Shown here: positions 1 to 41,242 of the stretch, in pieces
Layout: each line of letters begins with the position of its first letter
Numbering within the stretch: position 1 is the stretch's first letter
Assembly: GCA_028277845.1 (NCBI GenBank)
Contig: JANQFL010000050.1
Span: 1 to 41,242 of the forward strand
DNA from: Sneathiellales bacterium
GTDB lineage: Bacteria; Pseudomonadota; Alphaproteobacteria; JANQFL01
Length of the DNA stretch: 41,242 bases
Direction: 5' to 3'
Program-made: the position numbers and the translations under genes
Notes under the pieces: model-generated
What the model was told of the DNA's origin: nothing
The model's input: the letters and a program-made list of their open reading frames with translations, nothing else
The model's database searches: none

Positions 1-1107
1 GCCGGCGATGCGGGCCGAATCGGTCACCTGGCGGCTGATCTCGGAGATCGACGAGGACAGCTCCTCGGTCGCCGCGGCCACCGTCTGCACGTTACCGGAT
101 GCCTCGTCCGAGGCCGAGGCGGCGGCGCCGGACTGGCGGGCGGATTCCTCGGCCGTCGCTGTCATGGTCTGGGCCGTGGCGTCCAGTTCGGTCGCCGCGG
201 CGGACACGCCCTTCAGCATGCCGGACACGGCCTGGTCGAACTGTTCCGTCAACATGTCAATCTGTTTGGTGCGTTCCTCGCGGACCCGTTGGGCTTCTTC
301 CGCTTCCTTGGCCATCTCGGCATTGCGGATCAGGTTTTCCTTGAAGAACTGCACGGCCTTGGCCATCGCGCCGACTTCGTCACCGCGGTCGAGCCCGGTC
401 ACTTCGGTGTCGGTGTCGCCTTCGGCCAAGTGACCCATAACGCCGGTGATCTGACGGATCGGGTTGGAAACGGCGCGGCCGAGGAATATGGCGGCGGCCA
501 GCGACACGACGAGGGCGATCACCGTGAGGGCGATCGTCAAATAGAAGACCTGATTCTTGACTTCATCGCTGGCTTTGGCGACGTCAGCCTTGAACGCGAT
601 CAGTTGTTCCGTCAACGCGACACCGGCTTCGCTCAGCTTCTCGAACCGCACATGCACGTCGGTCATTTCCATGGTGGCGATAAACGTGTCCACCATGATG
701 GTGTCGAGAGTTTTCAGAGCCGGGTCCTGATATTCGGCGTAATCCTTCTTGATTTGTTCGACAGCCTCCTGATCAAGGCCCATGGCACTGACGTTCAAAT
801 CCGTAAGGCCGGCTTCAACCCGGGCGAATGCTTCCTTGGCCTGGTCGATGGCCTTGTTGACGTTCTCGGCGTCCACCCCCTGGGTTTGCCAGGTAATGAC
901 GCGATAGAGAAGGCCATGGCCGGCACCGAGGTCATTGAAGATCGATTTGACCTGATCGTTGACGTCAGTCGCCATCACGTACTGGGCAGCGACTTTGCTG
1001 CTGACGGCGTTGCCGTAGTAGAAGGAACCGGCCACGGCGATCAACATCAAACAACCGAACAAAGGTGCCAGCAGGCTTTTAACGGTGATGCTCGCATTCT
1101 TTAGCAT
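1..1107 (-). CDS. Methyl-accepting chemotaxis protein (3' end outside window)
   Basis: Transmembrane chemoreceptor that would signal to CheA/CheW. Only the first 369 codons are present; the gene leaves the window at base 1. Visible in order: a short cytoplasmic start and TM1 (about residues 8-30), a periplasmic helical region (about 31-187, resembling a four-helix-bundle sensor), TM2 (about 188-212), a HAMP linker (about 213-265) and the start of the coiled-coil signalling domain, with ATEELSSSISEISRQV near the cut. The ATG at 1107 has GAGGA 8 bases upstream. It lies 68 bp downstream of the exported Cache-domain gene on the same strand, so the two are probably co-transcribed. The methylation sites and CheA-binding hairpin tip cannot be fully judged because the end is missing. 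Confidence 0.93.
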   Translation of the reverse strand, partial: MLKNASITVKSLLAPLFGCLMLIAVAGSFYYGNAVSSKVAAQYVMATDVNDQVKSIFNDLGAGHGLLYRVITWQTQGVDAENVNKAIDQAKEAFARVEAGLTDLNVSAMGLDQEAVEQIKKDYAEYQDPALKTLDTIMVDTFIATMEMTDVHVRFEKLSEAGVALTEQLIAFKADVAKASDEVKNQVFYLTIALTVIALVVSLAAAIFLGRAVSNPIRQITGVMGHLAEGDTDTEVTGLDRGDEVGAMAKAVQFFKENLIRNAEMAKEAEEAQRVREERTKQIDMLTEQFDQAVSGMLKGVSAAATELDATAQTMTATAEESARQSGAAASASDEASGNVQTVAAATEELSSSISEISRQVTDSARIAG

Positions 1108-1175
1108 TTTGGTGGTCCTCAAAACGTCGTGTCGCTGATGTTGGAATGATCGCCGTGACAGGTTTGTCGGTCGGA

Positions 1176-1625
1176 TTATTTGTAGGCGCCGACGCCGACC
1201 GCGAACTCACCAACCTTGATGATGTAGCTGGTCTTGGCTTCGACCTTCTGGGTCTTCGGATGCTGCCACTTGTAGTCGACCCAGCCGGTGCCGGAAATCG
1301 AAACCATCTCCTTGACCATCGGCTTGCCGTCGACGTCACGCAGACCCATCATGTTGCGGCCGACCAGGGCCTTCTTGGCGCCATGAGCCATCGTCACGCC
1401 TTCGCCGTTAAAGACGAAAACATAGAGATCGCGATCGTGGAAATCGCCGCCTGGGGCGTGGAAAATCTTGGCCGCTTCGTCGATGCCCTTGGTTTCGATC
1501 AGCTTGGCGGCCTTCTCGGCCATGGCCTTGGCTTCGTCCGGGGTGGCCCGTTCGCCGGCCTGGGCAACGCCCGCGGCGGCGAAAACAAAGCAGGCAACGA
1601 AAAGCATTTTACCTAAAAACTTCAT
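1176..1625 (-). CDS. Exported single-Cache-domain protein
   Basis: 149-residue protein with a clear signal peptide (MKFLGKMLFVACFVFAAAGVAQA, cleavage near residue 23) followed by one small Cache domain (sCache_2 type): the N-terminal helix with DEAKAMAEKAAKLIE, then DRDLYVFVFNGEGVTMAHG, GLRDVDGKPMV and a final GTGWVDYKWQHP...SYIIKVG segment. Cache domains bind small extracellular ligands such as carboxylates. There is no kinase, cyclase or methyl-accepting part and no second membrane segment, so it is a free periplasmic sensor or binding protein. It precedes the chemoreceptor gene on the same strand, which suggests that it presents a ligand to that receptor; this is inference. The start ATG has GAAGGAAATGAGAG just before it. 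Confidence 0.85.
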   Translation of the reverse strand: MKFLGKMLFVACFVFAAAGVAQAGERATPDEAKAMAEKAAKLIETKGIDEAAKIFHAPGGDFHDRDLYVFVFNGEGVTMAHGAKKALVGRNMMGLRDVDGKPMVKEMVSISGTGWVDYKWQHPKTQKVEAKTSYIIKVGEFAVGVGAYK

Positions 1626-1866
1626 CTCTCATTTCCTTCCGGTTTGACAGTCGTGTTGGGCGCCGGATTTGACCCGTGAACCCGTTGCTCGGTGGGCAAA
1701 CCGTACGGCCCTTCAGGGAAGGAACCGGTGGCGACCCATCACCATCGACCTCGTTGAAGCAGCGTCTTGCTTTTCGCGTTTCCGGAGAACGAAAGCCGCA
1801 GTTCAATCAACCCCCAAATTGCGACCTAGTAACCACAGTGGCCGATTTTATGTTTTTGGTTAATTG

Positions 1867-1889
1867 ACAAGACGCTACAAAGGTCTTGT
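1867..1889 (-). other. Hairpin at the predicted 5' end of the chemotaxis transcript
   Basis: Inverted repeat ACAAGAC (1867-1873) / GTCTTGT (1883-1889) with a 9-base loop. It begins just where transcription from the sigma-28-like promoter should start, so the mRNA would carry a stem-loop at its very 5' end. Such stems can protect a transcript from decay. The structure is seen directly; the role is inferred. Confidence 0.4.
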
Positions 1890-1895
1890 GCGGTT

Positions 1896-1922
1896 TTATC
1901 GGCAATAACCCTTAAAATTTTG
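1896..1922 (-). promoter_or_regulatory. Sigma-28 (FliA)-type promoter for the Cache/chemoreceptor pair
   Basis: Read on the minus strand: CAAAATTT (1922-1915), an 11-base spacer, then GCCGATAA (1903-1896). The flagellar sigma-28 consensus is TAAAGTTT-N11-GCCGATAA, so the -10 matches at 8 of 8 positions, the -35 at 6 of 8, and the spacer is exact. It points toward the Cache gene and the chemoreceptor, which is the expected regulon. The predicted start, near 1889, leaves a leader of roughly 260 bases. Confidence 0.65.
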
Positions 1923-2051
1923 TTGTTAATTTCGGTTTTAGGTAAACGGATTGTAACAAATATGGTCAATTGTCAGTTGTCGTTATTTCGAGTAATCCGC
2001 GAATTCGACTATTCCGATATAGGTCTCATCGCTTGAAAATGCTCGAATGCC

Positions 2052-2077
2052 GGTTTCGTTTATCTGGAAACGAAACC
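2052..2077. terminator. Hairpin downstream of hutF, possible terminator
   Basis: Perfect 10-bp inverted repeat GGTTTCGTTT (2052-2061) / AAACGAAACC (2068-2077) with a 6-base loop, 64 bases beyond the end of hutF. There is no clean T-run after it on the minus strand, so it would be an atypical terminator. Confidence 0.35.
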
Positions 2078-2140
2078 CACTTGAAGATGTAGGCGGAAGT
2101 TCGCTCGTATGCGCGTGTAATCAATTGATTCGAATACTCT

Positions 2141-3523
2141 TTATCGAATACGCGATAGAGTTCTTTGGAAGTTTGCCAAAATCTGCTCCTCGCCGGGATG
2201 CCGTCCCGAGACGATTTGCCAACGCCCCGCCGTCATGACATCCCGCACGGGAATTGTTGGCGCGGCAAACACGGCGGCGTCCAACACCGTGTCAGACCGG
2301 TGTCCGGCGAGCGACGGATCGGCGCTGTCCAGAACGAGCAGATCGGCGCGCCGGCCGGCGGCGATTTGCCCGATGGGCCGGCTTAGAGCCTGCCGACCAC
2401 CCGACAGAGCCGACTGCAGCAGCGATTCACCGGTCGAACAATCCGGTCCGGCCGCCGCGACGTTGCGCGAAAGATGCAGAAGCCGCTGGCCGTATTCCAG
2501 CAACCGCAGTTCCTCGCCGGCATTGACGGAGATATGGCTGTCCGAGCCGATACCGAACCACCCGCCGGCGGCGATGTAGTCCTTCAGCGGGAAGATGCCG
2601 TCGCCCAGATTGGCTTCGGTCGTGGGACACAGCCCGGCCACGGCACCGCTGCGGGCGAGGGCCCGAGTTTCATCGGCGGTCATGTGGGTGGCGTGCACCA
2701 GGCACCAGGTCTCGTCCACGGCGGCGTTGCCGAGCAGCCACTCCACCGGCCGGCAGCCGCTCCACACCGCGCATTGCTCGATTTCGGCGATCTGTTCGGC
2801 GGCGTGAATGTGCACCGGGATGTCCGGCCGCTTGTCCTTGAGCGCCCCGACCGCTTCCCACAGTTCTTCCGGCGTCACCGCGCGCAGGGAATGCAGGGCC
2901 AAGCCGACCTCCACTTGAGGGTCACGGGCATAGTCGTCGTGCAGGGTTTCGATCATGGACAGCAGCGCCGACGGAGTGTTGATGAACCGCTTCTGTCCGT
3001 CCCCCGGCGGTTTGCCGCCAAAACCGCTGTGGCAGTACAGCACCGGCAGCAGGGTCATGCCCATGCCCACCGAGCGGGCCGCCTCGATGACCCGGCGCGA
3101 CATTTCGGCCCGGTCGGTGTACGGCGTGCCATCGGTGCCGTGATGCAGGTAGTGGAACTCACCGACCGCGGTGTAACCGCATTTCAGCATCTCGACATAG
3201 AGCTGGGCGGCGATGGCGGAGACGTCGTCGGGGCTCAGGCGGGCGAGAAATCCGTACATGGTATCGCGCCAGGTCCAGAACGAATCCCGGCCGCTGACCG
3301 TGCGTTCGGCCAGGCCGGCCATGGCCCGCTGAAAGGCGTGGGAGTGCAGGTTGGGGATGCCCGGCAGGCACGGACCGTTCAGCCGTTCGCATCCGTCGGC
3401 GGATGCTCCCGGCGCGACCTGGTGGATGACGCCATCCGCGTCGACGTCGATCCGCACGTCGTCCCGCCAGCCGTCCGGCAGATAGGCCGACGGCGCGAAA
3501 AATGACTGGGGCCCGTCATGCAT
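2141..3523 (-). CDS. hutF: Formimidoylglutamate deiminase HutF
   Basis: Amidohydrolase-superfamily enzyme that converts N-formimidoyl-L-glutamate and water to N-formyl-L-glutamate and ammonia, the fourth step of the five-step histidine pathway. 460 residues, normal for the family. Visible metal-site and catalytic positions: HSH (H60, H62) after the first strand, HIHAAEQ (H240 and E243), VHATH (H277) and GSDSH (D328). The adenine-deaminase-like SDS motif and the conserved ISVNAGEELRLLEYGQRL segment fit HutF rather than imidazolonepropionase. It is divergent from hutI across 109 bases. Its presence, with HutG, shows that this organism uses the formylglutamate branch and not the direct formiminoglutamase branch. 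The product is cytoplasmic. Confidence 0.95.
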   Translation of the reverse strand: MHDGPQSFFAPSAYLPDGWRDDVRIDVDADGVIHQVAPGASADGCERLNGPCLPGIPNLHSHAFQRAMAGLAERTVSGRDSFWTWRDTMYGFLARLSPDDVSAIAAQLYVEMLKCGYTAVGEFHYLHHGTDGTPYTDRAEMSRRVIEAARSVGMGMTLLPVLYCHSGFGGKPPGDGQKRFINTPSALLSMIETLHDDYARDPQVEVGLALHSLRAVTPEELWEAVGALKDKRPDIPVHIHAAEQIAEIEQCAVWSGCRPVEWLLGNAAVDETWCLVHATHMTADETRALARSGAVAGLCPTTEANLGDGIFPLKDYIAAGGWFGIGSDSHISVNAGEELRLLEYGQRLLHLSRNVAAAGPDCSTGESLLQSALSGGRQALSRPIGQIAAGRRADLLVLDSADPSLAGHRSDTVLDAAVFAAPTIPVRDVMTAGRWQIVSGRHPGEEQILANFQRTLSRIR

Positions 3524-3632
3524 GCTGCACCTTTTTCTCGTCTTCCTGTAGGGTACACCGGTTCGTGTTCCGTCTCATCCCGGTGGTGACCGGAACCTGT
3601 TCGACCGCTTCCGAAAGGACCTTTTCGATACC

Positions 3633-4853
3633 ATGTGGGACGCACTTTGGATCAACGGCCACGTGGCCACCATGGACGGTGATGCACCCTACGGCGCCGT
3701 CCAAAACGGCGCCGTCGCGGTGCGGGACGGCCGCATCGCCTGGGTCGGTGCGGCCGCCGATCTGAGCGGTGATCCCGCGTCTCTGGCGCGCACTGTGCAC
3801 GATGCTGAGGGGTGCTGGCTGACGCCCGGTTTGATCGATTGCCACACGCACCTGGTTTATGCCGGCAACCGGGCGAAGGAATTCGCCATGCGGCTCGAGG
3901 GCGCCAGTTACGAAGACATCGCCCGGGCCGGCGGCGGCATCGTGTCGACGGTCAAGGCGACGCGCGAAGCTTCGGTCGCGGATTTGGTGGCCCAGTCCCG
4001 GCCGCGCCTGGACGCATTGCGCGCCGAGGGCGTCACGACGGTCGAAATCAAGTCGGGCTACGGCCTGAACACGGAAAGCGAATGCGCCATGCTGCGCGCC
4101 GCGCGGCAGCTGGCGGCGGACACCGGCGTGCGTATACGCACTACGTTCCTCGGCGCCCACGCCCTGCCGCCGGAGTACAAGGACCGGGCCGATGAATACA
4201 TCGATACGGTGTGCGGCGAAATGATCGACGCGGTGACGTCCGAGGGTCTGGCCGACGCGGTCGACGCGTTTTGCGAGTCCATCGGTTTCTCGCCTGCGCA
4301 GACCCGGCGGGTGTTCGATGCGGCGGCCGCCCGCGGCCTGCCCGTCAAACTGCATGCCGACCAGTTGTCCGATCTGGACGGTGCCGCACTGGCCGCCGGA
4401 TATGGCGCGTTGTCTGCCGATCATTTGGAATACACCTCCGCCGCCGGCGCGCGCGCCATGGCGGGCGCGGGCACCGTGGCGGTGCTGCTGCCCGGTGCGT
4501 TCTACTGTCTGCGCGAAACCAAACTGCCGCCGATGGACCTGTTCCGCGAACACGGTGTCGCCATGGCCATCGCCAGCGACTGCAATCCCGGCTCCTCGCC
4601 GGTGGCGTCGCTGCTGACCATCATGAACATGGCCTGCACCCTGTTCCGCATGACGCCCGAGGAAGCGCTCGCTGGCGTCACCCGCAACGCGGCCCGGGCG
4701 CTCGGACTGTCCGACGGGGTCGGCAGGCTGGCGGCCGGCATGGCGGCGGACTTCGTGGTCTGGGACATCGGAGATCCGGCGGAACTGGCCTACAATGTCG
4801 GCCTCAATCCGCGCCGCGACGTGATTATCGCCGGGCATTTGGTGGATGTCTGA
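3633..4853 (+). CDS. hutI: Imidazolonepropionase HutI
   Basis: Cytoplasmic metal-dependent hydrolase that opens 4-imidazolone-5-propanoate to N-formimidoyl-L-glutamate, the third step of histidine degradation. 406 residues. Motifs seen: [10 protein letters not shown] (H71, H73), KLHADQL (H241), SADHLEY (H264) and [10 protein letters not shown] (D316), together the family's metal site. It is the only core hut gene on the plus strand here: divergent from hutF and convergent with hutG, whose stop lies 3 bases from its own. It therefore needs its own promoter in the 109-base hutF-hutI gap. That gap holds an imperfect inverted repeat (TGTA-GGG-TACA at 3547-3557) but no clear HutC box. Confidence 0.96.
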
Positions 4854-4856
4854 CAC

Positions 4857-5660
4857 TTAGTAGGTCCGCCGGCCCCAATCGAGCATGGCGGCCAGGGCAT
4901 CGCGCAGCACCGGCTGCACCGTGCGGGCGCGGTCGTCGCGATAGGTGAACGGCGGGTCCTCGTCCATGTAGGTGATCTGCGACAGCTCCAGTTGCACCGC
5001 GTGAACATGCTGCGCCGGCGCGCCGTATCGGCGCGTGATGTAGCCGCCCTTGAAGCGGCCGTTGCAGGCCGTGGTATAGCCGTCAGCGGCGCGGTAGATG
5101 TCCGCCATCGCCGTCTCCAATCCCTCCGCCGCCGCCGCGCCGCCGTTGGTGCCGACATTGAAATCGGGCAGACGGCCGTCGAACAGCGCCGGAACTTCGG
5201 ATCGAATGGAATGGGCGTCGAATAGCAGCGCGTAACCGTGCCGGTTTTTCAGCCGGTCCAGCGCCGCTGCCAGTTTGTCGTGATAGGGCGTCCAGATATT
5301 GGCCAGGCGCGCCGCCTTCTCCGCTTCGTCGGGCTCTTCGCCATCCCGGTAAACGGGCCGCTGGTCGAACAGGGTGGCCGGGCACAGGCCGGTGCCTTGG
5401 GCGCCGGGATACAACGGCTTGTCGTCGGATGGCCGGTTCAGGTCGATGACATAGCGCGACCAGTTGGCCGACAGTACGCTGGCGCCGAGGTCGTCGAGAA
5501 AATCATACAGTTCGTCGAGGTGCCAGTCGGTGTCGGGCAGGGCTTGCACCGGTTCGGTCATGCGTTTGCGCACATCGCCGGGCACATGGGTGCCGGCGTG
5601 GGGGATGCTGACCAGCAGCGGCGCCGGTCCCGCGCGGAAGCCGTAGGGCGCGACGGTCAC
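4857..5660 (-). CDS. hutG: N-formylglutamate deformylase HutG
   Basis: Hydrolyses N-formyl-L-glutamate to L-glutamate and formate, the last step of the HutF route. 267 residues of the N-formylglutamate amidohydrolase family, with SIPHAG (18-23), [10 protein letters not shown] (43-52), the LFDAHSIRS metal-binding segment near 147 and [13 protein letters not shown] near the end. The start is GTG at 5660, inside a GTGA that overlaps the hutH stop by 4 bases, so its translation is coupled to hutH. It is the last gene of the minus-strand operon and converges on hutI. Confidence 0.95.
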
Positions 5661-7207
5661 GGCGCGGCCATGGACGGCAGCAGTTGGGCCGCGGCATCAG
5701 TAAAGGCGCCGCCCAGCACCATCTCGGTTACTGCCTGGATATCGGGCGCCATCTCGCGGTCATTGTCCAGGGTCGGCACGTGCTTGCGGATGTCGGCGAT
5801 AACGCCGGCGAGCGTGTCCGACGTGGACAGCGGCGCGCGGAAGTCGATGCCCTGAGCGGCGCACAGCAATTCGACGGCGACGATACCGGCGGTGTTCTCC
5901 GCCATGTCGCCCAACCGCCGGGCGGCGTGGGTCGCCATCGAGACGTGGTCTTCCTGATTGGCCGACGTGGGCAGGCTGTCGACGCTGGCCGGATGAGCCA
6001 GCGGCTTGTTCTCACTGGCCAGCGCCGCGGCGGTGACCTGGGCGATCATGAAGCCGGAATTGAGGCCCGAATGCTTGATCAGGAACGGCGGCAGTTCGCT
6101 CATGGCGCTGTCCATCATCAGGGCGACGCGGCGTTCCGACAGGGCGCCGGTCTCGGCCACGGCGACGGCGAGATTGTCGGCCACCATGGCCACCGGCTCG
6201 GCGTGGAAATTGCCGCCCGAGAGGATTTCGCCGCTGTCGGCGAACACCAGCGGGTTGTCGGACACGGCGTTGGCCTCGATCTCCAGAATACCGGCGGCGT
6301 GGCGCATCTGGTCGAGGCAGGCGCCCATGACCTGGGGCTGGCACCGAATGGAGTAGGGGTCCTGTACCCGGTCGCAGTCCATATGGGATTCGCGGATGCC
6401 GCTGCCGGCCAGCAGCGTCTTGTAGACCCGGGCGACCTCGGCCTGGCCGCGATGGCCGCGCAAGGCATGAATGCGGTCGTCGAACGGCGTGTCGCTGCCT
6501 TTCACCGCGTCGGCGGTCATGGCCCCGGCAACCAGGGCGGCGGCGTAGACGTGTTCGATGGCGAACAGGCCTTTCAGCGCCAGCGCCGTCGACACCTGGG
6601 TGCCGTTGATCAGGGCGAGACCCGCCTTTGGGCCCAGCGTCACCGGTGCCAGGCCCGCTTTCTTCAAGCCATCCGCAGCGGGCATGATGTCGCCGTTGAA
6701 GCGCACCTGGCCTTCGCCGATCAACGGCAGCACCAGGTGGGCAAGCGGCGCCAGGTCGCCCGATGCGCCGACCGATCCCTTGCTCGGCACGCAGGGATAG
6801 ACGCCGGCCTCAACCATGCGCAGCAGAAGGGTAATGGGCTCGACGGCAATGCCGGAAAACCCGCGCGCCAATCCGTTCGCCTTCAAGGCGACGATCAAAC
6901 GGACGGTATCGTCATCCAGCAGCGGGCCCGTCCCGGCGGCGTGGGAGCGTAACAAATTGATTTGCAGCTGCAGGATGTCGTCTTCTTCGATACGCGTGTC
7001 CGCCAGCTTGCCAAAGCCGGTTGTGACGGCGTAAGCGGTTTCGCCACGGGCGACGAAATCGGCCACAGCCCGGGCGGCCGCTTCGATACCTGGAATGCAA
7101 TCCGGGTTCAGATCCATCGCCACCGGGTTATGGAAGATCCGGCGCATGTCGGCCAGGGTCATCCGCCCCGGCCGGATAACGAAACGATCGTGTGCCGCTT
7201 CGGACAT
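5657..7207 (-). CDS. hutH: Histidine ammonia-lyase HutH
   Basis: Removes ammonia from L-histidine to give urocanate, the first and committed step. 516 residues. The self-cyclising Ala-Ser-Gly triad that forms the MIO electrophile is A148-S149-G150 in [14 protein letters not shown]. Upstream are the inner-loop tyrosine in the YAVTTGFG segment (Y59) and [10 protein letters not shown]. The Shine-Dalgarno GGAGGAATAACCCG before the ATG lies inside the end of hutU (4-base gap) and the stop overlaps hutG by 4 bases, so the three genes are translated as a block. The enzyme is cytoplasmic and works as a tetramer in characterised members. Confidence 0.97.
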
Positions 7208-7211
7208 CGGG

Positions 7212-8888
<1,677 letters not shown>

Positions 8889-8907
8889 GGCGAACGCTCC
8901 TGTCTGA

Positions 8908-9621
8908 CTAGTCGCGGAAGGTGAATGTGCCGCTGAGGCGGTAACGGGGGCCGGGGTAGACCAGTTGGGCCCAGGTCACGACGGCGCCCGCAAAAAACGT
9001 ACGGCGATCGAGCAGCAGGCACGGCGCGCCGATCTCCAGGTCGAGCATCTTCGCCTGGTCGGCCGATGCGGCCACGGCTTCGATATTGTGCTCGACCGTA
9101 TCCGGCCGGACTGCCTGCATGAGGTATTCGTTGGGTGTGGTATGGCGGAAGTCCTGGTCCAGGTAAACGGGCGCCAGGTCCGGATTGACGAAACGGATTT
9201 CCAGTTGCACCGGTTCGTCGTTTTCCCGGTGCACGATCAGCGAGTGAAACGCCGCCGACCCGACCGCGCGCTGCAGGTGCAGCGCCGCCGTTTCGTCGCA
9301 GGCACATTCCTCCAGAACATGCACGTCGGCAGTGTGGGTATGGCCGCGCTCGGAAATCTCCTTGGCGATGTTGCGGATCTCCAGGGGTTCCGACTGCGCC
9401 TTGCCTGTGTTCACGAAAGTGCCCAGGCCCTGCACGCGCACGATCAGGCCCTCGTCGACCAGCTCCCTCAGCGCCCGGTTGACGGTCATGCGCGAGGTAT
9501 TGAATTCCTTCAGCAGCGTGTGCTCCGACGGCACCAGATGGTCGGCCGGCCATTCGCCCGAACGGATGCGCTCGCGGATGTAGCGCTTGATCTGCTTGTA
9601 AAGGGGAACGCTCGCCGTCAC
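8908..9621 (-). CDS. hutC: Histidine-utilisation repressor HutC (GntR/UTRA)
   Basis: 237-residue transcription factor: an N-terminal GntR winged helix (about residues 5-72, with [30 protein letters not shown] and GLGTFV) and a C-terminal UTRA ligand domain (about 92-232). HutC proteins repress hut genes and are released by urocanate. I chose GTG at 9621 because it begins [19 protein letters not shown], the usual HutC start, and forms a GTGA overlap with the livF stop; the open frame continues upstream but reads through livF out of frame. Sitting between transporter and enzymes, it should be autoregulated. Its likely operator is the palindrome at 14258-14283. Confidence 0.92.
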
Positions 9622-10340
9622 GCCACGTCCTCCTGTCGATCCAGGCCGAGATAGGCGTCGATCAGACCCGGATTGTCGCGCGCGTCCTCGCCGGTGCCCT
9701 GATAGACCGTGCGGCCCGATTCGAGCACGCAGACATTGTCGGCGATGGCCAGGGCCCGCTGGGTGCTTTGCTCCACCAGCATCACCGTCATGCCTTCGTC
9801 GCGCAAGCGGCCGATGACGCCGAAGCACAAATCCACCACCTTGGGCATCAGGCCGAGCGACACTTCGTCGATCAACAGCATGCGCGGTTCGGCCATCAGG
9901 GCGCGGCCGATGGCCAGCATCTGCTGTTCGCCGCCGGACATCTGCCCGGCCCGCTGGTTGCGCCTCTCGGCCAGGCGCGGGAACAGGTCGAACACCTTGT
10001 CCCGGTTGCCGGGCGTCGCCTCCTTCGGCCGGGCGTAGCCGCCGACGATGAGGTTCTCCTCGACCGACAGGTCGCCGAACAGGCGTCGGCCCTCCGGCAC
10101 CAGGGCCAGGCCCTGGCGCACCCGCGCCATGGCCGGCGCGTCGGTCAGGTCTTCGCCATCGAATTCAATCCGCCCAGCCTGCACCGCCACGTGGCCGGCG
10201 ACGGCCATGATGGTCGAGGTTTTGCCGGCGCCGTTGGCGCCGATCAGGGCGAACACGCTGCCCTCGGGCACGGTGAGCGACAGGTCGTGCACCGCCCGCA
10301 TGGGACCATAGCCGCAGGACAGGTTTTCAAGCCGCAGCAT
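9618..10340 (-). CDS. livF: LIV-type ABC transporter ATP-binding protein LivF
   Basis: Cytoplasmic ATPase of the branched-chain amino acid (HAAT) transporter family, LivF branch, about 240 residues. Walker A GANGAGKTS (34-42), signature MSGGEQQML (134-142) and Walker B MLLIDEVSLGLMP (154-166) are intact; LAPE-type VPEGRRLFGDLSVEENL fits LivF. The start at 10340 (MLRLENLSCGYG) is preferred because GGAGG sits 6 bases upstream; a start two codons earlier would touch the Shine-Dalgarno. It overlaps the end of livG by 14 bases and hutC by 4. Its place in a hut operon suggests that the transporter carries histidine or urocanate. Confidence 0.92.
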   Translation of the reverse strand: MLRLENLSCGYGPMRAVHDLSLTVPEGSVFALIGANGAGKTSTIMAVAGHVAVQAGRIEFDGEDLTDAPAMARVRQGLALVPEGRRLFGDLSVEENLIVGGYARPKEATPGNRDKVFDLFPRLAERRNQRAGQMSGGEQQMLAIGRALMAEPRMLLIDEVSLGLMPKVVDLCFGVIGRLRDEGMTVMLVEQSTQRALAIADNVCVLESGRTVYQGTGEDARDNPGLIDAYLGLDRQEDVA

Positions 10341-11094
10341 CGGCATCCTCCGTGCTTTCACCCAAATAGGCCGCGCGCACCCGGGCGTCGCTCATCACTG
10401 TCTGCGGCGCGCCGTCGGCGATCAGCCGGCCCTGGTCGAGCACCAGCAGGCGGCGGCAGATGCGCATCACTTCGCTGAGGTTATGTTCGATCAGCAGCAC
10501 CGTGGTGCCTTGCCCGTTGATGGCGGTGACAGTGTCGGCGAGGCGCCCGGCCTCCACATGATTGAGGCCGGCCAAGGGTTCGTCGAGCAGCAGCAGTTTG
10601 GGCTCCAGCGCCAGTGCGCGCGCGACTTCCAGCCGTTTGAGGTAGCCGAGCGGCAGGTTGCTCGGATCGGCTTCCGCGGCGTCGCCGATACCGACCAGGT
10701 CCAGCAGCTCCCGCGCCCTGGCGCGGGCGGCGGTGCGGTCGGTCCGGGCCAGGGCCTTCAGGGGGTTGCGTGTCTCTGTGGCACCGGCGGCCAGGGCCAC
10801 ATTGTCGACCGGCGTCATGGAGCGGAACGGCCGCACGATCTGATGCGACAAGCCGAGCCCGGCGCGGGCGCGCACGAAAGGCGGTTTGTCGGATACATCC
10901 TGACCGTTCAGCACGACACGGCCGCCGCCCGGCGGCAGCACACCGGAGATCACTTTCAGTAGCGTCGTCTTGCCGGCGCCGTTGGGCCCGATCAGCCCGA
11001 CGAATTCGCCGTCGTCGAGACTGAAGGACACGTCGTTGACGGCGGTGACGCCGTCGAAACGGACGAAGGCGTTGCTGACGTCCAGGAGACTCAT
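10327..11094 (-). CDS. livG: LIV-type ABC transporter ATP-binding protein LivG
   Basis: Second ATPase of the transporter, 255 residues from ATG at 11094 (MSLLDVSNAFVRFDGV), which overlaps the livM stop as ATGA. Walker A is GPNGAGKTTLLK (37-48), Walker B LLLLDEPLAGLN. The signature loop reads LPLGYLKRLEVARAL, where the canonical LSGG serine-glycine pair is replaced by LPLG, a variation common in the LivG branch. The typical long LivG insert (DRTAARARARELLDLVGIGDAAE) is present. It would form a LivF/LivG heterodimer under the LivH/LivM permeases. Confidence 0.92.
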   Translation of the reverse strand: MSLLDVSNAFVRFDGVTAVNDVSFSLDDGEFVGLIGPNGAGKTTLLKVISGVLPPGGGRVVLNGQDVSDKPPFVRARAGLGLSHQIVRPFRSMTPVDNVALAAGATETRNPLKALARTDRTAARARARELLDLVGIGDAAEADPSNLPLGYLKRLEVARALALEPKLLLLDEPLAGLNHVEAGRLADTVTAINGQGTTVLLIEHNLSEVMRICRRLLVLDQGRLIADGAPQTVMSDARVRAAYLGESTEDADAAA

Positions 11095-11954
11095 GGCGTC
11101 GCCTCCGACTTGCTCCGTGCCTTTGCCGCCGCCTGGCGCACCAGCCCGGCAAAGCCCTGCGGGCTGTAGCGCATGGTCAATAGCAACAGGCCACCGTAGA
11201 GCAACAGCTTGTAGTCGTTGACGAAGCGGAACAGCTCGGGCATCAGCGTCAGCACGACGGCGGCGATGGTGACGCCGATGGTGGAGCCGATGCCGCCGAC
11301 CACCACCATCGCCAGGATGGTGATCGAGACCGTAAAACCAAAAGCGTCGGGCACGATGATGCGGGCGTAGTGGGCGTAAAGACAACCGGCGATTCCGGCG
11401 ATGGCGGTGCCGAAGGCGAACGCCGTCAGCTTGTAGCGCGCCACGTCGATGCCGACCGTCCGGGCGGTATCCTCGTCGTCGGCGATGCTGTCGAAGGCGA
11501 AGCCCATCCAGGTGCGCTTGAGGTAGACGCTGGCGGCGAACACCAAGGCGGTCGCGCCCACCACCAACATGATGAATCCGCCATCGCCGAGACCGGTTTC
11601 GGGGATCTGCGAGATACCCAGCTCGCCGCCGAGCCACTCCTGCTGGCGCACCACGCCGAGAAACAGAAAGCCGACGCCCATGGTGGTGATGGCGAGGAAG
11701 TCCTCGCGCACCCGGAGCGACGCCAGCCCGACGATGACGCCGGCGACGGCGGCGAACAGGGCCGCGACGACCAGGGCCAGCAGGAACGGCTGGCCGCTGG
11801 TGGTCAGCATGGCGCCGGTATAGGCGCCGACCCCGTAGAAGGCGGCATGGCCCAGGCTGATCTGGCCGCAGAAGCCGGTGATCAGGTTGAGGCTCAACGC
11901 CAGCATCACGTTGATGCCGATCAGGGTGAGCAGGCTGAGTTCGTAGGCGCCCAT
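11091..11954 (-). CDS. livM: LIV-type ABC transporter permease LivM
   Basis: 287-residue inner-membrane permease with about eight hydrophobic segments. Family signatures include LSLNLITGFCGQISLGHAAFYGVGAYTGAML (about 20-50) and TVSITILAMVVVGGIGSTIGVTIAAVVLT toward the C-terminus; the coupling helix region has AINGIDVARYKL-like sequence (RTVGIDVARYKLTAFAFGTAIAGIAG). It starts 15 bases after livH and overlaps livG by 4. With LivH it forms the membrane channel. Confidence 0.92.
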   Translation of the reverse strand: MGAYELSLLTLIGINVMLALSLNLITGFCGQISLGHAAFYGVGAYTGAMLTTSGQPFLLALVVAALFAAVAGVIVGLASLRVREDFLAITTMGVGFLFLGVVRQQEWLGGELGISQIPETGLGDGGFIMLVVGATALVFAASVYLKRTWMGFAFDSIADDEDTARTVGIDVARYKLTAFAFGTAIAGIAGCLYAHYARIIVPDAFGFTVSITILAMVVVGGIGSTIGVTIAAVVLTLMPELFRFVNDYKLLLYGGLLLLTMRYSPQGFAGLVRQAAAKARSKSEATP

Positions 11955-11969
11955 GATCCGTCTCTCCCC

Positions 11970-12830
11970 TTAAGCTTTACCGAAGAAGCCTTGCGGCCGG
12001 ACCATCAGCACGATGATCAGGAACAGGAAGGCGATGGCGTCGCGGTCGATGAGGTGCCCGGCATAGATGGTGCCGAAGCTTTCCAGCACGCCCAGCGCCA
12101 GCGCGGCGACCAGAGTGCCTTTGACGTTGCCCAGCCCCCCCAGCACGATGATGGCCAGCATCTTGTAGCTCGGCACGCTGCCCAACGTGGGTTCGACGAA
12201 GTTGTTGAGCAGCGCCACCAGCACGCCGGCGACGGCGGCCAGGGCCGAGCCGATGAAGAAGTTGAGGTAGCGCACCTTGACGATATCGATGCCGAAGCTC
12301 TGCGCCATTTGCGGGTCGGTGACGCTGGCCCGCCAGGCGGTGCCCAGCCGGGTGCGTGCCGCCAATACCGCCAGGGCGCCGAGAAGCACGAAGGCGATCA
12401 CGACGGTGGCGGCCTCGACGCCCTGCATGTAGACCGGACCGAAGGAGAGCGAGGCGGAGAACGGCGCCTCGTCGAAGCTGTTGCCGTAGGGGCCGAAGAT
12501 CAGGCGGAAGCCTTCCTCCATGCAGATGAACAGACCGATGGAGGCGATCAACGGCACGAACGGCGGTTGGTCGAGGATCGGTTCGTACAGCAGCCGGTAC
12601 ACCAGCATGCCCGCCAGGCCGACGATGGGCGGCGCGATGACGGCGGCGAGCCAGAAACTGCCGAGCGTGTTGGTCACGACGACAGCGATGTAGGCGCCCA
12701 GGGTGAACAATCCGGCGTGGGCCACGTGCAGGATGCGCAGCAGGCCATAGACCAGCGTCAGGCCCACCGCAATCAGCGCGTAACTGCTGCCCTGTATCAG
12801 GCCCTGGACCAACAGATCGATAAACAGCAT
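11970..12830 (-). CDS. livH: LIV-type ABC transporter permease LivH
   Basis: 286-residue inner-membrane permease: GLIQGSSYALIAVGLTLVYGLLRILHVAHAGLFTLGAYIAV (from about residue 10), the coupling segment ASVTDPQMAQSFGIDIVKVRYLNFFIGSALAAVAGVL and PSYKMLAIIVLGGLGNVKGTLVAALALGVLES near the end, all standard for LivH. It is the first permease gene and is separated from the binding-protein gene by 189 bases that hold a hairpin (12903-12928). It is otherwise tightly packed with livM, livG, livF and the hut genes. Confidence 0.92.
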   Translation of the reverse strand: MLFIDLLVQGLIQGSSYALIAVGLTLVYGLLRILHVAHAGLFTLGAYIAVVVTNTLGSFWLAAVIAPPIVGLAGMLVYRLLYEPILDQPPFVPLIASIGLFICMEEGFRLIFGPYGNSFDEAPFSASLSFGPVYMQGVEAATVVIAFVLLGALAVLAARTRLGTAWRASVTDPQMAQSFGIDIVKVRYLNFFIGSALAAVAGVLVALLNNFVEPTLGSVPSYKMLAIIVLGGLGNVKGTLVAALALGVLESFGTIYAGHLIDRDAIAFLFLIIVLMVRPQGFFGKA

Positions 12831-12902
12831 CGGTGTCTACTCGATTCCGGTTTTATCGGCGGTTATTCGCCCGGTTGATCAAACATGCGCGTTACGGTTT
12901 CC

Positions 12903-12928
12903 CGGTCCCCGAAAGCGCATGGGGACCG
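12903..12928 (-). terminator. Hairpin between binding-protein gene and livH
   Basis: Perfect 8-bp inverted repeat CGGTCCCC (12903-12910) / GGGGACCG (12921-12928) with a 10-base loop, in the 189-base gap after the binding-protein gene. There is no T-run. In ABC operons a hairpin here often ends or stabilises part of the transcript so that the binding protein is made in excess. That role is inference. Confidence 0.5.
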
Positions 12929-13019
12929 CAGACAACAAACTTCAACGCGGTGACTGGGTACGGAAGCGGCCGCCGGGCCGAACGGTCTTGAGGGAACCCG
13001 GCGCCCGTTCCGTAATCGT

Positions 13020-14168
13020 TTACTCGCTCGGCGGCGCCAGCAGGGCCGGGTCGTCGATCACCGAGTGGTGGCGCCACTTGCCGCCCTTGACCACCTGATT
13101 CTGCACGGCCTTGGTCACTTCACCCAGGCCGTTGAACGAGATGCTGCCGGTCGACACGGCCAGGTTCCTGGTGGCCGCGATGGCGTCGCGGATGGCCGCC
13201 GGGTCGTCGGTGCCGGCCTTGCGCATGGCGGCGACCGCCACCTTGACGGCGGTATGGGCCGAGGCGGCGACCATGTCGGCGCCGAAGCCGGCTTTGGCCT
13301 CGAACGACTTGATGAAGTTCATGGTCTCGGGCTTTTTGGAATCCCGGTCGAGCGACGTGGTGATGATCACGCCTTCGGCGGCCGGGCCGGCGATATCGAT
13401 GAACTTGTCGCTGTCATAGCCTTCCTGACCGATGATCGGTGCCTTCACGCCACGGGCGCGCAACTGCTTGACCAGCGGGCCGGCGGTGAAAAAGTAGCCC
13501 GAGGCATAGATGGCGTCCGGATTGTCGGCGCGCACCTTGGAGACGATCGGGCCGAACTGCCGGTCCTTGATGGAATACTGGTATTCGTTGACCACGGAGA
13601 CGCCGAAGTCGGCGGCCTTGGACTTGAAGCCGGCGGCCAGCGACTTGCCGAAGTCGTTCTGCAGGGTGATCAGCACCACTTTCTTGGCGCCGAGCATCTC
13701 GCCGGCCAGCTTGGCGCCGGCGCGGCCCTGCACTTCGCCCATGAACGAGGTGCGGAACACGTACTTGCCCGAGCGGGTGATGTCCGGGTGGATGGCGTAG
13801 GCCGAGATGTACGGCACGCTGGCATCCTGGAACACCTGGGCGGCGGCGCGGGTGGAGCCGGAATAGCTACCGGAAATGCCGATCTTCACGCCGTCCTGGC
13901 CGATCAGCTTCTTGGCGGCGGGTACGGCCTGATCGGGCTTGGCGCCGTCGTCGTAGACCACCAGTTCGATGGTCTTGCCGTTGATGCCGCCCTCGGCGTT
14001 GGCCTGTTCGACGGCCAGTTCGGCGCCGGTCAGGGCGGATTTGCCGTCGGCGGCGGCGAAGCCGGTCAACGGCGCGTTGAAGCCGATTTTGACGGACTCG
14101 GCCCAGGCCGAACCGGTCAGCGCAATCGCCGAAACGGCGGCAAAGGCAAGGAATGTCTTGAAGTTCAT
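13020..14168 (-). CDS. LIV-type ABC transporter substrate-binding protein
   Basis: 382-residue periplasmic binding protein of the Leu/Ile/Val-BP (type 1 fold) family. Signal peptide MNFKTFLAFAAVSAIALTGS-AWA with cleavage before ESVKIGFNAPLTG. Family landmarks are GAELAVEQANAEGGINGKTIELVVYDDGAKPDQAVPAAKKLI and the hinge-side GISGSYSGSTRAAAQVFQ. The ligand is not fixed by these motifs. Being first gene of a series that continues into hutC-U-H-G, behind a HutC-type palindrome, argues for histidine, urocanate or a related compound. A serine/threonine-rich pocket loop (SGSYSGSTR) binds the amino-acid backbone in relatives. Confidence 0.88.
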   Translation of the reverse strand: MNFKTFLAFAAVSAIALTGSAWAESVKIGFNAPLTGFAAADGKSALTGAELAVEQANAEGGINGKTIELVVYDDGAKPDQAVPAAKKLIGQDGVKIGISGSYSGSTRAAAQVFQDASVPYISAYAIHPDITRSGKYVFRTSFMGEVQGRAGAKLAGEMLGAKKVVLITLQNDFGKSLAAGFKSKAADFGVSVVNEYQYSIKDRQFGPIVSKVRADNPDAIYASGYFFTAGPLVKQLRARGVKAPIIGQEGYDSDKFIDIAGPAAEGVIITTSLDRDSKKPETMNFIKSFEAKAGFGADMVAASAHTAVKVAVAAMRKAGTDDPAAIRDAIAATRNLAVSTGSISFNGLGEVTKAVQNQVVKGGKWRHHSVIDDPALLAPPSE

Positions 14169-14247
14169 TGATCTCTCCCTCGTGTCGGGCCGCCGTACAT
14201 GTCACATCGGGTGTACGAACGCTTCTACGGCAAGCGGCCATGGCGCG

Positions 14248-14276
14248 AGTATGAAACAATCCACTTGTATATACAA
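14248..14276 (-). promoter_or_regulatory. Predicted promoter of the transporter-hut operon
   Basis: On the minus strand TTGTAT (14276-14271), a 17-base spacer and CATACT (14253-14248). The -10 matches 4 of 6 and the -35 only 3 of 6, so the match is weak, but the -35 lies inside the 26-bp palindrome, which would make repression by a bound protein simple. Confidence 0.35.
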
Positions 14277-14283
14277 GTGGATT
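14258..14283. promoter_or_regulatory. 26-bp perfect palindrome, probable HutC operator
   Basis: All 13 base pairs around the centre (between 14270 and 14271) are complementary; the core is CTTGTATATACAAG. Published HutC sites are palindromes with a TTGTATATACAA-type core, and hutC is encoded in the operon this site precedes. It lies 90 bases before the binding-protein ATG and 75 bases before the divergent dioxygenase ATG, so one site may control both directions. Confidence 0.75.
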
Positions 14284-14357
14284 TATGACATTTGACGGCA
14301 ACGAAAATGCGGGGCAATGATGGCCCCGGATGAAGTGTGGGATTTGAGGGTGTCTAA

Positions 14358-15164
14358 ATGGGTGCTGTGGTCGCGAACGACACGAAACTAGCGTTCCAGC
14401 GGGACGGGGCGACCGTGCTGCGCGGCGTGTTTGCCGATTGGGTCGAACCCTTGCAGGCGGGAATAGAGCGCAACATGGCGGAACCGGGTCCCGACGCCAA
14501 GCACTACACCACCGACAGCGGGCCCGGACTGTTTTTCGGCGATTACTGCAACTGGCAGCGCATTCCGGAATACCGCGACTTCATCCTGCATTCACCGGCC
14601 GGGGAAATCGCCGCGGTGCTGATGGGCTCGAATACGGCGCGCATCTTCCATGAGCACGTCCTGGTCAAGGAACCGGGCGCCGGCCAGGAAACGCCGTGGC
14701 ATCACGACCAGCCCTATTACTGCGTCGACGGCCAACAGAACTGTTCGTTATGGACGGCCCTAGACCCGGTGCCGCGGGACACGGCCGTCGAATACGTCGC
14801 CGGCTCCCACACCTGGGGGCGCTGGTTCAAGCCGGAACGCTTCAACGGCCAGATGATCAATGCCATGGACGGCTGGGAGGACGTGCCCGACATCGAAGGC
14901 CAGCGGGCCGACTACACCATCCTGGGCTGGGACCTGGAACCGGGCGACGCCATCGCCTTCCATTTCATGACCCTGCACGGCGCGCCGCCCAACCGCTCGG
15001 CCAGCCGCCGCCGGCGCGCCATCGCCAGCCGTTGGATCGGCGACGACGCCCGCTTCGCCGATCGCCAGGGGACCGTGTCGCCGCCGTTTCCGGATTTGAC
15101 CCTGCAGCACGGCGATCCAATGGACGCACCTGATTTTCCGGTGGTCTATCCGCCGGCGGGTTAG
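14358..15164 (+). CDS. Phytanoyl-CoA dioxygenase (PhyH) family protein
   Basis: 268-residue Fe(II)/2-oxoglutarate-dependent oxygenase of the PhyH superfamily; these hydroxylate small substrates while converting 2-oxoglutarate to succinate and CO2. The iron-binding facial triad is visible: H115-x-D117 in ETPWHHDQPYY and distal H207 in FHFMTLHGAPPN, followed about ten residues later by arginines (R217 onward) that would hold 2-oxoglutarate. The start ATG has GAGGGTGTCTAA before it. It is divergent from the transporter-hut operon across a shared palindromic operator. The substrate is unknown; a histidine-derived or imported compound is a context-based guess. Confidence 0.85.
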   Translation: MGAVVANDTKLAFQRDGATVLRGVFADWVEPLQAGIERNMAEPGPDAKHYTTDSGPGLFFGDYCNWQRIPEYRDFILHSPAGEIAAVLMGSNTARIFHEHVLVKEPGAGQETPWHHDQPYYCVDGQQNCSLWTALDPVPRDTAVEYVAGSHTWGRWFKPERFNGQMINAMDGWEDVPDIEGQRADYTILGWDLEPGDAIAFHFMTLHGAPPNRSASRRRRAIASRWIGDDARFADRQGTVSPPFPDLTLQHGDPMDAPDFPVVYPPAG

Positions 15165-15186
15165 GGGGCGCCGCCAACAACACCCC

Positions 15187-15304
15187 TGTCGTGCCCGGAC
15201 TTGATCCGGGTACCCACGTCTCTCCGCTGCACGGAAGGTAGCCGCATACCCACCGCCTGAGCGTCGGAACCCCGTGGACACCCGCGTCAAGCGCGGGCAT
15301 GTCA
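15187..15304. repeat. REP-like palindromic doublet
   Basis: Two inverted copies of a 32-base unit: 15187-15218 and 15273-15304. By eye about 23 of 32 positions agree when one is reverse-complemented. Each unit is itself a hairpin: CCCGGA-CTTGA-TCCGGG (15194-15210) and CCCGCG-TCAAG-CGCGGG (15281-15297). The two stems differ in paired positions on both sides, so pairing is preserved. Units of the form GTGCCCGGACTTGATCCGGG recur in many alphaproteobacterial genomes. It lies between two convergent genes and may end transcription from both sides. Confidence 0.7.
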
Positions 15305-15338
15305 CGTACGGGGGGGCGGTGCTTGCGGGAGTTGGGCG

Positions 15339-16001
15339 CTATTTGTTCAGAAACGGAATGCCGTTGGGCACGTAGTCGGGTTGCGGCGTGCCCGGGATCA
15401 GGCGCTCGTCGGGGATAACCTCGCCCATTGTCGTCGTCAGGGGAATGGTGCCGGCCCAGATCGGCAGGGCGTAGTCTTCCTCGTCGTCGATGGGGCCGCC
15501 GGTGCGCACCTTGGCCGAGACCTCCTTGAGATCGAAGGCCAGTACGGTGGTGGCTTTGTCTTCCTTGTCGAGCATCGGTCTGAGGCCATCCCAGCGGCCG
15601 GGATAGAGGCCGTCGACGAAGTTTTTCAACACATGTTCCTTTTCCGCCGGGTCGTCGATGGTGTGGGTCTTGCCCAGGATCACCACCGAACGGAAATTGG
15701 CCGAATGGTGGAACGCCGAGCGGGCCAGCACCAGGCCGTCCACGTGGGTCACCGTCAGGCAGGCGTCGGCGCCGGCCTGCAGTACGCGGATCATGCGGCT
15801 GGCCGTGGATCCGTGAATCATCACCCTCTCGCCCTCGCGCCAGTACAGCGTGGGAATGACATAGGTCTGGTCCTCGACAGCGAAGCCCACATGGCAGACG
15901 AAGCCGGCGTCGAGAATGGCGTGCACGGTTTCCTTGTCGTAGCTGCCCCGTTCATGGGCGCGACGCACACGGGTGCGCTCGGTTTGGGTGTAAGCAGACA
16001 T
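15339..16001 (-). CDS. Pyridoxamine 5'-phosphate oxidase-like flavin-binding protein
   Basis: 220 residues of the split-barrel PNPOx-like family (Pyridox_ox_2 / flavin-nucleotide-binding subgroup). Seen are an N-terminal YDKETVHAILDAGFVCHVGF strand, PTLYWREGERVMIHGSTASRMIRVL, the FMN-contacting segment ACLTVTHVDGLVLARSAFHHSANFRSVVILG and DGLYPGRWDGLRP. The last is typical of this uncharacterised subgroup and not of true PdxH, so calling it pyridoxine oxidase would be unsafe. It is divergent from a MocR regulator whose putative operators lie between the genes, so it is probably the regulator's target and linked to vitamin B6 or flavin metabolism. Confidence 0.82.
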   Translation of the reverse strand: MSAYTQTERTRVRRAHERGSYDKETVHAILDAGFVCHVGFAVEDQTYVIPTLYWREGERVMIHGSTASRMIRVLQAGADACLTVTHVDGLVLARSAFHHSANFRSVVILGKTHTIDDPAEKEHVLKNFVDGLYPGRWDGLRPMLDKEDKATTVLAFDLKEVSAKVRTGGPIDDEEDYALPIWAGTIPLTTTMGEVIPDERLIPGTPQPDYVPNGIPFLNK

Positions 16002-16058
16002 AGAATGAGGTCTCCAAAATCGCGTTTCATTGGAGATGCCACGATATTGGCTGTATAA

Positions 16059-16096
16059 AAAGGTCCGTTTATAGGTATTTTATAGGGCCATTTATG
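16059..16096. promoter_or_regulatory. Direct repeats, probable MocR operators
   Basis: Two 15-base repeats in the same direction, AAAGGTCCGTTTATA (16059-16073) and ATAGGGCCATTTATG (16082-16096), 23 bases apart start to start, about two helical turns, sharing A-(A/T)-AGG-(T/G)-CC-(G/A)-TTTAT. MocR/PdxR proteins typically bind direct repeats of this spacing. The second repeat covers the regulator's own ribosome-binding site and start codon, which suggests autoregulation. Confidence 0.55.
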
Positions 16097-17599
16097 CGGC
16101 GAACCGTGTCAGCCCTGGTGTCCAGTCTGGCGGTTGATCCCGGCAAGGCCGGTCCCTTGCACCGGCAACTCTATTTCGCCTTGCGCGAGGCGATCCTGAC
16201 CGGCCGGCTGGCGCCGGGGGTCAAACTGCCGTCCACGCGGGTGCTGGCCAAGGATCTTTCGGTATCCCGCAACACCGTCGCCGCCGCCTTCGACCAACTG
16301 CTGGCCGAGGGCTATGCCGAGGCCCGGACCGGCTCGGGCACCTACGTGACCGAGCGCCTGCCCGACTCCTTGCTGCGCAGCCCGGCATCGCAGCCATCGG
16401 CACGCAGCCGCCGGCCCAAGCCCACGCTATCGCAGCGGGGGCAGGCCGTGGCGTCCTTGGGTACGGTGCAGCGTCACCGCAACCGGCCGTTCGCGCCCGG
16501 TTTGCCGGAACTGGACCTGTTTCCCATGAAGGAATGGTCGCGGCTGTTGGCGCGCCACTGGCGCCGGCCGGACGTGGGCGCGCTGCTCGGCGGCGACCCG
16601 GCCGGCGAGGCGCCGTTGCGCGAAGCCGTGGCGTCCTATCTCGGTGCCGCCCGCTCTGTGCGCTGTGACGCCGATCAGGTCATCATCGTTTCGGGTTCGC
16701 AGCAGGCCATCGATCTCATTGCCCGGGTGCTGATCGATCCGGGCGCGCCGGTGTGGATCGAGGAACCGGGCTATGTCGGCACGCGGGGCGCGTTGACGGC
16801 GACCGGTGCGCGGCTGGTGCCGGTGCCGGTCGACGGCGACGGTCTGGATGTGGATGCGGGTATCGCCCGCGCCGCCGCCGCCCGGTTGGCCTGCGTCTCG
16901 CCGTCCCACCAGTTTCCGCTGGGCGTCACCATGGCGCCGGCGCGGCGCATCGCGCTGCTGCAATGGGCCGCCGCCCACGATGCCTTCGTGCTGGAGGACG
17001 ACTATGACAGCGAATACCGCTACGCCGGGCGGCCGCTGGCGTCGCTGCAGGGCATGGACGACCAGGACCGGGTGTTCTACGTCGGCACCTTCAGCAAGGT
17101 GATGTTCCCGGCGCTCAGGCTCGGCTATCTGGTGGCGCCTCCCGACCTGGTCGATGCCCTGCTGGCGGTGCGCCGCCACGTGGACACCCAGCCGTCGTCG
17201 GTGGCCCAGGCGGCGCTGACCGATTTCATCGCCGACGGGCACCTGTCGTCGCACATCCGGCGCATGCGCCTGTTGTATGCCGAACGGCAGGACGCGTTTG
17301 TGTCCCTGGCGCAGGAAAAACTGCGTGGCCTGGTGACGGTGGAACGCCAGGACTCGGGCATGCATCTCATCGGCTGGCTGCCCGAAGGCGCCGACGACCG
17401 GGCCGTCAGCGAAATCGCCGCGCGTCAAGGCGTGGAGGCGCCGCCGCTGTCACACCTCTACACGCACGGACCGTCGCGGCCCGGGCTGATGCTGGGGTTC
17501 GCCGGCATCCCGGCGGAACAGATGGCGCCGGCCCTCGACCGGTTGACGGCGGCGGTCGGAAACGGCGTATCCACTAGCCGGCAAGCCACGCACAAGTGA
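16094..17599 (+). CDS. MocR/PdxR-type regulator (GntR + aminotransferase-like)
   Basis: 501-residue transcription factor: an N-terminal GntR winged helix (about 22-88, with LPSTRVLAKDLSVSRNTVAAAFDQL and TGSGTYV) joined by a linker to a fold-type-I aminotransferase-like domain (about 130-490). The PLP-binding lysine is K335 in GTFSKVMFPALRLGYLV, and the ring-contact aspartate lies in EDDYDSEYRY (D302/D303). Such proteins sense PLP or PLP-amino acid adducts. The ATG at 16094 has AGGG 6 bases upstream and lies inside one of the direct repeats. Divergence from a PNPOx-like gene is the classic MocR arrangement. Confidence 0.9.
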   Translation: MRRTVSALVSSLAVDPGKAGPLHRQLYFALREAILTGRLAPGVKLPSTRVLAKDLSVSRNTVAAAFDQLLAEGYAEARTGSGTYVTERLPDSLLRSPASQPSARSRRPKPTLSQRGQAVASLGTVQRHRNRPFAPGLPELDLFPMKEWSRLLARHWRRPDVGALLGGDPAGEAPLREAVASYLGAARSVRCDADQVIIVSGSQQAIDLIARVLIDPGAPVWIEEPGYVGTRGALTATGARLVPVPVDGDGLDVDAGIARAAAARLACVSPSHQFPLGVTMAPARRIALLQWAAAHDAFVLEDDYDSEYRYAGRPLASLQGMDDQDRVFYVGTFSKVMFPALRLGYLVAPPDLVDALLAVRRHVDTQPSSVAQAALTDFIADGHLSSHIRRMRLLYAERQDAFVSLAQEKLRGLVTVERQDSGMHLIGWLPEGADDRAVSEIAARQGVEAPPLSHLYTHGPSRPGLMLGFAGIPAEQMAPALDRLTAAVGNGVSTSRQATHK

Positions 17600-17662
17600 T
17601 TGGACGGGCCTGCCGTCCTGTTCCATCGTAGGCGCATCACTTTCCAACATTGGAGCTCCGCC

Positions 17663-18571
17663 ATGCGTGCCGCCCTGTTCGCAGCCTTCGTCCTGTTCCT
17701 GTCCCCATCTTTGGCGTTTGCCGCCGAACCGCTGGTCGACGTGTCCTGGGTCAAGGCCAATCTGGACAATCCGGCGGTACGGTTCCTCGACCTGCGCGGG
17801 CCCAACGCCCACCGCCAGGCGCATATTCCCGGTGCCGTGCCGACCCGTTACGGCCGCGACGGCTGGCGGGTCAAGAACAAGGCCGGCGTGGTCGGCATGC
17901 TGCCGGTCGACACCAACCGGCTCGCCAAATTGGTCGGCAAGCTGGGCATCGGCAACGGTCATCACGTGGTGCTGGTACCGCCGGGATATTCTTCGTCCGA
18001 CATGGGCATGGGCACGCGGCTTTTCTGGACCTTCAAGGTGCTGGGCCATGACAAGGTGTCGATCCTCGACGGCGGCATGGCGGTCTATGCCGCCGACAAG
18101 CGCAACCGGCTGGAAAAGGGTACGGTGCGTATCGAACCGCAGGTCTTCAAAGTGGCGCTGCGCAGGGACATGCTGGTGGATAAGGCGGCGGTTCTGGATG
18201 CCATGAACAACGGATCGGTCCTGGTCGACAACCGCCCGGCCGATCAGCACCTCGGCCTGGTGCGCCATCCCGCGGCCAAGCGGCCCGGCACCATCACAGG
18301 CGCCCGCAGCCTGCCGCAAAGCTGGTTCACGGAAAACGGCGGCGGCATGTTCCGCAAGGCCGGTGAACTGAAGACACTCTACGCCTACGCAAACGTCGCG
18401 CAGAGCGGCGCGCAGATCAATTTCTGCAACACCGGCCACTGGGCCTCCATCGGCTGGTTCGTTTCCAACCAGCTCTTGGGCAACAAGGACGCGCGGCTCT
18501 ATGACGGCTCCATGGTCGACTGGGCCCGCCATGCGGACACGCCGATGGAGCGTAAAGTCCCCATTAACTAA
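17663..18571 (+). CDS. Exported tandem-rhodanese sulfurtransferase
   Basis: 302 residues from ATG 17663, chosen because it gives a proper signal peptide (MRAALFAAFVLFLSPSLAFA, cleavage near residue 20) and has GGAG 7 bases upstream. Two rhodanese domains: an N-terminal one (about 24-150) whose active-site loop reads VPPGYSSSDMG with no cysteine, and a C-terminal one (about 172-295) with the loop FCNTGHWAS and catalytic C255. This is the usual inactive/active pair. It should move sulfane sulfur or handle thiols in the periplasm. It heads a plus-strand set with a cupredoxin-like protein, a MerA/Lpd-like flavoprotein and a TVP38 membrane protein. Confidence 0.9.
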   Translation: MRAALFAAFVLFLSPSLAFAAEPLVDVSWVKANLDNPAVRFLDLRGPNAHRQAHIPGAVPTRYGRDGWRVKNKAGVVGMLPVDTNRLAKLVGKLGIGNGHHVVLVPPGYSSSDMGMGTRLFWTFKVLGHDKVSILDGGMAVYAADKRNRLEKGTVRIEPQVFKVALRRDMLVDKAAVLDAMNNGSVLVDNRPADQHLGLVRHPAAKRPGTITGARSLPQSWFTENGGGMFRKAGELKTLYAYANVAQSGAQINFCNTGHWASIGWFVSNQLLGNKDARLYDGSMVDWARHADTPMERKVPIN

Positions 18572-18764
18572 GGCGCTCCGGTTTCCTCACATCACCGTGA
18601 CACAACGTGACTGGCGGTCGACCGCCCGATCCTTCAAATAGGAAGGACAAGGCCGGGGGCGGCATGACGCGGCGGCGCCGCGCACCTCATCCCCTCGCTC
18701 ACAACAGATTCGCCATCGGCGGTGAGAGTTGTTGTCAGACACGGATATGAGCAGGAGGAGTCTC

Positions 18765-19265
18765 ATGGTGAAAGTTAATCGGTCCACATTAATCGCCGCG
18801 GGCGGCGCGCTCGTCATCGCTATGGCCGCGTCCTTGTCGGCGTCCGGCAATGCCTCGGAAAAGGCCACCGTCGTCGAGCTGACCCAGGTGCCCTGCCAGT
18901 TCATCGAACCGGAGGCCGGCGTCGACCACGGCTACATGTCGAAGATGAAATCCGACTGCGAGACCATCAACGCCAAGTCCGGCGACCAGCGTGTCGCCGC
19001 CAATCCGGCGATGATGCTGAAGCCCGGCAAGTACATTTTCCGCGTCACCAACAAGAACGTCACCTATCCGTTGGGTTTCTGGCTGCGCGAGAAGGATTAC
19101 GACTGGCGCAATCCGCTGCACAAGCTGAGCAAGATCAGCGTCTCGGGCGGCGGCCTCGACACGGGCGTGACCAAGGACTATGCGGTCGAGCTGAAGCCGG
19201 GCGAGTATCTCTTCTCCTGTCCGCTGAACACCACGCCGGACTACAAGCTGGTGGTCGCCCAGTAG
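18765..19265 (+). CDS. Exported cupredoxin-like protein with incomplete copper site
   Basis: 166 residues from ATG 18765, which has AGGAGGAG 6 bases before it; an N-terminal hydrophobic segment (about 8-25) is a signal peptide or anchor. The C-terminal half looks like a cupredoxin beta-sandwich: LKPGKYIFRVTNKNVTYPLGFWL and a final ELKPGEYLFSCPLNTTPDYKLVV. The position of the type-1 copper cysteine is C152, but the following residues lack the usual His and Met ligands; H119 is the only nearby histidine. C44 and C65 could form a disulfide. It may bind copper differently or not at all. It sits between a periplasmic rhodanese and a flavoprotein, suggesting a redox or metal role. Confidence 0.7.
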   Translation: MVKVNRSTLIAAGGALVIAMAASLSASGNASEKATVVELTQVPCQFIEPEAGVDHGYMSKMKSDCETINAKSGDQRVAANPAMMLKPGKYIFRVTNKNVTYPLGFWLREKDYDWRNPLHKLSKISVSGGGLDTGVTKDYAVELKPGEYLFSCPLNTTPDYKLVVAQ

Positions 19266-19338
19266 TCGCCCATTCATCATCAAGTAACGGGACGCTGCGG
19301 CGTCCCACCCTTCCTTTCAAATTGACGGAGACACGATC

Positions 19339-20760
19339 ATGACACGGATCGTAGAGGCGGATCTTTGCGTCATCGGCGCCGGCTCGGGCGGGTTGTCGGT
19401 GGCGGCGGGCGCGGCGCAGATGGGCGCCAAAACGGTGCTGATCGAGAAGGGCGCCATGGGCGGCGACTGCCTCAACACCGGCTGCGTGCCGTCCAAGTCG
19501 CTGCTCGCCGCGGCCCACGCCGCCCATGTGGTGCGCACGTCCGGCCGCTTCGGCGTCAACGGCCACGAGCCGGACATCGATTTCGCCAAGGTGCACGGCC
19601 ATGTGCACGGCGTCATCGCCTCCATCGCGCCGCACGATTCGGTGGAACGTTTCGAGGGCCTGGGCGTCACCGTGATCAAGGGTGCGGCCCATTTCACCGG
19701 CCTGCGCGAAGCCACCGTCAACGACACGGTGGTGCGGGCGCGGCGCTTCGTGCTGGCGACCGGCTCGTCGGCCTTCGTGCCGCCGATCGACGGCATCGAC
19801 GGCGTGCCGTATCTAACCAACGAGAGCGTCTTCGAGCTGACCGAACGGCCCGATCATCTGATCGTCATCGGCGCCGGTCCCATCGGCATGGAAATGGCCC
19901 AGGCCTTCCGCCGGCTGGGATCGCAAGTGACGGTGCTGGAAGCCTTCACCATGATGCCCAAGGACGACCCGGAGCTGGTCGACGTGGTGCGCACGCGGGT
20001 CAGCTCCGAGGGCATCGACGTGCAGGAAGGCGCGGCGGTGCAGCGGGTCGAGAAGGCGGGCAACGGCGTCGCCGTGGTCTGGGACCGGGACGGCGCCGAG
20101 ACACGGACCACCGGTTCGCACCTGCTGGTCGCCACCGGCCGGCGGGCCAATGTGCACGGCCTCAACCTGGAGGCGGCCGGCATCGCCTATTCGCCCAAGG
20201 GCGTCGCGGTCGACAACCGGCTGCGTACCTCCAACAAGCGGGTGTTCGCCATCGGCGACGTCATCGGGGGATATCAGTTCACCCACGTGGCCGGCTATCA
20301 CGCCGGCATCGTCATCCGCAACGCCTTGTTCCGCCTGCCGGCCAAGGTGAACTACGACGCCGTTCCGTGGGTTACCTACACGGACCCCGAACTGGCCCAT
20401 GTCGGCCTGACCACGGCCGAAGCGGAGAAGCGTGACGATGTACGTGTGCTGACCGAGCCGTTCTCCGGCAACGACCGGGCGTGTGCGGAAGGCGAGACGG
20501 ACGGCCTGATCAAGGTGTCGGTCGGTCCCAAGGGCCGCATCCTGGGGGCCTCCATCGCCGGGCCGCGGGCCGGCGAGCTGATCACGCCATGGACCTTGGC
20601 GGTCCGGCGCAAGCTGAAGATCGGCGCCATGGCCGACGTGATCGCGCCCTATCCGACGCTCGGCGAAATCTCCAAGCGGGTCGCCGGCAGCTACTACACG
20701 CCGACCCTGTTCGGGCCGCGCACCCGACGTATCGTCGGCCTGTTGCAGAAACTGGGTTGA
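19339..20760 (+). CDS. FAD-dependent pyridine nucleotide-disulfide oxidoreductase, MerA/Lpd-like
   Basis: 473-residue flavoprotein reductase: FAD-binding GAGSGG (13-18), redox-active pair C44/C49 in GGDCLNTGCVPSK, a second nucleotide motif GAGPIGMEMAQ and the FAD motif FAIGDV. In dihydrolipoamide dehydrogenase a His-Pro-Thr...Glu motif follows at the dimer interface; here it reads YPTLGE with Y438 in place of the histidine, as in mercuric reductase (FPYLT). The C-terminal Cys-Cys pair and the N-terminal metal-binding domain of MerA are both missing, so it is neither a normal Lpd nor a complete mercuric reductase. RclA-like hypothiocyanite or quinone reductases share this form. The substrate is unknown. 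It lies 13 bases before the TVP38 gene. Confidence 0.88.
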   Translation: MTRIVEADLCVIGAGSGGLSVAAGAAQMGAKTVLIEKGAMGGDCLNTGCVPSKSLLAAAHAAHVVRTSGRFGVNGHEPDIDFAKVHGHVHGVIASIAPHDSVERFEGLGVTVIKGAAHFTGLREATVNDTVVRARRFVLATGSSAFVPPIDGIDGVPYLTNESVFELTERPDHLIVIGAGPIGMEMAQAFRRLGSQVTVLEAFTMMPKDDPELVDVVRTRVSSEGIDVQEGAAVQRVEKAGNGVAVVWDRDGAETRTTGSHLLVATGRRANVHGLNLEAAGIAYSPKGVAVDNRLRTSNKRVFAIGDVIGGYQFTHVAGYHAGIVIRNALFRLPAKVNYDAVPWVTYTDPELAHVGLTTAEAEKRDDVRVLTEPFSGNDRACAEGETDGLIKVSVGPKGRILGASIAGPRAGELITPWTLAVRRKLKIGAMADVIAPYPTLGEISKRVAGSYYTPTLFGPRTRRIVGLLQKLG

Positions 20761-20773
20761 AGGAGCGGCAACC

Positions 20774-21514
20774 ATGGATGCACACAACGAAAACTCCCCG
20801 GGCAAGCCGTCCCTGATCAAGCGCTTCGCCCCCGTCGCGGTGCTGGCCGCCGGTTTCGCCGCTTTCTTCGTTTTCGGCCTCGATCAGTATCTGTCGCTCG
20901 AGGCCCTGCGTGAGCACCGCGGCCAGCTACAGGCATTCGTCGCCGAACACGCCGCCCTCGCCGTGCTGGTGTTCATGGCGGTTTATACCGGCTCGACGGC
21001 CATGTCGTTCCCCGGCGCCACGGCGCTGACCGTGGCCGGCGGGTTCCTGTTCGGTTCGGCGTTCGGCACCGCCTACGTGGTGCTGGCGGCGACCCTCGGC
21101 GCTACCCTGGTGTTCCTGGTCGCCCGCAGCGCCATCGGCGACAGCTTGCGCAAGCGGGCCGGGCCGTGGCTGGCCAAGACCGAGGCCGGCTTCAAGGAAA
21201 ACGCGTTCAGCTACTTGTTGGTGCTGCGCCTGGTGCCGCTGTTTCCCTTCTTTGTCGTCAACCTGGTGCCGGCGTTCCTCGGCGTCAACGTGCGGACCTA
21301 TGTGGCGGCGACCCTGGTCGGCATCATCCCCGGCTCGTTCGTCTTCGTGTCGGTGGGGGCGGGCTTGGGCAGCGTGCTCGACATGTCGTCCGACCTGACG
21401 CTCGGTAACGTCCTGACCGCCGAAGTGGTCGCGGCCCTGCTCGGCCTGTCGGCGTTGTCGTTGCTGCCGGTGATCTACCGCAAGGTCAAGGCGCGGCGGC
21501 CAAAGACCGCCTGA
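20774..21514 (+). CDS. TVP38/TMEM64 (VTT-domain) membrane protein
   Basis: 246 residues with five or six hydrophobic segments. It shows the SNARE-associated/VTT domain of the DedA superfamily: FMAVYTGSTAMSFPGATALTVAGGFLFGSAFGTAYVVLAATLGATLVFLVARS (about 70-125) and the re-entrant-loop segment LRLVPLFPFFVVNLVPAFLGVNVRTYVAATLVGIIPG. Members act as lipid or small-solute carriers or scramblases. The ATG has AGGAGCGGCAACC before it and is 13 bases from the flavoprotein stop. TVP38 genes next to MerA-like reductases are a recurrent pairing in bacteria, pointing to joint function at the membrane. A strong hairpin (21546-21589) follows. Confidence 0.9.
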   Translation: MDAHNENSPGKPSLIKRFAPVAVLAAGFAAFFVFGLDQYLSLEALREHRGQLQAFVAEHAALAVLVFMAVYTGSTAMSFPGATALTVAGGFLFGSAFGTAYVVLAATLGATLVFLVARSAIGDSLRKRAGPWLAKTEAGFKENAFSYLLVLRLVPLFPFFVVNLVPAFLGVNVRTYVAATLVGIIPGSFVFVSVGAGLGSVLDMSSDLTLGNVLTAEVVAALLGLSALSLLPVIYRKVKARRPKTA

Positions 21515-21545
21515 CGAAGACATCGCCTTCCCTTACGGCGTCAAT

Positions 21546-21589
21546 ACAGGCATCGCGCGGCCGGTCGAACGCCGCCGCGCGATGCCTGT
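21546..21589 (+). terminator. Strong terminator-like hairpin after the TVP38 gene
   Basis: Perfect 16-bp inverted repeat, 21546-21561 with 21574-21589, and a 12-base loop. Each arm starts with ACAGGCATCGCGCGGC or its complement. It lies 31 bases after the stop codon, where a terminator of the four-gene cluster is expected. There is no T-run, so Rho or the stem alone would have to act. Confidence 0.65.
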
Positions 21590-21614
21590 TGGCGCCCGTC
21601 CCATATGTTGCCTA

Positions 21615-21643
21615 TTGACAGCAATCTAGAAAAGTAATGTTAT
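21615..21643 (+). promoter_or_regulatory. Sigma-70-type promoter for the outer-membrane protein gene
   Basis: TTGACA (21615-21620, a 6 of 6 match), a 17-base spacer, then TGTTAT (21638-21643, 4 of 6). The -10 is also the left half of the Zur-like box, so a bound repressor would block it. Confidence 0.6.
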
Positions 21644-21652
21644 AACATAACA
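21638..21652. promoter_or_regulatory. Zur-like box
   Basis: TGTTATAACATAACA: the half-sites TGTTAT and ATAACA are inverted around AAC. The other strand reads TGTTATGTTATAACA, which agrees with alphaproteobacterial zinc-uptake regulator sites as I recall them. It overlaps the promoter's -10 element, the expected place for zinc-dependent repression. Confidence 0.6.
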
Positions 21653-21720
21653 ATAGCCAGTTGCCGCATCGGGTCGGATTTCCAGATGCGGCAAAACCGC
21701 GCACATCGATTTTTAATTTT

Positions 21721-21739
21721 GATAGTCATTCTCATTATT
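21721..21739. promoter_or_regulatory. Fur-like box
   Basis: GATAGTCATTCTCATTATT. Its complement matches the 19-base Fur consensus GATAATGATAATCATTATC at 15 of 19 positions. It lies about 80 bases downstream of the predicted -10, within the leader, and 125 bases before the start codon. Confidence 0.5.
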
Positions 21740-21864
21740 AATATACCGGTGTGCGCTTGCCTTGAGGGGATCGGGGCGTGACCGAACGGTTGTTTGGGAA
21801 CAGCGGCGCTGTATGGATTGCGTGACCTCAACCCCTGTAGCGTGAACCGAGTAGGGGATGAGAG

Positions 21865-22938
21865 ATGGAATTACGCAATACGTTCGCGGTGGTGGCGATC
21901 GCCGCTTCTGCCTTTGGCCCGGCCATGTCCGGGGCGGCGTCCGCCGAAGAGAAAGCGCCGTTGATCAGCGGCTCGCTATCGATCGAGATCGAGAACGACA
22001 ACACTTACAAATCCGATGACCCGGACGCCGAGGTCAACGACCTGTACACCACCACCGAACCGGAAATCATCTTTCAGTTCCTGCCCGAACTGTCGCTCGT
22101 GCTGCACGGCGTGCTGGAACCGGTGCGTGACCCCGGGCCCGGTGACGACCGTTACTTCGACGACCATGGCCTCTACCTGGAACAGGCGCAACTGACTTAC
22201 GAGACCGATCTGTTTTCGGTCTATGGCGGCAAGTTCACGCCCAACTTCGGCAAGGCGTGGGACGAGACGCCGGGCGTGTTCGGCAATGATTTCAACGGCG
22301 ACTACGAATTCGCCGAGCAGATCGGCCTGGGCGGCAGCGTCAGCTTCGGCACCGAAGCGGCCGGCCGGCATACCCTGGGCGCCAGCGTCTTCTTCGCCGA
22401 CACCACCATCTTCAGCGAATCCGTGATCACCAACCGGGGCCGGACCGAGAAGTCAGACGGTGGCGTCGGCAACACCGAAACGCTCGATAATTTTGTCGTT
22501 TCGCTGGATGGCGGCGATGTACGGGCATTGCCGGGCGTGTCCTATCACCTGGCCTATATCCACCGCTCGGAAGGCGAGGATTCGACGGCCGACGAAAACG
22601 GCTTGGTCGGCGGCCTGACGCTGGAACACGACATCGACGCCGTATCGATCTTCGTTCTGGCGGAATATGCGCACTTCATGGATGCCGATGGTGTTGACGG
22701 TGTGGACCGGGACGTCCTGACCGGCGGCGTGCAACTGGGCTGGAACGGCTGGAACCTGGCCCTGACGGCGGCCAACCGGGACACCGACGGCGGCACCAAC
22801 GACACGGTGTTCCAGGTCTCGGCTGGTTACGAATTCGAATTCGGACTGGCCATCGACGCCGCCTGGAAGACGGTGGAAGAAGGGGATGTGGACTCCCAGA
22901 CCGTCGGCGTTCTGTTCGCCTACGCTTTCGAGTTCTAA
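21865..22938 (+). CDS. Outer-membrane beta-barrel (porin-like) protein
   Basis: 357 residues with a signal peptide (MELRNTFAVVAIAASAFGPAMSGAASA, cleavage before EEKAP). The mature part is acidic and alternates polar and aromatic residues in the way of beta-strands, for example LYLEQAQLTYETDLFSVYGGKFTPNFGK and VSAGYEFEFGLAIDAAW, and ends in phenylalanine (YAFEF), the outer-membrane assembly signal. No TonB box or plug domain is visible, so it is a passive channel type, not a TonB-dependent receptor. The upstream Zur-like and Fur-like boxes suggest metal-controlled expression and perhaps a role in zinc or iron uptake. No neighbouring metal ABC transporter is in the window. Confidence 0.75.
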   Translation: MELRNTFAVVAIAASAFGPAMSGAASAEEKAPLISGSLSIEIENDNTYKSDDPDAEVNDLYTTTEPEIIFQFLPELSLVLHGVLEPVRDPGPGDDRYFDDHGLYLEQAQLTYETDLFSVYGGKFTPNFGKAWDETPGVFGNDFNGDYEFAEQIGLGGSVSFGTEAAGRHTLGASVFFADTTIFSESVITNRGRTEKSDGGVGNTETLDNFVVSLDGGDVRALPGVSYHLAYIHRSEGEDSTADENGLVGGLTLEHDIDAVSIFVLAEYAHFMDADGVDGVDRDVLTGGVQLGWNGWNLALTAANRDTDGGTNDTVFQVSAGYEFEFGLAIDAAWKTVEEGDVDSQTVGVLFAYAFEF

Positions 22939-22973
22939 GGGCGAGGCCTGACGGTGCGTTTGCGTGGCGCGTT

Positions 22974-23198
22974 CTAGTGGACGGTGGCGCCGCTCGTCTG
23001 CATCTCGCCGCTCGACATGGTTTCCAGCGCCTCGGCCACCGTGCGCCAGGCGCGGGCCTGCTCTCCGAAGCCCTGCTTTTCCATATCGCTGATGGTCTTG
23101 CCGATGATGGTAAACGCATGGGAACCAAAGGTGGCGAAGGTCAGGCGGGCGGCGGCCCAGATGTTTTCGTTGGGGATGCGGTGATCGTAAAGCTCCAC
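22974..23198 (-). CDS. Small hypothetical protein, 74 residues
   Basis: Soluble, mostly helical small protein: MELYDHRIPNENIWAAARL, TFATFGSHAFTIIGKTISDME, QGFGEQARAWRTVAEALETM. I chose the GTG at 23198 because an excellent Shine-Dalgarno (GAGGAGG, 5 bases away) precedes it, although the frame stays open to 23342. I do not recognise a characterised family. It is convergent with the outer-membrane protein gene (35-base gap) and stands alone on its strand. The pattern (NIWAAARLTFATFGSHAFTII) looks like a structured domain, not random translation. Confidence 0.6.
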   Translation of the reverse strand: MELYDHRIPNENIWAAARLTFATFGSHAFTIIGKTISDMEKQGFGEQARAWRTVAEALETMSSGEMQTSGATVH

Positions 23199-23697
23199 GG
23201 AAGCCTCCTCGGTTTGGCGCTGCTGTCGAACACCTAGCAAGCGCCGGGCCAATTCCGACGGCTCGACGGAGTGGCGAAAATCGGCCAAAAACCGGTCACC
23301 TGGACCATCCGGCGCGGACGCGGCGGCAATTCCTGCCGACACCCGGCATCGAAAGAAGAAAAAACTGCCCGAAATCGTGACGGAGTGTGACCGCCTTCAC
23401 GGTTTATTGACGGTACGCGGCGTACAACCCTTGAAAGTCACTTCGTCGAGGGCGCGTCATGAGCGATACAACAAAAGTGGTTCTGGGTTTTCTGTCCGTG
23501 ATGGTCATGCTGGCCATGGCGATGCCCCTTCCGGCCTGACGCCGACCCGCTTCCTTCCATACATGGTTGCTTGGCACCGCGTGGTTGACCCGCGGGACGC
23601 CGTCATCCATATCGTCCCCATGGGGCACGCGAACGCCCCGTGAGGCGGCAGCCCAGGTTTCGCATCCATTCGTTCCTTTCGAACCAGAGGATGCATT
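23199..23697. other. Region with one tiny ORF upstream of the chromate genes
   Basis: About 500 bases. It contains a possible 26-codon ORF (23459-23539), a 13-base inverted repeat GTACGCGGCGTAC (23413-23425) near a TTGACG, and a small GC-rich stem around 23617-23641 (GGGGC / GCCCC). The rest shows no gene or named site. It must hold the promoter of the chrB-chrA pair. Confidence 0.5.
23459..23539 (+). CDS. Possible 26-residue hydrophobic miniprotein
   Basis: ATG 23459 to TGA 23537-23539 encodes MSDTTKVVLGFLSVMVMLAMAMPLPA: a charged start followed by one hydrophobic stretch, as in small single-span membrane proteins or a bare signal peptide. GTCGAGGGCGCGTC precedes the ATG, a weak ribosome site. 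Too short for coding statistics; it may be chance. Confidence 0.3.
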   Translation: MSDTTKVVLGFLSVMVMLAMAMPLPA

Positions 23698-24522
23698 ATG
23701 CCGTCTCCGACAGAAATCACCGTTTCCCAGTTGTCCCGTTTGATCGGCACGCCGGCCACGCCGGTCCTTGTCGATGTGCGCATCGACGGGGATTTTGCCG
23801 ATGATCCACGATTGGTGCCGTCATCACGGCGACATCCGTTTGCTGAAATATCGTCCCTTGCACATGAAATCGAAGGGCGCCACGTCGTGATCTACTGCCA
23901 GAAGGGGAAAAAGATCAGCCAGGGGGCGGCCGCAGTGTTGCGCGACCAAGGGGTCGGGGCCGAGACCCTCGAGGGCGGACATTTCGCCTGGCGTGACGCC
24001 GGATTGCCGCTGGTTCCGGACGATAAGCTGCCGCGACGGAACGACGACGGCCGCACCGTCTGGGTCACGCGGCACCGCCCGAAGATCGATCGTTTGGCAT
24101 GCCCGTGGCTTATTCGCTGTTTTGTCGATCCGGCCGCGTCGTTCCTGTTCGTCGCGCCGAGCGAAGTGCTGGATGTGGCGGACAGGTTCGGCGCGACGCC
24201 GTTCGACGTGGAGGATGTGTTTTGGAGCCGTCGCGGCGACCGCTGTACCTTCGATACGATGATCGCGGAATTTGCGCTGGAAACGGAGCCGTTGCGGCGC
24301 CTGGCCGCCATCGTCCGCGGCGCCGATACGAACCGGCACGACCTGGCACCGGAATCGGCCGGCCTGCTGGCCGCCTCTCTGGGAGTTTCCCGCATGTACC
24401 GGGATGACCTTGCGGCACTGGACGCCGGAACGGCCCTGTATGATGCGTTTTATCGTTGGTCGCGCGATGCCGTCGGTGAAGGCCACGATTGGCCCACGGC
24501 ACCGGCGGGAGCGGGGCAATGA
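23698..24522 (+). CDS. chrB: Rhodanese-ChrB chromate-resistance protein
   Basis: 274 residues. The N-terminal rhodanese domain (about 1-108) has VLVDVRIDGDF and the active-site loop YCQKGKKIS with C67. The C-terminal ChrB domain (about 118-262) has TRHRPKIDRLACPWLIRCFVDPAASFLFV, the hallmark of ChrB_C, and CTFDTMIAEFAL. In chromate operons ChrB acts as a chromate-sensing regulator or accessory protein; this rhodanese-fused form lacks the N-terminal DNA-binding region of classical ChrB, so a direct regulatory role is doubtful. Its stop overlaps the chrA start as ATGA, so the two are translationally coupled. AGAGGATGCATT precedes the ATG. Confidence 0.85.
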   Translation: MPSPTEITVSQLSRLIGTPATPVLVDVRIDGDFADDPRLVPSSRRHPFAEISSLAHEIEGRHVVIYCQKGKKISQGAAAVLRDQGVGAETLEGGHFAWRDAGLPLVPDDKLPRRNDDGRTVWVTRHRPKIDRLACPWLIRCFVDPAASFLFVAPSEVLDVADRFGATPFDVEDVFWSRRGDRCTFDTMIAEFALETEPLRRLAAIVRGADTNRHDLAPESAGLLAASLGVSRMYRDDLAALDAGTALYDAFYRWSRDAVGEGHDWPTAPAGAGQ

Positions 24523-25823
24523 CAGTGGCCGAAAGCGCGTCATGCGGCGAAACGGGCACAGCGCCACCATTTGTCGAGGCGCTGAGAGTATGGCTGAAGA
24601 TCGGTGTCATGTCGTTCGGCGGCCCGGCTGCGCAAATCGCACTGATGCACCGAATCATCGTCGAGGAACAACGCTGGTTGAGCGAGCGCCAATACCTCAA
24701 CGCCCTGAGCTTCTGCATGCTGTTGCCTGGTCCGGAAGCCATGCAACTTGCGACCTATGCCGGTTGGCGGCTGCACGGCGTGGCCGGCGGCCTGGCGGCC
24801 GGCCTGTCGTTCGTCCTGCCCGGCGCGGCGGTCATTCTGGCCTTGGCCTCGGTTTACGCGGTCTTCGGCGATGTGCCCCTGGTCGGCGCCCTGTTTCTCG
24901 GCATCAAGGCGGCGGTGATTGTCATCGTCGTCGAAGCATTGGTCCGGATATCCGGGCGGGCCTTGCGCCATGCCTGGCATTGGGCGATCGCGGGACTGGC
25001 GTTTGTCGGTATTTTCATGTTCGACATCCCCTATCCCCTGTTGATCGGTATCGCCGCACTGGCCGGATATTTCTCCGCCGGGCCGGTGGTGAAGATGGAA
25101 GCGGAGCCTGAGCGGCGCCGGTCCGCCGGCGCGACGGCGGCGACGGTCCTGGTTTGGCTTGTTCTTTGGTGGGCGCCGCTGGCCATGGTGGCCGTTGTGG
25201 CCGGCGACACGATCCTGCCTGCCATCGGATTGTTCTTTTCCAAACTGGCCGTCGTGACATTCGGCGGCGCGTACGCCGTGCTGGCGTACATGGCGCAGGA
25301 TGTGGTGCAGCATTTCGGCTGGTTGGCGCCGGGTGAAATGATGGACGGGCTCGGGCTCGCCGAAACGACGCCGGGGCCGCTGATCCTGGTGACGGAATTC
25401 GTCGGTTTTCTCGCCGCCTATCACACGGGCGGGATCTGGCTCGGCCTGGCCGGTGCCGCCGTGACCCTGTGGGTGACGTTCGTGCCGTGCTTCCTGTGGA
25501 TCTTCGTTTTCTCGCCCTACATCGATTGGATTGCCGCGCGGCCCCGCCTGGCCGGCGCCCTCGCGGCCATCACGGCCGCTGTCGTGGGCGTGATCCTCAA
25601 CCTGACGATCTGGTTCGCCCTGCACGTGTTCTTTGCCGACGTGAACGCCGAGTCCTACGGCTGGGTTCGGATATGGCAGCCGGTCATCGGCACGTTCGAC
25701 TGGCGTGTCGCGGTCCTGAGCGTCATGTGCGCGGTATTGGTGTTCCGGTTTCGCTGGACCATCGTCCGCACTTTGCTCACGGCATCGATATTCGGAGCAG
25801 GCTGGGCGCTGTGGATCCCGTGA
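24519..25823 (+). CDS. chrA: Chromate transporter ChrA
   Basis: 434-residue inner-membrane protein of the long-chain CHR family, which expels chromate from the cytoplasm. It has two homologous halves, each opening with the CHR signature: LKIGVMSFGGPAAQIALM (about 25-42) and FFSKLAVVTFGGAYAVLAYM (about 240-260). Also present are ERQYLNALSFCMLLPGPEAMQLATYAGWRLHG and the matching second-half segment MMDGLGLAETTPGPLILVTEFVGF. The start at 24519 (MTVAESASCG) overlaps the chrB stop by 4 bases. A MITE-like element starts 8 bases after its stop, between it and a convergent gene. Confidence 0.93.
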   Translation: MTVAESASCGETGTAPPFVEALRVWLKIGVMSFGGPAAQIALMHRIIVEEQRWLSERQYLNALSFCMLLPGPEAMQLATYAGWRLHGVAGGLAAGLSFVLPGAAVILALASVYAVFGDVPLVGALFLGIKAAVIVIVVEALVRISGRALRHAWHWAIAGLAFVGIFMFDIPYPLLIGIAALAGYFSAGPVVKMEAEPERRRSAGATAATVLVWLVLWWAPLAMVAVVAGDTILPAIGLFFSKLAVVTFGGAYAVLAYMAQDVVQHFGWLAPGEMMDGLGLAETTPGPLILVTEFVGFLAAYHTGGIWLGLAGAAVTLWVTFVPCFLWIFVFSPYIDWIAARPRLAGALAAITAAVVGVILNLTIWFALHVFFADVNAESYGWVRIWQPVIGTFDWRVAVLSVMCAVLVFRFRWTIVRTLLTASIFGAGWALWIP

Positions 25824-25830
25824 ACGGTAT

Positions 25831-26103
25831 TAGAGCAGTTCCTCTTTAGATGGAATCCATTCTGTTTCTCGAGCGGCCTGCCCATCCACAAGGAAGACGG
25901 GGCCGCGCGATGCGGTGCATCGCGCAAGCCGTCTCACGCCGTGGGGGGCGGCCGCTCGGAAACCCGGAGGGACGGGCGTCTTGGCGCCAAATCCGGCGGC
26001 TGCCGTCTCGGCCATAACGCCAGGTATGGCCTTCACCGCCAGCCTTGGCCTTGGCGCCAATGCGCTCCGTCAGAATGATTCCATCTAAGGGAGGCACGCT
26101 CTA
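25831..26103. mobile_element. MITE-like element, complete copy
   Basis: 273-bp non-coding unit between convergent chrA and the iron alcohol dehydrogenase. The ends are imperfect inverted repeats of about 33 bases (25831-25864 and 26071-26103), whose best part is TTAGATGGAATC(C)ATTCTG. Both outer ends read TA-GAGC when oriented inward, which fits TA target duplication as in IS630/Tc1-mariner-derived MITEs. Inside are a long hairpin (25895-25934), a second hairpin GGCCATA...TATGGCC, and two TTGGCGCCAA palindromes (25981-25990, 26051-26060). About 94% identical by eye to 41008-41242, in the same orientation. No credible transposase ORF. Confidence 0.75.
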
Positions 26104-26111
26104 TACCTCGA

Positions 26112-27287
26112 TCATAGACCGGTACCGTTGATGGCCGACAGATAGAGCGACTGAAGATTGTCCGTCGTCAGGGGGACGGGGTTGGTGGGGGCGGTCGGGT
26201 CCTCCACGGCCATGGCGGCGAACCGCTCGGCGTGCTCCTCGCCGACGCCGATATCCTTGAGCGTGTTGGGAATGCCGATGTCTTCGCGCAGGCTCATGAC
26301 CCAGTCCAGCACGCCATCGAAGGACGGTTTGGGCAGGTCCAGGAACCGGGCGAGGGCGGCCATCTTGTCTTCGATGGCGGCGCGGTTGAACACCAGGACA
26401 TAGGGCATGACCACGGCGTTGGTCAGGCCGTGATGGGTGTGCAGCACCGACGAGCATGGATGGCTCAGCGAATGCATGGCGCCAAGGCCTTTCTGGAACG
26501 CCGTGGCGCCCATGGATGACGCGATCAGCATGTGGGCGCGGGCTTCCAGGTTGTTGCCGTCGGAAACGGCGGCCGGCAGCCATTCCTTGACCAGGCGCAT
26601 GCCCTCCAAGGCGATCCCGTCGCCCATGGGGTGATAGAGCGGGCTGCTGTAGGCTTCCAGATTGTGGCTCAAGGCATCCATGCCGGTTGCCGCCGTGACG
26701 TGGGGCGGCAGGCCCGTCGTTATGGCCGGATCGGCGATGACGATCTCCGGCAGCATCCTGGCATGGAAGATGATCTTCTTGGTCTCGCTGGCCTCGTCGG
26801 TGATGACCGAGGAACGGCCCACTTCCGAACCCGTGCCCGCCGTCGTCGGCACGGCGACCACGGGAGCCATGCCGTCGACGTTGACCCGGGTGTACCAGTC
26901 CTCGCGGTCCTCGAAATCCCAGATCGGCCGGGTCTGGCCGACCATCAGGGCGATGGCCTTGGCCGCGTCCAGGCCGCTGCCGCCGCCGAAGGCGATGACG
27001 CCGTCATGGCCGCCGGCCTTGTAGGCGGCGACGCCGTCGGTGACGTTCTTCTCGACCGGATTGGGCTGGACGTCGGAAAACACAGTGCACGGCATTCCCG
27101 CATCTGTGCAAACCTGTACGGCATCCTTGACGATCGGCAGGTCGGCCAGTCCGGGATCGGTGACCAGCAACGGGTTGGCCATGCCTAATTCCCGGCAGGC
27201 GTCCGCGAGTTCCGAAATACGGCCCGCGCCGAACCGGATGGCCGTGGGGTAATTCCAGTTGCCCCGCAATGTCGAAATGTCCGCCAT
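26112..27287 (-). CDS. Iron-containing (group III) alcohol dehydrogenase
   Basis: 391-residue cytoplasmic NAD-dependent dehydrogenase. NAD motif GGGSGLDAAK (101-110); metal ligands D204, H208, H272 and H286 with the spacing of the FucO family (4, 64, 14), in GMDALSHNLEAY, MHSLSHPCSSV and HTHHGL. The start at 27287 (MADISTLRGNWNYPTAIRFG) is 2 bases after the aldehyde dehydrogenase stop; an upstream in-frame extension reads through that gene out of frame. It would oxidise an alcohol to the aldehyde used by its neighbour. Third gene after the glutamine-synthetase-like ligase and aldehyde dehydrogenase; together they suggest amino-alcohol or polyamine-type catabolism. Confidence 0.92.
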   Translation of the reverse strand: MADISTLRGNWNYPTAIRFGAGRISELADACRELGMANPLLVTDPGLADLPIVKDAVQVCTDAGMPCTVFSDVQPNPVEKNVTDGVAAYKAGGHDGVIAFGGGSGLDAAKAIALMVGQTRPIWDFEDREDWYTRVNVDGMAPVVAVPTTAGTGSEVGRSSVITDEASETKKIIFHARMLPEIVIADPAITTGLPPHVTAATGMDALSHNLEAYSSPLYHPMGDGIALEGMRLVKEWLPAAVSDGNNLEARAHMLIASSMGATAFQKGLGAMHSLSHPCSSVLHTHHGLTNAVVMPYVLVFNRAAIEDKMAALARFLDLPKPSFDGVLDWVMSLREDIGIPNTLKDIGVGEEHAERFAAMAVEDPTAPTNPVPLTTDNLQSLYLSAINGTGL

Positions 27288-27289
27288 GA

Positions 27290-28681
27290 TCAAATCTTCG
27301 TCCTCAAGTGAAAGCTCTTCGGCCGGGTCATGTGTTCGTATCCGACCTGCGACAGGGTGCAGCCACGGCCCGAATGCTTGACGCCGGTCCAGGCCAGGGC
27401 CGGGTCCAGATAGTCGGCGCGGTTCATGAACCAGGTGCCGGTTTCTATCTGGTCGCCGATCTCCAAGGCGGCCTCTTCGTCCTCGGTCCACACCGATGCG
27501 GTCAGCCCGAAGTCCGAATCGTTCATCAGGGCGACGGCTTCGTCATCGCCGGAGACCTTCATGATGCCGACAACGGGGCCGAAACTTTCTTCCGTCATCA
27601 CCTGCATCGAGTGGTCGACGCCGACCAGGACCTGCGGCGCCATGTACGGCGTACCGGCGGCATTGGCATCGAACGTGCCGGCATCCACCAGGCCCGTTGC
27701 ACCCGCCTTGACGGCATCGGCGATCTGTCCGCGCACGAAGTCGGCCGCGGAGGCGCGCACCATGGGTCCCATGTTGGTGGTCTCGTCCAACGGGTTGCCG
27801 AGCTTGTACTGCCGCGCCATGTCGGCGAAGCCGTCGACGAACCGGTCGTAAACGTCGCCATGGACGTAGATCCGCTCGATGCCGCAGCACGACTGGCCGG
27901 AGTTGAAGAACGACCCGTCCACCAGGTTCTCGACGGCGAAGTCCACGTCGGCATCGGCCCGCACGAAGGCCGGGTCCTTGCCGCCAAGCTCGAGGCCGAC
28001 GCCGATGAAGCGTTTGGCCGCCGCCTGTTGAATGGCGTACCCGCCGGGGACCGAGCCGGTGAAGGCGACATATCCGACTCGCGGGTCCTGGATGGTCTTC
28101 TCCGTCGCCCCGTGGCTCATGTGCAGGACCTGGAACAGGCCGTCCGGTAAACCGGCCGCCTTGAAGGCGTGCGCGAAGCGTTCGGCGCACAGGGGCGTCT
28201 GGCCGGAGTGTTTGAGGACCACGGCGTTGCCGGACATGATCGCCGGTACCACCGCGTTGACCGCGATGAGGTAGGGGTAGTTCCAGGCGGCGACCACCAG
28301 GACCACGCCCCAGGGCTCGCGGCGGATAAAGCGATTGAAGTTCTCCCTCGGTTCCACGGCGACGTCCGACAGGGCCGCCGGGGCGATGGCGATCATGTGC
28401 CGGGCGCGCTCCTCGAAGCCGCGCACTTCGCCGTAGGCCTGTTGCCGCGGCCGGCCCATCTGCCAGGCGATTTCCTCGGTGATGCCGTCCGCTTCCGAGA
28501 CGAATTCGTCGACGAAGCGGCTGCAGATGGCCGCGCGTTCATCCACCGACGCCTGTTTCCAGGCCTTCTGTGCCTTGGCCGCCTTGGCCAGGGTCCGGTC
28601 GATGGCCGCGTCGTCGGCCAGGGGCCGCTCGACGTAAACGCTGCCGTCGACCGGGCTGATGACTTTCAGAATGTCCGACAT
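27290..28681 (-). CDS. NAD(P)-dependent aldehyde dehydrogenase
   Basis: 463-residue ALDH-superfamily enzyme oxidising an aldehyde to the acid. Seen: NAD site AAWNYPYLI and VLKHSG (K157), FTGSVPGG, general base E231 in LELGGKDPAFV and catalytic C265 in FFNSGQSCCGIERIYV. It is shorter at the N-terminus than betaine-aldehyde enzymes, like succinate-semialdehyde-type ALDHs. It lies 20 bases after the ligase gene and 2 bases before the alcohol dehydrogenase. The order fits ligase, alcohol oxidation, aldehyde oxidation of a gamma-glutamyl-bound amine. The exact substrate is not readable. Confidence 0.93.
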   Translation of the reverse strand: MSDILKVISPVDGSVYVERPLADDAAIDRTLAKAAKAQKAWKQASVDERAAICSRFVDEFVSEADGITEEIAWQMGRPRQQAYGEVRGFEERARHMIAIAPAALSDVAVEPRENFNRFIRREPWGVVLVVAAWNYPYLIAVNAVVPAIMSGNAVVLKHSGQTPLCAERFAHAFKAAGLPDGLFQVLHMSHGATEKTIQDPRVGYVAFTGSVPGGYAIQQAAAKRFIGVGLELGGKDPAFVRADADVDFAVENLVDGSFFNSGQSCCGIERIYVHGDVYDRFVDGFADMARQYKLGNPLDETTNMGPMVRASAADFVRGQIADAVKAGATGLVDAGTFDANAAGTPYMAPQVLVGVDHSMQVMTEESFGPVVGIMKVSGDDEAVALMNDSDFGLTASVWTEDEEAALEIGDQIETGTWFMNRADYLDPALAWTGVKHSGRGCTLSQVGYEHMTRPKSFHLRTKI

Positions 28682-28701
28682 GGTCTGTTACTCGACTTGG
28701 A

Positions 28702-30078
28702 TCAGATGATCTCGAAATAGCGATCGAGTTCCCAATCGCTGATGTGTTTGCGGAATTCGCGTTCTTCCCATTCCCGGGAGGCCGCGAAGTGATCGACGAA
28801 ATCGTCGCCGAACAGCTCGCGCGCCGGCTTGGACTTTTTCAGCCGCTGCGCCGCGTCCCACAGGGTGGCGGGCAGCCCCAGCTTGGCGGGGATTTTGGCT
28901 TCGTAGGCGTTGCCGGTGATCGGCGCGGTCGGTTCGATCTTGTTCTGGATGCCGTATAGGCCGCTGGCCAGCGAGGCCGCCAGGGCGATGTAGGGATTGG
29001 CGTCCGCCGCCGCGATGCGGTACTCGACCCGTTGGCTCTTGGCCGAACCGGGAATGACGCGCAGGGCACAGGTGCGGTTCTCGATTCCCCAGGTGGCGTC
29101 GGTCGGCGCCCAGAAACCGGGGATCAGGCGGGTGAAGGAATTGACCGTTGGCGCGATCATGCACAGCAGGTCGCCCATCAGCGCCTGCTGGCCGCCGACG
29201 AAATGGCGCATGGCGTCGCTCATGCCGCCGTCCTTCTTGGGGTCGAGGAAGACCGACTTGCCACCCTTCTTGGTCTTGAGCGACATGTGGATGTGGCCGC
29301 TCTGGCCGGGATAGTCGGGCGACCACTTGGCCATGAAGGTGGCCATCATGTCGTTGCGCTGGGCCACGACCTTGGCGAAGGTCTTGAACAGCACCGCCTT
29401 GTCGGCCGACGACAGGCTGCCGTCGACGGCGATGGCGGCTTCCAGCACGCCGGGGCCGGTTTCGGTGTGCAGACCTTCCAGGCCGAAATCCATGGTCTCG
29501 CAGGTCGCCAGCAGTTCCTCGTAAAACGCCGACCAGACCGAGTTTCGCAGCACCGAATAGCCGAAATTGCTCGGCGTGATCGGCCGCAGGTCGCGGTAGT
29601 TCTTGTCGCGGATGGAGTGGGGTGTTTCGTCGAAGAGGAAGAACTCGTACTCGAAGGCCGAGTAGGGCACATAGCCCATGTCGGAGGCCAACTCGACCAC
29701 CCGGTTGAGCACGCCGCGCGGGCAAATGCGCGCCGCCTCGTCGGTGAATTCGCCGAGGAAAAACAGTCCGTTGCCGTCGTTCTCGAACGGTAGTTCGCGG
29801 CAGCTTTCCGGGATGATCCGCACCGGTGCATCGGGATAACCGGTGTGCCAGCCGGTAAAGGTCACGTTGTCGTAAAGCTGGTCGTTGCTGTCCCAGCCGA
29901 CGACCACGTCACAGAACCCGAAGCCGTTGTCCAGGGCCGAGAAGAACTTCTCCTTGGCCATGTATTTGCCGCGGATGATGCCGTCGGCGTCGGCGATGCC
30001 CACCTTGATGTGGCTGAGTTTGCGCGCCTCGACAATCTTCTTCGCGTCGGCCTTGGTTTTGACCTGTTTCGCTTTCAT
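28702..30078 (-). CDS. Glutamine-synthetase-family ligase (PuuA/GlnT type)
   Basis: 458 residues with the glutamine-synthetase catalytic barrel: EYEFFLF (metal ligands), HTETGPGVLEAAI, QSGHIHMSL (the histidine loop), NRTCALRVIPGSAKSQRVEYRIAAADANPYIALAA. The adenylylation tyrosine motif of true GlnA (NLYDLP) is absent and the sequence matches the group that includes gamma-glutamylputrescine and gamma-glutamyl-alkylamide ligases. It would join glutamate to an amine with ATP. First gene of a three-gene minus-strand operon with its own good promoter (30176-30204) and GGAGAG before the ATG. Genuine glutamine synthesis is unlikely but not excluded. Confidence 0.88.
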   Translation of the reverse strand: MKAKQVKTKADAKKIVEARKLSHIKVGIADADGIIRGKYMAKEKFFSALDNGFGFCDVVVGWDSNDQLYDNVTFTGWHTGYPDAPVRIIPESCRELPFENDGNGLFFLGEFTDEAARICPRGVLNRVVELASDMGYVPYSAFEYEFFLFDETPHSIRDKNYRDLRPITPSNFGYSVLRNSVWSAFYEELLATCETMDFGLEGLHTETGPGVLEAAIAVDGSLSSADKAVLFKTFAKVVAQRNDMMATFMAKWSPDYPGQSGHIHMSLKTKKGGKSVFLDPKKDGGMSDAMRHFVGGQQALMGDLLCMIAPTVNSFTRLIPGFWAPTDATWGIENRTCALRVIPGSAKSQRVEYRIAAADANPYIALAASLASGLYGIQNKIEPTAPITGNAYEAKIPAKLGLPATLWDAAQRLKKSKPARELFGDDFVDHFAASREWEEREFRKHISDWELDRYFEII

Positions 30079-30170
30079 CTACGCCCTCTCCTGTAGCAAA
30101 GCGGGGAGACTGTAATTCCCTCTTTTTCGCGGGCCAAGCACAAAGTCCGCGTTCGTTCTGAAAAGAATTT

Positions 30171-30187
30171 TTCTGATTATGTCAGAA
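30171..30187. promoter_or_regulatory. Palindrome on the -10 of the ligase operon promoter
   Basis: TTCTGA-TTATG-TCAGAA, a perfect 6-5-6 inverted repeat. Another TTCTGA lies 15 bases away (30156-30161). It covers the -10 element, as a repressor site would. I cannot assign it to a known regulator, and no regulator gene is adjacent. Confidence 0.45.
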
Positions 30188-30204
30188 TGAAACTATTTTA
30201 CCAA
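30176..30204 (-). promoter_or_regulatory. Sigma-70-type promoter of the ligase-ALDH-ADH operon
   Basis: Minus strand: TTGGTA (30204-30199, 4 of 6), a 17-base spacer, CATAAT (30181-30176, 5 of 6). It gives a leader of roughly 90 bases before the ligase ATG. Confidence 0.55.
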
Positions 30205-30217
30205 TACCGCTTTGGGC

Positions 30218-31327
30218 TCAGCCGGCGTTTATTTGCCCGAAGACATGATCGGCGATCGCCAGCGACGAGGTCAGGCCGGGGGATTCCATGCCGAACAGAG
30301 TGACCAGGCCGGGCAGTCCGTGCTCTTGCGGTCCGACGATATGGAAATCGCCCTGGGGTTCGTCCGGGCCGTGGGTCTTGGGCCGGATACCGGTGTAGGC
30401 CGGCTGCATGGCGCCGTCGGCCAGGTCGGGATAGTAGCGCCGAACCGTGTCGTAGAAGGCATCGGCCCGTCCGGCGTCCAGGTCGTAGTCCAGCCCGTCC
30501 ACCCATTCCTGGTCGGGGCCGAAACGGGCCTGCCCGGCCAGGTCGACGGTAAGGTGAACGCCGAGGCTGGCGCTGGCCGGCACGGGATAGATCAGGTGGC
30601 GGAACGGCTGCTTGCCTGAGAGCGTGAAGTAGGTGCCTTTGCAGTAGTAGCGCGGCGGAATGCGGTTTTGGGCGAAACCCTCGATGCGGCCCGCCACGTC
30701 CTGTGTGTTGTGCCCGGCGGCGTTGATCAAGGTGCGGCAGCCGAGATCGAAGGCTTCTTCTCCGCCCGTCTTGACGATGTACCCCGTATCCGTCCGGCGT
30801 GCGCTCTCGAAAGGCGTGTTGTAAGCGATCGCGCCGCCGTGCCGTTCCACGTCGCCCACATAGGACAGCATCAGGCCATGGCTGTCGACGATGCCCGTGG
30901 ATGGCGACAGCAGGGCGCCGACGCAGCGCAATGCCGGTTCCAGGTGCTGGGCCTCCGTCTGTGAAAGGCGCTGCAAATCATGCACGCCGTTACCTTCCGC
31001 CTTGGCGGTCAGGGTATCGAGTGTCGCCAGTTCGTCAGGCTCGGTGGCGACGATCAGTTTGCCCAGGCGGGCGTGACCGACGCCGTTTTCGGCACAGTAC
31101 CGGTAGAGCTGCTCCTTGCCGGCGACGCACAGCCGGGCCTTCAGGCTGTCCTTAGCGTAGTAGATGCCGGCGTGGATGACTTCGGAATTGCGCGACGACG
31201 TGTGGATGCCGAATGCGTCCTCGGCTTCCAGGACCACGACCTCCTGTCCGGCCATGGCAAAGCGGCGGGCGATGGCCAGGCCCAGGACGCCGGCGCCGAC
31301 AACGATGCATTCCACGGATTCAGTCAT
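30218..31327 (-). CDS. FAD-dependent oxidoreductase, LhgO/DAO family
   Basis: 369-residue flavoprotein of the D-amino-acid-oxidase/glycerol-3-phosphate dehydrogenase superfamily. N-terminal dinucleotide motif VGAGVLGLAIARRFAMAGQEVVVLE (9-33), then GIHTSSRNSEVIHAGIYY, which is typical of L-2-hydroxyglutarate dehydrogenase (LhgO) relatives, and the C-terminal MESPGLTSSLAIADHV. Such enzymes oxidise 2-hydroxy acids or amines and pass electrons to quinones or oxygen. It is 139 bases upstream of the ligase gene on the same strand, but that gap contains a separate promoter, so it may be only loosely linked. It could act on L-2-hydroxyglutarate or on a gamma-glutamylated amine. Confidence 0.85.
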   Translation of the reverse strand: MTESVECIVVGAGVLGLAIARRFAMAGQEVVVLEAEDAFGIHTSSRNSEVIHAGIYYAKDSLKARLCVAGKEQLYRYCAENGVGHARLGKLIVATEPDELATLDTLTAKAEGNGVHDLQRLSQTEAQHLEPALRCVGALLSPSTGIVDSHGLMLSYVGDVERHGGAIAYNTPFESARRTDTGYIVKTGGEEAFDLGCRTLINAAGHNTQDVAGRIEGFAQNRIPPRYYCKGTYFTLSGKQPFRHLIYPVPASASLGVHLTVDLAGQARFGPDQEWVDGLDYDLDAGRADAFYDTVRRYYPDLADGAMQPAYTGIRPKTHGPDEPQGDFHIVGPQEHGLPGLVTLFGMESPGLTSSLAIADHVFGQINAG

Positions 31328-31455
31328 GGCGCGGCAGTCTCGATAGTTCGAGTGCTTGGGTCAATGACGATTGCGCGTTTTCCTCACCAAAGCGTGACTC
31401 AAGCGTTATCGGTTGCCGGGGTAGGGTAGGCGGCAGGGAATCCGAAGGAAAAACA

Positions 31456-32442
31456 ATGAAACGCACTGTCAGCCTGATCGCGGCAATTCTGGCGCTCTCG
31501 TTCTTCGTGGCGATTTCGTCGGCGCTCGCGTCGCCGGAAATCTGGAAGCGAGAATGGCCCAACACGGACTTCACCAAGCACTCCGTCGATCTCGGCGACA
31601 TCATGTCCGGCGGGCCGCCCAAGGACGGTATCCCGTCGATAGACGATCCGGTGTTCGTGCCGGTCGACAAGGCCAACCACATCACCGACACCGAGCCGGT
31701 GATCAGCGTGATCCTGAACGGCCAGGCGCGGGCCTATCCTTTGGCCATCCTGATGTGGCACGAAATCGTCAACGACACGGTCGGCGGCGTGCCGGTGTCG
31801 GTGACGTTCTGTCCGTTGTGCAACGCCTCCATCGTGTTCGACCGGCGGCTGGACGGACGGGTCCTCGATTTTGGTACGACGGGCAAGCTGCGGAATTCGG
31901 ACCTGGTGATGTACGACCGGCAAACGGAGAGTTGGTGGCAGCAATTCCTCGGCGAGGGCATCGTCGGTGAAATGACCGGCAAGCGGCTGGCCCTGGTGCC
32001 GGCGCGCATCGAATCCATGGTGCGCTTCAAGGCGCGGGCGCCGCAAGGTGAGGTGCTCATACCCAACAACCCAAGGATGCGGCGATACGGCGCCAATCCC
32101 TATGTCGGGTATGATTCCTCTGCGCGGCCGTTTCTCTATCGCGGCGACATGCCGGACAATATTGCGCCTCTGGCACGCGTCGTGTCGTTCAGCGCCGACG
32201 AAGCCTGGAGCCTCGATCTGCTGCGGCAAAAGAAGCGTATCGAAGTCGGTGACGTGATCATGACATGGGAGCCCGGGCAAAACTCCGCGTTGGACAGCAA
32301 CATCATCGCCAACGGGGTGGATATCGGCAATGTGGTGGTGCAACGGCGCCAGGGCGGGGCATTGGAAGACATTCCATACGGCATTGATTTTGCCTTTGCA
32401 TTCAAGGCATTTCGGCCGAATGGTAAGATACACGTTGAATAA
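31456..32442 (+). CDS. Exported DUF3179 domain protein
   Basis: 328 residues from ATG 31456 (GAAGGAAAAACA before it), giving a signal peptide MKRTVSLIAAILALSFFVAISS-ALA. The open frame begins earlier, but that part overlaps the divergent gene and lacks a signal. The DUF3179 domain fills the rest: NGQARAYPLAILMWHEIVNDTVGGVPVSVTFCPLCNASIVFDR with a CPLC cysteine pair, SESWWQQ-type QTESWWQQFLGEGIVGEMTG and PNNPRMRRYGANPYVGYD. The family is widespread and exported; its function is unknown, though the CPLC motif suggests metal or thiol chemistry. It precedes mipZ by 99 bases on the same strand. Confidence 0.85.
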   Translation: MKRTVSLIAAILALSFFVAISSALASPEIWKREWPNTDFTKHSVDLGDIMSGGPPKDGIPSIDDPVFVPVDKANHITDTEPVISVILNGQARAYPLAILMWHEIVNDTVGGVPVSVTFCPLCNASIVFDRRLDGRVLDFGTTGKLRNSDLVMYDRQTESWWQQFLGEGIVGEMTGKRLALVPARIESMVRFKARAPQGEVLIPNNPRMRRYGANPYVGYDSSARPFLYRGDMPDNIAPLARVVSFSADEAWSLDLLRQKKRIEVGDVIMTWEPGQNSALDSNIIANGVDIGNVVVQRRQGGALEDIPYGIDFAFAFKAFRPNGKIHVE

Positions 32443-32541
32443 CTGTGTGAAATAGGGGTTTTCCGCCACGGCGTGCTTGACCGGCACCTGTTCAGCGGTA
32501 TTGTTGTCGCTTCGAACAGACAGTTTTTGCCGGAGTTCTAC

Positions 32542-33378
32542 GTGGCCGTGTCCGAGCCGAAGTCTCACATCGTCGTACTGGGTAACGAGAAAGGCGGGTC
32601 CGGAAAATCGACGACGGCCATGCACATCGTTGCCGCCTTGATGGCCGAGGGATACCGCGTCGGGACCGTCGACCTGGATTCCAGGCAACGCACGCTAAGC
32701 CGGTACATCGACAACCGGCGCGTGTATGCCAACCGCAACGATTTGACCCTTCCGCTGCCGGAACACCGCATCGTCGCGCCCAGTAGCGCGGACAACAGGA
32801 CCGATGCGCAGGCGGACGAATATGAACGCCTGAACGCGGCGGTTCGGGAACTGACGGCGGTCAACGACTACGTGGTCATCGATTGTCCCGGCAGCGACGG
32901 TCACTTGGCCCGTCTCGGGCATGGACTGGCGGACACGTTGATCACGCCGGTCAACGACAGCTTTATCGACATCGATCTGTTGGCATCGGTCGATCCGGAC
33001 ACGTTCGATGTGGCAGGTCCGTCGCACTACGCCGAAATGGTTTGGGAACAGCGTAAACACCGTCTCTTGCGTGACGGCAGTTCCATCGACTGGCTGGTGA
33101 TGCGCAATCGCCTGTCAAGTTTGGATGCCCGTAATAAGCGGCGGACGGGCCGGGTTCTCGAACGCCTTGCCGGGCGCGTCGGATTTCGCTTGGCGCCCGG
33201 GTTCGGAGAGCGGGTGATCTATCGCGAGTTGTTTCTGCAGGGGCTCACTCTCCTGGATCTCGGCAATGGCAAGGCAAGGTCGATGACCATGAGTCATGTC
33301 GCTGCGCGTCAGGAACTGCGGGGGCTGATGAACACCTTGACTCTGCCCAAGGTTTCCCAGCCGGCGCGCGCCAGTTGA
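32542..33378 (+). CDS. mipZ: Division-plane positioning ATPase MipZ
   Basis: ParA/MinD-superfamily ATPase that in Caulobacter forms a bipolar gradient from ParB and inhibits FtsZ, placing the septum at midcell. 278 residues from GTG 32542, which has GGAG 6 bases upstream and starts just ahead of the conserved MAVSEPKSHIVVLGNEKGG. Deviant Walker A KGGSGKST (17-24), switch I VGTVDLDSRQ, Walker B VVIDCPGSDGHLAR. MipZ-specific stretches VMRNRLSSLDARNKRR and PGFGERVIYRELFLQGLTLLDL are present. The frame extends upstream to 32473 with no better start. It identifies the organism as an alphaproteobacterium. A vWA gene and a J-domain gene follow. Confidence 0.93.
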   Translation: MAVSEPKSHIVVLGNEKGGSGKSTTAMHIVAALMAEGYRVGTVDLDSRQRTLSRYIDNRRVYANRNDLTLPLPEHRIVAPSSADNRTDAQADEYERLNAAVRELTAVNDYVVIDCPGSDGHLARLGHGLADTLITPVNDSFIDIDLLASVDPDTFDVAGPSHYAEMVWEQRKHRLLRDGSSIDWLVMRNRLSSLDARNKRRTGRVLERLAGRVGFRLAPGFGERVIYRELFLQGLTLLDLGNGKARSMTMSHVAARQELRGLMNTLTLPKVSQPARAS

Positions 33379-33540
33379 ACGCTGTTTCGCCGACACGGGA
33401 TACGAAGCCGTCCCAGAACCGGAATTTGGGCAATATTGGGCTGGATTCGGCCCCCGAAAGTCACAATCTGATTATAATAGGATCATTGGCCGCACGGTAT
33501 GGTGGCGGCAGCAGCTTGAAGGGACTGCAATCGGATTTTC

Positions 33541-34248
33541 ATGACCCGCGATCTCGACAAATCGAAGCAATCCGGCCGGTCATCCGGCGTTGATGCCTTT
33601 CTCAGGAAAGTCGCGTCCACGCCGACGATCGTGCCCACCGGTTCGAAGGGCAGGCTGGTATTCGCCATGGACGCGACGGCCAGCCGGGAACCGACCTGGG
33701 ATCATGCCTGTCACATACAGGCGGAAATGTTCACCGAGGCATCCGGTTTGGGCGGGCTTGAAATCCAGTTGGCATTTTTCCGCGGATTCGGAGAATTTCG
33801 TGCGGTGCCCTGGCATAGCCGCTCACAGGATCTGGTGGGAGAGATGACCGGGGTGACATGTCTGGGCGGACATACGCAGATCGAGAAGGTCTTGAAGCAC
33901 GCTATCGCCGAAACCAAACGCAAAAAGATCAATGCATTGGTCTATGTCGGTGACTGCATGGAAGAGCGCGTCGATGATCTGTGCCAGTTGGCCGGCGAAC
34001 TCGGCATGCTCGGCGTACCGGCGTTCGTGTTCCAGGAAGGGCGCGAACCCGTCGCCATGCGGGCGTTCGAGCAGATTGCGCGGCTGACCAACGGCGCCTA
34101 TTGCAGTTTCGATGCCAACAGCGCGCAAACGCTGCGCGATCTGCTCAAGGCGGTTGCGGCGTTTGCGGCAGGGGGACGAAAGGCCTTGCAGGATTTCAGC
34201 CGAAAGACGGGCGGCGACGTCAAGTTGATCGCCCGGCAATTGCGTTGA
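33541..34248 (+). CDS. vWA-domain protein
   Basis: 235 residues, no signal peptide or membrane segment, so cytoplasmic. A von Willebrand A fold from about residue 38: the MIDAS motif is DATAS (D44, T46, S48) in LVFAMDATASREPTWD, where the canonical form is DxSxS; GGHTQIEKVL carries the MIDAS threonine and VYVGDCMEE the MIDAS aspartate. Such domains bind a divalent metal and mediate protein-protein assembly. The C-terminal helix region (LRDLLKAVAAFAAGGRKALQDF) may be a contact surface. It sits between mipZ and a J-domain gene, 13 bases before the latter, so the two are probably co-expressed. Function unknown. Confidence 0.8.
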   Translation: MTRDLDKSKQSGRSSGVDAFLRKVASTPTIVPTGSKGRLVFAMDATASREPTWDHACHIQAEMFTEASGLGGLEIQLAFFRGFGEFRAVPWHSRSQDLVGEMTGVTCLGGHTQIEKVLKHAIAETKRKKINALVYVGDCMEERVDDLCQLAGELGMLGVPAFVFQEGREPVAMRAFEQIARLTNGAYCSFDANSAQTLRDLLKAVAAFAAGGRKALQDFSRKTGGDVKLIARQLR

Positions 34249-34261
34249 CCGGAGAAACGGC

Positions 34262-34996
34262 GTGACGTGGTTTGTCCTCGGCGTCTGTCTGTTGATCGCG
34301 TTTCTGCTCGCCATCAAGTGGTTCGTGGCGGCGGACCCCAGGGCGCTGGCCGAAGGCATCCGTAAGGGCGGTGCCGTACTTCTCGGTCTGGCCGGACTGT
34401 TTTTCCTGTTCACCGGCCGGTTTGCTTTTTCGCTTCCCTTGTTCGCCATCGCGTACCTCCTGCTCAACGGCCGGCTGGGTTCGGCGTTCGGTTCGTTCCG
34501 GTTTCCCGGCGGCTTTCCGGGCGGTTTTGCCGGCGGTAGCCGCCCGACGCCGGGCCAGTCGTCCGATGTGGAAAGCGAATGGCTGGATATGGCGCTGGAT
34601 CACGACACCGGCGAGATATCGGGCCGCATCAAGCGTGGACGGCATGCGGGCAAGGAATTGAGCGATCTCGGCAAGGAAGAACTGCTCGAGGTGATGGAGG
34701 AATGCCGCGAGCAGGACGAAGACGCCGCCACCCTGCTGGAAGCCTATATTGACCGGATCTTTGGCGAGGAATGGCAGGAGAACGGAGACGGGCAGGGATC
34801 GGCAGGACCCGACACCGGATCCATGACCGAAGTCCGGGCATGCGATATCCTGGGCCTGCAACCGGGCGCGTCTGAAACGGAAATCAAGGAAGCCCATCGG
34901 CGGCTGATGAAGAACGTCCATCCCGACAAGGGGGGATCGGCCTATTTGGCGCGCCAAATCAACGCAGCCAAGGATTTCCTGCTCAAATCACGCTAA
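34262..34996 (+). CDS. Membrane-anchored C-terminal J-domain protein
   Basis: 244 residues starting at GTG 34262 (CCGGAGAAACGGC upstream). Two N-terminal hydrophobic segments (about 4-23 and 37-68), a Gly/Phe-rich linker (FRFPGGFPGGFAGG, 79-92), a middle helical region (about 102-172) and a C-terminal J domain (about 193-244) with HPDKGGS; the catalytic HPD is residues 220-222. The J domain would stimulate a DnaK-type ATPase at the inner membrane. A short C-terminal J domain on a membrane anchor is the layout of the mitochondrial Pam18/Tim14, and alphaproteobacterial relatives are known. There is no zinc finger or substrate-binding domain as in DnaJ. Confidence 0.85.
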   Translation: MTWFVLGVCLLIAFLLAIKWFVAADPRALAEGIRKGGAVLLGLAGLFFLFTGRFAFSLPLFAIAYLLLNGRLGSAFGSFRFPGGFPGGFAGGSRPTPGQSSDVESEWLDMALDHDTGEISGRIKRGRHAGKELSDLGKEELLEVMEECREQDEDAATLLEAYIDRIFGEEWQENGDGQGSAGPDTGSMTEVRACDILGLQPGASETEIKEAHRRLMKNVHPDKGGSAYLARQINAAKDFLLKSR

Positions 34997-35123
34997 CGAA
35001 AATGTGGATAATGGGTTGCTTCGGACCCGACCCCATGGCACAACCCGCCACCGGTTGACCTCTCTCGGCCACCTGCATCGAATTTCTCAGCAATTGGGCG
35101 GATGCGCCCGGAATCAACGAAAC

Positions 35124-35996
35124 ATGAGCAAAACTCTCCGTAAAGCCGTGTTCCCTGTTGGCGGTCTTGGTACGCGATTCCTGCCGGCGACCAAATCCAT
35201 GCCCAAGGAAATGCTTCCGGTGGTCGACAAGCCCCTCATCCAGTACGCGGTGGAGGAGGCGGCCGCGGCGGGGATCGAGGAGTTCATTTTCGTGACCGGG
35301 CGCGGCAAGGCGGCGATCGAGGATCATTTCGATTACTCCTACGAACTGCAGGATACGCTCATTCGCCGCGACAAGACCGAAGCGCTCGAGGAACTGAACC
35401 GCTGGATGCCGAAGGCCGGCAAGGTGATGTACACCCGCCAGCAGGAGCCCCTCGGGCTGGGCCACGCGGTCTGGTGCGCCCGTCATCTGGTCGGCGACGA
35501 ACCGTTCGCGGTGTTGCTGGCCGACGACCTGGTGCTGTCGCAGACGCCGTGCCTGAAACAGATGGTCGATGTCTACGACAGGCAGGGCGGCAACGTCGTT
35601 GCCGTCATGGACGTGCCGCTGGAGCACACCAAGCGTTACGGCATTCTCGACGTCGGATCGGACGACGGTAAACTGGCCGAGGTGCGCGGGCTGGTGGAGA
35701 AGCCCGACCCGAAGGACGCCCCGTCCACCCTGTCGATCATCGGCCGCTACATTCTGCAGGCGGACGTGTTCGACCACCTGGAGACGCGCAGCCTGGGCGC
35801 GGGCGGAGAGATCCAGTTGACGGACGCCATGGCCCGCATGATCGGCGCCGGCCCGTTCTTCGGACTGCGCTTCGAGGGCACCCGGTTCGATTGCGGCGAC
35901 AAGGTCGGGTTCCTGCACGCTAACCTGGCGTTCGCGCTCGAGCGGGACGACATGAAGGACGGTGTCCGCAAGGTCATCGACGCGTATTCCAGGTAG
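35124..35996 (+). CDS. galU: UTP-glucose-1-phosphate uridylyltransferase GalU
   Basis: 290 residues. It makes UDP-glucose from UTP and glucose-1-phosphate. Nucleotide-binding signature FPVGGLGTRFLPATKSMPKEMLPVVDKPLIQYAVEEA (9-45), ADDLVL metal-binding segment, VEKPDPKDAPSTLSIIGRYIL and the C-terminal GTRFDCGDKVGFLHANLAFAL, all standard for GalU. I start it at ATG 35124 (MSKTLRKAVFPVGG), because the upstream in-frame extension has no family similarity. It heads a sugar-nucleotide set, followed 45 bases later by ugd and then a sugar phosphomutase. Confidence 0.96.
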   Translation: MSKTLRKAVFPVGGLGTRFLPATKSMPKEMLPVVDKPLIQYAVEEAAAAGIEEFIFVTGRGKAAIEDHFDYSYELQDTLIRRDKTEALEELNRWMPKAGKVMYTRQQEPLGLGHAVWCARHLVGDEPFAVLLADDLVLSQTPCLKQMVDVYDRQGGNVVAVMDVPLEHTKRYGILDVGSDDGKLAEVRGLVEKPDPKDAPSTLSIIGRYILQADVFDHLETRSLGAGGEIQLTDAMARMIGAGPFFGLRFEGTRFDCGDKVGFLHANLAFALERDDMKDGVRKVIDAYSR

Positions 35997-36041
35997 ATTG
36001 GGCGCCGGATTAGGTTAGTCGATTGAAGAAGGAAGGCTGAT

Positions 36042-37370
36042 ATGCGGGTCGCAATGATCGGATCGGGCTATGTCGGCCTGGTCTCCGGGGCGTGTTTCTC
36101 GGAATTCGGCCACGAAGTGGTGTGCGTCGACAACGATGCCGGCAAGATCGGCCGGTTGCGCGAAGGCCATGTGCCGATTTACGAGCCGGGCCTGGACGCG
36201 CTGATCGAGCGCAATGTCGCGGCCAACCGGCTGTCGTTCACCACCGACCTGCCATCGGCCGTGGCTTCGGCGGAAGCGGTCTTCATCGCGGTCGGCACGC
36301 CCAGCCGGCGCGGCGACGGCGAGGCCGATCTCAGTTACGTCTACGCCGCGGCCGAGGAAATCGCCCGGGCGATTTCCGGCTACACCGTCGTCGTCACCAA
36401 GTCGACGGTGCCCGTGGGCACCGGCCGGGAGGTCGAACGCATCGTGCGCGAAACCAATCCCGACGCCGATTTCGACGTCGCCTCCAACCCCGAGTTCCTG
36501 CGGGAAGGCGCCGCCATCGAGGACTTCATGCGGCCTGACCGTGTGGTCGTCGGCACCGAATCCGAGCGCGCCCGGAACGCCATGCGCGAACTGTACCGCC
36601 CGCTGTTCCTGATCGAAACGCCGGTGCTGTTCACCACGCTGGAAACCTCCGAACTGATCAAGTACGCCGCCAACACGTTTCTCGCCACCAAGATCACCTT
36701 CATCAACGAAATGGCCGACATCTGCGAGGCCGCCGGCGCCGACGTGCACGACGTGGCCCGCGGCATCGGCCTGGACGGGCGCATCGGCCGCAAGTTCCTG
36801 CATCCCGGGCCGGGTTACGGCGGCTCGTGCTTTCCCAAGGACACCCGGGCCCTGGTCAGCATGGCGCGGCGCGTGGGCGCGCCGTCGCGCATCGTCGAAA
36901 CCGTCGTGTCCGTCAACGACCGACGCAAGAAGGACATGGCCGAGAAGGTGATTGCCGCCTGCGGCGGATCCGTCGCCGGCAAGGCGATCGCCGTGCTCGG
37001 CCTGACGTTCAAGCCCGGCACCGACGACATGCGCGAGGCGCCCAGCCTCGACATCGTGCCCGCGTTGCAGGCGGCCGGCGGCGCCATCAAGGCCTATGAT
37101 CCGGAGGGCATGGAAGAAGCCAAGGCCATGCTGCCCGGCGTCGCCTGGTGCGCCGACGCCTACGATACGGTCGACGGGGCCGACGCGCTCGTCATCATCA
37201 CCGAATGGAACCAGTTCCGGGCGCTCGACCTCGACCGGGTCAAGGCCGCCATGACCACGCCGTTGATGATCGATCTGCGCAACATCTATGAACAGTCGGT
37301 CATGGCCGAGGCCGGCTTCGATTATCATTGCGTCGGCCGGCCGAGCGTGATGGGAAACGGGGAGGCCTGA
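36042..37370 (+). CDS. ugd: UDP-glucose 6-dehydrogenase Ugd
   Basis: 442 residues. It oxidises UDP-glucose to UDP-glucuronate using two NAD. N-terminal NAD-binding [62 protein letters not shown] and [24 protein letters not shown]; catalytic cysteine C263 in [17 protein letters not shown]-terminal UDP-sugar domain with [31 protein letters not shown] precedes the ATG. It uses the product of galU directly upstream, and the phosphomutase starts 4 bases downstream, so the three form an operon for surface polysaccharide precursors. Confidence 0.96.
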
Positions 37371-37374
37371 TCCG

Positions 37375-38775
37375 ATGCCCGGCTCGCACGCCTTTCACCC
37401 AACGGTCCTGCGCGAATACGACGTCCGCGGCATCGTCGGCGACACCCTGAGCACGGCCGACGCGCACGCCTTGGGGCGGGCCTACGGAACGGTCTTGCGG
37501 CGACGGTTGGCGGACGGCAACGCCGCTCCCCGTGTCTGCGTCGGCTACGACGGCCGCCTGAGCTCGCCGGACATGGAAGCCGCCCTGGTGGACGGCCTGG
37601 TCGCGACCGGCATCCAAGTGGAGCGGATCGGCCTGGGCCCGACGCCGATGCTGTATTTCGCCGCCTATTCCCGCGAAGCCGACGGCGGCATCATGGTGAC
37701 CGGCTCGCACAATCCGCCCGACTATAACGGCTTCAAGATGGTCATGGGCGGCAAGTCGTTCTTCGGCGACGACATTCAGGGCCTGGGCGCAACCGCCGAA
37801 TCGGGCGACTTCATGCCGGGCAGCGGCGGCGTCACCGACGTCTCCGTCCAGGACGCCTATGTCGCGCGCATGCTGTCCGACTATGCGGGCGGCCGCGACC
37901 TCAAAGTGGCCTGGGATCCCGGCAACGGGGCGGCCGGGGACGTCGTCAAGGCGCTGACGGAGAAGCTTCCCGGCGCGCACATCGTCATCAACGGCGATAT
38001 CGACGGCACCTTTCCGGCCCATCATCCCGACCCGACCGTCGAGGCCAATCTCGAACAACTACGCGATGTGGTGCTGTCGGAACAGTGCGATCTCGGCCTG
38101 GCCTTCGACGGCGACGGCGACCGCATCGGCGTTCTGGACGGCAAGGGCCGGGTGTTGTGGGGCGACCAGCTGCTGGCCCTCTTGTCCAAGGACGTTCTCG
38201 CGGCGCAGCCGGGCGCGACCATCATCGCCGACGTGAAGGCCAGCCAGATCCTGTTCGACGAAGTCGCGCGGCTGGGCGGCACGCCGTTGATGTGGAAGAC
38301 GGGCCATTCCCTGATCAAGACCAAGATGGCCGAGAGCGGTTCTCCGTTGGCCGGTGAAATGAGCGGCCATATCTTCATGGCCGACAAGTATTACGGCTTC
38401 GACGACGCGCAGTATGTCGGCGTCCGCGTGCTCGACTGGACGGCGCGCTCGGGCGAGACGCTGGACGCGTTCCGGGATTCCCTGCCCGCGGTGATCAACA
38501 CGCCCGAACTGCGCTTCGACTGCGACGACACCCGCAAGTTCGACGTCGTCGAGGAAGTGCGCGACCGGCTGGCCGCCAGCGGCGCCGACGTCAACGGCAT
38601 CGACGGCGTCCGGGTCAACACGGCGGACGGCTGGTGGCTGTTGCGGGCGTCCAACACCCAGGCCGTGCTGGTGGCGCGCTGCGAATCGGGCAGCGAGGCC
38701 GGGCTCGGCCGGTTGAAGGCCGCCCTGTCCGAACAGCTTGCGGCCAGCGGCGTCGCCCTGCCGGACGACCTCTAA
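37375..38775 (+). CDS. Phosphomannomutase/phosphoglucomutase
   Basis: 466-residue alpha-D-phosphohexomutase. Phosphoserine loop [15 protein letters not shown] with S111; metal loop DGDGDR (D245, D247, D249); sugar loop GEMSGH (327-332); C-terminal phosphate-binding [14 protein letters not shown]. This pattern is that of AlgC-type dual enzymes that interconvert mannose or glucose 6- and 1-phosphates, which would feed glucose-1-phosphate to GalU or mannose-1-phosphate to GDP-mannose. It starts 4 bases after ugd. Its stop overlaps the convergent MFS gene by 4 bases (CTAA). Substrate preference cannot be fixed from sequence. Confidence 0.93.
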
Positions 38776-40013
38776 GCACGGCGGCCGCTGGCGAAGAACC
38801 AGATCAGCGAGACCACCTGAAGGCCGAGGATCGTGCCGGTCGCGGCGGTGTAGGACACGGTCTCGTATCCGCCGCCGGCCGTCACGGGCCACAGGTCGAT
38901 GATCACCCCCATGAGCCACTGGACGACGAACACCGTGGCGAACACCAGCAGATTCAGTCCCGTATTCGCCCGGGCCGAATGGGTCTGCGGGAAATGGTGC
39001 GACAGGATGGCGTAGACCAGCGAGCCCGAATTGCCCAGCAGCCCGAACAGGAACACCACCACAAACGTCGCCTCGCCGTATCCGAGAAAGATCGGTATTT
39101 GCGCCAATACGAACAGGCATTGCCCGGCGATCATCACCTTGATCAGCGGCACGCCGCGGCGGCTGAAGAAATCGCTGACCAGGCCGATCAGAACGAACCC
39201 GAGCGTCAGCGCCGCCGCCATGACGAACAGGTGCGTGTCGACGCCGGCGCGGTCGAGCCGGGGCACGTCCCGCAGCCACGGTCCCATCCACAGGCTGAAC
39301 ATGGCCATGCTGGCGCCGAAGGCGGTGACCGAGATGGGCGCGATGCGCCAGAACAACCGGTCACGGTAAATCACCGCCAACCCGGCGAGGGTCTTTTCCT
39401 GCTGTTCCGCGGGCGCCCTGTCGCTCCGTCTGGGCACGACCGTCAGAATGACGATGGCGACGACCCACGTCAGGATGCCCAGTCCGATGAACACCGTGCG
39501 CCAGTCGGACGCCGCGACCAGGGCGCGGATGGGGCTGGTCGCGCTCATGGCGCCGACGCCGCCGATGGCCATCAGCAGCCCGTTGGTCAGGGCCCACCGT
39601 TCCGCCGGAAACCATTGCACGATGGCCTTGAACGAGCCCATGAGGCAACCGGACACGCCCAGGCCGATCAGCGTCCGCCCGATGACCAACGTCAGCGGCG
39701 TGTCGCCGACCCCGAAGATCACGGCGCCGATGCCGGCGACGGACAACAGCACGGCCTGGACCCGCCGTGGGCCGTAGCGGTCGAGCAATACGCCCAATGG
39801 CAGCTGAAACGCCGTGAAGCCGAGAAAGTAGGCGGCGGTCAGGAATCCCAGGTCCGTGGCGCTGAGCGCGAGATCGCTGACCAGTTCCGGTACAATGACG
39901 GCGTTGATGTTGCGAAACAGGTAGGACAGAAAATACCCGGCCGCGAACGGCACGAACACGAGCAGAATGCGGTTCAGGATCGTCGCGCTATGACCGGTGG
40001 ATGAAGCGGGCAT
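38772..40013 (-). CDS. MFS transporter
   Basis: 413-residue inner-membrane protein with about twelve hydrophobic segments in two halves. The loop 2-3 signature is [16 protein letters not shown], and the second half has [59 protein letters not shown] at the start is typical of anion/organic-acid or nitrate-type MFS carriers. The substrate is not readable. It converges on the phosphomutase (4-base overlap) and is divergent from psuG across about 90 bases, so it might carry a nucleoside or related compound; that link is only positional. Confidence 0.88.
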
Positions 40014-40100
40014 TCGGGTAATTTCTCAGGGACAGGCGAGGCCGCGCATGGTAATGACGGCGCCTTGTCAGGCAAACCCCTAATTGGAAACGCGACGGAC

Positions 40101-41003
40101 ATGCAATTCAACGACGAGGTCAGGCAGGCGCGGTCGGACGGCCACGCCGTGGTCGCCCTCGAATCGACCATCATCGCCCATGGCTTTCCCCGCCCCGACA
40201 ACCGGGCACTGGCCGACCGGCTTGAGGAGGCAGTCCGGGACAACGGCGCCGTTCCGGCCACCATCGCCGTCATCGGCGGCCGGGTGTGTGTCGGGCTGAC
40301 GCCCGGTCAACTCGATTTGATTGCCGACCGGGACGACATCGAGAAGTGTTCCCTGCGGGATTTGGCGGCCGTGTGCGCGCAAGGCGGGCATGGCGCGACC
40401 ACGGTGTCCGCCACGGCGCGGCTCGCGGCGGCCGCTGGCATCAAGGTGTTCGCGACCGGCGGCATCGGCGGTGTGCACCCGGGCGCCGGGGAGAGCTTCG
40501 ACGTGTCCGCCGACTTGATCGAGCTGGGCAAAACGTCCGTCGCCGTGGTCTGCGCCGGCGCCAAATCCATCCTCGACCTGCCGGCGACCCTGGAGGTCCT
40601 GGAAACCTACGGCGTTCCGGTGGTCGGTTATCGGTGCGATGAGTTTCCGGCCTTCCACAGCCGGTCCAGCGGCCTGGCGCTGCGACACAGCGGCCAAACG
40701 CCGGACGATCTTGCGGCGATCATCCGCGCCCATGCCGGCTTGGGTCTGGATTCCGGGGTCCTGATCTGCAATCCGCCTCCCGAAAGCGTCGCCATGCCGC
40801 GCCCCGAACTGGACGCTCTCGTCGCCGACGCATTGCGGGCCGCTCGGGCCGACGGCATCCAGGGTGCCGCCCTGACCCCGTATCTGCTGGCCAAACTCAA
40901 CGACCTGTCCGGCGGCCGGACCCGTGTGATCAACCGGGCATTGGCGGAATCGAACGCGGCACTGGGCGCGCGGATCGCCGCCGCGCTTTCAAACATGAAT
41001 TGA
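40101..41003 (+). CDS. psuG: Pseudouridine-5'-phosphate glycosidase PsuG
   Basis: Cleaves pseudouridine 5'-phosphate to uracil and ribose 5-phosphate. 300 residues from ATG 40101; an in-frame TTG at 40065 would add 12. Family motifs: VVALESTIIAHGFPRPDN (E21), HGATTVSATARLAAAAGIKVFATGGIGGVHPGAGESFDVSADL and VVCAGAKSILDLPATLEVLE with catalytic K155, then NPPPESVAMP. The kinase psuK that usually supplies its substrate is not adjacent on either side, though the downstream side is cut by the window edge. A MITE-like element begins 4 bases after its stop. Confidence 0.94.
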   Translation: MQFNDEVRQARSDGHAVVALESTIIAHGFPRPDNRALADRLEEAVRDNGAVPATIAVIGGRVCVGLTPGQLDLIADRDDIEKCSLRDLAAVCAQGGHGATTVSATARLAAAAGIKVFATGGIGGVHPGAGESFDVSADLIELGKTSVAVVCAGAKSILDLPATLEVLETYGVPVVGYRCDEFPAFHSRSSGLALRHSGQTPDDLAAIIRAHAGLGLDSGVLICNPPPESVAMPRPELDALVADALRAARADGIQGAALTPYLLAKLNDLSGGRTRVINRALAESNAALGARIAAALSNMN

Positions 41004-41007
41004 AGTT

Positions 41008-41242
41008 TAGAGCATTTCCTCCTTAGATGGAGCCATTCTGTTTCGCGAGCGGCCTGCCCATCCACAAGGAAGACGGGGCCGCGCGATGCCGGGCATCGCG
41101 CAAGCCGTCTGACGCCGTGGGGGGCGCCCGCTCGGAAACCCGGAGGGACGGGCGTCTTGGCGCCAAATCCGGCGGCTGCCGTCTCGGCCATACCCCCGGT
41201 ATGGCCGTCACCGCCAGCCTTGGCCTTGGCGCCAATGCGCTC
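41008..41242. mobile_element. MITE-like element, second copy (runs off window)
   Basis: Direct repeat of 25831-26067 with about 13 differences by eye over 235 bases, including the left end TAGAGC...TTAGATGG...CATTCTG, the GCGCGATGC/GCATCGCGC hairpin and both TTGGCGCCAA palindromes (41157-41166, 41226-41235). In this copy the second hairpin is better paired (CGGCCATACC / GGTATGGCCG). The right inverted repeat lies beyond the window. It directly follows psuG. Confidence 0.75.

Follow-up and report, generated by a model that had tools for sequence, protein, structure and literature searches.

Gene layout of the cluster

Membrane proteins of the TVP38 type (COG0398) together with a flavoprotein partner are widespread. 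In the window, by which we mean the whole analysed stretch of 41,242 nucleotides from a Sneathiellales bacterium (contig JANQFL010000050.1), the genes for such a pair, here called flav and VTT, are preceded by genes for a rhodanese and for a degenerate cupredoxin (cup). This raises the question of which of the four genes belong together and what they do. The answer given here starts from what could be observed of the cluster, namely its gene content, its conserved pairing, its folds and its active-site residues.

The first-pass annotation had described four genes on one strand that end at a strong hairpin, and both parts hold: all four open reading frames were found on the plus strand (Table 1), and the 106-nt stretch behind VTT (21515-21620) folds at -52.7 kcal/mol. 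Since a T-run is missing, the hairpin does not qualify as a canonical intrinsic terminator. Intergenic gaps are 73 nt between cup and flav and 13 nt between flav and VTT. The start of cup is best placed at the ATG at 18765 after the AGGAGG, and a longer frame opens at a TTG at 18729. Export of two of the products, the rhodanese and cup, agrees with hydrophobic signal-like N-terminal segments, as judged by eye from the sequence. The space between these two genes would be enough for a separate promoter; a consensus promoter scan of it found none. Domains were scanned in the ten gene products between 14358 and 25820.

Table 1. Features of the cluster, with positions in the window
Feature	Position	Strand	Description and basis
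Rhodanese gene	17663-18571	+	ORF, 302 aa, predicted exported, two-domain; Pfam Rhodanese PF00581 E 7e-19
Rhodanese-cup gap, 193 nt	18572-18764	+	Sequence; AGGAGG ribosome-binding site directly before the cup ATG
cup (cupredoxin-like)	18765-19265	+	166 aa, predicted exported standalone EfeO-type degenerate cupredoxin; AlphaFold model
flav	19339-20760	+	473 aa, predicted cytoplasmic MerA-like pyridine nucleotide-disulfide oxidoreductase; Pyr_redox_2 1e-56, Pyr_redox_dim 1e-23
VTT	20774-21514	+	246 aa, predicted TVP38/DedA-superfamily inner-membrane protein; VTT_dom 4e-21
GC-rich long hairpin 3' of VTT, ACAGGCATCGCGCGGC...GCCGCGCGATGCCTGT	about 21546-21590	+	Fold

The flavoprotein and the TVP38 protein as a conserved pair

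The VTT protein reaches 76.2 bits against VTT_dom (PF09335), passing the gathering score of 33.9, and is 26% identical to both YdjX and YdjZ of E. coli. In a sample of 385 genomes of the class, a flav orthologue is present in 193 and a VTT orthologue in 209. The pairing of MerA-like and TVP38 genes, which had been expected from general experience, is indeed conserved: among the matches listed, 97 of the 118 genomes that have both genes carry them as same-strand neighbours no more than 500 nt apart, with a median gap of 38 nt. These adjacency figures, like those for cup below, rest on the better-scoring matches listed.

The two proteins can also be fused. Within the COG0398 subfamily, the combination with PF07992 and PF02852 is described as the most frequent fusion (PF09335 + PF07992 + PF02852; PMC10127716). 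It joins the same two families that are encoded here by separate adjacent genes, next to which the window has a cupredoxin partner as well as, in this copy, a rhodanese. So far, the possibility of a fusion holds for the published cases and none is shown in this class; two open frames of 681 and 759 aa were considered as candidates and rejected, as their extra N-terminal part carries no VTT domain according to Pfam. COG0398 proteins have been reported to be essential in Caulobacter and Dinoroseobacter, two alphaproteobacteria (PMC10127716). In E. coli, the ydjXYZ-ynjABCDE cluster combines TVP38-type proteins with an exported rhodanese, YnjE, as the window does, but YnjE shares only 23% identity with the window rhodanese, and neither a flavoprotein disulfide reductase nor a cupredoxin is annotated in that cluster.

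For proteins of the DedA family, a role as lipid flippase or scramblase is at present either known or proposed. On one reading of the cluster, VTT would accordingly be a COG0398 phospholipid scramblase or flippase, flav would support aerobic lipid or quinone redox chemistry, and cup would be an unrelated exported protein that is co-regulated. The proposal that COG0398 proteins are scramblases tied to aerobic metabolism agrees with this, as does the commonest fusion mentioned above (PMC10127716), and a flippase or scramblase role would fit a lipid better than a metal or sulfur species, which speaks against the envelope redox module that we prefer. However, a lipid function leaves unexplained why cup turned up solely in sampled genomes with flav and is repeatedly found beside it, and we consider it unlikely.

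The cupredoxin as a recurrent partner

The cup gene is present in 29 of the 385 genomes, which belong to 17 families, at 41 loci in total. Every one of these 29 genomes has a flav orthologue, compared with 193 of 385 overall (Fisher p about 1e-9, uncorrected for kinship). Among the matches listed, cup lies beside flav at ten loci in eight genomes, nine times at a distance of 50-150 nt and once at 440 nt, so that the degenerate cupredoxin is established as a recurrent partner of the flav-VTT pair. The gene orders at these loci are cup-flav-VTT, VTT-flav-cup and VTT-cup-flav, and this return of the pairing in differing arrangements is better explained by a functional link than by inherited synteny alone. 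In the flav tree, the window copy clusters with two other cup-flav-VTT copies (support 0.84), and two more fall elsewhere. At the remaining 31 of the 41 cup loci there is no flav within 5.5 kb. Roughly half of the class has flav and VTT, in most cases with no cup, which is therefore best regarded as an optional partner.

The idea that all four families keep a common neighbourhood could thus be upheld for cup, flav and VTT, which recur together, and had to be given up for the rhodanese: this window is the one place where it adjoins the other three, and it was not found beside the other nine flav-cup loci, which rules out a conserved four-gene unit. Judged from its sequences, the core of cup, flav and VTT is most plausibly a conserved, uncharacterised bacterial envelope-redox module with the rhodanese as a neighbour. 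No description of cup as a partner of flav and VTT was found in the open-access literature searched, and a standalone, predicted EfeO-type cupredoxin family that recurrently partners this pair appears to be new. As it is found only in sampled genomes that contain the pair, and repeatedly adjoins it, cup offers a concrete handle on the substrate of the pair.

Canonical locus and second copy

A sensor histidine kinase gene follows flav in 12 of the 16 flav loci examined, and yidC, yidD or rnpA usually lie on the other side; the kinase domains were confirmed by Pfam in L092 and recognised by sequence in the remaining flav loci. This points to a conserved alphaproteobacterial locus composed of VTT and flav, often a Cys-rich NPC-repeat protein, sometimes cup, and then the kinase, usually beside yidC/rnpA. 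On pSymB of Sinorhizobium meliloti (CP090106), yidC, TVP38, an FAD oxidoreductase and a HAMP histidine kinase are annotated, with the flav and VTT families in common with the window. A second copy, VTT-flav-NPC-cup-HK (histidine kinase), lies on contig C90 of the window's own genome. It has the S. meliloti-type layout plus cup, whereas the copy in the window is without the kinase and has the order cup-flav-VTT. Since C90 carries the canonical layout, the window cluster is a rearranged second copy.

Between flav and cup on C90 (L008:9480-9730), a short exported protein is encoded that consists of NPCAAK-type cysteine repeats. NPC-repeat proteins resembling it adjoin flav in L093 and, by sequence, in L090. 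The Cys-rich NPC protein that is found near flav and cup outside the window is metallothionein-like.

The active site of the flavoprotein

Both cysteines of the active disulfide CLNTGC (Cys44/Cys49, CxxxxC) are invariant in all 26 flav orthologues. The catalytic His-Glu pair of lipoamide and glutathione reductases is incomplete: all 26 orthologues have Tyr438 in place of the His, and the Glu is kept as the equally invariant Glu443. An alignment with PDB sequences revealed a Tyr at the same position in MerA, whose structures (PDB 5x1y and 1zk7) are the closest solved ones to flav and have the active disulfide and the Tyr-for-His exchange in common with it. MerA differs, however, in having the C-terminal vicinal cysteines that receive Hg(II). 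There is no Cys after residue 382 in flav, and the 26 orthologues are free of Cys over their last 40 residues; because this Hg-receiving pair is missing, flav is not a mercuric reductase. The score against the MerA model TIGR02053 (373.5 bits) is also below the cut-off of 454.45, and mer genes are absent among the ten gene products scanned. In NCBIfam, flav falls among MerA- and lipoamide-dehydrogenase-like models and stays under every curated cut-off among the matches listed. The C-terminus carries a conserved tail, LFSxRTRxLVRFL, which could possibly be a docking element for the membrane or for a partner.

The RclABC system of E. coli offers another comparison, in that there, too, a member of the flavoprotein disulfide reductase family, RclA, to which flav is 30% identical, has one partner in the periplasm and another in the membrane. 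RclA itself retains the catalytic His in its motif THPSMSE, where flav reads APYPTLGE, and with 198 bits against a cut-off of 740 (NF040477) and without this His, flav is ruled out as an RclA. The partners differ as well, as RclC is a DUF417 protein and not a VTT protein, and RclB with 78 aa is too short for a cup-like cupredoxin.

The fold and the cysteines of cup

Pfam recognises cup only below threshold (Cupredoxin_1, E 0.017), and a profile search against PDB sequences gave no match. The AlphaFold model, built from an alignment of 36 sequences, has a mean pLDDT of 90 and a clear cupredoxin beta-barrel fold. Its best match is the cupredoxin domain of E. coli EfeO (Z 10.6, 1.9 A, 90 residues; Foldseek and VIA-align), followed by nitrosocyanin and Brucella FtrB, both with Z 9.1, and auracyanin is also among the best; VIA-align re-examined the matches of Foldseek, and the ranking covers those families. 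A blastp comparison with E. coli EfeO gave 42% identity over 31 aa (E 1.7e-5) and aligned Cys152 with EfeO Cys103, and hhalign gave a probability of 88%. On the basis of the fold ranking and these two comparisons, cup is a degenerate cupredoxin of the EfeO type that stands alone and has a helical insert. It shares the fold of EfeO (Cup-I) and FtrB (Cup-II) but differs from them in being without the M75 domain and in the helical insert, which carries an extra Cys (Cys65). No match to cup was found among the plasmids in PLSDB.

Cys44 and Cys65 are invariant in the 36-sequence alignment, and Cys152 is present in all except the most divergent members. The type-1 copper ligand set His-Cys-His(-Met) is not found in this alignment: in the loop SCPLN.TPDY (PLNxTPDY after Cys152) the Cys is kept without a His or Met downstream, and Tyr101 occupies the position where the N-terminal His would be expected. 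The related degenerate cupredoxin FtrB binds Cu although the usual ligands are missing (PMC11966278), and so the missing type-1 set does not exclude metal binding by cup.

The cluster might alternatively be concerned with metals, with cup as an EfeO/FtrB-type binder of Cu or Fe, flav as a reductase of cupric or other soft-metal ions, and the parts analogous to RclA, periplasmic RclB and membrane-bound RclC. The EfeO family has been linked to iron and copper. The structural similarity of cup to EfeO and FtrB, the relatedness of flav to RclA and its MerA-type Tyr, and the metallothionein-like NPC protein adjoining flav and cup at other loci would all fit such a role. It is at odds with the loss of the catalytic His of RclA, with the score far under the cut-off of the RclA model, and with the fact that neither an FTR1-type permease, as in EfeUOB/FtrABCD, nor a DyP peroxidase is found among the ten gene products scanned, which leaves it on the doubtful side.

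The rhodanese and the sulfur context

The catalytic loop CNTGHWAS in the C-terminal domain of the rhodanese is identical in six of six orthologues, which are 46-49% identical to the window protein. With the catalytic Cys of active rhodaneses in place, sulfurtransferase activity is predicted. Against NCBIfam, the protein stays far under the cut-offs for ExtH and for 3-mercaptopyruvate sulfurtransferase. The Geobacter ExtH, a rhodanese of a selenite/tellurite operon, belongs to the same family and was rejected as an identity (53 bits compared with a cut-off of 200 bits); multihaem cytochrome genes do not occur among the ten gene products scanned.

In L079 and L081, the orthologue adjoins a YeeE-type sulfur transporter (PF04143) and a DUF302 protein, and in L014 it adjoins PF04143 and cup; the window and L014 are the only two of the 41 cup loci with the rhodanese nearby. 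A PF04143 gene is close to cup at seven of the 41 loci, none of which contains flav. The sulfur link that had been suspected for cupredoxin and rhodanese thereby gains independent neighbourhood support, and as cup is also found with YeeE transporters, such a link is plausible. A second recurrent cup neighbourhood (L010, L011, L013, L014, L058 and L060) comprises PF04143, cup, an FGE-sulfatase-family protein, an NPC protein and DUF6969; some of the Cys-rich NPC-repeat proteins there carry a cytochrome P460 domain.

It is an evenly balanced question, in our judgement, whether the rhodanese is a bystander outside the transcript of the other three, perhaps sharing one with the mocR gene upstream, so that only cup, flav and VTT matter. 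Between the mocR/pdxR-type gene and the rhodanese gene there are 63 nt, compared with the 193 nt to cup, and the absence of the rhodanese from the other nine flav-cup loci points the same way. Against this, the same family adjoins cup in L014 and has YeeE/DUF302 neighbours in common with it, and the link may hence be functional. By its gene neighbourhoods, the rhodanese lies outside the conserved unit and yet shares a sulfur-related context with cup.

The same neighbourhoods allow for a module that is devoted to sulfur altogether, in which the rhodanese and cup would handle periplasmic thiosulfate or sulfane sulfur, import would run through a YeeE-type transporter encoded elsewhere in the genome, and flav and VTT would reduce a persulfide on the cytoplasmic side. 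Besides the PF04143 genes beside cup and the rhodanese orthologues, the two PF04143 genes in the window's own genome are in line with this, as YeeE/SoxT proteins import sulfur (PMC11582611). But the cluster itself has no PF04143 gene, no locus combines the flav context of cup with its YeeE context, and cup resembles EfeO, whose family is tied to iron and copper. We thus regard it as rather unlikely.

Proposed function

That cup has a second context, beside sulfur transporters, leaves thiol, sulfur or soft-metal chemistry as the candidates. We tentatively favour, with somewhat less than even confidence, the view that cup, flav and VTT function together as an envelope thiol/soft-metal redox module. 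In the scheme that follows, we infer the substrate, the direction of flow, the membrane transfer and the physical contacts of the three proteins. In flav, electrons would pass from NAD(P)H via FAD to the CxxxxC disulfide, which would then reduce a thiol-bound soft metal or sulfur species in the cytoplasm. This would take place at the membrane face beside VTT, to which flav may be docked via its conserved C-terminal tail. VTT would provide the membrane step or a scaffold, and on the periplasmic side cup would retain the metal or sulfur species by means of its conserved cysteines. The rhodanese would be a periplasmic sulfurtransferase and a local addition to this copy, and may feed or remove sulfane sulfur.

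It is possible that electrons or sulfur cross the membrane through the VTT protein. The more specific proposal, that cup is a periplasmic carrier exchanging electrons, soft metal or sulfane sulfur with flav via TVP38, so that TVP38 is part of a transmembrane relay and not only a lipid scramblase, seems to us very improbable.

Other genes in the window

The mocR/pdxR-type regulator shares the region 15339-17599 with a small protein (15339-16001) encoded in divergent orientation. In L050, this pair recurs at a distance of about 6 kb from cup-flav-VTT, which represents partial synteny. Downstream of the cluster, a Fur-box-like sequence at 21718-21745, GATAGTCATTCTCATTATT, agrees by eye with the classical consensus at 14 of 19 positions. 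It precedes a porin-like gene (21865-22938) for which neither Pfam nor NCBIfam gave a family. A chromate-resistance pair occupies 23698-25823: its first gene (23698-24522) encodes a ChrB_C protein that has a rhodanese domain at its N-terminus, and the second a chromate transporter of the ChrA type.
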